Origin: Maridesulfovibrio hydrothermalis AM13 = DSM 14728 | Lineage (GTDB): Bacteria; Desulfobacterota; Desulfovibrionia; Desulfovibrionales; Desulfovibrionaceae | DNA length: 64,000 nt | Direction: 5' to 3' | Assembly (NCBI RefSeq): GCF_000331025.1 | Contig: NC_020055.1 | Span: forward strand, 1 to 64,000 | Part shown: positions 1 to 64,000 of the stretch, one piece after another | Layout: every line of letters begins with the position of its first letter | Position numbering within the stretch: the first letter of the stretch is position 1 | Made by a program: the position numbers and the translations under genes | Notes under the pieces: generated by a model | Told to the model about the DNA's origin: nothing | The model's input: only the letters and a program-made list of their open reading frames with translations | Databases searched by the model: none

Positions 1-197
1 CCTCACGATATTCTGCGTAAAGATGTCCCCGCTTTGTATGAAGCGGACGTGATACGTACCTGTCTTTTTCAACAATTTTATGCGTGGCCGGCATAGCTTT
101 TTGGTACGGACCTAATATTTCCTCCAGTTTGGATTTGGTAAAATTACGATCTAATTCGTATAACTTCGTATAATGTATGCTATACGAAGTTATTACG
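1..197. other. Assembly artefact: duplicated segment plus 454 mate-pair linker
   Basis: Bases 1-155 are identical to 6334-6488. They are followed at 156-197 by a 42-base sequence that matches the 454 Titanium paired-end linker as I remember it; loxP occupies 160-193, with the 8-bp spacer ATGTATGC. The order, end of a fragment (6488), linker, start of a fragment (198), is what a circularised fragment of about 6.3 kb spanning 198-6488 would give. The stretch is therefore best read as an untrimmed mate-pair read and not as genome sequence. Confidence 0.93.
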
Positions 198-291
198 CAT
201 TCCTCCACTGCCATCAAAGTGGTGGATAAGTGTAATAAACAGGCATGGTTTAGAATTACCTGCTCTGGACAAGCAACATGAGTGAACATAA

Positions 292-432
292 ATATATTTA
301 AACTTTTTCAGCAAAAAAATTGACTTTGATCACGACTACTTTCAGAATCTAATGAACTATTCTGATGACTGCCGCACCAGAAAAAAAGAACTTACAGATA
401 AGGCAAAGGAATTCTTTCCAGCCGCAGATTAA
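292..432 (+). pseudogene. Open tail of an unrecognised gene
   Basis: An open frame of 46 codons ends with TAA at 430-432. It has no ATG/GTG/TTG near its beginning and follows an in-frame TAA at 289-291. The encoded stretch is charged, with KKIDFDHDYF early and KAKEFFPAAD at the end. It lies 19 bases before the next gene and may be the 3' end of an upstream operon member lost at the artefactual join. I do not recognise it, and it may not be a gene. Confidence 0.25.
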
Positions 433-451
433 CCCATAACAGGAGAAGACG

Positions 452-733
452 ATGACAAAAATGACCCGAGAAGAAGAATTCAAAATCATTCAAAAAATCA
501 GAGAACTGGATGCCGAAGGCAAGCATGAAGAAGCTCATAAAGAAAGGGAAAAATTACCACTTGCCCCTCATCTCATTGAAGCAGGCAGAGTTTCAATGGG
601 CGATAAAGATTTTTTCAGCTCTGGGTTTAACCTTTCGGAAGCTGGTCCCGAAATAATTAAAGCAGGAAGAAAAGCTATTGGCGATCAGCTCTTTTTTGAA
701 AAACATCCTGGACTTTCAGAGCTTACAAAATAA
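452..733 (+). CDS. Small hypothetical protein, 93 aa
   Basis: An AGGAGAAG ribosome-binding site lies a few bases before the ATG. The 93-residue product is hydrophilic and begins with a charged helical region (REEEFKIIQKIRELDAEGK). It contains a weak internal repeat: AGRVSMGDKDFF near residue 49 and AGRKAIGDQLFF near residue 71. There is no signal peptide or membrane segment. The next gene starts 9 bases downstream, so the two are probably co-transcribed. I do not recognise the family. The position, among plasmid-type mobilization genes and IS remnants, suggests an accessory gene. Confidence 0.6.
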   Translation: MTKMTREEEFKIIQKIRELDAEGKHEEAHKEREKLPLAPHLIEAGRVSMGDKDFFSSGFNLSEAGPEIIKAGRKAIGDQLFFEKHPGLSELTK

Positions 734-742
734 GGATAATAA

Positions 743-1294
743 ATGGGAGAAAAGAATTTTAAAGCAAGATTTTTATATAAGCTGAATGACGACTGGAAAG
801 CTTATCAGCAAAAAGAAAACACTCTGGAAGCCATAGCCTTTCAAAAAGGATTGGCCGGAACCATCACCTTATACAAAGAAGCAGCCGAGTATGGCCCAAA
901 ATCAATTCTTGAAACCGAACAAATGATTTTAGCTCAAGAGATGGGCCTTTATGCAAATTCACCTGAAATGCTCAGCAGCCTAATTCCAGCTCTACAGGAA
1001 CTGAAGGATGCACTGGACTGCTTTGAACAGGTTTACGACAAAGATGGTTATACTCAAAGCAGTAAGCTTTTCAGCGGCAAAAATAAGCAAGGCGGACTAC
1101 CTCTTGATACTGTGAGAAAGTTCATCTCCAGCCATCAGGCAAGGCTTTCAAACAGGCTTAAGGAAAATAGCTCTCGCCAAGAAAAAAAAGTCCTGCTCCA
1201 GCGTAAGGGCAACCTTAAAACAGCAAACGAAGCATATAAAAAACTACAAAGAAAAGCTCTCGGCATTGAAAACGCCAAGGGCATATCAAGATAG
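743..1294 (+). CDS. Hypothetical protein, 183 aa
   Basis: Second gene of a likely two-gene operon, starting 9 bases after the stop of the previous one with a GGATAA site before its ATG. The 183-residue product is predicted to be mostly helical and is strongly basic in its last 60 residues (RLKENSSRQEKKVLLQRKGNLK). There is no membrane segment or recognisable catalytic motif. The basic tail would fit nucleic-acid binding, but that is only inference. No family was recognised. Confidence 0.6.
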   Translation: MGEKNFKARFLYKLNDDWKAYQQKENTLEAIAFQKGLAGTITLYKEAAEYGPKSILETEQMILAQEMGLYANSPEMLSSLIPALQELKDALDCFEQVYDKDGYTQSSKLFSGKNKQGGLPLDTVRKFISSHQARLSNRLKENSSRQEKKVLLQRKGNLKTANEAYKKLQRKALGIENAKGISR

Positions 1295-1547
1295 CAGGGA
1301 ACTCTGAGGGGGGATTCTTGATGTCTATTAATCACACATATGAGAAACTGTTCTTTTCTTTCTGAAATTGGATACCACAGGTTTTCAAAGTTATTTCTAT
1401 TTTCATAACACGTAATCACATTGCTCAAGAAATAGATATACGCGACTCCCTCAATATTATATCTATGCTAAGAACTCTCTTCTGCGAAATTGTCATGATT
1501 TCTTCAAAAATTATTGCCAGTCGCCCAAAACTGGAAATTTTGCCCAT

Positions 1548-1949
1548 CTAAAACAGCAATGTTTTCCAGAATGGAACAAATTCGCCACCAGAAGTAAGGC
1601 AAACTTCTATTTGAAGAAACCATGCAGAAAGGCAAGCTACAAGTATGTAACTATATGAAGAAATGTAAAACAGAGGTTTGCTTGGCATGAATTCTATTTT
1701 TGCTGCAAATTCGGGGGTAAGCATTTCAGCAAGTGTGTTTTTTTCAAGAAATATCCATATAAACAGCAAAAAATATGGAACGTATGTCATCCAAGCCATA
1801 AAAATTCCTGCTCCGATACCGAGACATATAAAAAGCGGGAATTTAATCCAATTGTTACATGTCAATTTGTGAAGGATAGGTGGGAAAAGGAAATTAAAAA
1901 GAATTAAAATAAGACAAGTTTTACCAATCCAAATTAATAAGTCGATCAT
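1548..1949 (-). CDS. Hypothetical inner-membrane protein
   Basis: The chosen start gives a product of about 133 residues beginning MIDLLIWIGK. A longer reading frame begins 15 bases further upstream, but a G-rich stretch, a plausible ribosome-binding site, lies just before this ATG. Hydrophobic segments at about residues 5-23, 37-65 and 98-115 predict three or more membrane spans. The gene stands alone, convergent with the preceding pair. I recognise no family. Membrane proteins of this size are common in mobile-element cargo, but no function can be assigned from sequence. Confidence 0.5.
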   Translation of the reverse strand: MIDLLIWIGKTCLILILFNFLFPPILHKLTCNNWIKFPLFICLGIGAGIFMAWMTYVPYFLLFIWIFLEKNTLAEMLTPEFAAKIEFMPSKPLFYISSYSYILVACLSAWFLQIEVCLTSGGEFVPFWKTLLF

Positions 1950-2142
1950 CACGCCCCCCCCCATTTTTTTTATATAATTATTTCAATTATTACAATGGCA
2001 ATGTTCAGGGAAGCTTAATACTCTTTATAAATGAGGATGTAAAGACCCCATCCTAGGTCCACCTACAAGTAGAGACTCCGCTCGGTAGGTGATGATTAAT
2101 ATTGATAAATTGAGGGGGGCATCGGAGCGATTTTGATTGGCG

Positions 2143-2683
2143 GACTGTTATCCTCTATGTCTTCACAGCTACGCAGGCATGTTTGGGTCGGATATGCTGT
2201 TTAACTGTGATTTTTTGAGGGACTATATCTAGTTTTTCGCTTATAACCTCATAAATTCTGGTCAGTCGACAGCCACAGGCACAGATTTTTTCTTCAGCGG
2301 GAATGTCATGGATAATTTCTTCGCGGGCGAAATTTTCAGGGATGGGCTTGTGTCCCTTCTTTCGAGAATAAGCTTCAACTGAAACAATTTCTTCTGTTTC
2401 GGACTCTTCAAGGGGTTCAAAATCTTTGTGTCCTGCAACAAATTCGGCCTCATCAAACAGATTGCATTGTTGTTCATTACGCTCCGGCTTTCTCTGCTGT
2501 TCTGTTTTTTTGGCAAAATAAAGAGCTTTAAAAATCCTGACTTGTTTAGCAAGTTATTCAATTACAGCATCTTTATCAAAAATAAGCTGATCTTGCTTAG
2601 TAACTTGTACTTCAAAAGAGTTAATTAACTCTTTAAAAAACTTGGGATCATTAGGTAGGCCAGCTATTTTTATAATCACCCTC
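2143..2683 (-). pseudogene. tnpC: IS66-family transposase (TnpC) N-terminal fragment
   Basis: Read on the minus strand from a GTG with GGAGG upstream (about 2683), the frame gives the typical start of an IS66 TnpC: LPNDPKFFKELI, then a helical region, QQCNLFDEAE, and the zinc-like stretch CACGCRLTRI. An in-frame TAA interrupts it after KDAVIE, near 2560. The similarity is lost after KHACVAVKT, so the DDE catalytic core is absent. This is a decayed, truncated insertion sequence. It lies between an unknown membrane gene and the RloC-like gene and shows past transposition at this locus. Confidence 0.75.
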
Positions 2684-3066
2684 CTTGAATAGAATAGGAT
2701 TATGGCATACTAGAAAATTAAGGGAAGATGCCGTGGGAGACGGCTACTTGAAAAGGAACATCGGCCGGAATCTGAAGAGCCATAATTTCTGGATGTTTGG
2801 ACCCTTAAAAATGAGAGAAATGTTGATTGGGTAAAATTGCTGACGATTGGATTGGAAAGCCTTCCGGTGAACCAAATGAGAATGGTATTAACGAGGAGGA
2901 AGGTAGAATGAAGCTTCCATCCAATCCGGTTAGTTATAGCAACCCCGACATGGCTATTTCATTCAAGGAAGCTGTTTTATAGTAACAGAAATCCAAAGAG
3001 CAATGTGCACAGTATGGAATTAAGTAATATTGTCCTTGCAGGGGCAATTTATAGATATGGAGGTGA
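2684..3066. other. Gene-poor stretch upstream of the RloC-like gene
   Basis: No complete gene is visible. An open frame from about 2700 reads WHTRKLREDAVGDGYLKRN before stopping near 2830. A 24-codon ORF with a good GAGGAGG site begins at about 2909 (MKLPSNPVSYSNPDM). Both look like ends of lost genes and I recognise neither. The stretch presumably also carries the promoter of the gene starting at 3073. Confidence 0.35.
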
Positions 3067-3072
3067 TTGCTG

Positions 3073-5496
3073 ATGAGCGGTGAGATAAAAAGAATTGATT
3101 TAATAAAAAAAATGGCGGTCTTTCAGGATTTTAGCTGGTCTTCAGCTGTCAGAGATGAAGGTGATAATGTTGTTGAGTTTAAAAAAATTAATATCTTTTA
3201 TGGCCGCAATTATTCGGGAAAAACTACCCTTTCTCGAATTTTCAGAGCAATGGAAACCGGCTCCATTTCAGACAAATATACTTCACCTGAATTCCAGTTG
3301 AGTTTTGATGATGAGACTAATGTTACCCAGAAATCTCTGAATGGACATGATCAGGTTATTCGGGTTTTCAATGAGGATTTTGTCAAAGAGAATCTTCGCT
3401 TTATCGTTGATGATCAGCATACTATCAACTCGTTTGCAATTTTGGGTGAAGATAACGCCAAGCTTGAGAAAGAAATCAAACAGCATGAAATCGATCTTGG
3501 TTCGGAAGAAGACAAATCTGGCCTGATTGGTAAGATGCTTGAAGCTGTTGAGAATCACCGGTTGGCTACAAAGAAGCATAGCGAAAGGTCTTCTGGCTTG
3601 GAAGGTAAATTAAGAGATAAGGCTAACAAAACCGGAACTGGCATTAAGCATAATAAAACATTTGGTGATGCGAACTATAATTTACCAAAGATTAAGGAAG
3701 ACATAAAAACAGTCACTGCCAACTCGTATACTCCGATCACTTTTGAGCAAGTTGACAAGTATCATGAACTCTTGAAAGAAGAATCTAAGGAGAAAATTCC
3801 GGAATCCACAGCCTTCAACCTTAAAAACTCGACTTTCGTCACCAGGGCAAAAGAGCTGGTAGAAAAAAAGATCCAAGCAGCAGATCCGATTCAGGAATTG
3901 CTTAATGATGCTGTCCTTGAAGCATGGGTGCGGAATGGACGGGAACATCATAAAAACAAAAGAACAAAATGTGCTTTTTGTGGCAGTGATCTTCCGGCAG
4001 ATCTATGGGAAAAATTGGATAAGCATTTTAATCAGGAATCTGAAGATTTGCGAATTGCCATTGAAGCTTTGCTTACGTCTATTGATGTCGAAAAGAGTCG
4101 TATACCTAATCTGCTTAAAATCAAGAGCTCGGATTTTTATTCGAATTTCAGTTCAGATCTGGAAACACTGGGAAAACAATTTTCTGCCCAATCAACTGCG
4201 TATTGCAAAACACTTGAATCGATAAAAGAACAACTTGAGAAACGCAAAAGTGATATTTTCACTCCTCTTATCTTTGATGATCCGACATCCGTTGAGCAGG
4301 AGTTGAATGCTGTTCGAGACTTTTATGAAGAGCTGAGGAATGAATCAAACCAATTTAGAGCTTCATTAAGTGCTCAGCAATCAGAGGCCCGCGCAGCTCT
4401 TCGCCTGCATGAGGTTTTCACATTTATAACAGACATAAAATATGCTGATGAATGCAAAGCTATTGAAGCATTAAAAAAGGCCATGGATAAGGCGGAGAAA
4501 GCCAAGAGCACCGCAAAGGCAGAAGTTGACACCAAGAAAGCTAAAATCAGCGAACTAAAAGCCCAGTTGAAAGATGAAAGCAAGGGTGCCGATAGGGTTA
4601 ATGATTATCTGAATAATTATTTCGGGCACCCGTTTTTATCTCTTAAAGCAATAGAGGATACATCCGATGATACTTCCACTGGATACCGATTTGAAGTAAC
4701 CAGAAATAACAAAAAAGCTTTTCATCTCAGCGAAGGAGAATGTGGGCTGATTGCTTTCTGCTATTTTATGGCCAAGTTGGATGATGTTGAAACGAAGGGA
4801 AGCCAACCAATAATATGGATCGATGATCCAATCTCCAGCCTAGATGCAAATCATATCTTTTTTGTCTACAGCCTGATTAATGCCGAGATTGTTAAGCCCA
4901 AGAACTATAAACAACTTTTCATTTCTACTCATAATCTAGATTTCTTGAAGTATTTAAAAAGAATTTCTAATGACTATAAAGGAAAAGGTGAAAACAAGGT
5001 AAAGATACGGGAGTTTTTTCTAATTGAACGCAACGGTAATTCCAGTTGTCTGTCGTTAATGCCATGCTATTTAAAGAGATATGTGACTGAATTTAATTAC
5101 CTTTTTCACCAAATCTATAAGAGTGCAACAACCGAATCAATAAATGACAAGAACTACAAAGATTTCTATAGCTTTGGGAATAATGCCCGAAAATTCTTTG
5201 AAATTTATTTGTATTACAAATACCCAAATCAGGGAATGAACGCAGAAACTCTTAGTTATTTCTTTGGAGATGAAAAAGTTCCAGCTATTTTGACTGATAG
5301 GATCAATAACGAATATTCTCATTTGGCTGGTGTTTTTGAAAGAGGTTCAACACCTATTGAAGTTCCTGAAATGACGACAACGGCAAACTTTATTCTTCAG
5401 AAGATTAGAGAGAAAGACCTAGATCAGTATTCGGCGTTACTGAAAAGTATTGGTGTAAAAGATGAGGAACCCCAAACAGCAGTGGAGGGTCAATGA
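3073..5496 (+). CDS. rloC: RloC/PrrC-like anticodon nuclease with ABC-type ATPase
   Basis: The product is about 807 residues. The chosen ATG has GGAGG nine bases upstream; a TTG six bases earlier is the alternative. It has a P-loop (GRNYSGKTT, about residue 46), a long coiled-coil middle with a CAFC zinc-hook motif, an ABC signature (LSEGE) and a Walker B (WIDDPISSLDA). Near the C terminus, R708, E712 and H752 (counted from the TTG) reproduce the Arg-x3-Glu...His triad of PrrC/RloC tRNA anticodon nucleases. In that family the ATPase senses DNA damage or phage infection and releases the nuclease, which stops translation. Its stop overlaps the start of an SbcD stump. It may instead be a related AAA_13 protein without nuclease activity. 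Confidence 0.75.
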   Translation: MSGEIKRIDLIKKMAVFQDFSWSSAVRDEGDNVVEFKKINIFYGRNYSGKTTLSRIFRAMETGSISDKYTSPEFQLSFDDETNVTQKSLNGHDQVIRVFNEDFVKENLRFIVDDQHTINSFAILGEDNAKLEKEIKQHEIDLGSEEDKSGLIGKMLEAVENHRLATKKHSERSSGLEGKLRDKANKTGTGIKHNKTFGDANYNLPKIKEDIKTVTANSYTPITFEQVDKYHELLKEESKEKIPESTAFNLKNSTFVTRAKELVEKKIQAADPIQELLNDAVLEAWVRNGREHHKNKRTKCAFCGSDLPADLWEKLDKHFNQESEDLRIAIEALLTSIDVEKSRIPNLLKIKSSDFYSNFSSDLETLGKQFSAQSTAYCKTLESIKEQLEKRKSDIFTPLIFDDPTSVEQELNAVRDFYEELRNESNQFRASLSAQQSEARAALRLHEVFTFITDIKYADECKAIEALKKAMDKAEKAKSTAKAEVDTKKAKISELKAQLKDESKGADRVNDYLNNYFGHPFLSLKAIEDTSDDTSTGYRFEVTRNNKKAFHLSEGECGLIAFCYFMAKLDDVETKGSQPIIWIDDPISSLDANHIFFVYSLINAEIVKPKNYKQLFISTHNLDFLKYLKRISNDYKGKGENKVKIREFFLIERNGNSSCLSLMPCYLKRYVTEFNYLFHQIYKSATTESINDKNYKDFYSFGNNARKFFEIYLYYKYPNQGMNAETLSYFFGDEKVPAILTDRINNEYSHLAGVFERGSTPIEVPEMTTTANFILQKIREKDLDQYSALLKSIGVKDEEPQTAVEGQ

Positions 5497-5585
5497 AAAT
5501 CCTACACACATCAGACTGGCACTTGGGCGTTTGCGCAAAGGCGGACTGTCAGATCAAATATGAACCCTTACAATTAAATCCGTAG
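5493..5585 (+). pseudogene. SbcD/Mre11-type nuclease, N-terminal stump
   Basis: The ATG overlaps the TGA of the anticodon-nuclease gene (ATGA), a sign of translational coupling. The first 12 residues, MKILHTSDWHLG, are the hallmark N terminus of SbcD/Mre11 phosphoesterases, with the metal-binding D and H. Similarity stops there, and the frame ends after 30 codons inside the 3' end of the oppositely transcribed relaxase gene. This is the surviving tip of a gene cut off by rearrangement. Confidence 0.75.
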
Positions 5586-6137
5586 GTTAGGGTTTTGCCT
5601 AAGGGAGATTTTGGAGGAACATTGCCTGCTGATAACATTTCCTTTAATCACCGTCTTTTTGCCAAACATACGCTTAGCAAGTTTTTCAGCCACGATTTTT
5701 GCAGTAGAATCATTAATACTGAAGAAAATTTTATCCCCATTATCCTTAACCATACCGCCGCTTTTTAGCGAGTAGAGAACATTTCCTGAAGAATCTACAC
5801 GCCATGTTATTTTATCCAGACTACGTTTATTGGTGTCATTTGATCGCTTAGCCTCTTCGGCCTGCAACTGAAGCATTTTGGCAATGGAAATCAATTTACG
5901 CTTATCCTTCCAGACCAAGCTGGAATCCACGCGGATCTGATTCTGCTTCAGCTTCCAGTTAGATGCTGAAGGATTTGCTTTTGCAAATTCTTGCTGTACC
6001 TTTCTTTCAATGGGGGCTTTCTTTGACCGCAGCACCTGCAAAGCCACTTCATCACCACTTTCAGCTTTCCATTTTAAAAAATCATTCCAACGGCTGAAAG
6101 GAGTTTGCTTTCGCAGCTCCGCACGCTTTCCGGCCAT
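5574..6137 (-). CDS. traI: TraI-like relaxase, C-terminal part (LPD7-like domain)
   Basis: This open frame encodes the C-terminal 187 residues of the relaxase whose N-terminal part lies at 6242-7219. The stretch ITWRVDSSGNVLYSLKSGG...DKIFFS resembles the LPD7-type domain found behind TraI relaxase domains. In this frame the coding sequence continues upstream without a stop to a run of seven A residues (minus strand) near 6314-6320, where the N-terminal part changes frame. One extra base there would join the two into a protein of about 550 residues. The separate start codon at 6137 is therefore probably not used. Confidence 0.7.
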   Translation of the reverse strand: MAGKRAELRKQTPFSRWNDFLKWKAESGDEVALQVLRSKKAPIERKVQQEFAKANPSASNWKLKQNQIRVDSSLVWKDKRKLISIAKMLQLQAEEAKRSNDTNKRSLDKITWRVDSSGNVLYSLKSGGMVKDNGDKIFFSINDSTAKIVAEKLAKRMFGKKTVIKGNVISRQCSSKISLRQNPNLRI

Positions 6138-6241
6138 TTCCTTTTTTAGCGACTCGATAGCCTCAATTTTTTTGCCCGCAGCAATAGCAATCAGCCTGCT
6201 TCTATCCTTTGGTCGGAGCGTACGGTCATTTCTGAGAGATT

Positions 6242-7219
6242 TTATCTTGCTGTCCCAATAGGAAACATTCTGCTCCCAACGCTCGTCCTGTTCAGACCTG
6301 AGTTCTTCGTAGATTTTTTTCTGACGGCTATAGCCTCACGATATTCTGCGTAAAGATGTCCCCGCTTTGTATGAAGCGGACGTGATACGTACCTGTCTTT
6401 TTCAACAATTTTATGCGTGGCCGGCATAGCTTTTTGGTACGGACCTAATATTTCCTCCAGTTTGGATTTGGTAAAATTACGATCTAATCTACTGGCTTTT
6501 ACAGCTGTGTCAGAATGTTTATCTTTGATAATGCAGCCATTACCTCTGGTTTTGACCTCGATGCCAATCTGCGCCATCGAATTATGAAAATCCTGCCAGT
6601 TCTGAGACGTTTCTAATGCCTTGAAAATAAAATCCTTGCGCTCATTTAGATATGAATCAAAGGATTGCTGTCCGGAATGGGCCTCATAAGTGGCCGCCCG
6701 GTCATTGGTGCGCTTTGGTTCCTGATCTTTCTGTCTGCCGTTATCAAACTTCAAGCCGAACTTCTGTTCCAGCTCACGGTGCAGGCGGTCTCGCTTGTAG
6801 AAGTCCCGGTAAGGCTCGTAGCGGGTCAGCTTTTCCGGATGGATCATATTATATGCGATATGCATATGAATATTGTTGGTATTCTTGTGAACACCACAAT
6901 GCCGCTGGTGTTCCTCAAAGCCCAGAGCCTTGGAAAATTCCTGCTCGATCTCCTTGAAATTTTCCGGAGTGAGGACAGATTCATCTTCCGGTCTGAAGGA
7001 CACTATTAAGTGATAGGTCTTCTCCTTGCTCGTGCGCTGATTCAGATCCTGAGTATCAAGAACCTCCTGAATAGCCAGCTCATAATCCTTACCAGCCCAG
7101 CAACCGGCGCACCAGGACATCAAGGTCTTTTCACCCTTGTGCTTAGCGTCAGCAATATAATCGGCTAACCGCCGATAATTATCATTCTGGGGTTTGCAAG
7201 AAATCCTGCGACTAATCAT
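6242..7219 (-). CDS. traI: TraI-like MOBP relaxase, N-terminal catalytic part (frameshifted)
   Basis: Relaxase of conjugative or mobilizable plasmids, which nicks oriT and leads the strand into the recipient. The metal-binding three-histidine motif is visible as HKNTNNIHMHIAYN near residues 111-124, and the N-terminal region matches P-type (RP4 TraI/VirD2-like) relaxases. It starts within an ATGA overlap with the stop of the TraJ-like gene. The last 25 or so residues are out of frame: after EAIAVRKK the proper frame continues as IYEELRSEQDERW and on into the 5574-6137 part. The change lies in a homopolymer, so a sequencing error is the likeliest cause. Part of this gene (6334-6488) is duplicated at 1-155. 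Confidence 0.85.
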   Translation of the reverse strand: MISRRISCKPQNDNYRRLADYIADAKHKGEKTLMSWCAGCWAGKDYELAIQEVLDTQDLNQRTSKEKTYHLIVSFRPEDESVLTPENFKEIEQEFSKALGFEEHQRHCGVHKNTNNIHMHIAYNMIHPEKLTRYEPYRDFYKRDRLHRELEQKFGLKFDNGRQKDQEPKRTNDRAATYEAHSGQQSFDSYLNERKDFIFKALETSQNWQDFHNSMAQIGIEVKTRGNGCIIKDKHSDTAVKASRLDRNFTKSKLEEILGPYQKAMPATHKIVEKDRYVSRPLHTKRGHLYAEYREAIAVRKKSTKNSGLNRTSVGSRMFPIGTAR

Positions 7220-7533
7220 ATAGAACGAACCTTCTCAATTATCTTCCGTTGTAAGCGGCGGAGATCCTCCAACAGAGCTTCAACATCAATACGGTGCTCG
7301 TCATCATCAAGAATCCACATCTTCAGTAAACCGCCTAGACGACCCTGATCGGCATTCAACTTAAGAAGCTCTAAACGGGCCTGCTGATCAGTACGGCTTT
7401 TTATTTCATGGCCAAGACATACGGCCTTCATAAAAGCAGACATTGACAGGCTGCACTGCTTTGCGGTCGCACTGATCTGATCATATTCCTCTTTAGATAC
7501 GTAGGTCTTAATGACTTGCTTCTTTGAGGGCAT
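7216..7533 (-). CDS. TraJ/MobC-like relaxosome accessory protein
   Basis: A small basic protein of 105 residues that begins KKQVIKTYVSKEEYDQI, typical of the ribbon-helix-helix oriT-binding proteins (TraJ of RP4, MobC) that guide a P-type relaxase. A helical second half follows (LLKMWILDDDEHRIDVEALLEDLRRL). It overlaps the Rha-like gene upstream and the relaxase gene downstream by a few bases. The three form an operon reading away from the predicted oriT at about 8.45 kb. Assignment rests on position, size and the N-terminal pattern. Confidence 0.7.
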   Translation of the reverse strand: MPSKKQVIKTYVSKEEYDQISATAKQCSLSMSAFMKAVCLGHEIKSRTDQQARLELLKLNADQGRLGGLLKMWILDDDEHRIDVEALLEDLRRLQRKIIEKVRSI

Positions 7534-8341
7534 CTACTTTTCCCGAGTGCTTATTGATGCCTTCCCAGATAAGACTTATTGCATGGGGGACATGAGACTT
7601 TGGTAACTCCTTCAGCGATTTAAGGCCCATGACCTTGCATATGGAGGCAAGCAACTTTTTACGTGGTGTGTTTCCGCAATAAGCCCAGTAATCAAGCAGT
7701 CCATGAACCGTTTCCAGATCTTTCGCCGAGCAGGCGTTCACACCACGCATTTTAGGAGGAACTGCATAGAGGCACATATTGAGATAAGTCCATGCACTAT
7801 CCAAAGCCAGTTTATCCATTTCATAAATATCGGAAACTCTGATTTCCCCTTCAATCTGCCTTTTGCCCTGTTCCCAGCTGATATTTTCAAGATAGCACCA
7901 ATAGCGTGCAGCACCTTCAAATGATTTCACGGCTTTCGGCTTTGCTTTCTTAAATCTGATATTTGCCTCGACCTGCGGTGGTACTATTTTCAACTTGGCC
8001 TCCATGGCATTGAAGGCCTCAAGAAATTTAATTTTCCACTCCATAGCCTTCTTGCCGGTAAACCCCATTGCAAGCAGGGAAAAACCGTCACGAGTCATGT
8101 TGAAAGCAGGCTCTTTTCGGATAGCTCCATTAGGTCCAGGAACATCACGGAACGTGGCCTGAAAATTGAGGACACGATAGTCATCTGGAATCTCCAGCTC
8201 ATTTATGGATTGCAGGACATTATCATGACGTTTTTTAAAAAGTTCAGCCACGACTAAAGAGGAAACCACTGGTTGATTGTTTTCCATAATCACTTCAACT
8301 ACGTCTTTTACTGCCTTGTTTTTACTAGCTTTTTTATTCAT
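7508..8341 (-). CDS. Rha-family regulatory protein
   Basis: The N-terminal 120 residues match the phage Rha regulatory family (VAELFKKRHDNVLQSI, then FNMTRDGFSLLAMGFTGKKAMEWKIKFLEAFNAME). The remaining 150 or so residues, with several Trp and Cys, form a second domain I do not recognise. An ATG is preferred to the GTG immediately before it. Rha proteins occur in temperate phages and plasmids and are thought to regulate or interfere with element growth. Here the gene is the first of the rha-traJ-traI operon and directly follows the iterons and oriT region, so a role in controlling transfer or replication is plausible. Confidence 0.75.
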   Translation of the reverse strand: MNKKASKNKAVKDVVEVIMENNQPVVSSLVVAELFKKRHDNVLQSINELEIPDDYRVLNFQATFRDVPGPNGAIRKEPAFNMTRDGFSLLAMGFTGKKAMEWKIKFLEAFNAMEAKLKIVPPQVEANIRFKKAKPKAVKSFEGAARYWCYLENISWEQGKRQIEGEIRVSDIYEMDKLALDSAWTYLNMCLYAVPPKMRGVNACSAKDLETVHGLLDYWAYCGNTPRKKLLASICKVMGLKSLKELPKSHVPHAISLIWEGINKHSGKVDALKEASH

Positions 8342-8442
8342 CACTTATACCCCGTGTTAAAATTTATGATGCAAGTCCAAGTTTGGACTGACCTTAATTT
8401 CAGCAACATCTTACGTTGAGCCGCAGGCGAATAAGTCAACCT

Positions 8443-8512
8443 CAGCCCACAGGCTGGGCAGGACGTAAGGTCGTCCACTTTGAAAAAGTGGCCCTACCTT
8501 ACCTGTCCTGCC
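8443..8512 (-). other. Predicted oriT of the TraI/TraJ system
   Basis: Two arms, 8457-8471 and 8496-8512 (GGCAGGAC...GTAAGGT against its complement with a 2-base insertion), enclose an inner hairpin CCACTTT-GAA-AAAGTGG. On the minus strand the second arm ends TCCTGCCCAGCC, very like the RP4 nic region ATCCTG/CCCGGC, where MOBP relaxases cut after TCCTG. It lies just upstream of the rha-traJ-traI operon, the RP4-like order. Confidence 0.6.
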
Positions 8513-8570
8513 TTCGGACTCCGGGATATTATATGTGATTTTACGTTATTTTGACAAGAATTAAAAAAAA

Positions 8571-8640
8571 TAACCAATAATAACAGATAGTAACCTATAG
8601 TAACTTAAAATAACCTAAAGTAACCTAAAATAACTTTAGT
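8571..8640. repeat. Seven tandem 10-bp iterons (TAACctaaAA type)
   Basis: Seven consecutive units each begin with TAAC at exact 10-base intervals: 8571, 8581, 8591, 8601, 8611, 8621 and 8631. Most continue as CTAAAA, CTATAG or CTTAAA. The spacing of one helical turn would place bound proteins on one face of the DNA. Such iterons are typical of plasmid origins or operator arrays. No Rep gene adjoins them here; the nearest gene is rha. Confidence 0.75.
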
Positions 8641-8984
8641 GAAGCGATCCTCCCCAAAGAAGACCTGCATACTGGCCCATGGAACCGAAGATAAAATTAC
8701 TGATGCCAGAACACAGAACTCCATAGAACTCTCGGACAATGCCATGACTCGTCCAGAAGGAGACTGAAATCTGGTCCATGGGGAAATGATGACCTTTGCC
8801 AATCCGGATTTTGACTTGCCGCCCACTGTTCGACTGGAGGGTAGGCCCGAACGGCCATAGGATGTATCAGCGGGTATTAGTGGTGTCTGAAATGAAAAAT
8901 TGACTGTAACCATTACATCAGCCCCTTCTACCCATAATTTTTGATGTGATGTATAACTCACTCCTCAACCTAGAAGGAGTGTTT

Positions 8985-9074
8985 ATGTTTAAAAATATTG
9001 GCAGCAGAGCGAGCAAGGGAAATTATTGGCAGGATCATGTAAAGCTGGTTAGTCTAGAGATAGTAAATCTTTGA
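8985..9074 (+). other. 29-codon ORF related to one at 36972
   Basis: AGAAGGAGTG precedes an ATG and a short frame, MFKNIGSRASKGN. The DNA around its start resembles that at about 36905-37010 (GTTTATGT, ATATTGG, AGCAGAGCGAGCAAGG). Whether it is translated is unknown; it may be the decayed 5' end of a repeated gene. Confidence 0.3.
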
Positions 9075-9261
9075 CTCCATACTCTGTACATTCTAGACTT
9101 ACTTTTTTCAGGCCTATATTGATTCAGCTACTGGAGCAAAAGAGGGATAGACTTTCTGTCTTTACTGAATAGGACTTGTTTACCGATTTGTGCAATATTT
9201 TATGTTTGTTATTGAGTAGGTTGTTTTTGGGGTTATATGTTTAAAACAGTAGAGACTTGAT

Positions 9262-10314
9262 ATGATAGAATATTTACCACTAGAACGGGATATAGAAACA
9301 AAAGCTGTTCTTAAAAAGCTTGCTATAGCCGAGCGCGCACTCGGAACTCTACGTGGTGTTGCCAGCAAAGTTCCGAATGAAGATATTTTGGTTAACACCT
9401 TATTTTTGCAAGAGGCGAAGGCCAGTAGTGAAATAGAGAATATCGTAACAACACATGATGAAATCTTTAAGGCCCAGCTCGAAATAGGGCATAATTTAGC
9501 AGCTAAAGAGGTAGAAAATTATTCTCATGCTCTTAGGGAAGGTTTTTCCATTGTTAAAGAGCAGCAGCTTCTGACCACAAATACTGTTTGCACCATTCAA
9601 AAGCGGCTGGAAAATAATAATGCAGGGCTGCGCCGACAGAGCGGAACCACGCTAAAAAATATTAGCGGAGAGGTTGTTTACACTCCACCTCAAGATTATG
9701 ATGAAATTGTTTGCCTGATGTCTAATTTAGAGAAGTTTATCAATGATACCGATTTGTCCGATCTGAATCCACTTGTTAAAATGGCAGTTATTCATCATCA
9801 ATTTGAAAGTATTCACCCGTTTTATGATGGAAACGGGCGTACTGGACGTATCATTAATATTCTTTACCTTGTTCTGACTGGTTTACTGGATACTCCGGTT
9901 CTTTATTTAAGCGGATATATTATAGATACTAAAAAGCAGTATTACGATTTGTTGCAAAAGGTACGTGATGAGAGAGATTGGGAAGAGTGGATACTTTATA
10001 TATTGACCGGAGTTATTTTAACATCACAGGAGACTGTTTTGTTGATAGAGAAGATAATCGCGCTCATGCAGGATTATAAGCATTCTATCCGGGATAGGTT
10101 TCATAAGATGTATAGTCAGGATTTAATTAATAATTTGTTTAAATATCCTTACACTAAAATAGACTTTTTAGAGCAGGCACTCGGAGTGCATAGGCAAACT
10201 GCCGCTAAGTATTTAAATAGTCTGGCAAATGAGGGCTTTTTGAGTAAGGTTTCTTTGGGTAAAAGTAATTATTACCTTAATACAAAGCTTATAGAAATAT
10301 TAAAAAGTAGATAG
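9262..10314 (+). CDS. Fic-family protein (predicted AMP-transferase) with winged helix
   Basis: The 350-residue protein has the complete Fic active-site motif HPFYDGNGRTGR at residues 185-196; its His is catalytic in Fic enzymes, which usually transfer AMP to a target hydroxyl. The N-terminal helix contains SSEIEN (residues 55-60), matching the self-inhibitory [S/T]xxxE[G/N] pattern, so it is likely a class II, self-regulated Fic protein. The C-terminal 90 residues look like a DNA-binding winged helix (GVHRQTAAKYLNSLANEGFL). A copy of its last 104 codons or so lies at 23612-23925 beside array B. The target is unknown; Fic proteins of this layout occur in toxin or regulatory roles. Confidence 0.88.
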   Translation: MIEYLPLERDIETKAVLKKLAIAERALGTLRGVASKVPNEDILVNTLFLQEAKASSEIENIVTTHDEIFKAQLEIGHNLAAKEVENYSHALREGFSIVKEQQLLTTNTVCTIQKRLENNNAGLRRQSGTTLKNISGEVVYTPPQDYDEIVCLMSNLEKFINDTDLSDLNPLVKMAVIHHQFESIHPFYDGNGRTGRIINILYLVLTGLLDTPVLYLSGYIIDTKKQYYDLLQKVRDERDWEEWILYILTGVILTSQETVLLIEKIIALMQDYKHSIRDRFHKMYSQDLINNLFKYPYTKIDFLEQALGVHRQTAAKYLNSLANEGFLSKVSLGKSNYYLNTKLIEILKSR

Positions 10315-10343
10315 CTGCATCAGTACCGGTTTCGGGCAAATTA

Positions 10344-10440
10344 AATATATGTCGAAAGAATGGTTGTTTTTCGACGTGAGAACAAAACGTGTCGAAAAAA
10401 ACGGCTTTTCTCGACATGAGTAACAAAGCGTGTCGATAAG
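10344..10440. promoter_or_regulatory. Tandem imperfect palindromes, possible operator
   Basis: Two near-identical units of the form TCGACrTGAG-w-AACAAA-r-CGTGTCGA lie end to end, preceded by a half-site GTCGAAAG. TCGAC and GTCGA are inverted within each unit. The spacing and duplication are like an operator for a dimeric repressor. They lie directly before the HipA remnant, so a HipB-like operator is a reasonable guess. They are repeated at 23955-24051 with one change (GTATCGA). Confidence 0.4.
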
Positions 10441-10692
10441 TCTGGCCAATGGACTTTTGCTCCGGCATATGACCTCACATATTCTCATGGCCCTAATGGG
10501 GAGCAGTCTACTCTGGTAATGGGAGAGGGGCGAAGTCCAGATAAAGAACACTTATTGGCTCTGGCTGGTGTTGCAAATATCAGTGCGAAAAAATCTAAGC
10601 AGTGTATTGAGCAGGTACAGGATAGCTTGGCCGGATTTGAAAAACTGGCTGGAGAGTATGGTGTTTTTGTTGATCTAGGCCTTCGGATATGA
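10432..10692 (+). pseudogene. HipA C-terminal remnant, copy A
   Basis: The plus-strand frame reads DKSGQWTFAPAYDLTYSHGPNGEQ, then LVMGEGRSPDKEHLLALAGV, and ends LAGEYGVFVDLGLRI. This is the C-terminal end of HipA-type serine/threonine kinases (the SPAYDLT...GPGGEH region). The catalytic core is missing and no start codon is available. A second copy lies at 24043-24303. Confidence 0.75.
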
Positions 10693-10779
10693 GGGGGTGT
10701 GGAAGGGATGTTTACGCAGTAAAAAATAATAATAGCAAGTAGTTAGCAATTTAAATTTGTTATAAACTTTCACATTTAT

Positions 10780-10813
10780 AAAGCCGCAATGCCAAATAAG
10801 GGATTGCGGCTTT
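10780..10813 (-). terminator. Terminator behind CRISPR array A
   Basis: The stem AAAGCCGCAAT/ATTGCGGCTTT with an AT-rich loop lies five bases beyond the leader-distal repeat. The same hairpin follows arrays B (24391) and D (35988). Because the arrays are read from the minus strand, it is placed to end the pre-crRNA. The sequence would also work on the other strand. Confidence 0.75.
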
Positions 10814-10818
10814 GTTGC

Positions 10819-11067
10819 GTCAAAACCCATACCGATATGGATACCTCTTTTGAGAGATGGATCGCTGCTTGATGATGATAACCTTGATCTGTCAAAACCC
10901 ATACCGATATGGATACCTCTTTTGAGGTCAAGCAAATTAAGCAAGTGGTTGAGGCAGCAGTGTCAAAACCCATACCGATATGGATACCTCTTTTGAGATT
11001 CATATTTATCCTCTATTTAGTTAGAGGTTCAGTCAAAACCCATACCGATATGGATACCTCTTTTGAG
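10819..11067 (-). CRISPR. CRISPR array A: 4 repeats, 3 spacers
   Basis: Repeats of 36 bp begin GTCAAAACCC and end CTCTTTTGAG (plus strand) at 10819, 10891, 10962 and 11032; spacers are 36, 35 and 34 bp. The leader is on the right, so transcription is on the minus strand. Read that way, each repeat folds CCATA-TCGG-TATGG and leaves exactly eight bases (GTTTTGAC) 3' of the hairpin, the size of a type III 5' tag. Spacer 3 contains the hairpin CCTCTA-TTTAGT-TAGAGG. No cas gene is adjacent; the array must rely on the cas genes 14-24 kb away. Confidence 0.97.
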
Positions 11068-11300
11068 GCTATGGATTTTATCTACCTTATTTCCAACTAC
11101 TTGCAAAGCTGTTTTCAGCTATGTCCGAAAAAATAACACTTTTCCACAGCCATTTTTGGTACATAGCAAAACGTTTTGGGTTTTGCATTTTTTTATCTGC
11201 TATTTTGAGTAGTTATAAAACGCCATAAAATACCAAAAAAAGTTTTCCACAGGATAAATGTCAAAATAAAGTTGAGGGGCCACTCAGTTTTTTTGAATTA
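11068..11300 (-). promoter_or_regulatory. CRISPR leader A
   Basis: About 230 bases beginning GCTATGG follow the last repeat and are nearly identical beside arrays B, C and D. They include the inverted repeat GCAAAAC-GTTTTGG-GTTTTGC and AT-rich stretches. Conservation next to four arrays with different spacers, always on the same side, marks it as the leader that promotes transcription and receives new spacers. Beyond it the match to copy D continues to the attachment site at 11517. Confidence 0.88.
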
Positions 11301-11500
11301 CCTTTTCAATAAATATCTGGTTGAAGGATTAAATATATTTTGCAACGTCCAACCACCTTCTGAGCAACTTGAGAAGCCCTTAAAGCTAACGTTAAAGTTC
11401 ACTTTAATAAATAATTACTGAGGGGCAATGAAGGGGGCAACAAAAAATGAAATAATTATAAAAGTTGTTTAGTTTAAATGTGTTAGTGAGCAATTAAAAA

Positions 11501-11517
11501 TCCCTCCCTCTCCGCCA
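11501..11517 (+). other. Attachment site, left end of the CRISPR-bearing element
   Basis: TCCCTCCCTCTCCGCCA has the form of a tRNA 3' end (T-arm strand, acceptor strand, CCA), most like tRNA-Ser. It recurs with one mismatch at 36708-36724. An integrase gene begins 183 bases to its right. The bases to its left are not the rest of a tRNA but match the right end of the element at 36.3-36.7 kb, so this is probably a junction between two tandemly integrated elements. Confidence 0.75.
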
Positions 11518-11550
11518 TATTTCATATTCACTTCATTTCAGGAAGTGCCT

Positions 11551-11577
11551 AAAGCCCTGCTAACGCAGGGCTTTTTT
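11551..11577 (+). terminator. Rho-independent terminator
   Basis: AAGCCCTG-CTAACG-CAGGGCTT is followed by a T run, 34 bases after the tRNA-like attachment site. It is placed like the terminator of a tRNA gene and would also shield the integrase from read-through. Confidence 0.8.
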
Positions 11578-11699
11578 GTTTTCTAGGTTTCACGAGATTC
11601 CATGTGGTAGGTTGATACAGACCTTTTTATTGAGTAAGAGTTTGAGTAACCAGTTTTTTGGCTAAAATGTTACTCAACTTTTAACGCATGGACTCTTAA

Positions 11700-12887
11700 A
11701 TGCCTTTAACTATAAAACAAATTGAATCATCCAAGCCCAAGAAGAAGCTATACCGAATCTCCGACAACAACGGTCTTTGTTTAGAAATTACTCCTAACGG
11801 GTCTAAAAGGTGGCGGCTCCGCTATCAATTTAATCGCAAAGCAAAAATGCTCTCTTTAGGATTGTATCCAGAAGTAAATTTAAAAGATGCTCGCAATCTA
11901 GTGTTTGAGATGCGCCAGTCTCTAGCGAAAGGATTAGACCCATCCCAAGAGCGACAAGAGCAGAGGGCGAAGGTAGACGGCAGTTATAGTTTCAAAGCTA
12001 TTGCAGATAAATGGTTTGCGAAAAAATCATTAACTCTGACAAACAAAAAAGACAGACAAACGATATACGGCAGACTAGTAAATCATGTATTTCCTTTCAT
12101 GGCCGATAAATCCATTTTTGAAATAACGAATAAAGATATGGTTGCGATCCTTGAGCGTTTGGAAGCCATGAATCTGCACGAGACAGCCAAGCGAGTTAAT
12201 TTAACTTGCGTACATATTTTTAATTATGCTCGCGTATCAAATCCAGAATTGAGTAACCCTGCTAGCGATACCAAAGCGTTACTCATTCCCGCATCAAAAA
12301 GAGTTAAACATTTTCCTGCCATCACGAAACCTTCGGAGATTAAAAAACTTCTGCGGAAGATAAAAAATTTCAATGGAACTTTCAGTGTTGCTCAGGCATT
12401 AAAATTTATTCCGTATACCTTTGTGCGCTCTCGGGAATTACGCAGTGCCGAGTGGTCAGAAATTGATTGGGAAGCACGCGAGTGGCAAATTCCCGCTCAT
12501 AAAATGAAAGCTCCGAGACCTCACATTGTTCCACTTTCCACACAGGTCATAGACATATTAAAGAAAACCCAACTTGTAACAGGGCATAATAAATATGTTT
12601 TTCACAGTGACCGTAGCAAGGAAGGGATATTAAGCGAGAATACCATAAATCAGGCCTTACGACGTATGGGGTACTCAAAGGATGAAATGTGCTGTCACGG
12701 GTTCAGGACTACAGCGAGTACCCGTCTAAATGAGGAATTAAAGTACATGCCAGACGTCATAGAGCGTCAATTGGCCCACGGTGAGGCAAATAAGGTTCGG
12801 GACGCTTACAACCGTGCTGAGTACTTAGAGGAACGTCATAAGATGATGCAGGAGTGGGCTGACTATTTGGATGGGCTGGCGGGATAA
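11700..12887 (+). CDS. int: P4-type tyrosine integrase
   Basis: A 395-residue tyrosine recombinase of the P4/phage-like family that uses tRNA 3' ends. The N terminus (MPLTIKQIESSKPKKKLYRI...GLCLEITPNGSKRWRLRY) is the arm-site-binding domain of that family. The catalytic residues are present: R243 (VRSREL), H333 and R336 (CHGFR), H360 (LAHG) and Y370 (DAYNR). It begins 183 bases inside the attachment site at 11501-11517, the expected place for the integrase of an integrative element. No excisionase adjoins it, but an AlpA-like protein at 19.7-19.9 kb could serve. Confidence 0.95.
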   Translation: MPLTIKQIESSKPKKKLYRISDNNGLCLEITPNGSKRWRLRYQFNRKAKMLSLGLYPEVNLKDARNLVFEMRQSLAKGLDPSQERQEQRAKVDGSYSFKAIADKWFAKKSLTLTNKKDRQTIYGRLVNHVFPFMADKSIFEITNKDMVAILERLEAMNLHETAKRVNLTCVHIFNYARVSNPELSNPASDTKALLIPASKRVKHFPAITKPSEIKKLLRKIKNFNGTFSVAQALKFIPYTFVRSRELRSAEWSEIDWEAREWQIPAHKMKAPRPHIVPLSTQVIDILKKTQLVTGHNKYVFHSDRSKEGILSENTINQALRRMGYSKDEMCCHGFRTTASTRLNEELKYMPDVIERQLAHGEANKVRDAYNRAEYLEERHKMMQEWADYLDGLAG

Positions 12888-12908
12888 GTGCCAGCCTACT
12901 TTCGATGT

Positions 12909-13649
12909 TTAATCTTTGGCACTATTCGGATACTCCATTGGACAGAATGATTCCTCTTGTCTTTTCTTATCTTCGTCTTTTTGGTGTTCATATGAATTGT
13001 AGAAATTCTTAAGAAGGACTCGACCAACATCTTCATTTATATCAAAAAGGTTTACCGTCTTTGAATCTATTACTCGATCCTCACGCTCAAGATGCCAAAA
13101 GTTTAAGACAGCATTGAGAGTTACAAAACCTAAGAAAGTACAAAGAAGCTCAGAATGAGAACTATTCAAAATGTTTACAAATATGGATTGTGACCGTGAC
13201 ATGATGATGTCGCATGTCATTGCGAGAATAAAAAAGAATGACATTAACAGCCTATGATTACGTTCTTCAACTTCTTTTCGGTAGTCTTTAAGCATCATAT
13301 ATGCCGCGTCATTAGCCTGATATAGGGCTATCCGCTCAAGGTTAGAGTATGGGACACTTGGAAAGTTTTTGTTGAAAGTCCAGCGACTAGGCTCTTTGAA
13401 GCTGCATTTGATTGCTTCTAGTGTTGAGTATACATGAACTCCAAATATTTGGATAAATGAGTATGCTACCAATAAATAAAAAAACTCAATGTATTTTAGC
13501 TGGTTGAAATTAGCTTGTAGCTCAAAGATAGTGAAATTGTGGAACTTAACTAGGTACAAGTTAACCCCGAAGAGTATTGTAAGAAGAGTGAACAAGAACG
13601 AGGGTTTTTTAATTGCGCCTGAAGTCATGTTCTCAATAAATATGTTCAT
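12909..13649 (-). CDS. Hypothetical membrane protein, 246 aa
   Basis: Four hydrophobic segments are visible, at about residues 17-35, 50-70, 133-152 and 165-185. A charged cytoplasmic loop lies in the middle and a hydrophilic, acidic tail at the end (HQKDEDKKRQEESFCPMEYP). It converges with the integrase gene and diverges from the following two-gene operon; the 120 or so bases between presumably hold both promoters. I recognise no family. As isolated cargo next to the integrase it could belong to a defence module, but that is inference. Confidence 0.7.
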   Translation of the reverse strand: MNIFIENMTSGAIKKPSFLFTLLTILFGVNLYLVKFHNFTIFELQANFNQLKYIEFFYLLVAYSFIQIFGVHVYSTLEAIKCSFKEPSRWTFNKNFPSVPYSNLERIALYQANDAAYMMLKDYRKEVEERNHRLLMSFFFILAMTCDIIMSRSQSIFVNILNSSHSELLCTFLGFVTLNAVLNFWHLEREDRVIDSKTVNLFDINEDVGRVLLKNFYNSYEHQKDEDKKRQEESFCPMEYPNSAKD

Positions 13650-13771
13650 AGTGTTCTATCCCAAAGTGAAGTGTTAATTGATACTGAACTTTCCAATTTA
13701 ATTGACAATGTAAGTGGTGGGTTTATTGTGTCAATATCCTTGGACGAAATTGTTATGAAATGGAGTGTTGT

Positions 13772-14425
13772 ATGTCGGATAGAAATCGTTTGGGAGATGC
13801 CCCGATAGATAAAACTGTGTCAGCATTTAAAGCCGCATCAAGTATTGTTCCTGCTGGCGGTTTTTTTGCCGAGCTAGTTACGACATTTATTCCCAACCAG
13901 CGGATAGATAGGATAGAGACGTTTATAAAAAGGCTTGATGACCGGATTGAACTTCTTGAAGAGAAAGAAGCAAAAAGATTTCATGAAAGGAAAGCTAACC
14001 CAGAATATGTATCATTGTTTGAAGATGGTGCTTTTCATGCTGCTAGAAGTCCTTCAGAGGATAGGATTAAATATAATTCGTCTGCGGTTATTAATGGCAT
14101 GACAAGTGAACATATCTCTGCTGTTGAGGCTAGACATTTGTTGGGTCTTTTGAATGAAATTAATGATATTGAGATGGTCTGGCTCTGTCATTTTTCACAT
14201 AAGCGAGAACTTGGTGTTCCTAATGAATATTATGAAAAACATTATGACATTTTGAAGCCTATTTCACGATCGCTAGGTCAAGCTGATGAAATGTATGAAG
14301 CTGCCGCTCTCCAAGATAGTTATAAGGATCATCTTGAACGGCTTAAGCTGATAGAGCTATCCAATAAAAGTCATTATGCGACAACGTTAGGAAGGATGGT
14401 GCTGGAATTGGCAGGATTGGCGTAA
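13772..14425 (+). CDS. Hypothetical protein, first gene of a cargo operon
   Basis: The start chosen is the ATG with GGAG seven bases upstream, giving MSDRNRLGDAP; a longer form begins 12 bases earlier. The 217 or so residues are mainly helical. A short Gly/Pro-rich hydrophobic segment (SSIVPAGGFFAELVTTFIP, about residues 25-43) is followed by a coiled-coil-like region (RIETFIKRLDDRIELLEEKEAKRFHER). The family is not recognised. The gene lies 31 bases before a nuclease-like gene, and the pair looks like a functional unit in the usual cargo position of integrative elements. Confidence 0.7.
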   Translation: MSDRNRLGDAPIDKTVSAFKAASSIVPAGGFFAELVTTFIPNQRIDRIETFIKRLDDRIELLEEKEAKRFHERKANPEYVSLFEDGAFHAARSPSEDRIKYNSSAVINGMTSEHISAVEARHLLGLLNEINDIEMVWLCHFSHKRELGVPNEYYEKHYDILKPISRSLGQADEMYEAAALQDSYKDHLERLKLIELSNKSHYATTLGRMVLELAGLA

Positions 14426-14456
14426 CCAAGTTAATTTTTGAATAAGGAATCTTAGA

Positions 14457-15845
14457 ATGGCAAAACTTGATGTTTTTAATCCCATAGTTTCCGAAGATAA
14501 GCAGCATCCTAATTTTAAGGCGATGGTAAACGAGATCAATGGTGCAACCAGAGAGGTTATTACTGGGTGGACTGACGGTTTTGTTGATAGGGACAATAAG
14601 ATCATTAAGGAGTTTCAAACGACTTTCAATTCATCTTTTTGGGAGTTTTATTTAAATGCTTGTTTTCGCCAATTAGGATTTGAAATTGATTATTCACATG
14701 ATCGCCCTGACTTTATGGTGTCAAAAGACGGTCATGAGTTTGCTATGGAAGCTACCATTGCAAGTCATCCTGATGGAGGAACTCCAGAATGGGAGAAGAG
14801 GTTTGCTGGGCTTGCAGATAGTTATTCTAAAGATAGTCTTTTTCAGATTATATATTTAGCAACAATTCGTTTAGCTAATGCAATTAAAAGTAAACATACG
14901 CATTATGTTAACAAGTATAGCCAGCTAGAGCATGTAAAAGGTAAGCCATACATTATTTGCCTTGCTCCGTTTGAGCAGCCGTTATTTTTCGCGCAGGCAG
15001 ATGCAGCGATAAGAAAAGTTTTGTATAAGTATAGTGCCCCCTTGTATGTTAAAGATGAAGCCACTGGAGATATTAGAATTGTTGGCGAAGAATATACCGA
15101 CAATGTAGTCAAAAGTACCGGGGCAAATATTCCACTGGGTTTGTTTCTCGATGATGGAATGAAGGAGATTAGTGCTGTTATTTTTAGTAATACAGCAACA
15201 ATGACAAAGGCTAAGGCTTTGAATAGTTTAAAACATCCAAATACTTTTTTTCAAGCAATTAGATATAATCCTAATAGTTGGGATAAACCGTATTATCATT
15301 GTGGTCAGGGGGGAGAGTATCGTGAGACATTATTGGATGGATTACATATTTTCTTAAATCCTTATGCTGAACATCCATTTGATCCTGATGTTTTATACAG
15401 TGATGAAATCTCGTTGCATGATTTTGATATGCAAGAAAATAGTCCATTAGAGTTTATTAACGAAGGTGCTCTCTTTGCTCATCAGTGCATAACTCTTGTC
15501 CCTACAGATAAAGTTGGCAATTTGGATTCCTTAAAAGCGGATGTAGAGTTTAAAGATTACTCATTTAAATGGGAAGAAGGGACGTTGTATCAAATTTCAG
15601 CTAATGTTGGTCTTGGCATAGATAATCATTTGGCTCATTATAAGGGATGGACTCTTGCTGTGTTTAAGGATTCAATTGACAATGATTGGGGTGCGTTTGC
15701 TAAAGGTAAAGAAGTTAGCACCATGCAAGAGTTTTTGTCATTGTCTGATACATATAAAATGTTGCCAAGCTCCGATTTTTATTCAAATAAGGAAGAAGCT
15801 TTTGCAGATATAAAGAAGGTTGTTGACCTAGAATTGATAAAGTAA
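14457..15845 (+). CDS. Predicted PD-(D/E)xK-like nuclease, cargo operon
   Basis: A 462-residue protein. The stretch FWEFYLNACFRQLGFEIDY...RPDFMV...HEFAMEAT (about residues 60-100) resembles the PD-(D/E)xK fold: a helix, a strand with PD, then a strand with E-x-T in place of the usual ExK. The rest is a large domain I do not recognise. It follows the previous gene by 31 bases. A strong AAGGAGGTGAG site and a truncated third gene come just after its stop. Together this suggests an anti-phage or restriction-type operon. The nuclease call rests on a short motif and needs a profile search. Confidence 0.6.
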   Translation: MAKLDVFNPIVSEDKQHPNFKAMVNEINGATREVITGWTDGFVDRDNKIIKEFQTTFNSSFWEFYLNACFRQLGFEIDYSHDRPDFMVSKDGHEFAMEATIASHPDGGTPEWEKRFAGLADSYSKDSLFQIIYLATIRLANAIKSKHTHYVNKYSQLEHVKGKPYIICLAPFEQPLFFAQADAAIRKVLYKYSAPLYVKDEATGDIRIVGEEYTDNVVKSTGANIPLGLFLDDGMKEISAVIFSNTATMTKAKALNSLKHPNTFFQAIRYNPNSWDKPYYHCGQGGEYRETLLDGLHIFLNPYAEHPFDPDVLYSDEISLHDFDMQENSPLEFINEGALFAHQCITLVPTDKVGNLDSLKADVEFKDYSFKWEEGTLYQISANVGLGIDNHLAHYKGWTLAVFKDSIDNDWGAFAKGKEVSTMQEFLSLSDTYKMLPSSDFYSNKEEAFADIKKVVDLELIK

Positions 15846-15856
15846 GGAGGTGAGTA

Positions 15857-15985
15857 ATGATATATTTTGTAGCAATTCACACTTCATATTGTGACTCTGG
15901 AGCCTTACAACACCCCCAACGTATACAATATAATAACCACCCCAAGCAAAACCCCAGTCATCGAAAAAAGAAACATAGCTCCTAA
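15857..15985 (+). pseudogene. Truncated third gene of the cargo operon
   Basis: A near-perfect Shine-Dalgarno sequence, AAGGAGGTGAG, lies four bases before an ATG just downstream of the nuclease-like gene. The frame begins MIYFVAIHTSYCDSGAL and then runs into the antisense of the mobB 3' end, stopping after 42 codons. A strong start signal followed by nonsense suggests the operon once had another gene, cut when the mobilization module was joined. Confidence 0.45.
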
Positions 15986-16363
15986 ATTTATATAGGTGTT
16001 TTTTCGCGCTTCATTTTGCATATAGTTATAGACTTCGCATGCCTCCTCATGGGCTTTTCCGGCTTGCTTGTTGACTAGGTTACATATCGCTATACAATGC
16101 TTTACGTCTTTTTCTAATAATTTCACGGCCTTAATGGGAAAATCCTTTGTTTCTTCGATGGTTTTTTCTACTGTCCGAGTTGATTCCTTGATTACTTTTT
16201 GAAATTCTCTCAAAAGCTTGATCAACTCCATGTTGCTCTCGATTTTGTGTTGCTCCTGCTGGCTCAGCAATCCCAAGCGGGCTTCCATCATTGTGATTTC
16301 GTCCACTTCTGGAGTCTCTTCTTTCGCAGCCGATAAATTCTTTATTCTTTTCATTTTGCTCAT
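15905..16363 (-). CDS. mobB: MobB-like mobilization protein with C-terminal membrane anchor
   Basis: A 152-residue protein encoded partly inside the 3' end of the relaxase gene in another frame (overlap 16131-16363), the arrangement of mobA/mobB in ColE1- and MbeB-like plasmids. The middle is helical, and a single hydrophobic segment at the end (about residues 128-150, AMFLFSMTGVLLGVVIILYTLGV) would anchor it in the inner membrane. Such proteins are thought to stabilise the relaxosome and connect it to the host conjugation pore. Assigned from position and architecture more than from sequence. Confidence 0.65.
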   Translation of the reverse strand: MSKMKRIKNLSAAKEETPEVDEITMMEARLGLLSQQEQHKIESNMELIKLLREFQKVIKESTRTVEKTIEETKDFPIKAVKLLEKDVKHCIAICNLVNKQAGKAHEEACEVYNYMQNEARKNTYINLGAMFLFSMTGVLLGVVIILYTLGVL

Positions 16364-17099
16364 ATAATCCTCTTTTTTGCAGTCCGTTCCAAGAGTAACC
16401 TTTACCTAGGGAACTGCCTTTCATGGTTATTCCATTCAGCACAAAACTAATGCCTCTGATATTTCCATTTTTGGCTCGGTTTAGTCGAACTTCAATATTA
16501 TTTTCTTTTAGTACTTTTATGAATAAATTAAGGTTCTTGTATGTTTTTAAAGTGTCTTTTACCTTGTTTTGCAGTTGCATTCTGATAGGCAATTCTCCTG
16601 TGCGGAGAGCTTTTTCAACTTCATTTTTGGTTAATGCTTTTGAATCGACTTCTTTGCTGTTTGTAACAGCTTGCAGGTCGTATTTTTTCTCCAGTTCTCG
16701 CATTAATTTTTCTTGCTTTCTAAAATCATTACTGTCGCTTACAACCTTTCCTTGCATGGTTACTCGGTTAACTACAATGTGAATATGTGGATGTTCTGTG
16801 TCTGTATGTTTCGTTGCAATATATTGGCAGTCACTAAAACCCATTGCTTGTATGTATTTTTGCGTGACGTCACGCCATTCCTTGTCTGTTAGGCTTTCTT
16901 GCGGAGCCAAACTAATACTTGCATGGCAAACCACTTTTTTTAAATTGGGCCGCAAATTACGAATAGCTCCAAATTCCTGCGCCAACTCTCTCGGCTTTTC
17001 CCCGGCCATATTGGTTGTTAAAATAGATGCACCAGCTTTCCCGAGGTCATAATCCAAAGCTCCGCGAAATCCTGTACCTTTTACGAGTTTAGCTAACAT
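16131..17099 (-). CDS. mobA: MobA relaxase (MOBP, VirD2-like)
   Basis: A 322-residue relaxase. The N-terminal MLAKLVKGTGFRGALDYDL and the three-His motif HTDTEHPHIHIVVNRV (about residues 107-122) are those of VirD2/MobA-type relaxases that cut oriT and stay bound to the 5' end. The gene is coupled to mobC upstream (overlap of 11 bases) and contains the start of mobB. It lacks a primase or helicase extension, as expected of a mobilizable element that borrows a conjugation machine. It differs from the TraI-like relaxase at 5.6-7.2 kb. Confidence 0.88.
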   Translation of the reverse strand: MLAKLVKGTGFRGALDYDLGKAGASILTTNMAGEKPRELAQEFGAIRNLRPNLKKVVCHASISLAPQESLTDKEWRDVTQKYIQAMGFSDCQYIATKHTDTEHPHIHIVVNRVTMQGKVVSDSNDFRKQEKLMRELEKKYDLQAVTNSKEVDSKALTKNEVEKALRTGELPIRMQLQNKVKDTLKTYKNLNLFIKVLKENNIEVRLNRAKNGNIRGISFVLNGITMKGSSLGKGYSWNGLQKRGLYEQNEKNKEFIGCERRDSRSGRNHNDGSPLGIAEPAGATQNREQHGVDQAFERISKSNQGINSDSRKNHRRNKGFSH

Positions 17100-17475
17100 T
17101 CTTCGCAGTCTTGTTTAGGCCTAGCAGTTCGCAGCGTAGCTTGGTGACGGCTTCGTGCGTTTCGTTGATTAATCGCTCTGGAATCGCGTTCGTATCTAAA
17201 CGATAGCTAAGCTGCAAAAGCTGATTTAGATTGCTTCCGAGCTTAGATAATTCGGCGTAAGCTTGTCTGTTTACGGCTGGGACAACTAAGCGTTTTATGT
17301 CCTTTTGTATGGATAGCTCTCGCAAGCATTGCGAAAGAGATAAATTTAACATTCGGGCTTTTCTGGCTAGCAGTGTCCGCTCTTTTAAATTCACACGGAC
17401 GCCAATCACATATTGTCTGACATCTTCGTTCGGAAGAGTGGGACGGCCTGTTTTTTTATGATGATTATTTTTCAT
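17089..17475 (-). CDS. mobC: MobC-like relaxosome protein
   Basis: A 128-residue basic protein. RPTLPNEDVRQYVIGVRVNLKERTLLARKARMLNLSLSQCLREL looks like the ribbon-helix-helix region of MobC proteins. Its second half (QAYAELSKLGSNLNQLLQLSYRL...LRCELLGLN) matches the usual MobC tail with the conserved NLNQL segment. It is the first gene of the mobC-mobA-mobB operon and presumably binds an oriT in the non-coding region immediately upstream. Confidence 0.85.
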   Translation of the reverse strand: MKNNHHKKTGRPTLPNEDVRQYVIGVRVNLKERTLLARKARMLNLSLSQCLRELSIQKDIKRLVVPAVNRQAYAELSKLGSNLNQLLQLSYRLDTNAIPERLINETHEAVTKLRCELLGLNKTAKNVS

Positions 17476-17882
17476 TTTGTGATTTTGTTTTTTGATTTAT
17501 TTCTTTCCCGCAGGGCAAGCGTTTAAGTGAAACGAAAACATGGCTTGCTCCTTACCTTTGAAAAGCTAGCACGACTATAATGTGTCAATCGTGACAGCGA
17601 TCAATCTCTTTCAGCTGATGAATAAAATAGAGCTATGGTTTAACTGTCCCGTGTCCTCCCTGCTAGGAGGTGGTACGGTGGGACAAAGCGGAATTTTATT
17701 TAATTTGATATTGTGCGGAGTTCTATTTCCGCTTCATTTGCTAATTTTATTTTTTCCACCAGAGAACTTTGCGCAAGGGGATAGGGGGCAAATATTCTCT
17801 CATAATTTGAGAGCGAATTTTATTGTCCCAGTGTCCCGAAACCCATAGAATTTAAAAGCGGGACTGGCTGTCAATTTTGCTC
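17476..17882. other. Structured non-coding region, likely oriT and/or origin
   Basis: About 400 bases between mobC and the replication gene, both read leftward. Close to mobC, GCAAGC and GCTTGC bracket a CGTTT/AAACG hairpin (about 17517-17555), a candidate oriT. Further right are a long imperfect hairpin at 17645-17685 (TGTCCC...CCTCC-CTGCTA-GGAGG...GGGACA), a GCGGA/TCCGC stem near 17715 and a CTCTCA/TGAGAG stem near 17797. TGTCCC recurs at 17645, 17823 and 17831, which could be binding sites for the replication protein. Confidence 0.5.
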
Positions 17883-19673
17883 TCAACTCGTGCCTTCCAA
17901 TTTCTTTTTTAGCCTGTGTACTGCGGATTTGGATTTACCCATCTCTTCAGCACAATCTCGAATACTCAGGCCTTCGGATAAAAGTGCCTTAAGTTCGTCT
18001 AACTCAGCATCTTCGATATCTTTTATTTTCCAGTAAAAAGATTCTTTTTCGCTGCATAGAAGTGCTTCAAAGGGCTTCACGTCTTCGCCTGAAATTCCAC
18101 GAGCTTTGGTTAAGTGAACCTCAAACCTAGCCCCCTCTGTCATTTTATATTGTTTAGGGCGGCGTAGGCTGATCACTGTGTCCATGATATCTTCTCTGGC
18201 ACTCGTGCCTCTTTGGTCGCCAGATTTACCCGCATGATGGATTAGTAGAACAGCAATTCCCCTGCGCCTTAAGTCCAGCAGCCACGATTGCATATTTTGC
18301 CATGACTGCGCTTCGTTTTCCTTGCCTGTCCGACATAGGGTGGCAATATTGTCTAAAACCAAGAGAGCAATATCTTTTAACAGCGGTTCAAGGGCTTGTT
18401 GTCCTGCATAAGTAGATAGGTCGGGCATGGGGCAGGGCTGAATATCTGGAGTGACAAGAACAAGGTTGTTCGTGGCATTAGGAGGAACGTTATTTCCCAT
18501 AGCAAGGTATGCTAGCCGTTCCTGCATTGCTCTTGCTGGCATTTCACCATCAACATATAAAACTCTGCTTTGATTGGACGCTCGCCATTCAAAAATCTCT
18601 CCTCCACCAGAAATAGCCAGAGCCATGCTTAATGCTGCAAAGGTTTTACCTATTCCACGAGGTGCGTACATAATGACTAACCCTTGAGTCGGAATAACTG
18701 GTTTCAATAGAAATCCTCGTTCTGGTAGGGGCATTTCTAGAAAATCTCCTAGTTTAATTGCACATAGAGCTAGCGATTTTTGTGCTTGAATATGTGTAGA
18801 GTAGGCCGCTTCGATCTGTTTTGAAACTTCTCCAAGTCCTTGACTTAAATTCAAGTCGTTAAAATCTGATCCTTCATCATTCAAAAATGAAGGAGTTGCT
18901 ACGGACAAATTAGTGATGGATAGACACGCTCCCGCGTTCTTTTGACCAGCTTCATCCGCATCAGCACATATGATTATGGGGATTTGTGGATGTTTTTTAC
19001 GCAGGAATAAAGCGACAGCTTTTAAATTGTTGGCTGAGAAGGATAAATAAGTTGTTTCTTTTGAGGCGAGATAGATGCTTGCAGCCGTGGCATAGCCTTC
19101 ACATAGATAAATTACTTTTTCAGGCATTTTGCCAAGGTAGAAGAAGCCGCCATTGATTTTCCCGCCAGTTAGGAACCGCTTTTTACCGTCTGGAAAAATA
19201 CGCTGTAAACTTTGTACGGACTCACTTTCTGAAAGAATGGGGATTATGAGTTCGCCATTTCGACCTTGGAAGAGATCATCCATAATAGGCAGTTTTTTGC
19301 GCTGCAAGTACTCACTGTGTGTGCAGGGTACACAGCTTTGTAAGATGCTTGCAGCGCGGTCTTTCGCTTCTTCGTGACGTAGCTCTTGCTCTAGTCGTTG
19401 CTGTTTTTTGATGCCAGCTAACCGTTCCTGAGTTGTTGCTTGATCGATAGGATTGTCTGTAGCGTTTTTGGGGGAATATGAACCCTGATTTCCTGTTTCC
19501 CAATTACACCACCATAAAACTGCTGGATCGTTGTTATGGATTATGTAGGCTGCGTTCTTTTTATGAGGTTTAGTGTGCGTCGCAGTTCGGTGCAGCTTAC
19601 CGTCACGAATTAAATTCTCGCTAGATATTCCATGCTCTTCTAATATTTGTTTGAATTCACTTAGGTAAGGCAT
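17883..19673 (-). CDS. Toprim/RepA-type replication protein (primase-helicase)
   Basis: A 596-residue protein. An N-terminal region follows the pattern of primase zinc or DNA-binding domains of mobile elements (AAYIIHNNDPAVLWWCNWETG). A Toprim domain follows at about residues 185-250 (VIYLCEGYATAASIYLA, then IIICADADEAGQKN), then a RecA-like/AAA_25 ATPase with Walker A APRGIGKTFAAL (about 330) and Walker B LLVLDNIATL (about 430). It ends in a helix-turn-helix (LSIRDCAEEMGKSKSAVHRLKKKL). Such proteins initiate autonomous replication of P4-like satellites and mobilizable elements. Its start overlaps the stop of the alpA gene. Confidence 0.85.
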   Translation of the reverse strand: MPYLSEFKQILEEHGISSENLIRDGKLHRTATHTKPHKKNAAYIIHNNDPAVLWWCNWETGNQGSYSPKNATDNPIDQATTQERLAGIKKQQRLEQELRHEEAKDRAASILQSCVPCTHSEYLQRKKLPIMDDLFQGRNGELIIPILSESESVQSLQRIFPDGKKRFLTGGKINGGFFYLGKMPEKVIYLCEGYATAASIYLASKETTYLSFSANNLKAVALFLRKKHPQIPIIICADADEAGQKNAGACLSITNLSVATPSFLNDEGSDFNDLNLSQGLGEVSKQIEAAYSTHIQAQKSLALCAIKLGDFLEMPLPERGFLLKPVIPTQGLVIMYAPRGIGKTFAALSMALAISGGGEIFEWRASNQSRVLYVDGEMPARAMQERLAYLAMGNNVPPNATNNLVLVTPDIQPCPMPDLSTYAGQQALEPLLKDIALLVLDNIATLCRTGKENEAQSWQNMQSWLLDLRRRGIAVLLIHHAGKSGDQRGTSAREDIMDTVISLRRPKQYKMTEGARFEVHLTKARGISGEDVKPFEALLCSEKESFYWKIKDIEDAELDELKALLSEGLSIRDCAEEMGKSKSAVHRLKKKLEGTS

Positions 19674-19915
19674 TATTCATTACCCTTGGTAAAAGGATAA
19701 GAATTCTTGGTTTGGAGATTTTTTACAAGTTCATAAATTTCAGACGCAGCCCAAGCGACGGTTCTCTCAGATAATTTTATTGAGCGGGGATATCTGCCGC
19801 TCTCAACTCCGCGTAGCCATGTACTTCTGGCTACGGGTATAATTTTGAGAACATCCTTGAGACGTAGGAACCCTGCATGTGGATTTAAAAGAAGTTCTTT
19901 TTCTTTACCTTTCAT
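19673..19915 (-). CDS. alpA: AlpA-family regulator
   Basis: A short MerR-like DNA-binding protein (RLKDVLKIIPVARSTWLRGVESGRYPRSIKLSERTVAWAASEIYELV). This is the AlpA pattern, in which a small winged helix acts as excisionase or activator in P4-like elements. The start is the internal ATG with AGGAG six bases upstream; an ATG 30 bases earlier lacks such a site. It is translationally coupled to the replication gene. It is the best candidate here for directing excision by the integrase at 11.7 kb. Confidence 0.85.
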   Translation of the reverse strand: MKGKEKELLLNPHAGFLRLKDVLKIIPVARSTWLRGVESGRYPRSIKLSERTVAWAASEIYELVKNLQTKNSYPFTKGNE

Positions 19916-20013
19916 GAATTTCTCCTGTGTTCTTTTTTTTGACATCAGGAGAAACCATACGTTTTCTTATTAATCCAACAAGATACTAAATTTATTTTAG
20001 GGCTTAAACTTTT

Positions 20014-20802
20014 TTAAGGGGCCTTCGGTCGTTCTTTATTCTGGCTTTTAGCTGTTGTTCCGCCATGCAGCTTTAAATCTACTGGAAGATATTGCCACGC
20101 TTCTGCGGCTCTTTTTTCAATGAATTTTATTGAAGGGGTTTTTTTCATATAGTCGCTTACATTTTTGAAGAACATTTCTCTAGAGACCGTAGGAACTCCG
20201 TAAATAAAGTACGAGCTAAAAAATTTCCGAGAGGCATGAATGAGTGCTTCTTTATGTGTTCTTACTGGTTCATTTACAGACTTTTCCCAAGCGAGAATCT
20301 TATCGAGAGCTATCTCGTAGTGATTTTTTAAGTCTTTATCCCTTTCCCATTTGTCAACTCTGCTCGGTTTAACTCGGCTGTTTGCCGAGCATGGAAGCGG
20401 AATAGCGATAGTTGATTGCTGTTTCCTAGGTTTAGTTATAATTTCCGCTTCTGGCTTGGTCTGGATTTTTTTTCCCTTAAGATCATACTGTAAAAGAATC
20501 AAAAACATCGTGGACAGCAGAAGGTAACGTCTTAAAAGGTTTTGTTCTTTAGGAAGTGCAGGTAGGATATTTGTACAGGTGATTGGCTGGTCCTGTAGTG
20601 CTTTATTTTGCTGAGCCTTTTTCTTTTTTATTCGGCTTCTCCCTTCCAAGAAAAACCCGGCTGGGAATATAGCGAGAATAGTGGCGAATCGGCAACAACG
20701 AGCTGCTAAATTTGTTTCTAGTGCTACCCCCATAATAAGGACTACTAACAACTTAAAAGTATCAGAATATTCCTTTTCCGTGAAAAGTGGTGTTTTTTCC
20801 AT
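20014..20802 (-). CDS. Hypothetical protein, 262 aa
   Basis: An AGGAG site precedes the ATG. The N-terminal part has two hydrophobic stretches, near residues 18-50 and 90-105, separated by a Lys-rich segment. The C-terminal 120 residues are soluble and helical (HYEIALDKILAWEKSVNEPVRTHKEALIHASRKFFSSYFIYGVP). Family not recognised. It lies directly before alpA and the replication gene on the same strand, so it probably belongs to the element's replication or control module. Confidence 0.6.
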   Translation of the reverse strand: MEKTPLFTEKEYSDTFKLLVVLIMGVALETNLAARCCRFATILAIFPAGFFLEGRSRIKKKKAQQNKALQDQPITCTNILPALPKEQNLLRRYLLLSTMFLILLQYDLKGKKIQTKPEAEIITKPRKQQSTIAIPLPCSANSRVKPSRVDKWERDKDLKNHYEIALDKILAWEKSVNEPVRTHKEALIHASRKFFSSYFIYGVPTVSREMFFKNVSDYMKKTPSIKFIEKRAAEAWQYLPVDLKLHGGTTAKSQNKERPKAP

Positions 20803-21115
20803 GTCTGCTCCTAGTTTGTACGTGTGCGTAATTGAAATGTGAAATTATATGGGAGCAATTGATACCATATAAAACTAATTAATCCAATTTGGTTGATATG
20901 TTATTGGATTACGTCAGGGGACGTTGTGGGACACTAAATGACGTTTTCTGAAATAAAAAATAAATTTATTTTTTGAGTAATGGTTGTGATACGGTTTGAA
21001 ATTTTTATATTTCGTTCGACTCAGTTTTTATCTTTTCTATGAAAATCTGATAAACAAAGACTTGGCTTTCGTATTACAGTGTAGTATGTTGTAATACAAA
21101 TGGAGGACGTAAAAA
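20803..21115. other. Intergenic region with inverted repeats
   Basis: This gap separates a leftward gene from the rightward toxin-antitoxin pair. AATCCAAT and ATTGGATT form an inverted repeat around 20880-20912. Further right is the operator-like palindrome at 21071-21097, which is listed separately. No gene is visible. Confidence 0.5.
21071..21097. promoter_or_regulatory. Palindromic operator of the ParD/ParE-like pair
   Basis: GTATTACA and TGTAATAC form a perfect 8-bp inverted repeat separated by 11 bases, 18 bases before the antitoxin ATG. RHH antitoxins commonly bind such palindromes to repress their own operon, so this is the probable autoregulatory operator. Confidence 0.6.
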
Positions 21116-21367
21116 ATGATAAGCAGCGAACCCAAGAGTGAAGTAGTAACAATTCGTATGACTTCAGAAATGAAAGAGCGCGTTGAAAAGTTGGCTCAGG
21201 CAACTAATAGATCGAAGGCCTTTTTGTTTGGCGAAGCTATTTCTAGTTATCTTGATGTGAACGAATGGCAGGTAAAGGCTATTCAGGAAGGATTGGACGA
21301 AGCCAGGAGTCCAGAAGCCAAGTGGACCTCTCAGGAAGACTTAGAGGCAAAGTATGCCGAGGATTAA
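21116..21367 (+). CDS. RHH antitoxin (ParD/CopG-like)
   Basis: An 83-residue protein with a ribbon-helix-helix N terminus (SEVVTIRMTSEMKERVEKLAQATNRSKAFLFGEAI) and an acidic tail (SPEAKWTSQEDLEAKYAED) that would wrap the toxin. GGAGG lies upstream and its end overlaps the toxin start by 14 bases, the usual antitoxin-first order. It should neutralise the RelE/ParE toxin and repress the operon through the palindrome upstream. The module may stabilise the element after integration. Confidence 0.9.
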   Translation: MISSEPKSEVVTIRMTSEMKERVEKLAQATNRSKAFLFGEAISSYLDVNEWQVKAIQEGLDEARSPEAKWTSQEDLEAKYAED

Positions 21368-21641
21368 ATGGCTTGAGAGAGCCGTTCAGGATTTGGATTC
21401 TATTTCCGAATACATAAGTCAGGATGATCCGAGTTCAGCTAGAAAAGTAGTCTCAGCCATATTAAAAAATGTGAAGAGTTTAGAACAGCATCCGCAAATA
21501 GGACGAGCTGGTAGGGTTTCGGGAACTCGTGAGCTGATCGTGCTTAAAGGCGCGTATCTCGTGGCGTATTGCTGCAATGAAGATGTCGAGATTTTGAGGG
21601 TGCTGCGGCATAGTCAGGATTGGCGGGGTGTTTTGGAGTAG
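21354..21641 (+). CDS. ParE/RelE-superfamily toxin
   Basis: A 95-residue protein with the family pattern: IKWLERAVQDLDSISEYISQDDPSSARKVV at the start, LEQHPQIGRAGRVSGTRELIV in the middle and EDVEILRVLRHSQDWRGVLE at the end. The family includes gyrase poisons (ParE) and ribosome-dependent mRNases (RelE). The TRELIV and VLRHSQDW features are more like ParE. Its last 15 or so codons are repeated in a damaged copy at 21884-21940. Confidence 0.9.
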   Translation: MPRIKWLERAVQDLDSISEYISQDDPSSARKVVSAILKNVKSLEQHPQIGRAGRVSGTRELIVLKGAYLVAYCCNEDVEILRVLRHSQDWRGVLE

Positions 21642-21988
21642 TTTCGTAATATTGATATGCATAAGGAAAAACAAAAATTGTGCATATTTGTTTAACGCGC
21701 ACAATGAAATGTAAATTTTGTGCGCATTGCAGTCGACATGCACTAAAGATACCTGTTTTTGTGCAGGATGTAGTTTTGTGATTAAAGCAGGTGGAATAGT
21801 GAAAAATATATGGCTTATCCTGAGTATAAGGATTCTGGGGTTGAGTGGTTAGGGAATACGTCAAAAGGTCAGATTTCTCTAGATGAAGATGTCGAGATTT
21901 TGAGGGTGTTACGGCATAGTTAGGATTGGTGGGGAGTAGTGGGGTAGTTAAGATTTAAAATCAAAGTTATACAGTTAAAATATGTGAT
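21642..21988. other. Debris between the TA module and transposase remnant
   Basis: No intact gene is visible. Apart from the chimeric HsdS-ParE remnant at 21810-21923, the stretch holds direct and inverted GTGCGCA/TGCGCAC-like motifs around 21697-21726 (AACGCGCACAAT, TTGTGCGCATT). I see no promoter or RNA gene. Confidence 0.4.
21810..21923 (+). pseudogene. Chimeric remnant: HsdS N terminus fused to ParE C terminus
   Basis: The 37-codon frame starts MAYPEYKDSGVEWLGNTSKG, the typical opening of type I restriction specificity subunits (HsdS). It continues in the same frame with DEDVEILRVLRHS, the end of the ParE toxin upstream, and stops where the toxin has QDW because CAG has become TAG. It is recombination debris, not a working gene. 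Confidence 0.75.
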
Positions 21989-22408
21989 TCATAGACATCG
22001 TTTCAATTTTCTGAGCTGTAATTCACGCCGATAATTCTGCTCCTGAATATGTTCTTGGTCTGGGTGATAGTCTTTAGCTACGTCCTCAGAGAAAGGCGTT
22101 TTCTCTAACAGTTGAAAATATCGTTCTATCGGAGTTTTGCCGTTATGAGCACTGTGAGAGCGTTCCCAGTTATAATAATGCTGCCATTCTGCCAACAAAG
22201 TATCTAAGTCTGTTGATGCCAGGTCGACCGTGCTGTAAAATTCAACTTTATCCGTCTTCTGAGAACGCTCCACTTTACCATTAAGATGTGGTGATGCAGG
22301 TCTGTTGGGACGAAATTTAATTCCATAGCTCTTCAACATTTTCTGCACATCGATGGCGAAAAATTCACGTCCTCGATCTGTTTGAATGCGTTGAATCGGA
22401 AAAGGCAT
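21989..22408 (-). pseudogene. Transposase integrase-core fragment (C-terminal part)
   Basis: The 139 residues (RIQTDRGREFFAIDVQKML, RPASPHLNGKVERSQKT, HYYNWERSHSAHNGKTPIERY) are the second half of a DDE integrase-core transposase, most like the IS481 or integrase-catalytic group. The aspartate of TDRG and the glutamate of KVERS remain, but the N-terminal half with the first catalytic Asp is missing. The gene is cut off at its 5' end by the IS3-family element that begins at 22420. Confidence 0.8.
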
Positions 22409-22453
22409 TTCTTCGGTATTCCCCCCATTTATAAGGGGTCTGAAAAGTAGAGG

Positions 22454-23281
22454 CTATGCAGCCAATCTCATTTTTTGCATCGGAGTGATGCCACCAATGC
22501 CCATATTGGGCCGTTCGTTGTTATATGTCCAGAGCCATTTTGTTGCGTAATCCTGCACCTCATGGATGCTTTCAAACATGTAATGGCTCAGCCAGTCATA
22601 CCGCACAGTCCTATTGAAGCGTTCAACGTAAGCATTTTGTTGAGGATTGCCCGGCTGAATATATTCTAGTTTAATATGTTCTTCTTCAGCCCATGATTTC
22701 AACTTGTTGCTGATATACTCAGGCCCGTTGTCGCATCTTATTGCTTTTGGTTTGCCCCGCCATTCGATAATCTGGTTCAGCGTCCTAACAACACGATCAG
22801 CCGGTAAAGACAGATCAACTTCAATCGTGAGACCTTCACGGTTAAAATCGTCAATTACGTTCAGCAAACGAATGCTACGCCCATCTTCTAGCTGATCGTG
22901 CATAAAATCCATGGACCAGATTTGATTGGCTGCTTCAGGCTGCGATAATGGCTCCGGTTTTTCGCGTACAATCCGTTTGTTAGGTTTGATGCGCATATTG
23001 AGTTCAAGCGCACGATAAATTCGATAGACACGTTTATGATTCCACGAAAAGCCCTGAACATTACGCAGATACAGGAAACATAATCCAAAACCCCAGTTCC
23101 GCTGGTTACTGGTGATCCGCATCAAGCAGTCTGCTATCAAATCATTTTCAGCAGAAAACTTAGACTCGTATCTGTAACAAGTTTGGCTGAGGCTGAAAGC
23201 TTCGCACGCTTGGCGGATATTGACCTTTTCTTCCTTCACGGCTGCCTTTGCCATCTTGCGGCGACAAGATGGCTTTACCAC
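22454..23281 (-). CDS. IS3-family transposase OrfB
   Basis: A 275-residue DDE integrase-core protein. It has HTH_21-like [15 protein letters not shown] and the catalytic acids in [17 protein letters not shown] and YVERFNRT. It is normally made as an OrfAB fusion by -1 frameshifting at the A-AAA-AAG at the orfA end; its own GTG start overlaps that site. It looks intact, so the element may still be mobile. Confidence 0.92.
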
Positions 23282-23541
23282 TTTTTTTCAAGAGCTTCCT
23301 TGACGATTTCAGCTTTCAACCGTTCTTCTGCATACATCTTTTTTAACTGGCGATTCTCGCGTTCAAGCTCTTTCATGCGAGCCATCAGAGATGCATCCAT
23401 ACCGCCATATTTTGCTCGCCATTTATAAAAACTTGCGTTGCTCATTCCATGCTCTCGACAAAGTTCAACGACAGGAACTCCGTTTTCGGCTTTCTTCAAA
23501 ATATTCAAAATCTGACTGTCGGTGTAACGTGACTTTTTCAT
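23275..23541 (-). CDS. IS3-family transposase OrfA
   Basis: An 88-residue protein with a helix-turn-helix ([42 protein letters not shown]) and a leucine-zipper-like tail ([21 protein letters not shown]). It binds the IS ends and, fused to OrfB by frameshift, forms the transposase. It ends EALEKKW just past the slippery sequence. Confidence 0.92.
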
Positions 23542-23611
23542 GTGAATCTCCTCATTTTCCTTTACGAGAAAATTCTACTTTTCAGAACAATTATTTTTCG
23601 GGGGGATTACC

Positions 23612-23925
23612 TATTGACCGGAGTTATTTTAACATCACAGGAGACTGTTTTGTTGATAGAGAAGATAATCGCGCTCATGCAGGATTATAAGCATTCTATC
23701 CGGGATAGGTTTCCTAAGATGTATAGTCAGGATTTAATTAATAATTTGTTTAAATATCCTTACACTAAAATAGACTTTTTAGCGCAGGCACTCGGAGTGC
23801 ATAGGCAAACTGCCGCTAAGTATTTAAATAGTCTGGCAAATGAGGGCTTTTTGAGTAAGGTTTCTTTGGGTAAAAGTAATTATTACCTTAATACAAAGCT
23901 TATAGAAATACTAAAAAGTAGATAG
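23612..23925 (+). pseudogene. Fic protein, C-terminal fragment (copy B)
   Basis: It encodes the last 104 or so codons of the Fic protein at 9262-10314, from LTGVILTSQETVLLIEK to the stop, with three amino-acid-level or silent base changes. The Fic active site is absent; only the winged-helix end remains. The 5' part was lost at the IS3-family element. Confidence 0.9.
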
Positions 23926-24042
23926 CTGCATCAGTACCGGTTTCGGGCAAATTAAATATATGTCGAAAGAATGGTTGTTTTTCGACGTGAGAACAAAACG
24001 TGTCGAAAAAAACGGCTTTTCTCGACATGAGTAACAAAGCGT

Positions 24043-24303
24043 ATCGATAAGTCTGGCCAATGGACTTTTGCTCCGGCATATGACCTCACATATTCTCGTG
24101 GCCCTAATGGAGAGCAGTCTACTCTGGTAATGGGAGAGGGGCGAAGTCCAGATAAAGAACACTTATTGGCTCTGGCTGGTGTTGCAAATATCAGTGCGAA
24201 AAAATCTAAGCAGTGTATTGAGCAGGTACAGGATAGCTTGGCTGGATTTGAAAAACTGGCTGGAGAGTATGGTGTTTCTGTTGATCTAGGCCTTCGGATA
24301 TGA
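24043..24303 (+). pseudogene. HipA C-terminal remnant, copy B
   Basis: Same remnant as at 10432-10692, with a few base changes (for example YSRGPNGEQ for YSHGPNGEQ and GVSVDLGLRI for GVFVDLGLRI). It has no catalytic core and no start codon. Confidence 0.75.
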
Positions 24304-24390
24304 GGGGGTGTGGAAGGGATGTTTACGCAGTAAAAATAATAATAGCAAGTAGTTAGCAATTTAAATTTGTTGTAAACTTTCACATTTAAT

Positions 24391-24424
24391 AAAGCCGCAA
24401 TGCCAAATAAGGGATTGCGGCTTT
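24391..24424 (-). terminator. Terminator behind CRISPR array B
   Basis: Same AAAGCCGCAAT/ATTGCGGCTTT hairpin as behind arrays A and D, five bases beyond the leader-distal repeat. Confidence 0.75.
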
Positions 24425-24429
24425 GCTGC

Positions 24430-24678
24430 GTCAAAACCCATACCGATATGGATACCTCTTTTGAGCACTCCGTCCACTGAATACCTTGCAGACTGCATTT
24501 GTCAAAACCCATACCGATATGGATACCTCTTTTGAGAGAGAAGTCTTCGAGGTAGATATACCTCCTCATCGTCAAAACCCATACCGATATGGATACCTCT
24601 TTTGAGTGTCAAATATACACAGTGTGTCGTTATGACACACAAGTCAAAACCCATACCGATATGGATACCTCTTTTGAG
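24430..24678 (-). CRISPR. CRISPR array B: 4 repeats, 3 spacers
   Basis: 36-bp repeats at 24430, 24501, 24571 and 24643, identical to those of array A; spacers are 35, 34 and 36 bp. Spacer 2 contains the hairpin GAGGTA-GATA-TACCTC and spacer 3 contains GTGTGTC-GTTAT-GACACAC. The leader lies to the right, between the array and the end of the RT-Cas1 gene. No spacer is shared with arrays A, C or D. Confidence 0.97.
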
Positions 24679-24905
24679 GCTATGGTTTTTATCTACCCTA
24701 TTTCCAACTACTTGCAAAGCTGTTTTCAGCTATGTCCGAAAGATCGACACTTTTCCACAGGTCTTTTTGGTACATAGCAAAACGTTTTGGGTTTTGCATT
24801 TTTTTATCTGCTATTTTGAGTAGTTATAAAACGCCATAAAATACCAAAAAAAGTTTTCCACAGGATAAAGGATAAAATAAAGTTGAGGGGTCACTCAGTT
24901 TTATG
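24679..24905 (-). promoter_or_regulatory. CRISPR leader B
   Basis: About 225 bases homologous to leaders A, C and D, with a few more changes near the distal end (GGATAAAGGATAAAAT in place of GGATAAATGTCAAAAT). It fills the gap between array B and the cas6-RT-cas1 stop codon, so array B is read in the same direction as the cas genes but from its own leader. Confidence 0.85.
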
Positions 24906-24918
24906 TTTTTTATAAAAA

Positions 24919-27546
24919 TTAAATGATTTCAACTTCTCCCAAACTGAGATTCCTTTCTCCGCTACGGAAAAATTTCAATTCATCACGATCCATGACCCAA
25001 TTCCGCAAATTCTGCACCTGTGCGTCAAGCAATTGTGCAAATGTGCCAGCCTCTGTTGCTATGCGAATACACATCTCTTTTTCAAAAGACTCAAGAATTT
25101 TCCCCATGCTGCGGCCGTTCAGTTTAAATTTTTTAGCTGTGACCGGTTCAAAGTCTTTGGCGGTAATAATATTTTTATTTAACAATCGCAGAGCAAAGCG
25201 GTCCATTCTGGCACGAAAAGGTTCTTGAAGGTCAGCGACCAGAGATTCATAATTATTTTTACTGCTGTGTAGAATCCCAAGGTAAGGATTAAGACCTCTG
25301 ACCCGAAGCAAAGAATTTATGCGGTTGAAGAGCAGAGTATAGCAAAAATCAAGTAAAGCGTTAAGTTGGTCAGGTTTAGAACGGGGCAGCCGAACATGAC
25401 TGCGCATAGTACTATCCATTATAAAAGAATTAAATACTGAAAAGCACAACCTTGCTGCATTGCCTTCAATTCCCATCAGAGTGGAGTTGCCTGATGCATC
25501 CTGCACAGATTTTTCAATGGATTTAAGCTTATCTGAAATATCACATGCTGCGCCGCGTGAAGACAGCCACTGCCGGTAATTATTGATCTTCGCACTCACC
25601 AGCTTTCTGGCAGCTTTTGCCTTATTTGTATCACTCATGGATTCATAGCGGGCCATATGCTTGCCGGATGTAATATGATACTGCCGTGAATCCGGATAAA
25701 GCGTATTTATATAATATCCCGAAGGGGTACAAAAAGTAACGGGGATCTTCTCATAACTGCATTTCTGGATAAGCTTGGTCGACACAGAACTGTTGCCGTA
25801 AACAACTATTTCGTTAGTCCGTGCAAAGGGAATACGCGCAATGGCAGTCCCGTTTTTTTTGACTGCAAGACAGTCAATATCAACACCTAGTGAAGCAAAA
25901 TGATTACATACATAAACAGTCCTTTTCAATTGTGCCTGTTCGATATTTTCCCATGCAATATCGCTATCCAGATCAATGCCCAGAAATCTGAAACCGGGAT
26001 CAATATTGCTGATGCGTGTTTTTTGCTCTTTAAGGCTCAAGCCCAGCGGGGCAAGTGTCAGGCGCATATCCTCATATGCCTTACGGCATTCTTCTTTACT
26101 GCGGGCCAGTACCACAAAATCATCTGCGTAACGAATAAAGCGATAACCGAGTTCTTCCATGCGTTCATCAACACCGTCCAAGTAAAGATTGGACAACAAC
26201 GGAGAGAGAGAACTGCCCTGCACCAGACCTTTTGCATCTTGTCTATCCTCATCAACAAGCCCGGCATTAACGCATGACTTGAGGGCCTTAAAAGTCATAT
26301 GGTCAGCTTGAGGCAGAGCATCCTGAAGTTTGCGGAGCATGGTAGGCCTGTCTATTTCATCAAAAAAAGAATCAATATCAGATTCAAAAACGTAACGGCA
26401 TCCTTCGCGTATTGCCTGCCGGATCATCCTTTTTGCATCTTCACGGGAACGTCCTTTCCGAAAACCTACAGAAGAATGTTCAAACATACGGTCCATAACC
26501 GGTGAAAGAAGTTGATGCAGCAGTTTCTGAGTCAGTGTATCTTCCGGAGGACATGTTCCAATGATCCTGCTTCCGCCGTATGGTTTATGCATTTCGAAAG
26601 GCACAGCCGCAGAACAGGTGAACTCGCCCATCAAAATACGATCGCGCATTTCAAATACTGCCTTTTCAATGGAGCCGTAATCACGTTCAAGCTCACTGGA
26701 AAGATCACTGTCTCTGTTAATTTTAGAAGCAGCAGCACCAAGTGCGTAATCATTTTTCAGCAATGCATCAAAATAGGGAACTTCCGTGTCAAGTTTATAA
26801 TAGCCTTGTCCCGTGGCAACCCTGCGTCCTGTATGAATCCGTGAACAAAGCAGAAGCAGCGGCATGATTTTTTCCAGATTACCTTTCAAATATAAAGGTC
26901 CGGTCATACCGTTCAAGAATTGTGTTCCCTTGCTGCTTTGTGAATTATGCCTGAACTCCTCATAATTCCAGTAGTATGGATGGATGGTTATTTCGCTTAA
27001 AAGATCGTCGCTTAGCGTTAAATTCAGATCAAAAAAAGAATTTGCCCGCCGGCAGAAGGCGTTGAAAAATTTTGATTTTCCAATCATCCAGCGACGTTTA
27101 TTGTCCGAAGGCTTGAAGGGGAACGGGGTCAAAAAATCCAGACATATTTCTTTCGGGCACTCGGTAAAATTTGAAGAAGAAACAAGCCCCTCCATACTTT
27201 CTTGCCAGATTTCACCCGTACTGTTCATTTTAAAATTATTTTCAGGATCAGACAGATATTTATTCAAGCTGGATAAAAAAGAACTTATCTGGGCCGGCTC
27301 GGCAGAAGGAAAGATAAATTCTATATTATAATAAAAATTTTTACGAACTCTGTTCCCAAAAGGACTGCTGGAAGGATGAAAACAATACTGTAACCCACGC
27401 AATCCCGCGAGCCTTAGAGCCGTCTTGAAAATTGCATCCAGCACAAACAGCGGGTGCTGCTTTGCAAATTTATTACGTTTGTTTATCAGGGAAATTTTAA
27501 CACAATGCCAGCCAAGGTTCTTAATAGGAGCGAAATTTGTAATCAT
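24919..27546 (-). CDS. cas1: Cas6-RT-Cas1 fusion protein
   Basis: An 875-residue fusion. Residues about 1-255 look like Cas6, ending in a Gly-rich segment (GMTGPLYLKGN...TGRRVATGQGYYKL). Residues about 290-525 are a group-II-intron-like reverse transcriptase with ESD390IDSFF, QGSSLSPLLSN and YADD at 473-476. Residues about 540-875 are Cas1, with catalytic candidates E694 (IEGNAARL), H760 (GILHS) and E775 (LQEPFRARMDR). All key residues are present. Fusions of this type in Marinomonas process crRNA and acquire spacers from RNA as well as DNA. The gene begins 3 bases after cas2. Confidence 0.95.
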   Translation of the reverse strand: MITNFAPIKNLGWHCVKISLINKRNKFAKQHPLFVLDAIFKTALRLAGLRGLQYCFHPSSSPFGNRVRKNFYYNIEFIFPSAEPAQISSFLSSLNKYLSDPENNFKMNSTGEIWQESMEGLVSSSNFTECPKEICLDFLTPFPFKPSDNKRRWMIGKSKFFNAFCRRANSFFDLNLTLSDDLLSEITIHPYYWNYEEFRHNSQSSKGTQFLNGMTGPLYLKGNLEKIMPLLLLCSRIHTGRRVATGQGYYKLDTEVPYFDALLKNDYALGAAASKINRDSDLSSELERDYGSIEKAVFEMRDRILMGEFTCSAAVPFEMHKPYGGSRIIGTCPPEDTLTQKLLHQLLSPVMDRMFEHSSVGFRKGRSREDAKRMIRQAIREGCRYVFESDIDSFFDEIDRPTMLRKLQDALPQADHMTFKALKSCVNAGLVDEDRQDAKGLVQGSSLSPLLSNLYLDGVDERMEELGYRFIRYADDFVVLARSKEECRKAYEDMRLTLAPLGLSLKEQKTRISNIDPGFRFLGIDLDSDIAWENIEQAQLKRTVYVCNHFASLGVDIDCLAVKKNGTAIARIPFARTNEIVVYGNSSVSTKLIQKCSYEKIPVTFCTPSGYYINTLYPDSRQYHITSGKHMARYESMSDTNKAKAARKLVSAKINNYRQWLSSRGAACDISDKLKSIEKSVQDASGNSTLMGIEGNAARLCFSVFNSFIMDSTMRSHVRLPRSKPDQLNALLDFCYTLLFNRINSLLRVRGLNPYLGILHSSKNNYESLVADLQEPFRARMDRFALRLLNKNIITAKDFEPVTAKKFKLNGRSMGKILESFEKEMCIRIATEAGTFAQLLDAQVQNLRNWVMDRDELKFFRSGERNLSLGEVEII

Positions 27547-27549
27547 ATT

Positions 27550-27828
27550 TTAGATAACGAAGGAGTAATTTTCATTGATGCGAGGCGGAGCATTGCCGAT
27601 ATCTTTAGGTTTATGGCTGCCAAGCGGATAGATGGATACGAAGCCTGTTTCAATCTGAAGGTGTTCGAGTTTAGCAATAAGTCTACCTTTCAATTGAGTA
27701 GTCAAATCACACTCAAAAACACTCTCCTGAACTCGAAAACCGAACCCTTCAAGTATTTTTGAAACTTTATAGCGTTCCTTGTCGCAGGAGATGTCATAAG
27801 CAATGAGGTGCCGTGTTATTTTGCTCAT
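27550..27828 (-). CDS. cas2: Cas2 spacer-integration subunit
   Basis: About 92 residues with the Cas2 ferredoxin-like pattern ITRHLIAYDISCDKERYKVSKILEGFGFRVQESVFECDL; the catalytic-type Asp is in AYDIS. It pairs with Cas1 to form the integrase complex. The ATG chosen is two codons inside a GTG alternative. The gene is directly upstream of cas6-RT-cas1 (three bases apart), so the two are co-translated. A hairpin at 27835-27872 overlaps its probable ribosome-binding site. Confidence 0.93.
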   Translation of the reverse strand: MSKITRHLIAYDISCDKERYKVSKILEGFGFRVQESVFECDLTTQLKGRLIAKLEHLQIETGFVSIYPLGSHKPKDIGNAPPRINENYSFVI

Positions 27829-27834
27829 AAACAC

Positions 27835-27872
27835 AATTTGCCCTTAACGCCTAACTGCGTCAAGGGCAAATT
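27835..27872 (-). terminator. Hairpin between array C and cas2 (terminator or RBS-masking)
   Basis: On the minus strand AATTTGCCCTT and AAGGGCAAATT form a perfect 11-bp stem with a 16-base loop. It follows the last repeat of array C where arrays A, B and D have a different terminator. It ends six to seven bases before the cas2 ATG, so the only purine-rich ribosome-binding candidate (AAGGG) lies within the 3' arm. It could end the array transcript, control cas2 translation, or both. Confidence 0.6.
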
Positions 27873-27884
27873 AAATTTTCCGGA

Positions 27885-28055
27885 CCATACCGATATGGAT
27901 ACCTCTTTTGAGATCCAGCTTGCAGTTCCCTTGTAGAAGAGGGGATTGCGTCAAAACCCATACCGATATGGATACCTCTTTTGAGTCTACGCTTGTTGAA
28001 GAATCTCTTGCTCCTGAAGTCAAAACCCATACCGATATGGATACCTCTTTTTGAG
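27885..28055 (-). CRISPR. CRISPR array C: 3 repeats (one partial), 2 spacers
   Basis: A shortened distal repeat (27885-27912, lacking its first eight bases), a full repeat at 27950 and a leader-side repeat at 28019-28055 that has one extra T in its T run. The spacers are 37 and 33 bp. The degenerate repeat at the left end and the leader at the right confirm the minus-strand direction. The array lies between cmr6 and cas2. Confidence 0.95.
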
Positions 28056-28305
28056 GCTATGGTTTTTATCTACCTTATTTCCAACTACTTGCAAAGCTGT
28101 TTTCAGCTATGTCCGAAAAAACAACACTTTTCCACACCCATTTCTGGCACATAGCAAAACGTTTTGGGTTTTGCATTTTTTTATACGTTATTTTAAATGG
28201 TTGTAAAACGCCGTAAAATTCCAAAAAAAGTTTTCCACAGGGTAAATGCCAAAATAAAGTTGAGGGATCACTCAGTTTTATTTTTGGTATTACCTTTTCA
28301 ATAAA
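28056..28305 (-). promoter_or_regulatory. CRISPR leader C
   Basis: About 250 bases homologous to the other leaders, starting GCTATGG and ending near TTTTCAATAAATAT. It is the most diverged of the four (for example CACCCATTTCTGGCAC for CAGCCATTTTTGGTAC), consistent with being an older, resident copy within the cas locus. Confidence 0.85.
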
Positions 28306-28480
28306 TATGCTGCATTTTTATCAGAAATAAGTTTTACCGTCTCTTCCCGCAAGGCAGGGATTTAATAGGGCAGCAAATTTTGTTTTTGCCTGTCCTTTAA
28401 TTTGGGTAAAATTTATTAATTAAATTCAGGTTTATTAAAAAAGGGGATTACAGGGGGGCAGGTGTGCGGATATTTCTTTT
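28306..28480. other. AT-rich spacer between leader C and cmr6
   Basis: No gene is visible. The stretch is AT-rich, with one G-rich run (CAGGGGGGCAGG) near 28451. A possible weak inverted repeat (GCAGGG...CCTGTCC) lies around 28353-28400. I see no promoter with confidence. Confidence 0.4.
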
Positions 28481-28518
28481 AAAACACCGTAGACCTGACG
28501 AGCAGTCTACGATGTTTT
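28481..28518 (-). terminator. Terminator of the cmr operon
   Basis: AAAACA-CGTAGAC and GTCTACG-TGTTTT pair around a CTGACGAGCA loop, 23 bases after the cmr6 stop. On the minus strand it ends in TTTT, so it should stop the cmr transcript before array C. Confidence 0.8.
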
Positions 28519-28540
28519 GTTTCCACCAATCACATTAAAT

Positions 28541-29566
28541 TTAAGATTTCCAGATTGCTTTTAAGACCAGTGCTGATTTATTATCTTTTTTGACTTTCTT
28601 TTTCAAAGCTTTCACGCCAAGATTATTGACGAGTAGTGTTGCCATTTCTTTCTGTGTTTCTGCAGGCAGTCCACTGTCGGTGATTTTTTTAACAAAATAT
28701 TCAAGCTTGTTGTTAAGTATGGATTTATTGTTACGCACTTCCTCTTTGAATTCTTTCATGATTTCTTCAGGGGGCGTTGGCTTGGGGTGTTCTTCAGTTG
28801 ATTTAATAGGCTCGAAATATCCATACCCATTGGAGGATTTTGCTCCGAATCCTTCGTCACAAGCCAGTTGCCAGTGTTTTGTCACTATGTCTCGATGTTT
28901 TTCATCCTGACATATAAATGCGAAGGTAAAAGTGATTCCTTTAGGAACCACAATAAATTCTACAGGCACGGGTTCTTCTATATCCGGTGCAGATTCATAT
29001 CCCTTTTCTCCAGAGTTCCCTTTGGTATGGTGAGGAGTAATTACATCAAGAACCAACAGATCCGAGATTTTTTTTATCAACGGGACCGGGAAGGAGTCCA
29101 GAAACAGAACCTTTCCGTTGCTGTCATCATCCTCTCCATAAATGTCAGATATTTCATCTTTTGCCTCCAGCGAAGCTATCGCCTTACAGGCTCCCTTTAC
29201 AGAAGATCCTGGAATATAGGGAACTCCGTAGGTGTGGTGCAGTGAAAACCCTACATGCATTGCGGCTCCATAGCTGAGGCCAGATATAAATTTTGATCCG
29301 GTTTTGGCTTCAAGTATAAGGGCGCCAGTCTTTTCAAGATACTCCAACCATTTTTGGTTGGAAAGTTTATAAATATTTCTGAAATTGTCATCCTGAACAG
29401 ATTTGGTAAGTGCAGCCAATACGGTTCTCTTCTCTCCTACATGGTCATTATTTTCGGGCTTGGCTATTGAGAGAGAGTGTTTTTCAGGATGCTCAAAGAT
29501 AAGAGCGTGCAGTCCCAGTTTGTGCATCAGCAGTGAGGGGTGAACAGCTTGAAGATCAGTTTTCAT
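28541..29566 (-). CDS. cmr6: Cmr6 (Cas7-type RAMP subunit)
   Basis: A 341-residue RAMP protein. SYGAAMHVGFSLHHTYGVPYIPGSSVKGACKAIA (about residues 98-131) is the signature of Cmr6, and GFGAKSSNGYGYF near residue 240 is its Gly-rich C-terminal RAMP motif. The last 80 residues form a Lys-rich helical extension. Cmr6 caps the Cmr4/Cmr5 filament at the 3' end of the crRNA. It is the last gene of the cmr operon, overlapping cmr5 by 11 bases. Confidence 0.93.
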   Translation of the reverse strand: MKTDLQAVHPSLLMHKLGLHALIFEHPEKHSLSIAKPENNDHVGEKRTVLAALTKSVQDDNFRNIYKLSNQKWLEYLEKTGALILEAKTGSKFISGLSYGAAMHVGFSLHHTYGVPYIPGSSVKGACKAIASLEAKDEISDIYGEDDDSNGKVLFLDSFPVPLIKKISDLLVLDVITPHHTKGNSGEKGYESAPDIEEPVPVEFIVVPKGITFTFAFICQDEKHRDIVTKHWQLACDEGFGAKSSNGYGYFEPIKSTEEHPKPTPPEEIMKEFKEEVRNNKSILNNKLEYFVKKITDSGLPAETQKEMATLLVNNLGVKALKKKVKKDNKSALVLKAIWKS

Positions 29567-29981
29567 TGCTCACCTCGGTGTTTGTGTTACTGTTATCTTT
29601 TTTGGGTATGATAGCCTTAGCCATACGTTTCAGCCACGCAGTGTATGCAACCGCCTCAATCGTAGCATGACGTAAGTTCTTCTCGCATAGTTTGTAGGCC
29701 TCCGATGGGTAGTTAGTAGTTTTGTCTTTATCTAATTCCTTTTTAGCAAGATATTCGACAAGTTCCTTGCCGATCATATAGCGGTCATTTTGCTCGTTAC
29801 CGCTGTTATCTGTTTTTGACTTCTCAAGGAGGAAAATTAAAGTTTGCGGAAGACCATTAATTTTTATTTTTGCGGGCAGTCCTTCAAGTTCTGTCCTGAT
29901 GTCTGCTGCGTTGTCTTTGCCTTTGCATTTATCAATAAAATTAAAAGCCTTTTTAGATAGGATGTTGTCTCTGCTATCCAT
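29556..29981 (-). CDS. cmr5: Cmr5 (small helical subunit)
   Basis: About 141 residues, all helical, with DSRDNILSKKAFNFIDKCKGK at the start and the Cmr5-like TNYPSEAYKLCEKNLRHATIEAVAYTAWLKRMAKAI later. The start chosen has AAGGAG six bases upstream; a longer form begins 18 bases earlier. Cmr5 forms the minor filament beside Cmr4 and holds the target RNA. It sits between cmr4 and cmr6 with short overlaps to both. Confidence 0.88.
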   Translation of the reverse strand: MDSRDNILSKKAFNFIDKCKGKDNAADIRTELEGLPAKIKINGLPQTLIFLLEKSKTDNSGNEQNDRYMIGKELVEYLAKKELDKDKTTNYPSEAYKLCEKNLRHATIEAVAYTAWLKRMAKAIIPKKDNSNTNTEVSNEN

Positions 29982-30819
29982 GACTTTCTCCTTTCTCAAT
30001 AGGAGTGATTTCCATCAATCCGTGTCCGGTGGACTCGTTGCCGCCGACCTGAAAGAATAGAGGCTTGGTCTCTATGAGCTTTGTTGAGTATTTGCCAGAT
30101 TCAGAAGGATCATCTCCATTGTAAGGAGGGCTTTCAAGTAGCTGCCCGAAAAAGATGCTTTCTGCTGGAACAAATTCTTCATACCAGAGGCTCTTAGACT
30201 GTTTAGTTGCGCTGAGCTTGTTATGGGCGCGTATTTCCATGGCATTGGATGCAAACCATTCAAATGTCTCGTCAGAAACAAGGGCCAGCCTGCTTTTCAG
30301 GTAATTAGGGACTCCTTCTGATGGTAAATTAAGTTTTTGTGACTTTGCTTTTAACTTGATGTCCTCAAGGTACACATTTTCGATGTCTGCCAGTGCAGAA
30401 GATATGATGGTGTCATCGTTTATGTTACTTATTTCATGAGGTTCTATACCTTGTTTTACCAAGGTTTCATTGAACCTGCTTACCTGAAGCGGACAGGTGA
30501 TCAGAAAAAAAGTTCGGGCACTTGCTCTTATGGGAAGGTACAGTATCTGTGCATCAACGAATCCGAGTAGTCCTGCACTTTTGTTGTCTACATCCGACGA
30601 ATCTGGACCGAAGGCTGTGTGTTCTTCGGTTTGCTCCCAGTCGTCATTGCGCTGGCAAATATCTCTCCAGACTCCTTTTAAGGATGTTGCCGGGATGAAC
30701 GGGAAATTGGTGTAGCGTTCACGCACAACGGGTAGATCTATGCCATCTCCTGCTTCTGTCGCGCCGCAATGAAGAGGGGTTACAGCTCTATATATAAGTG
30801 TTTTTGAATTAGTAAACAT
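29974..30819 (-). CDS. cmr4: Cmr4 (Cas7 backbone, target-RNA nuclease)
   Basis: A 281-residue RAMP protein. The N terminus YRAVTPLHCGATEAGDGIDLPVVRERYTNFPFIPATSLKGVWRD is the Cmr4 signature. The loop containing D25/D28 corresponds to where the family carries the Asp that cleaves target RNA at 6-base intervals. A Gly-rich end, FFQVGGNESTGHGLMEI, closes the fold. Cmr4 is the repeating backbone of the complex and should give this system its RNase activity. Confidence 0.95.
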   Translation of the reverse strand: MFTNSKTLIYRAVTPLHCGATEAGDGIDLPVVRERYTNFPFIPATSLKGVWRDICQRNDDWEQTEEHTAFGPDSSDVDNKSAGLLGFVDAQILYLPIRASARTFFLITCPLQVSRFNETLVKQGIEPHEISNINDDTIISSALADIENVYLEDIKLKAKSQKLNLPSEGVPNYLKSRLALVSDETFEWFASNAMEIRAHNKLSATKQSKSLWYEEFVPAESIFFGQLLESPPYNGDDPSESGKYSTKLIETKPLFFQVGGNESTGHGLMEITPIEKGESHG

Positions 30820-32008
30820 GATTACTCCTGAGCTTTGGAATGGTGTTGCCGAGCAGGCAGAGGCCGAAGCCTTGCGCTCTTAAAAAATCATCATCGCCGA
30901 TGACCTGTCCGTTCAATTTGTTTATGTTTTCAAGCTGGTCAGCATTTGCCTTGAAGTGATAGACGCTGCCTGCCGGGACAAAGCTTCTTGCGGACCGTTG
31001 TTGTTTTTTCTGCATATCATATCCACCGAGATAAAAAGGCTTACCAACGGCTGCCGCCTGTAAGGTAGCTCTTACTTCTCCGGCGTTGCTTTTGATGATG
31101 CACTCGTTGTTGCTGCCAGCTTTAGGTCGCCAGCCTCCATCGAAGTAGCCTGGAGTTGCCATGTAGATACAGAATGAAACATAGCCATCTTTGTCCGCAG
31201 TGATGGCGTCACTGGACAGGGTAGGCCAGCTTAGCTCTGTTAGAGTCACTGAGGCGCAACGGCGTTCACCTGCTACCGTAAGAGAATTTTCTGGATTGGC
31301 TCCTATGTTCCTAAGAATTTTAAGGGCATCGCTGTCGTTGCTTCCCCACTGGCAGAGCAGACGGGCTTTGCGTTTGCTGTTCATCCTGACATGCTTTAGT
31401 GAAAACAGGATTGAATCTTTTCCAGCATTGGTATCTTTGTCTATGCCTACATTGGTTCTGTGTTCTGGAGTCCAGAGTTCGTCTTGAGGGTAAATGTCTT
31501 TGTTTAGCTTTACTGATATCGCTTGTTGTGAACTCAGGTAACTGGTCAGTGACTTGGAATTTATCCACATTATATCCGTAGGCTTAGGTAGCCTTTTCCC
31601 TTTCGGTGGAACCAAAAGATGATCTAGTTCCAAACTGGAGGCAGAGGTGTTGTTTTTTATAGTATTAAAAGTTGAAAGGAGGTACTCCCCGTTCGTTCCA
31701 TTCTCCAGATAACCGTCCAACGGCATGGGAAACATTAATTGTCCGTCAACTACTGGGAGGGGCCCTTTCTGGAATAGTTCTCCCGCTGACTGTGTGTCTC
31801 CGAACCATTTGGGCCAACTATGAGCAAATCCTTTATCTCGGCGCATTGACGCAAAATTCTGGGTTATGAAAATGCCCCCTCTCATGGCCCCGAACATGAC
31901 CGATGGCGGAGGAGGAAATATTGAGTCTACGGCATGTGCTTCATCAACTCCAAAGCTGCGGCTATCGCGGCAGAAGATTGTATCAAGAGGTGCTATTTCG
32001 ACAAACAT
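30809..32008 (-). CDS. cmr3: Cmr3 (Cas5-type RAMP subunit)
   Basis: A 399-residue protein. The start EIAPLDTIFCRDSRSFGVDEAHAVDSIFPPPPSVMFGAMR is the Cmr3 pattern, where the F/P-rich loop and AMR segment follow the first RAMP strand. YMATPGYFDGGWRPK in the middle and GYDMQKKQQRSARSFVPAGSVYHF near the end are also family features. Cmr3 binds the 5' tag of the crRNA together with Cmr2. The gene overlaps cmr2 and cmr4 by about 10-15 bases. Confidence 0.93.
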   Translation of the reverse strand: MFVEIAPLDTIFCRDSRSFGVDEAHAVDSIFPPPPSVMFGAMRGGIFITQNFASMRRDKGFAHSWPKWFGDTQSAGELFQKGPLPVVDGQLMFPMPLDGYLENGTNGEYLLSTFNTIKNNTSASSLELDHLLVPPKGKRLPKPTDIMWINSKSLTSYLSSQQAISVKLNKDIYPQDELWTPEHRTNVGIDKDTNAGKDSILFSLKHVRMNSKRKARLLCQWGSNDSDALKILRNIGANPENSLTVAGERRCASVTLTELSWPTLSSDAITADKDGYVSFCIYMATPGYFDGGWRPKAGSNNECIIKSNAGEVRATLQAAAVGKPFYLGGYDMQKKQQRSARSFVPAGSVYHFKANADQLENINKLNGQVIGDDDFLRAQGFGLCLLGNTIPKLRSNHVY

Positions 32009-34026
32009 TGCATTCTCCAGATGTTGCGAAGAGTTATCAGAGTTGAGGCAATAAAGGTAGGAGCACTGTTGCGGAAGTCCGTTCTATTGCAGTTATCAAT
32101 TGGTATTGTCTGCCGGTGACGGCGTTTATTTTCAGCATCCATTGCTTTGTAAAACTCCATTAATCTTTCCTGAACCTGTTTAATCTCCTCGTCTTTGGTT
32201 TCCCTGTTGGTGGCAATTCGCCCCATAACGATTGAACTTATAAGCTCTGGATTATTGCTATTTCCTTTTTCCATAATTGAAAGATCGCGAAACAGGTCGT
32301 GCATGGATTTTGATGATATTTTGTTGTTGTCAAATAGTTCTCTCATGCCTGGTAGTTGTTTGGCTTCTTCTCCCTTAACCTTTTCTTCATTATCATCTTC
32401 GGGGTTGCCATCTATCCATGAATCAAGTTTCCATTCTTCAACTTCAGTTGGTAAAACTGTAGCACTGACTTCACTGCCGCCTTTATATACAGTTATGGCA
32501 AGAGCATCTTTTTCTTGCGCCTTGGCTTTTCCATTTAATGTAGCCTCGGCATTATCCAGTAGGCGATGCAGCGGATAGTTATCCGGGGCAAAAAGTAGGG
32601 CAACGCTGAGTGTTGCATCAATTGGTTGATTGGTTTCGTCTGTGTATTTGAATTTAGCAAGCTTTTTACGATAATAACGTCTCAGTTCACATGCCGCATT
32701 GATTGCAGCGTCAACGGGCATGACCGCTAGTACATCGTCCCCGCCTGCGTAGATTACCCGTCCGCAGACATTTTTACCTTCTATGGTAGCAAAGGCTTGC
32801 TCGGAAAATTCTTTCAGGGCTGTGCTAAGCTCGCAAAGAGTGTTTTCATCCTTGCAAGCATCTACAAAACGCCCCATAGAATCTCCATCGGCGGAGAGCA
32901 GGGCGTAATGACCGGGAGGTGATCCAGCTCCGATTTTCTTGGTGTGTTCGATCAGTTTTTTTCTTTCATTTTTTATAGGATCTACTTGAACTTTTTCTTT
33001 ACTATTTTTTTTGATAAATTCAGTTTTGTGGAAACACTGGGCTTCGCAGGTCAGGAGTTTGTTAAATATATCAGAGGGCAATTTGCTATCTTTTTCCAGT
33101 TCAGAAAGGGCCGGGATTACATCATCTGGAACTTCGTTGAAATCAATGTAGCTTTCCTTTTCCTTTTCCTTTTCCTTTTCCTTTTCCTTTTCAAGTTCAG
33201 TCCATTTATTGAAAAATGCATTGAAAATATCCGCATCAAAATCTTTATTCCTCGCCTCTTGAATAATGCGCTTACGCCACATAGCAGTCGCTACTGCATA
33301 AGTTGATGGGAAATGATGGGTGTCTTTATCAATGCGAGCCTTCACGCGTTTAGCAAGGCCAATAGCCGAGAATCTTTCCCCTTTTTTGGCAAGCTTGCTG
33401 GCGTTACGCAGCTCGTATCCTTCACTGTCGCGAATGTCTCTATTGGCAAGCTCAATCCACCATTCTTTTGTGAATTGATCAGGGTTCTTATTGGAAGGAG
33501 GCTGAGGTGCTAGGGCGGACAGGTTTGTTTGCAGGGTACATTTCATGCCCGGTTCTTCTTGCTGAGAAAACATGCGGGTTCGCTTAGCCGCATCAAACCT
33601 TTGGTTGAGATGGATAAGCGAGTCTTCAAAGGAAGAACCTAGTTCTACAGCACTCCACACAGTTTCAAGGAATCCCGAAGTCTGTCTGGCTATGACTGTA
33701 TTTAACAGGTCGTTGTCTATTGATAAATTTTGAGATTTAACAGCCTTGTAAATCTGGTCATAAAAATCTTGCTTAATGTTTATAACAATGTCCCTAGCCA
33801 GTTCTTCCGGTAATGACTCGGTTTTAATAACCATAATGTTAGGCATATTTGCTTTCGAATCTTCGGAAGGCAGGACTGGATAAATAAGTTCTTCACCAAT
33901 CCTGACAGCTGCTTCTTTCATTAGTTTACTGAGCATGCAGCTTCCTGAACAGAGGTCTTCTAGTTTGCGTGCAGCAGTAATAAATCCATGTACTGGTCCG
34001 AACCCTATTTTGATGAGATAAGCCAT
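31993..34026 (-). CDS. cmr2: Cmr2/Cas10 with intact GGDD cyclase motif
   Basis: A 677-residue Cas10. Two palm regions are visible: YALLSADGDSMGRFVD at about 374-389 and CGRVIYAGGDDVLAV, whose GGDD spans 428-431, the active site that makes cyclic oligoadenylates from ATP on target binding. No HD nuclease motif is seen at the N terminus, so DNA cutting is not predicted. Residues about 278-291 are alternating Glu-Lys, encoded by a GAAAAG hexanucleotide repeat. The gene overlaps cmr1 by one base. The second messenger should act on a separate effector; the divergent membrane protein at 35186 is the candidate. Confidence 0.95.
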   Translation of the reverse strand: MAYLIKIGFGPVHGFITAARKLEDLCSGSCMLSKLMKEAAVRIGEELIYPVLPSEDSKANMPNIMVIKTESLPEELARDIVINIKQDFYDQIYKAVKSQNLSIDNDLLNTVIARQTSGFLETVWSAVELGSSFEDSLIHLNQRFDAAKRTRMFSQQEEPGMKCTLQTNLSALAPQPPSNKNPDQFTKEWWIELANRDIRDSEGYELRNASKLAKKGERFSAIGLAKRVKARIDKDTHHFPSTYAVATAMWRKRIIQEARNKDFDADIFNAFFNKWTELEKEKEKEKEKEKESYIDFNEVPDDVIPALSELEKDSKLPSDIFNKLLTCEAQCFHKTEFIKKNSKEKVQVDPIKNERKKLIEHTKKIGAGSPPGHYALLSADGDSMGRFVDACKDENTLCELSTALKEFSEQAFATIEGKNVCGRVIYAGGDDVLAVMPVDAAINAACELRRYYRKKLAKFKYTDETNQPIDATLSVALLFAPDNYPLHRLLDNAEATLNGKAKAQEKDALAITVYKGGSEVSATVLPTEVEEWKLDSWIDGNPEDDNEEKVKGEEAKQLPGMRELFDNNKISSKSMHDLFRDLSIMEKGNSNNPELISSIVMGRIATNRETKDEEIKQVQERLMEFYKAMDAENKRRHRQTIPIDNCNRTDFRNSAPTFIASTLITLRNIWRMQCLSK
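33152..33193. repeat. Hexanucleotide microsatellite in cmr2
   Basis: About seven tandem CTTTTC units (GAAAAG on the coding strand) encode a Glu-Lys run in Cmr2. Changes in unit number would stay in frame and alter only the length of a charged linker. Confidence 0.85.
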
Positions 34027-35033
34027 TATTTATTACCTCCGCTGAATTTGATTGATTCCGGGAAGTACTCATCTAGAATCTGCTTACCTGCGTCTTCATT
34101 AATGTCTTTCAGGACCATGCGCTCCTTAAATATCAGGGCCGCAGGATAGAATATGTCATCGATTTTCAATGGTCTTAGGTGAATATGAGAGGTCATTCGG
34201 CTTGTAGAGATTACTTTATCGCTGCCGTCTTTGAGTTTGGTTGGTGCTTTGATTTCCTTGAACGGCAATCCCCAGAATGCTTTTTGGTTACCCTTCAGCT
34301 CTGCGCGGATGAGTTGCCATTGCTGGGCAAACCAATTCAGAGGTGCGTTAGGGGCCTCGTGATCTTTTATATCGTTATACTTTATGTCGAAGGGGATGGT
34401 CGGGTTTTCGCCGATTCCAAGCTCAGGGCTGAGAGCTTTCCAAAGTTCGTCGAGAGTGAATTTTTCTAGATCTTGAAAGACCTTAAATACGGCTTTTGCA
34501 TTCTGTTGTTCTTTTATTCCGAGAAATTCCATGCAGCCTCCGGCTCTGGTAGAGCGGGAGCCGATGGAGCCGAAGGTCATCCAGAGGATGGAGTAGGCAA
34601 CGACTTTTTTCAGCTCCTCTTCTTTGCCCGGACGACAGCTAAGCTCCAGAGTGAACTTGCTTCCTTTGGGGATACATTTTTGCCCCACCCGGTTGCTTTC
34701 ATTTTTTTTTGCTGTTGATGGAGCAACAAAAAACCAAAGGTATTTGGTGCGGGTTTTGTATTGCGGATCAGTCCACCAATCTTCAGTTTCACGACTGTTG
34801 TTTAGTTCATTTATCCTAAACCGCACTGATGATTGTCCTGCATCTGTTGATCCTAGCAACTGGGCAATATTATTTTGGGTCATTCCACAGGCTTGCATCC
34901 ACCAGCGGACTTGTCCTCGGATTGAAGTCTCTCGTAGCTCAGCTGCATTACTGAAGGAATTATTTGAGCTGACACCACCTGCGAAGCAGGGGGTGATAAA
35001 TTCAGCTGATAATTCAACTTTGATTCTCGGCAT
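34026..35033 (-). CDS. cmr1: Cmr1 (Cas7-type RAMP subunit)
   Basis: The start used, MPRIKVEL, has AAAGGA five bases upstream; a frame 57 bases longer is open but lacks such a site. The 335 or so residues carry the Cmr1 signature FITPCFAGGVSSNNSFSNAAELRETSIRGQVRWWMQA and GSIGSRSTRAGGCMEFL in the middle. Cmr1 caps the filament near the 3' end of the crRNA beside Cmr6 and is needed for target cleavage. It is the first gene of the operon cmr1-2-3-4-5-6. Confidence 0.93.
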   Translation of the reverse strand: MPRIKVELSAEFITPCFAGGVSSNNSFSNAAELRETSIRGQVRWWMQACGMTQNNIAQLLGSTDAGQSSVRFRINELNNSRETEDWWTDPQYKTRTKYLWFFVAPSTAKKNESNRVGQKCIPKGSKFTLELSCRPGKEEELKKVVAYSILWMTFGSIGSRSTRAGGCMEFLGIKEQQNAKAVFKVFQDLEKFTLDELWKALSPELGIGENPTIPFDIKYNDIKDHEAPNAPLNWFAQQWQLIRAELKGNQKAFWGLPFKEIKAPTKLKDGSDKVISTSRMTSHIHLRPLKIDDIFYPAALIFKERMVLKDINEDAGKQILDEYFPESIKFSGGNK

Positions 35034-35115
35034 ATTCATCCTTTGGTTGATAAAATAGTCGTATTTGGATAATAGGTATAGCGTGATCAATTTATGCTTA
35101 GATACTCTTTAGAAA

Positions 35116-35143
35116 TTGCATACAGTATTTGGCTGGGTTATAC
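35116..35143 (+). promoter_or_regulatory. Possible sigma-70-type promoter of the Csx23-like gene
   Basis: TTGCAT and TTATAC are 16 bases apart, with the start codon 43 bases further. The 150-base gap between cmr1 and the membrane gene must also hold the cmr promoter on the other strand, so the two may be coordinately controlled. Confidence 0.4.
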
Positions 35144-35185
35144 AAGAAGGTGTTTTAAATAATATGACCGTTCGGAGGGACTTTC

Positions 35186-35863
35186 ATGGCAAAAAAGAAA
35201 GAATTTATTAAGTATTTAATTGCTGAAAATGTATGGATATTATTTTTACTACTTTGTTTTATTCCTATTTCTCTTTTGCTCTCAGATTGGGATAGCTTTG
35301 AATTGAGCAAAGAAATTTTGACCAAGACATGGCCTATTTTTGAACCAGTTGTTGCTGTGTTGACTTTGATTGTCGCTTTGACACTTTTTGTGGTCAATAA
35401 GCACAAAACATGGGAAGATAGCTTGCCTAAGCGACTGACTGCGATATTTGTGAGTGCTAAAAATAATACTTTGTTAATGAAAGCTGAAAATTTCCCTCTC
35501 GCTGGTGAATGGGATTTACGGGCGTGGGGGCAGCAACTTGGTGCGCAGATTTTGTTTGGTGATCGTTCACTTCAGTATTTTAAACTTACTACATCTAGTA
35601 AAGTTAATCAAAACGGCACTTCTAAGGATTATGAAGTTACTTTTTATTTGGAAGAGATACCTGCCTTACTGAAAGATGTGAATGAGAGTAATGAATGGGT
35701 GCTGCTAAAGGGGGATGGAAAAGGGGGGATTTGCAGAACGCGTCTTCCTTTTAATTCTTCTGGTGAGGGAAAGCCGTTTGTAGCTAGCAAAGTGCAGAAA
35801 CCGAAAGATGGGGATCTCAAGAATCAAAAAATATTCATAAAAGAGGGTAATATGATTTCTTGA
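35186..35863 (+). CDS. Two-TM membrane protein, Csx23-like candidate effector
   Basis: A 225-residue protein with GGAGGG upstream of the ATG. Residues 16-33 and 52-70 are two membrane spans near the N terminus. The remaining 150 or so residues are soluble and cytoplasmic by the charge pattern, with several Trp residues (KTWEDSLPKRL, GEWDLRAWGQQLG). It is divergent from cmr1 and lies between the cmr operon and array D. This architecture, size and setting match Csx23, a membrane effector of Vibrio type III-B systems that binds cyclic tetra-adenylate. No CARF or SAVED protein is nearby, so it is the likely effector of the Cmr2 cyclase. The family call is from architecture and context, not alignment. 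Confidence 0.6.
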   Translation: MAKKKEFIKYLIAENVWILFLLLCFIPISLLLSDWDSFELSKEILTKTWPIFEPVVAVLTLIVALTLFVVNKHKTWEDSLPKRLTAIFVSAKNNTLLMKAENFPLAGEWDLRAWGQQLGAQILFGDRSLQYFKLTTSSKVNQNGTSKDYEVTFYLEEIPALLKDVNESNEWVLLKGDGKGGICRTRLPFNSSGEGKPFVASKVQKPKDGDLKNQKIFIKEGNMIS

Positions 35864-35987
35864 TTGTTATAGTTTTATTGCGTGTGTTTTTTTGAGGTGA
35901 TGGGGCAACTATTTTACTTTCGCTTATAAGCAGTGGAGATATTACCCTCTTGCCATAACAGTAAGCAAATAAACTTTCATATTTAAT

Positions 35988-36021
35988 AAAGCCGCAATCC
36001 CAAATAAGGGATTGCGGCTTT
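35988..36021 (-). terminator. Terminator between the Csx23-like gene and array D
   Basis: AAAGCCGCAATCCC and GGGATTGCGGCTTT form a perfect 14-bp stem with T-rich tails on both strands. It can end the array D transcript from the right and the membrane-protein transcript from the left. Confidence 0.85.
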
Positions 36022-36026
36022 ATTAC

Positions 36027-36275
36027 GTCAAAACCCATACCGATATGGATACCTCTTTTGAGTAACAAGGAACGCATCCTTGAAACCAAGGAATCTATGT
36101 CAAAACCCATACCGATATGGATACCTCTTTTGAGCAATCGGAAGAGGAGAGGAACGGAGGATTGTCCTGTCAAAACCCATACCGATATGGATACCTCTTT
36201 TGAGTGCGCATCACCGGCCGCGGCCCAGTCGCCATTCTGGTCAAAACCCATACCGATATGGATACCTCTTTTGAG
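36027..36275 (-). CRISPR. CRISPR array D: 4 repeats, 3 spacers
   Basis: 36-bp repeats at 36027, 36099, 36169 and 36240; spacers are 36, 34 and 35 bp. Spacer 1 contains the hairpin TCCTTG-AAAC-CAAGGA. Spacer 3 is unusually GC-rich, with the palindrome GGCCGCGGCC. The array and its leader form the right end of the mobile element, 433 bases from its attachment site. Confidence 0.97.
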
Positions 36276-36707
36276 GCTATGGTTTTTATCTACCTTATTT
36301 CCAACTACTTGCAAAGCTGTTTTCAGCTATGTCCGAAAAAATAACACTTTTCCACAGCCATTTTTGGTACATAGCAAAACGTTTTGGGTTTTGCATTTTT
36401 TTATCTGCTATTTTGAGTAGTTATAAAACGCCATAAAATACCAAAAAAAGTTTTCCACAGGATAAATGTCAAAATAAAGTTGAGGGGCCACTCAGTTTTT
36501 TTGAATTACCTTTTCAATAAATATCTGGTTGAAGGATTAAATATATTTTGCAACGCCAACCACCTTCTGAGCAACTTGAGAAGCCCCTAAAGCTAACGTT
36601 AAAGTTCACTTTAATAAATAATTACTGAGGGGCAATGAAGGGGGCAACAAAAAATGAAATAATTATAAAAGTTGTTTAGTTTAAATGTGTTAGTGAGCAA
36701 TTAAAAA
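36276..36707 (-). promoter_or_regulatory. CRISPR leader D and element right end
   Basis: The first 230 bases are the common leader. The next 200 or so, up to the attachment site, are shared only with the region after array A (11301-11500) and differ at few positions. They include TTAACGTTAAAGTTC-type repeats near 36594-36610 (GCTAACGTTAAAGTTCACTTTAA) that could be integrase arm sites. No gene is present. Confidence 0.8.
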
Positions 36708-36724
36708 TCCCTCCATCTCCGCCA
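36708..36724 (+). other. Attachment site, right end of the CRISPR-bearing element
   Basis: TCCCTCCATCTCCGCCA repeats the site at 11501-11517 with one mismatch (A for C). The core chromosome begins directly to its right. Together they define a 25.2-kb element. Confidence 0.75.
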
Positions 36725-37265
36725 GAGCAGAACTAAGCCCTTGGAATCACTTAAGTGTCTGAGGGCTTTTACTTTTCTGTTTCAAAACGGCTACACCAGT
36801 ATGCTACATTGGTGGTATTAAATATGTGTGTAAGCATGTCCGCTTACATTGCCACAAAGGCAGCTGTAATTATTATTTTCGTGGAAAGTCTGTAAGTGTC
36901 ACATCTCCCCCATCTACCTATAATTTCCATATCCTTCATATATTCATTCTTTAATGAAGAAAGGGGTGTTTATGTATAAAATATTGGGAGCAGAGCGAGC
37001 AAGGAAAGCTCTTGGAGGGAAGCAAGTGAACAGTTGGCGCACAAGCGGGCAAGGTCAGCCTGAATTCAGCAGGCAGGTCGGAATTTTTGAAAGATAACTG
37101 AATTGCTGGAAACGTAAATTTGAACGCAGGCCGAATGCTGGAAAGTCACAAGCAGTGGGTGTTGTACGTATTTCCCAGTCGCAAGGACTGAAACAAAATT
37201 TTCAGCCGATCATTATTCATGCCTGCACGACGCTTTTGCGCCACGTGAATAATTGAGAAGCTCTG
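36725..37265. other. Non-coding stretch at the chromosome junction
   Basis: It starts with a terminator (36736-36770). It then holds a 41-codon ORF at 36972-37097 with a good GAAAGGGG site (MYKILGAERARKALGGKQ), whose start resembles the short ORF at 8985. The remaining bases hold no gene I recognise. It may contain the decayed end of an older insertion at the same tRNA site. Confidence 0.5.
36736..36770 (+). terminator. Rho-independent terminator after the attachment site
   Basis: AGCCCT and AGGGCT pair around an inner CACTTAAGTG palindrome and are followed by TTTT. It is placed as the original terminator of the tRNA gene used for integration. Confidence 0.65.
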
Positions 37266-38414
37266 CTAAATTGCTTTTTCTATTAAATCGGCTCGTTTTT
37301 CCATATCAGACGCAAGCTTATTGAGTATTTTACTGCCGGATAAAATTGCTTCAATTTTTTTCTCGTCTCCGTTTGCGCGTCTGAATACCCACTTGGCAAT
37401 GTAAAAGGAATCGTCCGGCTTTTCACAGAAGCCGGAGCAAAATGATTTAATTTTTTCAGAAATGCCGAGTTTAATTTTTTCCCTTACAGTGATCGCATCT
37501 TTGAGAACTTTACCGGAATGGGAAGCTTTGTTTTTGGCATAAGCAGAGTTTGAGTTGCGTGACTGGTCTAGATCGGCCTGAAAGAGGCCGTTAGCACTAT
37601 CGACTCTTCTTTCCGCCTTGATGTACCCGTCCATAGCCTGAAGCAGGTCCCGGTTCTGCGTGATGGCGGTCAGTACCGCTGCAACGTGGCGCAAGGGACG
37701 GGCGCTTACACGAAACATCTCAGCGCGCTGTGCTCTGGTCAGTTCTTTAAGTTCAACGGCTGTACCATCAGCGGCAAATTTCCTTTCAGCAAGAATTCCT
37801 TTTTCCTCAACCAGATCAAGGAGAGCTGTGCTGTCACTTTTATATAGCAAGGGCAAAGTTCCGGAAGACAGAACTTCGTCCCAAATTGTTTTGCGGGCTG
37901 AGATCAATGACTTGGCTTCCGGCATCAACCCTCGCAGATTTAATCCGAAATAGGTGTTTATACTTTTAAATGAGGCACTGCTGTAACCTTCCTCAGGATG
38001 GTGAGGCAATGATCCTGCCGGATGATAATTGTCTGCAATATATTCGGCAAGGTTGTTTAAAAATACATCAGTTATGATTGTATTTTTTATTTCATTAATT
38101 TTGTCCGCTAAAGGTGTTTGTTCCGCTTTATCGATGGTTTTGGGTGTATTTTCAGTTTGCTTTTTATTCTGTTTATCGTCTGTCGGGGTAGAGGCGTTGG
38201 CCGGTGCAAGCTGCGCAATTTGACTGTCGGACTTAACTACCTTGCTTGAAATGGTCTGCTTGCCGCTGGAGCCTTCCTTGTGAACCCAGGCAGGGGCGTC
38301 GACTTGCAGGTCGGGGTTTTCCTGAACATCTTTTTTAATGAAGATGAACAGAGTAATTGCCGAAAGGGCAAATACCGCAGCGAAAATAAGTGCGGGAATT
38401 TTAAACTTGTTCAT
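37266..38414 (-). CDS. Hypothetical membrane-anchored protein
   Basis: A 382-residue protein with one N-terminal membrane segment (IPALIFAAVFALSAITLFIFI, residues 7-27). A low-complexity Ser/Gln/Lys linker follows (to about residue 100), then a helical periplasmic domain of about 270 residues. No family recognised. It starts 15 bases after the Na/Pi transporter gene on the same strand, so the two probably form an operon. A role linked to phosphate or ion handling is only a guess from that position. Confidence 0.75.
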   Translation of the reverse strand: MNKFKIPALIFAAVFALSAITLFIFIKKDVQENPDLQVDAPAWVHKEGSSGKQTISSKVVKSDSQIAQLAPANASTPTDDKQNKKQTENTPKTIDKAEQTPLADKINEIKNTIITDVFLNNLAEYIADNYHPAGSLPHHPEEGYSSASFKSINTYFGLNLRGLMPEAKSLISARKTIWDEVLSSGTLPLLYKSDSTALLDLVEEKGILAERKFAADGTAVELKELTRAQRAEMFRVSARPLRHVAAVLTAITQNRDLLQAMDGYIKAERRVDSANGLFQADLDQSRNSNSAYAKNKASHSGKVLKDAITVREKIKLGISEKIKSFCSGFCEKPDDSFYIAKWVFRRANGDEKKIEAILSGSKILNKLASDMEKRADLIEKAI

Positions 38415-38429
38415 TTGCAGCTCCAGTTC

Positions 38430-40088
38430 TTACCAGTGGCGGTTCCATGCAAATTTAATTGTGTTGGTTGGGCAACAGACACCTGACTCAGGAGTCATTG
38501 CCGCAAGGTATACTGCACCTTTAGCAGCCTGTCTGGTGATTCTTCTGATTTTGGAAAAAAGTTCAAGCTGTTCGACCATTTCAGGAACAGGGATATCGCC
38601 TGTGCCACCGGCCGCCAGCAGTTTTGCTTTAAGGTCGTGATACGCTGATAACATGTCATGTATCATGTTGTCGATTTGGCAAAACTCATCGGAACATGGA
38701 TTTTCTGCAACATTTAACACGCCGATACAGGAATTCATGAAAACCGTGACAAGGTCGGCGTCCGCGCCAAGAGCTTCAAGATTAGGCTTGAGCCTCTTCT
38801 TTTCAAGTGAAGCTGATAAGGCGCCCGCAGTGCGGAAGTATTGCAGAACTCTAAGCCCTGTGGCGATCTGTGATGCCTGCATTTCGTTTAGCGGTCGCGA
38901 TTGCAGTTTAGCGCAGAATGAACGCGAGGCTTCAATCAGGCTGTCCTGCGCCTCTTTATCTGACGGAAGCGCGGCGTAGCAGAAGTTAGAACTCAACCCT
39001 TTACGTACGATGGTCCTGTTCAGACTGCCTATCCTGCGCATTTCAAGAGTCAGAGCATCAAGAGCCAGAGCAGGCGTGCCTATCACATTGCTGTCAAGAT
39101 ATCTGGGCCGCCCTTTGTCATCACCTTTGCGGGCGAACCTTCGCTCAATAAATGAGACCAGCCGCTCAGTAAAAGGCCACAGAATTATTACTCCCAGCGA
39201 ATTAAATACGGTATGGAAAAGAGCCAGCACAACAGCCGGTTCATGAGTAAGGCCTATAGCATCCATTAGAAATAAGATAGAATTTATGATTACCGGCAGC
39301 AAAATAAGTGCGACCAGTGCAGTGACGATGTTAAAGATAATATGTCCGGTAGCAACTTTTTTAGCATTGACGGTTGCCCCGATAACGGAAAGGGCAGCTG
39401 TTGAAGTTGTTCCGATATTTGTTCCGATGACAGCTGCCGCCCCTTGATTTAAATCCATAAGTCCGCTGACTGTGGCTGTAAGAACTAGGGCCATAGCTGC
39501 ACTTGAGCTTTGCATTAATATTGTCAGAGAAAGGCCGATGACTATGAAAACCGGGATGGACAGTGCTCCCATAGCAGCAATTGATGAAAGGTCGATTGAG
39601 GACTCAATACCTTTAAAAGCCATTTGCAGAGTGGAAATGCCCAGCAGAAAAAGGCCGAAACCAGCAAATGCATCACCGAAAAAGGCGCGTTTTGAAGTTT
39701 GTCCGGAGAGGCGGAGTAAAGCTCCCAGAGCAATAACCGGCAGGGCAAAGGTTTTCAGGTTAACACTGAAACCGACAGCAGCAACAATCCAGCCTGTGAC
39801 TGTGGTTCCTATATTACTGCCGTAAATTACGCCTATGGATTGAGACAGGGTAATCAGCCCTGCGTTGACAAATCCGATTACAGCTACGGTGACAGCGCTT
39901 GATGATTGAACAAGTGCGGTAATCATGAAACCCGAAAAAAGTCCACGGCCCGGACTTCTGGTCCATTGCCCTAAAATTTTTTTCAGGGAGCTTCCGGCAG
40001 CCTGTTTCAGCCCCGTAGTCATCAGTCGCATTCCGATAAGAAAAAGTCCCAGACCACCAAGTAGGTTTCCGAAAAGTGCAAAATTCAT
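38430..40088 (-). CDS. Na+/Pi cotransporter with PhoU-like tail
   Basis: A 552-residue protein of the NptA/PNaS family. Two inverted halves each carry the QSSSA motif of the transport core (ALVQSSSAVTVAVIG at about residue 59, LMQSSSAAMALVLTA at about 192), and there are eight or more membrane spans in the first 330 residues. The C-terminal 200 residues are soluble and helical, like the PhoU-type domain often fused to such transporters. It probably moves phosphate, possibly as an exporter or regulator. It is first in a two-gene operon. Confidence 0.92.
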   Translation of the reverse strand: MNFALFGNLLGGLGLFLIGMRLMTTGLKQAAGSSLKKILGQWTRSPGRGLFSGFMITALVQSSSAVTVAVIGFVNAGLITLSQSIGVIYGSNIGTTVTGWIVAAVGFSVNLKTFALPVIALGALLRLSGQTSKRAFFGDAFAGFGLFLLGISTLQMAFKGIESSIDLSSIAAMGALSIPVFIVIGLSLTILMQSSSAAMALVLTATVSGLMDLNQGAAAVIGTNIGTTSTAALSVIGATVNAKKVATGHIIFNIVTALVALILLPVIINSILFLMDAIGLTHEPAVVLALFHTVFNSLGVIILWPFTERLVSFIERRFARKGDDKGRPRYLDSNVIGTPALALDALTLEMRRIGSLNRTIVRKGLSSNFCYAALPSDKEAQDSLIEASRSFCAKLQSRPLNEMQASQIATGLRVLQYFRTAGALSASLEKKRLKPNLEALGADADLVTVFMNSCIGVLNVAENPCSDEFCQIDNMIHDMLSAYHDLKAKLLAAGGTGDIPVPEMVEQLELFSKIRRITRQAAKGAVYLAAMTPESGVCCPTNTIKFAWNRHW

Positions 40089-40210
40089 ATTAATTAGTTC
40101 ACTGGCTTGTTGAAATTAAAAGGAAAATACTCATTTGCATAGTCTACTGCGAAAGCTTAAAAAGCAAGGGAAAGGTTATAATTAATTAGATATTTTTTTG
40201 TTGCAACCCA

Positions 40211-40248
40211 AAAAAAGTCCCTCTCACCTACAGGTGAAGGGGACTTTT
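40211..40248 (-). terminator. Terminator of the OmpH-like lipoprotein gene
   Basis: AAAGTCCCCTTCACCT and AGGTGAGAGGGACTTT pair (minus strand, one mismatch) and are followed by a run of seven T, 25 bases after the stop codon. Confidence 0.9.
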
Positions 40249-40272
40249 CAAATTCAGGAAAATCAGCTGAGA

Positions 40273-40749
40273 TTATTCAGGCTTGATTTTGATAGCCATT
40301 TTGTTCATAGCTTCAATGATTTTATCACTGATGTCAGCGTCCTTGTCGTAGCTGATAGCAGATTCTGTGGAAAGGATGGCAGAGTAGCCGTTAGCTGTAC
40401 GATATTCGTCAACAGCTTTGGTGAATCCGTTCTGGAGAGCCTCAATGATTCTGTTCTGCTCAGCACCCATTTTGTTCTGGTATTCGCCGAGTGCAGCCTG
40501 AAACTTCTGAGTGTTTTCTTCAGTCTGATTGCCGGCCAGTTCTTTTTGCATTTCGGTGAAAGTGCTCTGGAATTCTTCACTTGCATTCTTCAGGTATTCC
40601 ATACCCTCAGTACCGGCTTTGCATTCTTTGAAAACCTTTTGAGTATCGACAAATCCGACTTTAGCTCCGGAGGAAGCCTGTTGTTGACAGCCCGCGATAA
40701 AAGCTGCCATAGCAATAATCAATGTTAATTTCAGTATTTTTTTGTACAT
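40273..40749 (-). CDS. OmpH/Skp-like lipoprotein
   Basis: About 158 residues from the ATG that has GGAG six bases upstream; a longer start is 12 bases earlier. A lipoprotein signal peptide is clear (LTLIIAMAAFIAGC), and Cys would be lipidated. The mature protein begins like OmpH/Skp (KVGFVDTQKVFKE), followed by two helices that form the tentacle of the chaperone fold. It may be a membrane-tethered relative of the Skp at 49995 that assists outer-membrane protein folding. It is monocistronic. Confidence 0.85.
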   Translation of the reverse strand: MYKKILKLTLIIAMAAFIAGCQQQASSGAKVGFVDTQKVFKECKAGTEGMEYLKNASEEFQSTFTEMQKELAGNQTEENTQKFQAALGEYQNKMGAEQNRIIEALQNGFTKAVDEYRTANGYSAILSTESAISYDKDADISDKIIEAMNKMAIKIKPE

Positions 40750-41002
40750 TTTGATCTCCATTTTTAGGTTTGATTTATCGTTTAGTCACTCTGTATATAC
40801 ACGCAAGGCGTAGCTGTAAAATGAAAAAGTGGATATTAGCAAGAAATCCAGACATAAAATTAACTTGGTAGACATTTTTAAATTTTGGTTTAGAATATGT
40901 CTTAATTAAGATAAAATGTTAATTCAGATTTTAATATGTGTAATAAATTTTGGCGATAATGAGTTTTTACTTAGTCAAATATAAAATATTGAGGACAGGA
41001 AA

Positions 41003-42424
41003 ATGAGAACTAAAGTAATTGCCACCTTAGGCCCCGCCTCCGGAAATGTTGAAACAATTCGCAAAATGGTTCTGAACGGAGTCAGAATTCTGCGGCTTAA
41101 CTTCTCTCACTCCGATGCTGAAAGCTTTCGTCCGCTGATTGCAAAAATCCGTCAGGTTGAAGAAGATCTGAATATCCCTCTCACTGTAATGGGTGATCTT
41201 TGCGGCCCTAAAATCAGAATCGGCGTGGTTGATGGTGCTCCTCATGAAATTAATGCGCACTCTGATGTGTATCTCGGCCTCCCCGAAATCGCAGGCAAAG
41301 CAACAGACAGACCTTTTATTCCACTGGATCAGACCGAACTTCTGCAGGGTCTTGAAGATGGAATGGAAGTATCTTTAAGTGATGGCATGCTTCAGTTCAA
41401 AGTAACTGAAACTATTGAAAAGGATAAACTTTACAGACTGGAAGCGCAGAATGGCGGTCTTTTATCCTCCCGTAAGGGGATCACTTTTCCAGGTAAAAAT
41501 ATAGCTTTAGCAGCTTTTACCGACAAAGACAGAGTAGATCTTACCGGCTGTATTGATATCGGTGTTGATGCGGTTGCTATGTCGTTTGTTCAAACAGCAA
41601 GCGATGTTGAAGATGTTCAGGCCGAAATCGCTAAACGTGGAGTCTGGCTGCCGGTTATTGCTAAGATTGAACGCCAGAATGCTGTTGATAATATCGAAGA
41701 CATTTTAAAGGTTGCTGATGGCATCATGGTTGCCCGCGGCGACTTGGGGCTTGAGTGTAAGCTGTCCGCTGTGCCTGTTATTCAGAAAAAACTGATCAGA
41801 GCAGCCCGCCATGCACAGAAACCGGTCATAGTTGCTACCCAGATGATGCTTTCTATGGTCAAGAACCCCATCCCCACCCGTGCTGAAGCTAATGATGTAG
41901 CTAACGCCATCATGGACGGTGCAGACTGCTGCATGCTTTCTGAGGAGACTGCAATCGGTGATTATCCGGCAGAAGCTGTTGGATACATCCGGGAGATTGC
42001 GGAAGGAACCGAGCCTTACTACCTGCGTCGTATTGACGGTCCTTATAAACCGAAAAAAGAAATCAATCCAATCAAGTACCTTAGCTATTCAGCTTGTTTG
42101 CTGGCGGATAATATCGACAGTCCGGCTATTCTCTGCCATTCCAGCAGCGGAGCTTCTGCAAGGGTAATATGCAGTCGCAGGCCGGAGCAGCAAATATATT
42201 GTCTGACACCGGATAAAAGTGTTCCCGGCTATCTTAATTTCTTTTGGGGCATGATTCCGGTCGTAACAGATTCTACTGTTCCTGATCACAGGAAACGGTT
42301 GGAAACTTATCTTGAGGGCAATAAGGACTTTCCCAGAGGTAAAGGATATATCCTTGTCTCTGGTCAGCCTACTCCCGGACAGACCGAGTCAAAGACAAAC
42401 GAAATTAAATTGTATTATAAATAG
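41003..42424 (+). CDS. pyk: Pyruvate kinase
   Basis: A 473-residue protein that starts RTKVIATLGPASGNVETIRKMV with LNFSHSD following. VMGDLCGPKIRIG, the catalytic VARGDLGLE and the PVIVATQMMLSM/TRAEANDVANAI segments are all present, as is the C-terminal domain. It converts phosphoenolpyruvate and ADP to pyruvate and ATP, the last step of glycolysis, in the cytoplasm. The AGGACAG site fits the ATG. It is monocistronic, with its own terminator. Confidence 0.97.
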   Translation: MRTKVIATLGPASGNVETIRKMVLNGVRILRLNFSHSDAESFRPLIAKIRQVEEDLNIPLTVMGDLCGPKIRIGVVDGAPHEINAHSDVYLGLPEIAGKATDRPFIPLDQTELLQGLEDGMEVSLSDGMLQFKVTETIEKDKLYRLEAQNGGLLSSRKGITFPGKNIALAAFTDKDRVDLTGCIDIGVDAVAMSFVQTASDVEDVQAEIAKRGVWLPVIAKIERQNAVDNIEDILKVADGIMVARGDLGLECKLSAVPVIQKKLIRAARHAQKPVIVATQMMLSMVKNPIPTRAEANDVANAIMDGADCCMLSEETAIGDYPAEAVGYIREIAEGTEPYYLRRIDGPYKPKKEINPIKYLSYSACLLADNIDSPAILCHSSSGASARVICSRRPEQQIYCLTPDKSVPGYLNFFWGMIPVVTDSTVPDHRKRLETYLEGNKDFPRGKGYILVSGQPTPGQTESKTNEIKLYYK

Positions 42425-42446
42425 AATTAAATCAGATATAAGCTTA

Positions 42447-42482
42447 AAACTCCCGGAACCTGTCGGTTTCGGGAGTTTTTTA
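42447..42482 (+). terminator. Terminator of pyk
   Basis: AAAACTCCCG-GAACCTGTCGGTTT-CGGGAGTTTT with a T run, 23 bases after the pyk stop. It may also serve the convergent gene on the other strand. Confidence 0.9.
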
Positions 42483-42908
42483 TTACTTATCATACTCGCG
42501 GATATTATTTTTTATCAGCCCGAAAAAGGAATTGGAATCAGAACTGAATTTCCATCCAAGATGGCCCAGACATCGGCCGCAAGCCGCCACCTGCCAAGTG
42601 CAGTTTGCAAACCAGCTGAACTCTGATGAAGGGTCACCTGTACTGATACAGCCTTTTGCTGCGGAAAAGCATCTGATTTGAAATACGTAGCCGTGAGGGT
42701 TGAAAAATGAGTGTTCATGTCTTCCATTCACGCTTATGGCAAGTACTGATTCTGTTATTTCAAAACGGCACTCACGGCATATAATCTTTTTTCTGCTGGA
42801 GGGTTTTATTGGCTTTGCATCACCATTTAGTTCAGTGCCGTCTGATGGAGGGGAGAAGACCTGTTTTTTCAGCAGGGAGTATGAGTTTGGTTGAATAAGG
42901 CTTTGCAT
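42483..42908 (-). CDS. CULT-domain (cereblon-like) protein
   Basis: A 141-residue protein. After a short unstructured start, ICRECRFEITESVLAISVNGRHEHSFFNPHGYVFQIRCF, then SEFSWFANCTWQVAACGRCLGHLGWKF match the CULT domain known from the thalidomide-binding part of human cereblon and from single-domain bacterial proteins. The zinc-binding pairs CREC and CGRC are present, as are the Trp residues that form the aromatic cage (WF, TW, GW). Bacterial members bind uridine-like ligands in vitro; their role is unknown. It converges with pyk. Confidence 0.85.
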   Translation of the reverse strand: MQSLIQPNSYSLLKKQVFSPPSDGTELNGDAKPIKPSSRKKIICRECRFEITESVLAISVNGRHEHSFFNPHGYVFQIRCFSAAKGCISTGDPSSEFSWFANCTWQVAACGRCLGHLGWKFSSDSNSFFGLIKNNIREYDK

Positions 42909-42984
42909 TTGTAAAATATAGCCTGTGTATCAGAAGAAGAAAAGAGGGGAGTGGTTAAAAATATGAATTGCCATAAAATGCAGA

Positions 42985-43012
42985 AAGGCTGCTTTCGTAA
43001 GAAAGCAGCCTT
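42985..43012 (-). terminator. Terminator of the first tRNA-Asn
   Basis: AAGGCTGCTTTC-GTAA-GAAAGCAGCCTT is a perfect 12-bp stem eight bases beyond the tRNA 3' end (minus strand). Confidence 0.85.
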
Positions 43013-43020
43013 GAATTATC

Positions 43021-43096
43021 TGGCTCCCCGGGAGGGACTTGAACCCCCAACCTAGTGATTAACAGTCACCCGCTCTGCCGATTGAGCCACCGAGGA
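43021..43096 (-). tRNA. tRNA-Asn (GTT)
   Basis: The minus strand folds into a 76-base cloverleaf that starts TCCTCGGTGGCTC and ends GGGGAGCCA with encoded CCA. The anticodon loop CTGTTAA gives anticodon GTT. It is identical to the copy at 43414-43489, and each copy has its own terminator. Confidence 0.97.
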
Positions 43097-43413
43097 ATAA
43101 ATTGCGTTGAGCAGTTTCCCGCTGCAACGAAGATAGTTTTTATGTTTTTGAGTTAAACTTGTCAAACATTATCTACAGTTTAATTAAAAAAATTGTAAAT
43201 AAAACTTATATTAAAAGTAATGATCCTGAAAAGTTGAATAATAAGCAGAATTATTTTTGATGTGTAGAGAAAAGCTGATTACAATTTGCATAACAATAAA
43301 AAGTTGGCTTCGTTTTTTAAGGAACCGCAACATATAGAAAAATAGCAGATAATGAGAAAATAGCAGGCAATGAAAAAGGCTGCTTTCTTCCGAAAACAGC
43401 CTTTGAGCTTTTC
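43097..43413. other. Spacer between the two tRNA-Asn genes
   Basis: The spacer is AT-rich and holds no gene. The first 40 or so bases (AATAAATTG...GCAGTTTCCCGCTGCAACGA) are repeated after the second tRNA copy (43490-43530), so the duplicated unit includes the upstream region. It contains the terminator of the second copy. Confidence 0.7.
43375..43403 (-). terminator. Terminator of the second tRNA-Asn
   Basis: AAAGGCTG-C-TTTC and GAAA-A-CAGCCTTT pair around TTCC, ten bases beyond the tRNA 3' end. Confidence 0.8.
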
Positions 43414-43489
43414 TGGCTCCCCGGGAGGGACTTGAACCCCCAACCTAGTGATTAACAGTCACCCGCTCTGCCGATTGAGCCACCGAGGA
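43414..43489 (-). tRNA. tRNA-Asn (GTT), second copy
   Basis: Identical over 76 bases to the gene at 43021-43096, with anticodon GTT and encoded CCA. Confidence 0.97.
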
Positions 43490-43697
43490 ATAAATTGTGC
43501 TGAGCAGTTTCCCGCTGCAACGAGAATGGGTTCTACGGACTTGCCGCATAGTTGTCAAACTTTTTTTTTAAAAAATATTTGTGAACTCAAGTATACTATA
43601 AAATATGTACTTTCTTGACGACAAAGGGTAATTAGCTTAGGCAAGCAACGGATCTCGTATTTTTCTAGACTTTATTCCGTTATGGAGAATTAATAAG

Positions 43698-45293
43698 TTG
43701 AGCGGCAAGAAAAAGAAGCAAATAAAGCTGGCAACCAAATCAGAGCATGTGGCAACATTTATGCCCCTGCTTGAGGCTCTGCAAGCTCAGAACGAACTCA
43801 ATCAGGTTCTGAAGAATCGTGTAGAAAAAGCATGTACTCTTCTTGATGAAGGTGTAGCTCTCTATCCCAACGACTTCAGCAAAGATACAGATGTCTCAGA
43901 TATTTGGGACAATTATGACAACCTCGGAGGAGAAGAGCTTGAAGCTCTCGGCAAGAAATTTAAAATTGCCGGCAGGGTTATTACCCACCGCTCCTTCGGT
44001 AAGGTGGCATTCTTTCATCTTCAGGATCCGACCGGCAGGGTTCAGGTCTACGTAGCCAGGGATGACCTCGGCCCTGATCTGTATAAAATTTTTAAAAAAT
44101 TCGATATCGGCGACATTGTCGGCGTTGAAGGCGAGCTATTCAGAACCAAAACTGATGAACTGACCCTTAAAGCTTACAAGGTCGACCTTATTACAAAATC
44201 CATGCGTCCGCTTCCTGAGAAGTATCACGGATTGAAGGATGTTGAGACCAGATATCGGCAGCGTTATGTCGACCTGATCGTTACACCTAAAGCACGTGAA
44301 ATCTTTCAGAAAAGAACTAAGATTGTAAGGGCTCTCCGTAACTATCTTGATAATAAAGGTTTTATGGAAGTTGAGACCCCGATGATGCAGCCTATTCCGG
44401 GCGGAGCAGCAGCAAGGCCTTTTGAGACTCACCATAATGCACTTGATATGAAGCTTTATCTGCGCATTGCCCCGGAGCTTTACCTTAAGCGTCTACTTGT
44501 CGGCGGGTTTGAGAAGGTTTATGAGATCAACCGTAACTTCCGCAATGAAGGAATCTCCATCAGGCATAACCCTGAATTCACAATGCTTGAGTTCTACTGG
44601 GCCTATGCAAACTTTGAAGACCTCATGGATCTTACTGAAGATATGATCTCGTCAGTCTGTAAAGACGTAAATGGTGACACTAAAATTGAATATCAGGGTG
44701 AAAAGATAGATCTTACACCCGGCGCATGGCATCGCGTCGCTTTTCATGAATCTCTGGAGACAATCGGCAACGTAGCTCCTGAAATATATGAAGATTATGA
44801 CAAGTGTAAAGAGCTGGTGAAAAAGCTTGGCGAGAAAGCTGTAGAAGGCGAAAAACTCGGCAAGCTGCAGGCTAAGTTGTTTGATCTGCTGGTTGAACCC
44901 AAGCTGATGCAGCCTCACTTTATCTATCACTACCCGACTGATATTTCTCCTCTTTCAAGAAGAAATGAAGAAAATCCGGATATAACAGACCGTTTTGAAC
45001 TGTTTATTTACGGTCGTGAACTGGCAAATGCATTTTCAGAACTTAACGATCCCGTGGACCAGCGTTGCCGGTTCATGGAGCAGGTCGCAGAAAAAGATGC
45101 TGGAGATGATGAGGCTCATCACATGGATGAGGATTATGTTCGTGCGCTTGAGTACGGCATGCCTCCGGCAGCAGGACAGGGTATCGGTATCGATAGACTC
45201 GTTATGCTGCTGACGGACAGTGCCTCCATCAGAGAAGTTATTCTGTTTCCTCTCCTCAGGGCTGAAGCCGGTTCCGGCACTGGTGGCGCATGA
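43698..45293 (+). CDS. lysS: Lysyl-tRNA synthetase (class II)
   Basis: A 531-residue protein read from a TTG with GGAG eight bases upstream. An OB-fold anticodon domain (IAGRVITHRSFGKVAFFHLQDPTGRVQVYV, about residues 95-125) precedes the class II core. Motif 1 is GFMEVETPMMQPIPGGAAARPF, motif 2 FRNEGISIRHNPEFTMLEFYWAY and motif 3 GQGIGIDRLVMLL. It charges tRNA-Lys in the cytoplasm. It carries a Lys-rich N-terminal extension and is 20-30 residues longer than many LysS. It is first in a run of envelope genes, overlapping lolC by ATGA. Confidence 0.97.
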   Translation: MSGKKKKQIKLATKSEHVATFMPLLEALQAQNELNQVLKNRVEKACTLLDEGVALYPNDFSKDTDVSDIWDNYDNLGGEELEALGKKFKIAGRVITHRSFGKVAFFHLQDPTGRVQVYVARDDLGPDLYKIFKKFDIGDIVGVEGELFRTKTDELTLKAYKVDLITKSMRPLPEKYHGLKDVETRYRQRYVDLIVTPKAREIFQKRTKIVRALRNYLDNKGFMEVETPMMQPIPGGAAARPFETHHNALDMKLYLRIAPELYLKRLLVGGFEKVYEINRNFRNEGISIRHNPEFTMLEFYWAYANFEDLMDLTEDMISSVCKDVNGDTKIEYQGEKIDLTPGAWHRVAFHESLETIGNVAPEIYEDYDKCKELVKKLGEKAVEGEKLGKLQAKLFDLLVEPKLMQPHFIYHYPTDISPLSRRNEENPDITDRFELFIYGRELANAFSELNDPVDQRCRFMEQVAEKDAGDDEAHHMDEDYVRALEYGMPPAAGQGIGIDRLVMLLTDSASIREVILFPLLRAEAGSGTGGA

Positions 45294-46519
45294 AATTTGA
45301 ACTCTTCGTCGCACTGAGATATCTGTTTACCCTGAGAAGGAATTCCTTCATCTCGGTGATATCGCTTTTTGCTGTGTGCGGCGTTGCAATCGGGGTTGCC
45401 GCCCTTATTGTGGTGATCGGCGTTATGAACGGTTTTTCAACCGACCTGCGGGATAAAATTCTCGGAGTAAACGCCCATATCATTGTTACCGCATATGACG
45501 GTACTTTAGATAACTATCACCATATGACCGATAAAATTGAAAAGATTCCGGGCGTTACAGGTGTAACGCCCTTTATCTATTCTGAGGTGATGCTTTCCAG
45601 TGGCGGGGGAGTTAAGGGCGTTGTTTTAAGAGGTGTAGACTCTGAAACAGCTAAAGGCGTTCTCAGTCTTCCCGGCGATATAGTTTCCGGCAGCGTTGAC
45701 TCTTTGTCAAAAGATAGTAAGTTGCCTGAAATTGTTATAGGAAATCAACTGGCCAAGCGACTCGGACTCGCCGTTGGCGATACGGTTAACCTGCTGTCTC
45801 CTTCGGGAAAACGCAGTGCTGCCGGATTTACACCGAAGGTACGGGTATTTAAAGTGGGCGGAATCTTTAGAACAGGTATGTTTGAATATGATTCTTCTCT
45901 TGCATATATCAGTAATAAATCGGCTCAGAAACTGCTTGGTTTTAAACGTGATTTTGTTTCCGGTCTTGAAATTCGCTTAGCAGATGTATATGCAGTTGAT
46001 AAGATAGGCAAAGTTGTCAAAACGGAGCTTTCAGGGTATCCGGTACAGATCAGGAACTGGCAGCAGATGAATGCCAACCTGTTTGCAGCTCTTAAGCTGG
46101 AAAAAACAGCCATGTTCATCATTTTGGCAATGATTGTGATGGTCGGCTCTTTCAGTATCATTACAACTTTGGTTATGCTGGTGATGCAGAAAACCAAAGA
46201 TATTGCAGTGCTGATGTCTATGGGGGCAACTTCCGGCAGTATCAGAAGAATTTTCATGTTGCAGGGTACTTTGATAGGACTGATAGGCACAAGTTGCGGG
46301 TATCTCATCGGGGTACCGGTTGCGTTGCTTTTGAAGAAATACCAGTTTATTAAATTGCCCAGTAATGTTTATCCCGTAGATTATCTGCCTGTGCGGATGG
46401 ATTTATTTGATTTGACAATAATCGGTGTTGCGGCGTTTTCGCTTTGTTTTTTGGCTACTTTGTATCCGGCGAGACAAGCTGCTGCTCTTAAGCCGGCACA
46501 GGCTTTAAGGTATGAGTAA
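45290..46519 (+). CDS. lolC: LolC/E lipoprotein-releasing permease
   Basis: A 409-residue protein with the MacB/LolC layout: a first span (FISVISLFAVCGVAIGVAALIVVIGVMNGF), a large periplasmic domain of about 220 residues, and three C-terminal spans (from about residues 275-405) that include LMSMGATSGSIRRIFMLQGTLIG. With LolD it extracts lipoproteins from the inner membrane for delivery to the outer membrane. Only one LolC/E gene is present, so it may form a homodimer (LolF-like use). Its ATG overlaps the lysS stop, and its stop overlaps lolD. Confidence 0.93.
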   Translation: MKFELFVALRYLFTLRRNSFISVISLFAVCGVAIGVAALIVVIGVMNGFSTDLRDKILGVNAHIIVTAYDGTLDNYHHMTDKIEKIPGVTGVTPFIYSEVMLSSGGGVKGVVLRGVDSETAKGVLSLPGDIVSGSVDSLSKDSKLPEIVIGNQLAKRLGLAVGDTVNLLSPSGKRSAAGFTPKVRVFKVGGIFRTGMFEYDSSLAYISNKSAQKLLGFKRDFVSGLEIRLADVYAVDKIGKVVKTELSGYPVQIRNWQQMNANLFAALKLEKTAMFIILAMIVMVGSFSIITTLVMLVMQKTKDIAVLMSMGATSGSIRRIFMLQGTLIGLIGTSCGYLIGVPVALLLKKYQFIKLPSNVYPVDYLPVRMDLFDLTIIGVAAFSLCFLATLYPARQAAALKPAQALRYE

Positions 46520-47195
46520 TTTGCTTTACGAGCTTAAAGATGTAGTTAAGGAATTTAAGGGACCGACAGAAACTGTTCGGGTTCTGGATCATGTGAACCT
46601 TGAAGTGGATTGCGGGGAATCGCTGGCCATTATGGGATCATCTGGATCTGGTAAAACAACGCTTCTGCATATTCTCGGCACTCTTGATACCGCCTCAAGC
46701 GGTAATATTAATTTTGCTGGAATGAATATTAATGATATGACACCAGAAAAACGAGCTCAGGTCCGGAACAGGGGAATCGGGTTTGTTTTTCAGTTTCATC
46801 ACTTACTTCCGGAGTTTACTGCTCTGGAAAATGTTGCCCTTCCTGCCATGCTGGCAGGGATAAGTCAGAGTAAAGCCTCTGATATGGCCCGTGAAGCCCT
46901 TGGGCTGGTAGGTCTTGATAACAGGCTTGAACACAGGGTTACCACCTTGTCCGGTGGTGAAAGACAGAGGGCTGCTATTGCCCGGGCTGTTCTTTTGAAA
47001 CCTAAAGTTCTGCTAGCGGATGAGCCTACCGGCAACTTGGATGAGAAGACAGGGAAGATGGTTGGAGATATGCTTACTTCCCTTAATGAAGAGCTTGGAA
47101 TGACACTCATTATTGTGACTCACAATATGGAACTGGCCAGCGGGATGAACCGCCAGCTTGAGCTGCGTTCCGGAGAACTGTATGCCCAGAACTAG
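46512..47195 (+). CDS. lolD: LolD ATPase of the lipoprotein-releasing system
   Basis: A 227-residue ABC ATPase. Walker A is GSSGSGKTTLL, the Q-loop FVFQFHHLLPEF, the signature TLSGGERQRAAIARA and Walker B VLLADEPTGNLD, followed by the switch VTHN. The HHLLPEF segment is typical of the LolD/MacB group. It powers lipoprotein release by the permease encoded just before it, which it overlaps by eight bases. Confidence 0.95.
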   Translation: MSNLLYELKDVVKEFKGPTETVRVLDHVNLEVDCGESLAIMGSSGSGKTTLLHILGTLDTASSGNINFAGMNINDMTPEKRAQVRNRGIGFVFQFHHLLPEFTALENVALPAMLAGISQSKASDMAREALGLVGLDNRLEHRVTTLSGGERQRAAIARAVLLKPKVLLADEPTGNLDEKTGKMVGDMLTSLNEELGMTLIIVTHNMELASGMNRQLELRSGELYAQN

Positions 47196-49896
47196 AATTC
47201 TGTTTTTACTGATTGCGGCAACTCTTGCATTCATGCTCAACTTCGGCGCAGGCAAGGCGCAGGCTGATGAGGCCTCCAGTATTATTCTTGCTGTGCTTCC
47301 GTTTGAAGTGAATGCTGATGCGGATACTCAATACCTCAAAGACAGTTTACCCACTCTTCTATCTGACAGACTGCGTGAAGCAGGGTTCAGGGTTGTTAAT
47401 CAGAAGCGGGTCATGGAACTCGTGGATGAACAGGGTTATGAATTTCTTAATATACAATCAGCCAAAGATATGGCTTTGCTGGCCGGGGCCGGATATTCCG
47501 TTTACGGAAGTTTCAGTCAGATCGGTGAAGACCTGAGTATCGATGTTCGACTGGTTGAAGCCTTTGGCATCAAGCCGGCCGTTCCGCTTTTTGTTTCAAA
47601 GAAAGGGCTGATTAATCTCCTGCCTGCTGTAGACGAGCTGGTTTCTAAAATGAAACTGGAGCTGCTCAGTCAGGACAAAATTGTTGAAGTTGATGTGCGT
47701 GGTGTTAAAGTCCTTGATAAAGATGTTATCATGATGCGCACAAACATCAAGACCGGTGATATTTATACTCCTTCCAAAATTAATGCCGATCTCAAAAATA
47801 TATATGCACTGGGTTATTTTGACGACGTGAAAGTCATGGTGTCAGATATTCCCGGCGGTAAGAAAATTGTATTTGACGTTAAGGAAAAGCCACGTATTCA
47901 GGCCATTTCAGTTAAAGGCTCTGACGCTCTTGACTCGGAAGATATTCTGGCTGCAGTGAATACCAAAAAGGGTGCTGTCCTTAACCCTAGAGTCCTTTCA
48001 GATGATCTGAATACCGTTCGCGAGATGTATCGCAAAGAAGGATACTATAACGCTAAGATCGACTATAATCTGGAAGGCGAAGGATCGCAGGCCCGCCTTA
48101 ACCTTAATATTAATGAAGGCAAAAAACTTTATATAGAAGGCATCATCATTGAAGGGGCCAAACAGCTTGATGCTGATGAAATAAGAGCGCAGCTTGCACT
48201 GACTGAAAGAGGCTGGCTCTCATGGTTCACTAAGACAGGGGTCCTTAAGGAAGAACTTCTGGAACGTGATGCCTCTGCTATCCTTGCATACTACGGCAAC
48301 CGCGGATTCATTGATGCAAAAGTAGGCGAACCGGAAGTTGAGATTAAAGATGACGGCATCTATGTAACTTTCAAAGTTGCTGAAGGTGATCGATATAAGG
48401 TCGGCAGTGTAGCTTTTCGCGGTGATCTGATTGTAAAAAAATCAAAACTTCGTGAACTTACTGCTGCTGATGATATGGCCGACGGCGGTGAATACCTTGA
48501 TAGATCCGTTCTTCGCGAGGATATGAAAGCCATTTCCGATTATTATTCAAACTATGGTTATGCCTACGCAGAAGCCAATATCCAGTTTGATCAGGATACC
48601 ATTAACAAAACTGTCGGTATTACCTTCATGATTTCCAAGCGTCAGAAGGTACATATCAGACGTGTGATTATTCAGGGTAACTCGAAAACTCGTAATAACG
48701 TTATATTGCGTGAAATGCGTCTGGCTGACGGTGACCAGTTCAGCGGCTCCAAACTGCAACGCTCTATTGTTCGTCTTAATAAGCTGGATTATTTCAGCGA
48801 AGTTGATATCGAACCCATCCCCACAGGTGATCCCGGTGAGATGGATCTTAAAGTTAAAGTAAAGGATAAAAATACCGGTATGGTAAGTGGTGGTATCGGC
48901 TACTCCACTTCAGACAGTGTTTTTGTCTCTGCTAAAATAACCGAGCGCAACCTGTTTGGACGCGGTTGGGATTTCGGTCTTAGCGGCGGGTGGAGCTCGA
49001 AGACAATCAGTTACGGGGTTAATTTCTACAACCCGCGTGTAAATGATACACTTTGGGGAGCCGGTGGACAGACATATTGGCGTAACGAAGACTTTGACGA
49101 TTATGATAAACAGACAATCGGTGGAGCTGTAGAAGCCAGTTATCCGCTTGGAGAATATACCAACTTCTTCACCAATTATCGTCTTGATAATTATCTTATC
49201 TCTGATGTTTCAACTACTGCGGCGAAGGAGATCAAGGATATCGAAGGTTATAACTGGTCGAGTGTTGTAACTGCCGGCCTTAAAAGAGATACTACCAACA
49301 AAGCTTTTAACCCTTCTACTGGTACTTTAAATACCCTGACAGTTGAGATGGGTGGCGGTATCCTGATGGGTGATGACTCCTATGTGAAATACACGTATGA
49401 TTCAAACTACTTCACCCCGGTTTTTTGGGATCTTGTATTTCACTGGAAAGGTAGTCTCGGTTTTATTCATGATAACTTCGGTGATGGTGATATCCCTGTA
49501 TTCGAAAGATTCTACCTCGGTGGTATTAACAACGTCCGCGGTTACTCAAGCAGAGAAATATCACCTCGCGACAGTGTTTCCGGCGACCGTACCGGTGGTA
49601 ACAAGATGATGTTCATGAATTTTGAGCTATTGTTCCCCATTAATGAAGAATTCGGACTTGTCGGCGTAACTTTCTTTGATATTGGTAATGCATGGGATGA
49701 CGGGCAAAGCTTTTTCCATGATACCAAACAGGCAGATGGAAGCTCGCTTTTCCTCGGACTGTACAAAAGTATCGGTGCTGGTATACGTTGGTTCTCACCC
49801 ATGGGACCGATCAGAGTTGAGTACGGATATGGACTTGACGACCTTAAAGACAGCGGTAGACACAAGATTGAATTCTCTATGGGCCAGTTCTTTTAA
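47182..49896 (+). CDS. bamA: BamA outer-membrane assembly factor with extra N-terminal domain
   Basis: About 904 residues from the ATG inside the lolD 3' end; a start eight codons earlier is less likely because the signal peptide (RILFLLIAATLAFMLNFGAGKAQA) begins here. Residues about 28-160 form a FlgO/TolB-like domain (ILAVLPFEVNADADTQYLKDSLPTLLSDRLREAGFRVV). Five POTRA domains follow to about residue 510, then a 16-strand Omp85 barrel with the conserved VRGY loop (GGINNVRGYSSRE). BamA inserts beta-barrel proteins into the outer membrane. It is longer than the usual 800 or so residues because of the extra domain. Confidence 0.95.
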   Translation: MPRTRILFLLIAATLAFMLNFGAGKAQADEASSIILAVLPFEVNADADTQYLKDSLPTLLSDRLREAGFRVVNQKRVMELVDEQGYEFLNIQSAKDMALLAGAGYSVYGSFSQIGEDLSIDVRLVEAFGIKPAVPLFVSKKGLINLLPAVDELVSKMKLELLSQDKIVEVDVRGVKVLDKDVIMMRTNIKTGDIYTPSKINADLKNIYALGYFDDVKVMVSDIPGGKKIVFDVKEKPRIQAISVKGSDALDSEDILAAVNTKKGAVLNPRVLSDDLNTVREMYRKEGYYNAKIDYNLEGEGSQARLNLNINEGKKLYIEGIIIEGAKQLDADEIRAQLALTERGWLSWFTKTGVLKEELLERDASAILAYYGNRGFIDAKVGEPEVEIKDDGIYVTFKVAEGDRYKVGSVAFRGDLIVKKSKLRELTAADDMADGGEYLDRSVLREDMKAISDYYSNYGYAYAEANIQFDQDTINKTVGITFMISKRQKVHIRRVIIQGNSKTRNNVILREMRLADGDQFSGSKLQRSIVRLNKLDYFSEVDIEPIPTGDPGEMDLKVKVKDKNTGMVSGGIGYSTSDSVFVSAKITERNLFGRGWDFGLSGGWSSKTISYGVNFYNPRVNDTLWGAGGQTYWRNEDFDDYDKQTIGGAVEASYPLGEYTNFFTNYRLDNYLISDVSTTAAKEIKDIEGYNWSSVVTAGLKRDTTNKAFNPSTGTLNTLTVEMGGGILMGDDSYVKYTYDSNYFTPVFWDLVFHWKGSLGFIHDNFGDGDIPVFERFYLGGINNVRGYSSREISPRDSVSGDRTGGNKMMFMNFELLFPINEEFGLVGVTFFDIGNAWDDGQSFFHDTKQADGSSLFLGLYKSIGAGIRWFSPMGPIRVEYGYGLDDLKDSGRHKIEFSMGQFF

Positions 49897-49925
49897 TAGC
49901 GTTTGATAATATTATTGAAAATAGG

Positions 49926-49956
49926 GGCATGTCAGGAAACACCTGACATGCCTTTT
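49926..49956 (+). terminator. Hairpin between bamA and skp
   Basis: GGCATGTCAGG-AAACA-CCTGACATGCC with TTTT is a perfect 11-bp stem 30 bases after the bamA stop. It may partly terminate or stabilise the transcript, so skp and the lpx genes may also have their own promoter. Confidence 0.85.
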
Positions 49957-49994
49957 CGAATGAATTTTTTTATAGTTAATTAAGGAGAAATTAC

Positions 49995-50525
49995 ATGCGT
50001 AAAATTTTATTTGCAGCTTTAGTTTTAATGATTGCTTTTCAGGCGCAGGCATTTGCAGCATCCCCTCAGAAATATGCTGTAGTTAATTCTAATCTGCTTC
50101 TCAAAGACTCTGAAATAGGACAGGCAGCTCTCAAAACTCTGGAAAAGAAAGTTGCGACTGCAACTGCAAAAATTAAAGCTAAGAAAAAAGAAATCGAAGA
50201 TCTCAATAAAGCTTTACAGAAGCAGAAACTTGTTCTTTCCCTTGAGGCAAAACAGGATAAAGAGCTTGAACTTAAGCGTAAGTATAGAGATTATCAGGAT
50301 CTTGCACAGGCTACCCAGAGAAAAATTCAGGTCGAAGAGCAGAAAGTGCGCGTACCTGTTATAGAAATGATCAGCAAGATCGTACAGGAATATGGCAAAA
50401 AGAATGGCTATGCCGTAATTTTTGATAAAGCCGCTACTGGATTCATTTATGTTAACGACGCAGTCGATGTAACAAATGAAATCATGCTTGAAATGAATCG
50501 TGCCTACAGAGCCGGCAAAAAGTAG
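49995..50525 (+). CDS. skp: Skp/OmpH periplasmic chaperone
   Basis: A 176-residue protein with a cleavable signal peptide (KILFAALVLMIAFQAQAFA). The mature start is KYAVVNSNLLLKDSEIG, then a long charged coiled coil (KKVATATAKIKAKKKEIEDLNKALQKQKL) and the closing strand KKNGYAVIFDKAATGFIYVNDAVDVTNEIM. Skp holds unfolded outer-membrane proteins in the periplasm for BamA. The AAGGAG site fits the ATG. The bamA-skp-lpxD-fabZ-lpxA order is the classical one. Confidence 0.93.
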   Translation: MRKILFAALVLMIAFQAQAFAASPQKYAVVNSNLLLKDSEIGQAALKTLEKKVATATAKIKAKKKEIEDLNKALQKQKLVLSLEAKQDKELELKRKYRDYQDLAQATQRKIQVEEQKVRVPVIEMISKIVQEYGKKNGYAVIFDKAATGFIYVNDAVDVTNEIMLEMNRAYRAGKK

Positions 50526-50530
50526 GTTTT

Positions 50531-51568
50531 ATGCTTCTTTCTGAACTATCCGGGCTGATCGGCCTTAAACTAGCGGGCAAGGATAAAGAAATTTCCGGTG
50601 TTAATACATTGGAACTAGCCGGCCCTACTGAGCTGAGTTTTTTGGCAAATGCCAAATATGAAGATAAGCTCAGTACAACAAAAGCCGCCGCAGTTGTCCT
50701 TGAGGAGAAGTATACCGATCAGGTCGAATCCGCACTGATCAGCGAAAATCCTTATATGGATCTGGCAAAAGCAATGCATGTTTTTTCGAAGCCGCAAGGT
50801 TGCCTCGAAGGAATTCACGAGCTTGCTTTTGTACACAATGATGCAGACGTTGATGATACTGCCACTGTTTATCCTTTTGCTTTTATCGGCAAAGGGACAG
50901 TTGTAGGACCTAATTGTAAAGTTTTTGCCGGAGCATATGTAGGCGAGGATTGTACAATCGGAGCAGGCAGTATTCTATATCCCAACTGTACTGTGATGGC
51001 TGCAACTGCAATCGGGGCTGGCGTGATAGTTCAGCCCGGCGCAGTTATCGGCGGTGACGGATTTGGTTATGCTCAGGTTGCCGGCAAACATATGAAGATC
51101 CCTCAGATTGGTACAGTTGAGCTTGGCGATCAGGTTGAGGTCGGCGCAAATGCTTGTATTGACAGGGCCTCACTTGATGTCACAAGAATAGGTTCCGGCT
51201 CGAAGCTGGATAACCTTGTTCAGATTGCTCATAATGTTACTACCGGGGATGATTGCTTAATTATATCCCAGTCGGGAGTCGCAGGGAGCACTAAGCTCGG
51301 TAAGAATGTGATTATCGCCGCTCAGGCCGGACTGGTCGATAATATAAAAATCGGCGACGGTGCCATTATCGGCGCTCAGGCCGGCGTTCCCAACGATGTC
51401 AAACCTGGATTTATTGGCGCAGGTTCTCCTTTGCAGGACCAGAGGAGTTTCCTCCGCAGTTCTGTTTCGATACGAAAGCTGCCTGTAATGGGTAAGAAAA
51501 TTTCAGCTCTGGAAAAGCGTATCAAAGCGCTTGAGGCAGAGCTTTTCAAAGGAAATGAAGATGAGTAA
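50531..51568 (+). CDS. lpxD: LpxD, UDP-3-O-acylglucosamine N-acyltransferase
   Basis: A 345-residue left-handed beta-helix acyltransferase. An N-terminal uridine-binding domain ([37 protein letters not shown]) is followed by hexapeptide repeats from about residue 100 ([27 protein letters not shown]) and a C-terminal helix. The catalytic-type His is in NLVQIAHNV. It adds the second acyl chain to UDP-glucosamine in lipid A synthesis. It starts five bases after skp and overlaps fabZ by eight bases. Confidence 0.96.
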
Positions 51569-52025
51569 GAATGAAATAGATTACATAGATATCAATAAGA
51601 TAATGGCGATGCTCCCTCATCGTTATCCTTTTTTACTGGTCGACAGGGTGGAAGAACTCACCCCCGGTGACTCAATTAAGGCTTACAAGAATGTAACCAT
51701 GAATGAGCCTTTTTTTCAGGGACATTTTCCCGGTCTTCCGGTTATGCCCGGAGTTTTGATTGTTGAAGCTCTTGCGCAGGCCGGTGGCATTATTGTCCTG
51801 AGTACTGATGGACTTGATGTTACGGATAAAGTGTTTTTGTTTACCGGCATTGATAAAGTTAAATTTCGCAGACCCGTTGTGCCCGGAGACAAACTGGTGC
51901 TCGATGTTGTCAAAATCAGAAGCAAAATGGGTATCTGGAAAATGAAATGTGTCGCAACAGTAGATGGCGAAATTGCGGTGCAGGGCGAAGTTTCAGCGGC
52001 GATCGTTGACAAGGGGGCTTTATAG
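51561..52025 (+). CDS. fabZ: FabZ, 3-hydroxyacyl-ACP dehydratase
   Basis: The start is the ATG with AAAGGA seven bases upstream, inside the lpxD end; earlier in-frame ATGs lack suitable spacing. The 154 or so residues are a complete hot-dog fold with [14 protein letters not shown] (catalytic His), [26 protein letters not shown] (catalytic Glu) and [11 protein letters not shown]. It dehydrates 3-hydroxyacyl-ACP in fatty acid elongation and so competes with LpxA and LpxD for substrate. Confidence 0.96.
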
Positions 52026-52822
52026 TGCCGACTGTTATTCATCCTAGTGCGATTGTTGATCCCGGAGCGCAGATTGGTGAGAATGTAAAAATCGGGCCGT
52101 TTTGCGTTGTGGAAGATGACACTGTTATTGGTGACAATTGTACTTTGGACTCTTATGTTCAGATCAAATCTTTTACCTCTATGGGAAAAGGTAATGCTGT
52201 TCATTCGAGCGCAGTGATCGGAGGTGCACCTCAGCATCTTGCGTACAAAGGTGAGAAAACTACAGTTGAAATCGGTGACAATAATATTTTCCGTGAGTTT
52301 GTAACGATCCATCGCGGTATAGCAAATGGCCCCGGTCGGACTTTGATTGGCAATGAGTGCATGCTCATGGCATATGTACATGTTGCTCATGACTGCAATT
52401 TGAGTGATCATGTCATAATGGCTAATGCTTCCAGTCTTGCTGGTCATGTTCAAGTCGGCAAGCATGTTACAATCGGCGGTATGTCCGGAATTCACCAGTT
52501 TGTCCGTATCGGCGAATATGCATTCCTTGGCGGCATGTCCGGCTTTGCAAAAGATCTTCCTCCGTACATGCTTGCAACTGGAGTGCGTGGTGTTCTGCAT
52601 GGACCCAACTCTATCGGCTTGAGACGTCATGGATTTAATTCCAAGACCTGCATGGCTATTAAAAAAGCCTACAGAATTATTTTTCGCTCAGGGTTGACTC
52701 GTGAAGAGTCGCTTGAAATGGCAGAATCAGAGCTTTCAAGTGTGCCTGAAGTTATGAATCTTATTAATTTTGTTCGTTCAAGTGAACGAGGTATCTGTCC
52801 AGCAGATAGAACCCCAGAATAG
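52025..52822 (+). CDS. lpxA: LpxA, UDP-GlcNAc acyltransferase
   Basis: A 265-residue hexapeptide-repeat protein starting with GTG, which overlaps the fabZ TAG. IHPSAIVDPGAQIGENVKIGPFCVVEDDTVIGDNC begins the beta-helix. AYVHVAHDCNLSDHVIMANASSLAGHV holds the catalytic His. The C-terminal helical domain starts near GLRRHGFNSKTCMAIKKAYRIIF. It carries out the first committed step of lipid A synthesis. The next gene, lpxI, begins three bases after its stop. Confidence 0.96.
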   Translation: MPTVIHPSAIVDPGAQIGENVKIGPFCVVEDDTVIGDNCTLDSYVQIKSFTSMGKGNAVHSSAVIGGAPQHLAYKGEKTTVEIGDNNIFREFVTIHRGIANGPGRTLIGNECMLMAYVHVAHDCNLSDHVIMANASSLAGHVQVGKHVTIGGMSGIHQFVRIGEYAFLGGMSGFAKDLPPYMLATGVRGVLHGPNSIGLRRHGFNSKTCMAIKKAYRIIFRSGLTREESLEMAESELSSVPEVMNLINFVRSSERGICPADRTPE

Positions 52823-52825
52823 TTT

Positions 52826-53659
52826 ATGAGTATAAAATCCGAAACAATCGGTCTAATAGCCGGAGGGGGACAATTTCCCCTTCTGGTTGCAAAAGGAGCC
52901 GCAGCACAGGGACACCGTGTTGTGGCTGTTTTTTTTAAGGGCCATTCCAGTGATGAAGTCAGTTCTGTAGTTCATGATTCTAAAGAGCTTAAACTCGGGC
53001 AGCTTTCAAAGTTGATTTCTTTTTTTCAAAAAAATGGAGTCACAAAAGTTGTTATGGCAGGGACTATCAATAAGCCCAAGGCTTTTGATATCCGTCCTGA
53101 TTTTCGCGCTGCGAAACTGCTTTTTAAGTTAGCAACCAAAGGTGATGATGTTCTCCTGAGAACTATTGCAAATGAATTTGAAGCTGAAGGCATGCAGGTT
53201 GTCGGCCCCCATGTTTATGCACCTGAACTTTTGACTCCTTCCGGCCTTCTGACCAGACGCAAGCCAACTGAGATGGAAAGCTCTGACCTTTCTGTCGGCT
53301 GGAAAACAGCCCGCGAGTTAGGGCGACTTGATATAGGCCAGTGTGTAGTTGTCCGCGAAGGGGTGATTACAGCTGTTGAAGCAATCGAAGGAACCGACGC
53401 AGCAATTAAGCGTGGGTGCGAGCTTGGCGGTAAAGGCTGTTGTATCGTAAAAGTCTTTAAACCCGGTCAGGAAGACCGGGTAGATATGCCGTCAATCGGG
53501 CTTAAAACAATTGAAGGCATGAAAAGCGTCGGAGCGACTTGTCTCGGGGTTGAAGCAGGCAAGAGTCTTTTTTTTGATCTCGATAAGGCTATAGAATTTG
53601 CCAACAAAAATGGCATGACAATCATAGGTTTAACTCCCGAGTGGTTTGAAGATAAGTAA
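52826..53659 (+). CDS. lpxI: LpxI, UDP-2,3-diacylglucosamine pyrophosphatase
   Basis: A 277-residue protein of the LpxI family (formerly DUF1009). It begins ETIGLIAGGGQFPLLVAKGAAAQGHRVVAV and has the C-terminal domain with VEAIEGTDAAIKRGCELGGKGCCIVKVFKPGQEDRVDMPSIGLKTIE, where conserved acids bind the metal. It yields lipid X and UMP, replacing LpxH in alpha-proteobacteria and many Desulfovibrio-like bacteria. It completes the lpxD-fabZ-lpxA-lpxI operon. Confidence 0.94.
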   Translation: MSIKSETIGLIAGGGQFPLLVAKGAAAQGHRVVAVFFKGHSSDEVSSVVHDSKELKLGQLSKLISFFQKNGVTKVVMAGTINKPKAFDIRPDFRAAKLLFKLATKGDDVLLRTIANEFEAEGMQVVGPHVYAPELLTPSGLLTRRKPTEMESSDLSVGWKTARELGRLDIGQCVVVREGVITAVEAIEGTDAAIKRGCELGGKGCCIVKVFKPGQEDRVDMPSIGLKTIEGMKSVGATCLGVEAGKSLFFDLDKAIEFANKNGMTIIGLTPEWFEDK

Positions 53660-53907
53660 ATTTCAATTGATGGGTAATGCGCATCAAAAGATTTGGAATA
53701 AAGCTTCAGGGTGCGAAATTATAAGAACACGTTAATGAAGCATTGCCGTTTTTAAGTTGAGCACAGAAGTAGATTTTCAATCTATGTAAAAAGTTTTTTC
53801 CAGTGAATCAGTACCAAGCTCAGAGAAAGGTTTATGGACCAGCTTGGTTCAGCGAATCAAAAAGGCACAACCTTAATAGATTGTGCCTTTTTAATTTCAT
53901 TTAGTAA
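53660..53907. other. Intergenic region after lpxI
   Basis: No gene is visible apart from the bidirectional terminator at 53859-53893 near its right end. It separates two convergent operons. Confidence 0.6.
53859..53893. terminator. Bidirectional terminator
   Basis: AAAAAGGCACAA-CCTTAATAGA-TTGTGCCTTTTT lies between the convergent lpxI and FmdB-like genes, with T-rich tails in both directions. Confidence 0.88.
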
Positions 53908-54153
53908 TTATACCTTACCGCAGCAAGACCCCGGTATACAACCTTTAGATGATGGATTTGCTCCGCAGCATCCTGTTCCGGCAGCATCAGGGACTCCGGG
54001 AGTGTCTTTACCGGTCAGCGACGATGTAGAGGAAATCAGTTTCTCCCGGTAGTTGTGCCCGCAAGCGGGACACTCTCCTAGGTCTGAGCTTTTGCTGCTG
54101 ATTTCTTCGTAAATGTTTTTGCATTCAAGACATTTGTATTCATATATGGGCAT
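53908..54153 (-). CDS. FmdB-family zinc-ribbon protein
   Basis: An 81-residue protein starting MPIYEYKCLECKNIYEE, with CPACGHN later: the two CxxC knuckles of the FmdB zinc ribbon (residues 8-11 and 34-37). The Gly/Cys-rich end (AGTGCCGANPSSKGCIPGSCCGKV) could bind further metal. FmdB-type proteins are suspected regulators of C1 or metal metabolism. It follows the CGGC-type gene by eight bases, in the same iron-sulfur operon. Confidence 0.88.
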   Translation of the reverse strand: MPIYEYKCLECKNIYEEISSKSSDLGECPACGHNYREKLISSTSSLTGKDTPGVPDAAGTGCCGANPSSKGCIPGSCCGKV

Positions 54154-54161
54154 GGTAAATC

Positions 54162-54533
54162 TTATTTCGCAAAAATGTTTTCGGGTAAAAAGGGATGAGT
54201 TCCTACGATAACTTCACAACCGGCCTTTGCTTTAATCTTGCTGATCAAGGTGTCCTTGTGCAAACAGTGAGACGCAAGGCACGGGGCAATATGGACAATA
54301 TTGGGAACTTCATCCATAGGTGCGTTCCAGAGCTTGATCTGAGCCATGCGTGGAACTATGGCAACCCCGGGACAGTCTCCGCAACCGATGATAGCTGTCA
54401 GTTCCGCATCGTCTCCATATCTTTCAAATTCACCGGCCCGCCGGTTGAAGCCGACCATACAGCGTGAACATCCGATACAAACGTCGTCCATCGTTCTGGT
54501 GCAGCCGATGATAAGAATTTTCTCCTTACTCAT
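54162..54533 (-). CDS. CGGC-domain metal-binding protein
   Basis: A 123-residue protein with many conserved Cys: IIGCTRTMDDVCIGCSRCMVGFNRRAGEF, IIGCGDCPGVAIV and IAPCLASHCLHKD. This is the CGGC-domain pattern (DUF1847-like, COG5561) presumed to bind metal or a cluster. It is encoded with the two MinD/ferredoxin ATPases and an FmdB protein, a neighbourhood typical of anaerobes. The function is not established. Confidence 0.82.
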   Translation of the reverse strand: MSKEKILIIGCTRTMDDVCIGCSRCMVGFNRRAGEFERYGDDAELTAIIGCGDCPGVAIVPRMAQIKLWNAPMDEVPNIVHIAPCLASHCLHKDTLISKIKAKAGCEVIVGTHPFLPENIFAK

Positions 54534-54545
54534 ACATTTTCTCCT

Positions 54546-55403
54546 CTAAAGGTGACTTTCCATTTTATTCCATATGGCCTCAATTTTTTTACCCATTCCT
54601 TCTGGCTCGTATTCCACGGCCGAAAGTCCTTCAAGCTGTGCTTTGGTGAAAACCATATCGTAGGGTAATTCACCGGCAAGAATAATATCGTTTTCAGCGC
54701 AAAATGAGCGGATTTCGTTTTCCTGATCAGCATTGATTCCGCATTTATTGATGATTACCATGGACGGAATTTTAAAATGCTCTGTGAGTTTATAGACTCT
54801 TTTTAAATCATGTACTGCTGAAATGGTCGGCTCAGCTACGAAGACAGCCAGATCTGCGTTGGTCAACGAGGCAATAACCGGGCATCCGACTCCAGGAGAG
54901 CCGTCAACTAAAACCAGCTCTGCGCCGATTTCTTCAGCAACTTTAGCAGAAGCATTTCGCACGGTAGTAACCAGTTTACCGGAGTTTTCTTCACCGATAC
55001 CAAGCTCGGCATGAATCAGGGTTCCGAATCGTGTATCGGATTTGAACCACTGACCGCAGTGCCTTGGTTCGGTTGAAACAGCCTGAACCGGGCAGACGTA
55101 AGAGCAGACTCCGCAACCTTCACATTTTTCAGGGATGACGGCAAAATTCTCAGATATTGCATTAAACCTGCAATGCTCTGCGCAAAGTCCGCATTGTGTA
55201 CAAAGATCCGGATCAATATAAGGACGTTCGCCACTGACAAATTCATTTGTTTCCACTACTTCAGGGCTGAGAATCAAATGAAGGTCAGCTGCGTCTACAT
55301 CGCAATCAGCAAGGACTTTTTTGGGTCCGATTGATGCCAGTCCAGCGACTACGCTTGTTTTTCCTGTTCCGCCTTTGCCGCTTATTACTACTATCTGTTT
55401 CAT
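54546..55403 (-). CDS. MinD-superfamily ATPase with inserted ferredoxin domain (second)
   Basis: A 285-residue P-loop protein. The deviant Walker A is VISGKGGTGKTSV, followed by the DCDVDAADLHL switch. Between about residues 60 and 110 a 2[4Fe-4S] ferredoxin domain is inserted (CTQCGLCAEHC, CEGCGVCSYVCP). The protein returns to the MinD/ParA fold with VDGSPGVGCPVIASLTNADLAVFVAEPT. Such paired ATPases of sulfate reducers are related to Mrp/Nbp35 scaffold proteins and are thought to load or transfer iron-sulfur clusters. It is encoded directly after its paralogue. Confidence 0.92.
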   Translation of the reverse strand: MKQIVVISGKGGTGKTSVVAGLASIGPKKVLADCDVDAADLHLILSPEVVETNEFVSGERPYIDPDLCTQCGLCAEHCRFNAISENFAVIPEKCEGCGVCSYVCPVQAVSTEPRHCGQWFKSDTRFGTLIHAELGIGEENSGKLVTTVRNASAKVAEEIGAELVLVDGSPGVGCPVIASLTNADLAVFVAEPTISAVHDLKRVYKLTEHFKIPSMVIINKCGINADQENEIRSFCAENDIILAGELPYDMVFTKAQLEGLSAVEYEPEGMGKKIEAIWNKMESHL

Positions 55404-55407
55404 CGCA

Positions 55408-56265
55408 TTAAGCCCCGTTTACCTGTTTCTGGATAGATGACCATATGTCGGCAAAGATATCCTTGAAGCCCGGCATTGATTCATACAGCAGGCCGCCTTC
55501 AGAGTATTTTGAAGCCGCTTCTTTGCTGTGAGGCAATGAACCCAGCAGTGGTATATTTTTATCACTTAAGTATTTTTCAACGCAATCATCACCCATGCCA
55601 GAGCGGTTTACTATTACGCCGCAAGGCATTTCAAGAGTGCCCATAAGCTGCACTGCAAGGTCAAGGTCGTGGAGGCCGAAAGGAGTAGGTTCTGTTACCA
55701 GAACTACAAAATCAGCACCTTCGATTGATTCCACTACCGGGCAGGATGTTCCGGGGGGGCAATCAAGAATATTAACTTCTGCCCGGGGCGAAATATCTTT
55801 AACAGCCTTAATAAGCGGCGGTGACATTGCTTCACCAATGCGTAGCAAGCCTCGTGAAAAATCTATATTCCCTGCTTTTCCGGAACAACTGCTCCCAATA
55901 AGTCTTTGTCCCTCGCCAATGGCATCAGCAGGGCATGCAAGCTCGCAAAGACCGCAACCATGACAAAGTTCAGAGAAGCTCAGTACAGAGTCGATCATCC
56001 AGATAAGTGATTTGAACCTGCAAAGCTCAATGCATTTTTTGCATGATTCACCAAGACACTTCTGTTCATCTATAGCTGGAACAGGTAAAAATTCATCCTT
56101 TTCCGCACTGAGATCTGGGTTTAAAAAAAAGTGAGCGTTAGGTTCTTCAACATCACAATCAGTGAAGCTGACGCTAACGCCTAATGAATCAAGGTACGCT
56201 GCAAAGTTGACTGCTATAGTCGTTTTCCCCGTACCTCCTTTGCCACTTGCTATTGCTATTCTCAT
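55408..56265 (-). CDS. MinD-superfamily ATPase with inserted ferredoxin domain (first)
   Basis: The start chosen is MRIAIASGKGGTGKTTIAV; the frame is open 84 bases further upstream, but an AGGA site fits this ATG. The 285 or so residues share the layout of the downstream paralogue: deviant Walker A, a DCDVEEPNAHF switch, ferredoxin insert CLGESCKKCIELC and CHGCGLCELACPADAI, then LDCPPGTSCPVVESIEGADFVVLVTEPT. It is likely the heterodimer partner of the next protein in iron-sulfur cluster handling. The two stop and start within five bases. Confidence 0.92.
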   Translation of the reverse strand: MRIAIASGKGGTGKTTIAVNFAAYLDSLGVSVSFTDCDVEEPNAHFFLNPDLSAEKDEFLPVPAIDEQKCLGESCKKCIELCRFKSLIWMIDSVLSFSELCHGCGLCELACPADAIGEGQRLIGSSCSGKAGNIDFSRGLLRIGEAMSPPLIKAVKDISPRAEVNILDCPPGTSCPVVESIEGADFVVLVTEPTPFGLHDLDLAVQLMGTLEMPCGVIVNRSGMGDDCVEKYLSDKNIPLLGSLPHSKEAASKYSEGGLLYESMPGFKDIFADIWSSIQKQVNGA

Positions 56266-56467
56266 ATTTTTATATTCCTTTATTATTTGCGCGGGCACTG
56301 CCAGCTTCATGACGAGGGGAGAATCCTGCTGAAGCGTTTGCTGAACCAAGGCAACAGGTATTTTTAAAAAAAGTTTACCGGACTAGGAGAGCCTCCGGAG
56401 GGGAGTAGATTTCAACTTTAAAGAGCTGAAGACCCGCCGGAGGCATTTTGTGTACCGACTTTGTACG

Positions 56468-56830
56468 TTACTTCTCAATTTCAGAGCGCAGTTTCATGTT
56501 TTCGGCTTCTAATTCGGCGATGCGTTTTTCTAAGGCATTGTCGTTTTGGTCAATATTTTCAAATGTGTTCATGGGTTGGTTTTGAATCATCCTGCACATT
56601 CCGTTTCTGCGTCCTGCACCCATGCCGAGTCCTTGTCCCATGCCGCGCCCTTGCCCCATACCGCGTCCTTGTCCCATACCACGTCCCATGCCGGTTCCGG
56701 CTCTACGCTGGCCTTGTTGTTCAATTGAAGTTCCGTTAAAGGATCTGCCTCTGGCATTTCCGGCTCCACAAGGCCCAAGACCTCTGCCTTGCCTGTCGGA
56801 GCTGTTTTGATTTCTGTTAATAACGGGCAT
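56468..56830 (-). CDS. DUF5320-like Gly/Met-rich protein
   Basis: A 120-residue protein. The N-terminal half is basic and Gly-rich (RQGRGLGPCGAGNARGRSF). The middle has short tandem repeats of GMGQGR (about residues 50-75, repeated at DNA level in units of about 18 bases). The end is a coiled coil (ALEKRIAELEAENMKLRSEIEK). This matches small proteins often found beside MinD/Mrp and dinitrogenase-iron-molybdenum-cofactor-type genes in anaerobes. The function is unknown. It is upstream of the ATPase pair on the same strand, about 200 bases away. Confidence 0.8.
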   Translation of the reverse strand: MPVINRNQNSSDRQGRGLGPCGAGNARGRSFNGTSIEQQGQRRAGTGMGRGMGQGRGMGQGRGMGQGLGMGAGRRNGMCRMIQNQPMNTFENIDQNDNALEKRIAELEAENMKLRSEIEK

Positions 56831-57029
56831 TGTTTTGCTCCTGTATTTTGGTTATTGATACAAGATATTAAGCAACTGCCGTGCCTTATTGTAAAATCTT
56901 TTAAAATCAGTATGTTGTCCGTGCATGAGATAACTCCTTTGTACGATAAAGACTTATAAATTGCCCGTTTTGCTTGCTGGTGGGCGCATAATTAGCCCAA
57001 GTGTTTGAATTGGGCATAGGTGTTGAAAG

Positions 57030-57881
57030 ATGAAGACTCAATTGGATTGTTTACCGTGCTTTTTGAAGATGGCTCTTGCGGGAATCCGGGCTGCCTGCCC
57101 GGGGCAGGAGGATGTACATGAGAAGGTTGTAAAGCATTGGGCTGCAGGTTTTGCTGCAGCTGATTTGGACGAATCTCCACCGTCTCTTGCAGGGCGTTTT
57201 TTTAGAGAGATTTCTGATCATATCGGCGCAGTGGATATTTTCAAAGATCAGAAAGATGCTGCGAATAAGCGGGTTATGGAACTTTTGCCAGAAATTCGTG
57301 AAAAAGTTCTGGGCAGCGAAGATCCTTTATTGGCGGCCTTGGGAGTTTCGATTATCGGTAACTATATGGATTGCGCTGTTGCTGGTGAATTTGACTGGGA
57401 AGCTGAGCTTGAAACTCTGGAGGATGGGTTGGATTGCGAACTATTCAGCCATTTTCTAGATAAGCTTGAGCGTGAGAAGTCTTTACTGGTACTTGGGGAT
57501 AATGCCGGAGAGATCGGGCTTGATACTATTTTGACCGGACTTTTACAGGATAGGGGTGTACAGGTAACCTATGTTGTACGTGGAACTAATGTTCTTAACG
57601 ATGCCACACTGGTCGACGCTGAATATGTGGGAATGACTGAGGTCTGCGAAGTTGTAAGCTCCGGTGTTGATACTCCTGGAACTGTGCTGGACAGGTGTGA
57701 TGCAGATTTTCGTGCACGTCTTGAAAATGCACCGGTGGTTTTGAGTAAGGGGATGGGTAATTTTGAGTCGCTTTGGGGAGTTCTGCCCGGTATTTTTTAT
57801 GCATTTAAAGTGAAATGTCCGGTGGTAGCGAAAATTGCAGGACATCCTGTGAAGACGTCTCTTTTTTGCCGTGAAGGTTAA
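57030..57881 (+). CDS. DUF89/ARMT1-like damage-control phosphatase
   Basis: A 283-residue protein beginning MKTQLDCLPCFLKMALAGIRAA, the CxxC start of prokaryotic DUF89 subfamily I. LLVLGDNAGEIGLDTILTGLL (about residues 152-172) contains the metal-binding Asp-Asn pair, and VVLSKGMGNFESLWG near residue 235 is the second signature. The family hydrolyses damaged or excess phosphometabolites in a metal-dependent way. It is divergent from the iron-sulfur cluster operon. Confidence 0.9.
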   Translation: MKTQLDCLPCFLKMALAGIRAACPGQEDVHEKVVKHWAAGFAAADLDESPPSLAGRFFREISDHIGAVDIFKDQKDAANKRVMELLPEIREKVLGSEDPLLAALGVSIIGNYMDCAVAGEFDWEAELETLEDGLDCELFSHFLDKLEREKSLLVLGDNAGEIGLDTILTGLLQDRGVQVTYVVRGTNVLNDATLVDAEYVGMTEVCEVVSSGVDTPGTVLDRCDADFRARLENAPVVLSKGMGNFESLWGVLPGIFYAFKVKCPVVAKIAGHPVKTSLFCREG

Positions 57882-57997
57882 GCTGTCGTTGTTTTTGAAT
57901 GTTTTGCTGTTTGATTACTTTACCTTTCAGTCTGTTTTGCAGTAACTTTTTTCTGGATCATATTTGGTTTAATACTTTAAAAAAATAGGTTCCTCCT

Positions 57998-60900
57998 GTG
58001 CTCGTTAGGGTAAAGAAAATATTCTGGATATTGTTTATCCTCTTTGATCTCTGCATTCTGGGTGCAGGGCTTTGGGGATTGTATTATCTGGAATCTGATG
58101 CGCCCCGGCTGGAGCTTGAAAGGCTTTTCAGTGAAGCTCTCGGCCGTGAGGTTGTTTTTGAGGAGAATCTGGATCTTATTTTTTATCCCTGGCTCGGGAT
58201 TGATACCGGCTCTATTTCAGTCAGCGCCGCACCTGACGCAGAATATCCTCATCAGCTTACAGTTAAAGGGATCGATTTCAAAGTACGCCTTTTACCTCTT
58301 TTGCATGGTAATCTTGAAGTAGATACAATCATAGTTAATTCTCCTGTTTTCAGGATGGATCGTGGAAAGGATGGTAAGCTTGATCTTCCTGCTATGGGGG
58401 AAAGCAATGCTGTGTCCGGCAGTGATCCTCGAATTCCTTTTATTAAATCAATTACCGTGCGCGGCGTAAGCATTGTAAACGCTACTTCTACATATACGGA
58501 TGTCGGGAGCGGGTATTCGTTTAAAGTTTCCGGTGTGAATGTTCGTACCGGACTTTTGCGTAAAGATACGCCGCTGGCTTTTGACCTGAGTGCTGCACTG
58601 GATGCTGACATCATGGAACTCAGTGCAAAAATCAATATCAAAGGGCTGATGGATTTTTCGGTTCATGACCGGACGGTCTCTTTCTCGGAAACATCTCTAT
58701 CCATGCATGCCGAGAGTGATAAACTCCTCGGCCCCGGTGAGTCTGTACAGGGAATCGCATCACTTGATTTTGATCTTGTGGAGGGGCTGATTGATGTCAA
58801 AGGACTTGTTGTTCAGGGGGCGGGCATTCGTCTGTCCGGCTCTGCGAGATGTACGGATATTTACCATGCTCCTGATTTTAAAGGTACACTCAAATCTACC
58901 CGCTTTGATCCCAAGGCTGTATTTTCCCGATTTACACCTGTACCGATTCCGGCAGAATTCAAAGATATATTGAACAGTGCATCTTTCATTGTAGATTTTC
59001 ACTCAACTCTTAATAAAACCACGCTTACAAACATGGTTCTGGCTGTAGATGATACCATGATCATGGGAGAATTATCTCTTAAAAATTACCGTCAGCCGTG
59101 GGTTGAGTTTGATATTCTGGCTGATTCAATTGTTCTGGATCCGTATGCTAAGCTTTTCGGACTGGCGAAAAATGACCCGGGCCAGAATGCAGCTGTAAAA
59201 AGTGCAAATTCTGAATCTCCGGCAAGTAAGTTCAGGCAGGTGGTTATTGCTGACCTTGTCCGCCAGATTCCCTGTAATGGGAAACTGGAAGTTGCAAAAT
59301 TTGCTTATGATGGAATTCGCCTGGAAAATACACGTCTTGCCATTTCCCCCGGGCCGAAGGTGGCCAGTCTGAGTGTGGGGAAAGGCTCATACCTTGACGG
59401 AGATTTTGCTTTGCGGGCCGATCTTTCTTTTGATGAGCAAAAGGGAAAAGATCTGCTCTATCTTTCGGGTAAGGGGGAGGTTTCGCCATTTTCTATGGCC
59501 AGACTTCCGGTGAAGTTTGATGGAGTAAAATTTGAATCGGGCAAGGCCGGACTTAAACTGAACTCTTTAACTTCGCAGGGCAAAACGCCGGGAGAACTGG
59601 TTAGAAATATTGAGCTTGATATTAAGCTTGAAGGGAAAAAAATTGCTGCTGTCATAACCAGAAAAGAAGTTCCGGAGCAGTACAGAAATGTTCATGCGAA
59701 GAGTTTGAGTTTAGCATTTACAACCATCCCTCTTGGCGGAACTGCTCCGCTGGGCTTTGTGGGGCGTAAAGCTGATGTTAATATTTCAGGGAATATTTTG
59801 AAACCTTCTGTATCAATTGACAGCAGTTTTACGGGCGATATTTTTTGTAACCGCAGGTCGCCAGACAGCTGGCGGGTAAAGAATGGTAAATTGAAATTGT
59901 CTCTAGGTGGAACAGGGTTTCCGTTATTGAAGAAGGGTTTTAGTCTTTCTCTTGCCGGAGCAGCCGGCCTTGAAGACAAAAGTCTGAAACTGGACGAAAT
60001 ATCACTTAAAAGCGGGAAAGTTAAACTCATGGGCAGCATTGATGCTAAGAGGCTTGGCGAAGATACCGCAACAGCAAATGGCATCCTCAAAATAGCCGAT
60101 ACAGAGTGTGCTGAAATTTTCGATCTGTTCGGGGTAGAAAAACCGCAAACTAAAGACCCCAGAGCTTTTGATTCAGTTGAGCTGGACAGTTCTTTTCAGC
60201 TAAATGGTGAAAACCTGAATTTACGTGTTAATAATTGCCGCCTTGATACAGCCTCAGCTGCGGGAACATTTGAACTGGTAGATTTCAGCAATCCCGTACT
60301 TAATTTTGTGGTTAAGGGTGATCATATTGACGTAGATCGTTTTTTGCCTCCTGAAGAAGAGGACGAAAACCTTGCTAACAATGGAACACAGTCTAAATCT
60401 AGCGGTTTTGAAAGTGTTGAAAATTATAAATTTCCTGAATGGCAGTTCCCTGATAAGTTTTTAGGATCAATTAATGCCACCGGCAGGGTTGAGTGTAATT
60501 ATTTTCGGATTTTTGATTTTGGCGGCAGTAAGGCGAGTGCTGATGTGAGCATGCAGAATGCAGTAATAGATATCCGGAATATTAAAGCCGATTTTCATGA
60601 AGGGAATGCTGCTGGCAGGATTTCGCTCGGCCTTCGTAACGGTACAGTGGAGCTTGGTACGGATCTAGAGGCGCGAGGGTTTCAGGCCGGACTCTTTTTT
60701 GCTGATTACGTAGGGCGTGATATTGTAAGAGGACGTTCTGATGCTTCGCTTAAAATAAGTGGAAACTCGACAGCGAATATTGATCTGGTGGACACTCTCG
60801 GTGGTGATTTCGCTTTTAAAATAACTGACGGGTCATATTTTTTTGCTGTAACTGATGACAAAGGCAAAAAAAGTAAAAAGGATCTAAAGCCGACTGATTT

Positions 60901-61246
60901 TTCAGTAATGAAAGGTGTCATCAGCGGTAAGGGCGGACGGTTCAAGGTCAAAAATTATACCCTTAAGACTGACTATCTTACAGCTACAGCCGTTGGCGGT
61001 TTCAGTTTTCCCGACGATTCTATCGATCTAAATGTAAATGCAGATATTATAAGACTTCCTAATTTATATTTAAAAATTGTAAATGCTCTTTTAGATGCCA
61101 TAACCGGGGTAAACGTTCATGTCTCAGGCAGGTTGAATGATCCTAAAGTAGAGGTCAAAGGTCTTGAACGCTGGGGAGATGTGCTTGGTGATGTTCTCGG
61201 TTTACCGGAGGATTCTTTTATGTTTTTCAGAAAACTCATATTTTGA
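57998..61246 (+). CDS. AsmA-family envelope protein
   Basis: A 1082-residue protein from a GTG. One N-terminal membrane span (FWILFILFDLCILGAGLWGLYYL, about residues 9-31) anchors a very long periplasmic part of beta-rich repeats. It includes AsmA start features (LFSEALGREVVFEENLDL) and the C-terminal AsmA_2 domain (RGRSDASLKISGNSTANIDLVDTLGGDFAFKITDGSYF). Proteins of this superfamily are rod-like bridges implicated in phospholipid transport to the outer membrane. An upstream site CCTCCTGTG is weak, so the exact start is uncertain. Confidence 0.88.
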   Translation: MLVRVKKIFWILFILFDLCILGAGLWGLYYLESDAPRLELERLFSEALGREVVFEENLDLIFYPWLGIDTGSISVSAAPDAEYPHQLTVKGIDFKVRLLPLLHGNLEVDTIIVNSPVFRMDRGKDGKLDLPAMGESNAVSGSDPRIPFIKSITVRGVSIVNATSTYTDVGSGYSFKVSGVNVRTGLLRKDTPLAFDLSAALDADIMELSAKINIKGLMDFSVHDRTVSFSETSLSMHAESDKLLGPGESVQGIASLDFDLVEGLIDVKGLVVQGAGIRLSGSARCTDIYHAPDFKGTLKSTRFDPKAVFSRFTPVPIPAEFKDILNSASFIVDFHSTLNKTTLTNMVLAVDDTMIMGELSLKNYRQPWVEFDILADSIVLDPYAKLFGLAKNDPGQNAAVKSANSESPASKFRQVVIADLVRQIPCNGKLEVAKFAYDGIRLENTRLAISPGPKVASLSVGKGSYLDGDFALRADLSFDEQKGKDLLYLSGKGEVSPFSMARLPVKFDGVKFESGKAGLKLNSLTSQGKTPGELVRNIELDIKLEGKKIAAVITRKEVPEQYRNVHAKSLSLAFTTIPLGGTAPLGFVGRKADVNISGNILKPSVSIDSSFTGDIFCNRRSPDSWRVKNGKLKLSLGGTGFPLLKKGFSLSLAGAAGLEDKSLKLDEISLKSGKVKLMGSIDAKRLGEDTATANGILKIADTECAEIFDLFGVEKPQTKDPRAFDSVELDSSFQLNGENLNLRVNNCRLDTASAAGTFELVDFSNPVLNFVVKGDHIDVDRFLPPEEEDENLANNGTQSKSSGFESVENYKFPEWQFPDKFLGSINATGRVECNYFRIFDFGGSKASADVSMQNAVIDIRNIKADFHEGNAAGRISLGLRNGTVELGTDLEARGFQAGLFFADYVGRDIVRGRSDASLKISGNSTANIDLVDTLGGDFAFKITDGSYFFAVTDDKGKKSKKDLKPTDFSVMKGVISGKGGRFKVKNYTLKTDYLTATAVGGFSFPDDSIDLNVNADIIRLPNLYLKIVNALLDAITGVNVHVSGRLNDPKVEVKGLERWGDVLGDVLGLPEDSFMFFRKLIF

Positions 61247-61316
61247 TATGGTCCGCTAAAGTCGAAAGAATTTGCAGCTATTTGTAAATCTTGTTTGATT
61301 TAGAAGGGAGGGTGTG

Positions 61317-62762
61317 ATGGCCGGAATTAAAATTGGAGGCAGGGTCTCGGAATTTTTCCTGCACGATATCTGGGACTGGAGTTCGCATCATGCCCGCGGG
61401 CCGTTCAAAATGCTGTATACCGTTGCCCGTGTTGCCTATCTTGTTTCAATGGGATTTTTGAAGGATCAGTGCATTATCCGTGCGTCCGCCCTGACTTTTA
61501 CTACCATGCTTTCAATTGTCCCTTTTCTGGCTGTGGCTTTTTCCTTGATGAAAGGAATGGGGTTTCAGGAATCTTCGTATATTCATGATGTGTTGCTCAA
61601 GGTTTCCGCCGGAAGGGAGGAGATCGTCAATAAGATATTAGAATACGTTGACAATACCAATGTGCAGACTCTTGGCTGGATCGGGGTTACAACGCTTCTT
61701 TTTACAGTTCTATCCACTGTCGGAACTGTAGAAAAGGCTTTCAATATTATTTGGAAAGTTAAGCGGGGCCGCACATTCTGGCGTAAATTTACAGACTTTT
61801 TTTCAGTGATTTTTATTTGTCCGGTGGCGGTTATTGTTGCTACCAGCGTCAGTGTTTCACTTAAAAAACAAGCGATGCTGCATTCGCTGGAGAATATTTA
61901 CGGAGTTTCAGAGGTTGAAAGTTTGCTTATCAAGCTGGCTCCGCTGGTTTTGATATGGCTTGCTTTTACATTTATTTATGCCTTTATGCCCAATACCCGG
62001 GTACGTCTCAGGAGTGCTCTTGTCGGCGGCATAATTGCCGGAACCATTTGGCAAATGGCCCAGTGGGCTTATATTAACTGGCAAGTGGGGGTCAGCAAAT
62101 ATAACGCTATTTACGGTAGCTTTGCGCAGTTACCGTTATTTCTGCTCTGGCTTTATTTCAGCTGGATTATTGTACTTCTGGGTTCCGAGATCAGTTACGC
62201 TGTGCAAAATGTTATGCTTTATCGTCAGCAGCGGTTCATGCCTGATGCCGGAGTAGAGGACATGCAGAAATTTTCGCTTCTGGCGTTAAGTCTGATGAGT
62301 GTGCGTTTTGAGCGTGCTGAACCTCCCTTTAATATAGAGGAGCTTGCCGGGGAGATTGGTGTTCCGGTCAGTTTTATTTCACCCATGCTGGATAAGTTTG
62401 TTGAAAACGGCGTTCTTGTACATGCCGGTGAGGATGATAAGGAAATTTATACCTTTGCACTTTCACCTCAGCATATCTCCATCTTGCGGATCATGAGTAT
62501 CCTGTCAGGCAGCGGTAAAGAGGCCAGCGCAGCGGTGGACAGTCCGGGGATGGAATATGTTTCAGGGCTTATGAATGATATTAAAGAGGTCGTCAGGGAC
62601 AGTGGAAAGGATATAACTCTTTCTGCCTGCGCCGATGGCCTTGCTGAAGTTATGAGCGTTGCCAGAGCTGAAGAAATGAAAGACTCTGCACCGGGAATGG
62701 AAACTGAATCGGGGTTTGAAGGAAATGAGGGAAATGATACTCGTAAAGTCCTTGCAGAATAA
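61317..62762 (+). CDS. YihY/BrkB-family membrane protein with winged-helix tail
   Basis: About 481 residues from the ATG with GGGAGG five bases upstream; a GTG lies directly before it. Six membrane spans lie in the first 290 residues, with the family motifs ASALTFTTMLSIVPFLAVAFSLM and YNAIYGSFAQLPLFLLWLYFSWIIVLLGSEISYA. After the last span a winged-helix-like domain follows (PPFNIEELAGEIGVPVSFISPMLDKFVENGVL, about residues 340-375). The UPF0761 family has been mislabelled RNase BN and its function is unsettled. Confidence 0.92.
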   Translation: MAGIKIGGRVSEFFLHDIWDWSSHHARGPFKMLYTVARVAYLVSMGFLKDQCIIRASALTFTTMLSIVPFLAVAFSLMKGMGFQESSYIHDVLLKVSAGREEIVNKILEYVDNTNVQTLGWIGVTTLLFTVLSTVGTVEKAFNIIWKVKRGRTFWRKFTDFFSVIFICPVAVIVATSVSVSLKKQAMLHSLENIYGVSEVESLLIKLAPLVLIWLAFTFIYAFMPNTRVRLRSALVGGIIAGTIWQMAQWAYINWQVGVSKYNAIYGSFAQLPLFLLWLYFSWIIVLLGSEISYAVQNVMLYRQQRFMPDAGVEDMQKFSLLALSLMSVRFERAEPPFNIEELAGEIGVPVSFISPMLDKFVENGVLVHAGEDDKEIYTFALSPQHISILRIMSILSGSGKEASAAVDSPGMEYVSGLMNDIKEVVRDSGKDITLSACADGLAEVMSVARAEEMKDSAPGMETESGFEGNEGNDTRKVLAE

Positions 62763-62830
62763 TCTGTACTGCTTTTAAATTATTGCGCAAAATCTACGTG
62801 CAAAAAAGCATAAAATTTTTGTCAGCAATC

Positions 62831-62873
62831 TGAGAATGCGGGCGACTTTATAATCAAGTCGCCCGCATTCTCA
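62831..62873. terminator. Bidirectional terminator
   Basis: TGAGAATGCGGGCGACTT and its exact complement form an 18-bp stem with a seven-base loop between the convergent YihY and symporter genes. Confidence 0.92.
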
Positions 62874-62882
62874 GGTAAAAAG

Positions 62883-64000
62883 TCAGATATTAGACCAGCA
62901 TAATTTCAGATGTTCTCTTGCCATTTTCGGGGTGACCATAGCAACACCGATCGCAAGTGCAAGGGATACTGGAAGCGCAATTACGTTGGGGTCAACCCAT
63001 TGCAGCAGCCAGACCCATGAACCTTTGGCTGCACCTGATACCAGTGTATCCTGTCCGGTGAGCATTTTACACAGCCCGATTACTTTTGCTTCTTTCGCGT
63101 GTACGAAAAGCAGCCAGAACATGGACGCGCTGAATCCGCCGACAAGGGATACTTTTGCGGCTTTTTTGGTCATTCCTTTCCAGTACAGACCGAGCAGGTA
63201 GATAGGCAGAAAGGATGCCGCGCACAGACCGAAGAAGAATGCGGTGGCTCTGGCAATAATGGACGGGGGCAGAATCCATGCCCATGCGATTGCGGCGAGC
63301 AGGGTGATGGAAACACCGATCTTGGTAATCTTAACAGATTTTTCGCTGGATACTTTAACAAACCTTTCGAAGAAATCCCGTCCAAGTGCCGTTCCACCCA
63401 CGTGGTACTGGGAGGACAGGGTGGACATACCGGCTGCAAGCATTGCCAGCAGGAAAAGTGATGAAAACCATGACGGCATCATCTGTTCAATATACATGGG
63501 GATGATTTTATCCATGTTGCCGCCAGCCACTGCGATGGAAATCTTACCGGCTTCCTTGAAGAATACTGCGTTGGAGAGTGCGCCCACAGTGAAGGCTACT
63601 CCGGTCATGAGCGGAATGAAAAGTCCACCGTAAAGAACTGCGCGGTTTAGCTCGCGGTCAGAAGGAACGGTCATAAAACGAACAGCAAGCTGGGGCTGTG
63701 CCAGAACACCTATACCTACGCCGTAGACGATGGTGGTATAGATTACCAGCCATAGAGGTGTGCCGAATCTGGCTCCCTGTGTCCAGCCGATCATACCTCC
63801 TTTTTGCAGCTTGGCAGGCATGAGGTTGACCATATCGGTCAGGGCCTGATGAGCTTCGGTTACTCCGCCGAGCATAATATACGTTGAAACTATAAGGATA
63901 AGCATCATCACCGCCATGATCAATCCTTGAAAAGCGTCAGTGTACATTACAGCTTTCATTCCGCCTGAAACAACGTAAACAGCCAGAATCACGCTGATGA
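62883..64000 (-). CDS. Sodium:solute symporter (SSS family), C-terminal part
   Basis: The frame is open to the window edge, so the N-terminal part lies outside. At least 370 residues are present, with about nine hydrophobic segments and SSS-family features (AVYVVSGGMKAVMYTDAFQGLIM, LLAMLAAGMSTLSSQYHVGGTALGRDFFERF). These fit Na+-coupled transporters of organic acids or pantothenate-like substrates. The substrate cannot be told from this part. It reads toward the YihY gene, and the two share the terminator at 62831-62873. Confidence 0.9.
   Translation of the reverse strand, partial: ISVILAVYVVSGGMKAVMYTDAFQGLIMAVMMLILIVSTYIMLGGVTEAHQALTDMVNLMPAKLQKGGMIGWTQGARFGTPLWLVIYTTIVYGVGIGVLAQPQLAVRFMTVPSDRELNRAVLYGGLFIPLMTGVAFTVGALSNAVFFKEAGKISIAVAGGNMDKIIPMYIEQMMPSWFSSLFLLAMLAAGMSTLSSQYHVGGTALGRDFFERFVKVSSEKSVKITKIGVSITLLAAIAWAWILPPSIIARATAFFFGLCAASFLPIYLLGLYWKGMTKKAAKVSLVGGFSASMFWLLFVHAKEAKVIGLCKMLTGQDTLVSGAAKGSWVWLLQWVDPNVIALPVSLALAIGVAMVTPKMAREHLKLCWSNI

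Follow-up and report, generated by a model that had tools for sequence, protein, structure and literature searches.

The genome sequence deposited for the deep-sea bacterium Maridesulfovibrio hydrothermalis AM13 carries a loxP site close to its first base, which raises the question of whether this is a natural Cre target, a trace of engineering, or a remnant of the sequencing itself. The window analysed here is a stretch of 64,000 nucleotides at the start of contig C2 (3,703,034 bases), whose sole companion in the assembly is contig C1 (5,328 bases). We regard it as virtually certain that the loxP at the window start is a leftover 454 Titanium mate-pair linker and that the same fault made C1. 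The site is no biological feature.

Sequencing project and library protocol

The strain, as Desulfovibrio hydrothermalis AM13T, was sequenced on the 454 GS FLX Titanium from an 8-kb mate-pair library and assembled with Newbler and Consed, giving contigs of 284,269 and 3,418,665 bp plus a 5,328-bp plasmid, described as circular, whose G+C content is 51.1% (PMC3587943). C1 likewise has a G+C content of 51.1%, and exactly 100 N stand at C2:284270-284369, after 284,269 bases. The library is of the kind that the original prediction had suggested seeking in the project record, namely 5-8 kb mate pairs. The 454 Titanium 8-kb protocol joins 42-bp loxP linkers to the fragments, closes these into circles with Cre and shears them again, so that a single linker bridges both fragment ends (PMC6992861). 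The fragments implied by our analysis, 6,291 bp in the window and 5,286 bp in C1, are of the right order of magnitude, but both fall short of the nominal 8 kb, a weak point of the linker reading.

The junction at the window start

Direct comparison within the window bears out the claim that bases 1-155 (plus strand) repeat 6334-6488 exactly, with 155 of 155 positions identical. The identity breaks off precisely at 155/6488, where one copy goes on with TCGTATAACT and the other with CTACTGGCTT. Bases 156-197 (plus strand) read TCGTATAACTTCGTATAATGTATGCTATACGAAGTTATTACG. This 42-mer includes a perfect 34-bp loxP at 160-193 (plus strand) and is expected by chance about 4e-19 times in 3.7 Mb. The identical 42-mer and its reverse complement are listed as mate-pair adapter sequence (PMC5199103), and the comparison with a published linker that had been called for thus ended in letter-for-letter agreement, upholding the identification as the 454 Titanium paired-end linker. 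The 42-mer is non-genomic, in keeping with the library protocol (PMC6992861).

The sequence at 1-155 is the displaced end of a mate-pair fragment and comes from the interior of a MobA/VirD2-like relaxase gene; its proper place is inside that gene at 6334-6488 (minus strand), on an ORF (6242-7219) that matches the Pfam families Relaxase and TraI_middle. The other end of the fragment is the true genomic start at 198-301 (plus strand); here lies a small gene of which the contig has the 3′ end but lacks the 5′ part. The left flank of the linker reappears downstream on the same strand, and the fragment 198-6488 spans 6,291 bp; distance, flank order and orientation all agree with the proposal that the order 6488-linker-198 arose by circularising a fragment of about 6.3 kb. 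A 96-aa chimeric ORF reads through the linker at 2-289 (minus strand), with the signature peptide VITSYSIHYTKLY, and is spurious.

The second copy of the element

The element has a second copy at C2:2.13 Mb, which runs unbroken through both junction flanks and carries no linker. In this copy the relaxase continues uninterrupted across the point equivalent to 6488, and the small gene, complete here with 88 codons (L009 5381-5647), crosses the point equivalent to 198. Window bases 198-301 are identical to this copy at 104 of 104 positions (L009 5560-5663). The sequence due upstream of base 198 is absent elsewhere in the assembly, where its homologue matches the copy 2 region only, and for this reason we take base 198 to be the real contig end. 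The last 20 kb of C2 has no sequence in common with the window. The recommendation that the first 197 bases should go is therefore sound, 198 being the true end. The warning that the loxP is neither a natural Cre site nor evidence of engineering also stands, given the linker-free paralogous copy, the position at a contig end and the 454 Titanium library.

Several further features of the element were seen. Relative to copy 2, about 720 bp is absent at window 300-301, which could be a real deletion or a further joining error near the contig end. The relaxase frame (6242-7219) differs from copy 2 by single-base lengths in two T runs, which may be typical 454 homopolymer indels or real decay. A large AAA_13 ATPase (3067-5496) and a Fic protein (9262-10314) lie near the mobilisation relaxase and a tyrosine integrase (11700-12887), and the region is possibly a mobile element with defence-type cargo.

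Natural site, engineered site or linker

A loxP could also have come from a P1-like phage-plasmid, which has the same 34-bp core, and 673 plasmid records, mostly enterobacterial, do match. However, the P1-type records among the matches listed cover linker bases 4-40 only, as against 1-42 here, and it is on these outer arms, which therefore separate the linker from a P1-type loxP, that a natural origin was rejected. Among the plasmid records the full 42-mer was seen in Nonomuraea gerenzanensis only. Moreover, the site lies at a contig end with a displaced 155-bp duplicate immediately on one side and a truncated gene immediately on the other, no P1-like context was seen around it, and no P1-like protein was found among the handful of window proteins scanned. 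We give a natural site next to no credence. Equally negligible is the chance that the strain underwent a real tandem duplication or was engineered to carry loxP. The exactness of the 155-bp direct repeat speaks for such an event, but the linker is present in two unrelated elements, in both in the order of an in-vitro circle, and is absent from copy 2 and from an independent viral contig. The genome paper describes a type strain and does not mention engineering (PMC3587943).

For the mate-pair linker, the following course of events is proposed. The genomic fragment 198-6488 would have been sheared out, fitted with loxP linkers and closed into a circle by Cre in vitro, which would place 6488 beside 198 across one 42-bp linker. 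A junction read running from 6334-6488 over the linker to 198 and onwards would then have been left unsplit and become the start of the contig. In C1, the contig of a tail module would have been closed as a circle by a read passing from its right end over the linker to its left end. The sequences, their order and distances, the library type and the linker-free continuity are directly observed; the event at the level of the reads we infer, with the joins made by an editing or assembly step and not by the cell.

The published 5,328-bp plasmid

A search of the whole assembly for the 42-mer, in line with the suggestion that other contigs be checked, found it twice, at window 156-197 and once more at C1:208-249. 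The fault in the published plasmid is beyond what the window alone could show. The products encoded on C1 include a C-terminal portion of baseplate J, tail protein I and a large fibre-like protein; in Pfam only Baseplate_J and Tail_P2_I were matched, the remaining ORFs giving no match. Without its linker, C1 is a linear, phage-type stretch of 5,286 bp. A viral contig (L019/L023) of IMG genome 2523533539 contains C1:250-5328 at 995-6073 with 100% identity, and C1:1-207 follows directly at 6074-6280 with one mismatch and no linker. Sequence belonging to the C2 tail cluster described below lies on either side of this copy. By its 99.9-100% sequence identity over about 10 kb, the IMG genome is of the same species as AM13T and probably the same strain.

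We conclude that the published 5,328-bp plasmid is almost certainly an artefact. That C1 is a genuine 5.3-kb plasmid or an excised phage circle, in which the linker is just a local error, appears highly improbable. It was published as circular, and its terminal ORF does continue in frame from 5328 into 1-207, but L019/L023 has the same 5328/1 join within ordinary linear phage sequence, and the 42-mer is the sole join that closes the circle. The baseplate J gene is cut at C1:250, and its absent N-terminus lies upstream in L023. The Pfam matches are to tail proteins only, and no replication family, of the kind that a plasmid with a replication gene of its own would show, was found on C1 in Pfam. 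The cluster at C2:232-243 kb probably had a second copy that was collapsed in assembly, and C1 is probably the alternative tail-fibre module of that copy. The right-hand fragment end of C1 lies at most 3 bp from the point where the alternative module rejoins the shared sequence, and the only explanation we can offer for this odd coincidence, a weak point of the reading, is selection, since other reads would not circularise the contig. No relatives of the C1 baseplate J were found in genome contigs. In the literature we found no challenge to the plasmid; among the papers searched, its accession appears in the original one only.

C1 was also considered as the filler of the N gap after base 284,269 of C2 and rejected, as the gap adjoins conjugation-type ATPase ORFs and has flanks of poor quality, and C1 belongs to the 232-243 kb cluster. 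The ATPase ORFs beside the gap are VirB11-like by inspection. The flanks themselves (C2:284000-284269 and 284370-285700) are homopolymer-rich and resemble poor-quality read tails, and false ORFs are likely there.

The tail cluster and its two modules

On both sides the C1-type stretch has flanks that are 99.9-100% identical to the tail cluster at C2:232-243 kb. Between these shared flanks C2 has one version of a module, here A, and C1 is the other, B; in IMG genome 2523533539 each version has a contig of its own (L022, L023). The genes of the cluster encode a MuA-type transposase, a late activator, lysis-like products, and sheath, tape-measure, hub and baseplate proteins, a combination of a Mu-like transposase with a contractile tail cluster that was noticed over C2:220000-243600. 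No capsid or terminase genes were seen in that interval. A search for the Mu portal gave no match, but gave none in the control genomes either, and no relatives of the C2 MuA protein were found among viral contigs. Possible identities of the cluster are a tailocin and a defective Mu-like prophage.

Two arrangements could account for modules A and B, namely two prophage copies or a single locus that switches between the modules, and the latter we consider unlikely. The near identity of the shared flanks, with 755 bp on the left and 5,436 bp on the right free of any difference, speaks for a switching locus. However, some 5.4 kb beyond the module there are five sites at which the two viral contigs disagree, and C2 is like A at three of them and like B at two, as would be expected of two collapsed copies. 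Module B is found nowhere else in C2 and is therefore not stored there as a silent cassette. Because C2 is a mosaic of A and B sites, we consider two near-identical copies, collapsed in assembly, likelier than one switching locus. The mosaic was located at C2:242493-242612, and both viral contigs end at the same base, 99 bases beyond the last difference. Taken together, we tentatively propose that AM13T has no 5.3-kb plasmid and possibly carries two near-identical Mu-derived tail clusters, candidate tailocins (phage-tail bacteriocins) differing mainly in the receptor-binding module, one of which collapsed out of the chromosome and left its fibre module behind as a false plasmid.

Consequences for the records

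The needed correction extends well past the first 197 bases. These are to be removed from the window start along with the spurious 96-aa ORF, and the loxP should not be taken for a Cre site or for engineering. FO203523, the record of the plasmid, looks like an artefact, and from FO203522, the chromosome, a second prophage-like cluster is probably missing in part or in full. Both records may also contain annotated ORFs that derive from the linker and are spurious.

The linker in other assemblies and known systems

In the genome collection, 109 stretches contain the exact 42-mer, from the assemblies of at least nine other species (a count taken from the 80 of the 109 stretches that were listed), and four viral contigs have it as well. 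After exclusion of two loci where linkers stand in short tandem arrays, a 25-base flank was followed at 129 distinct linkers and recurred nearby in the mate-pair direction at 30, in the opposite direction at one and inverted at one. The exact 42-mer with a flank duplicated at kilobase distance is a simple test that exposes the fault in other public assemblies. In Nonomuraea gerenzanensis, NZ_LT559118, listed as an 11.85-Mb 'plasmid', has the exact 42-bp linker at 3643221-3643262 and linker-like matches at six places; at the one of these six that was looked at, no flank duplication was found within 12 kb.

The closest known counterparts of the window-start junction are the loxP/Cre junction reads of 454 GS FLX Titanium libraries, with which it shares the exact 42-bp linker, the end-linker-start order, the kilobase-scale spacing and the library type; it differs in that the linker here persists at a contig end of a finished, deposited sequence. 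The loxP of the P1 phage-plasmid is similar in its 34-bp core and some adjoining bases, but among the matches listed it lacks the linker's outer arms, which are TCG at the left end and CG at the right. Linker-contaminated drafts, including those of Paracaedibacter symbiosus PRA9, Legionella tunisiensis, the Rickettsia endosymbiont of Diachasma alloeum and Gemmata IIL30, among others, have the same 42-mer, many with the same-direction duplication of the flank. Unlike these drafts, the AM13T genome was presented as complete and gave rise to a plasmid record.
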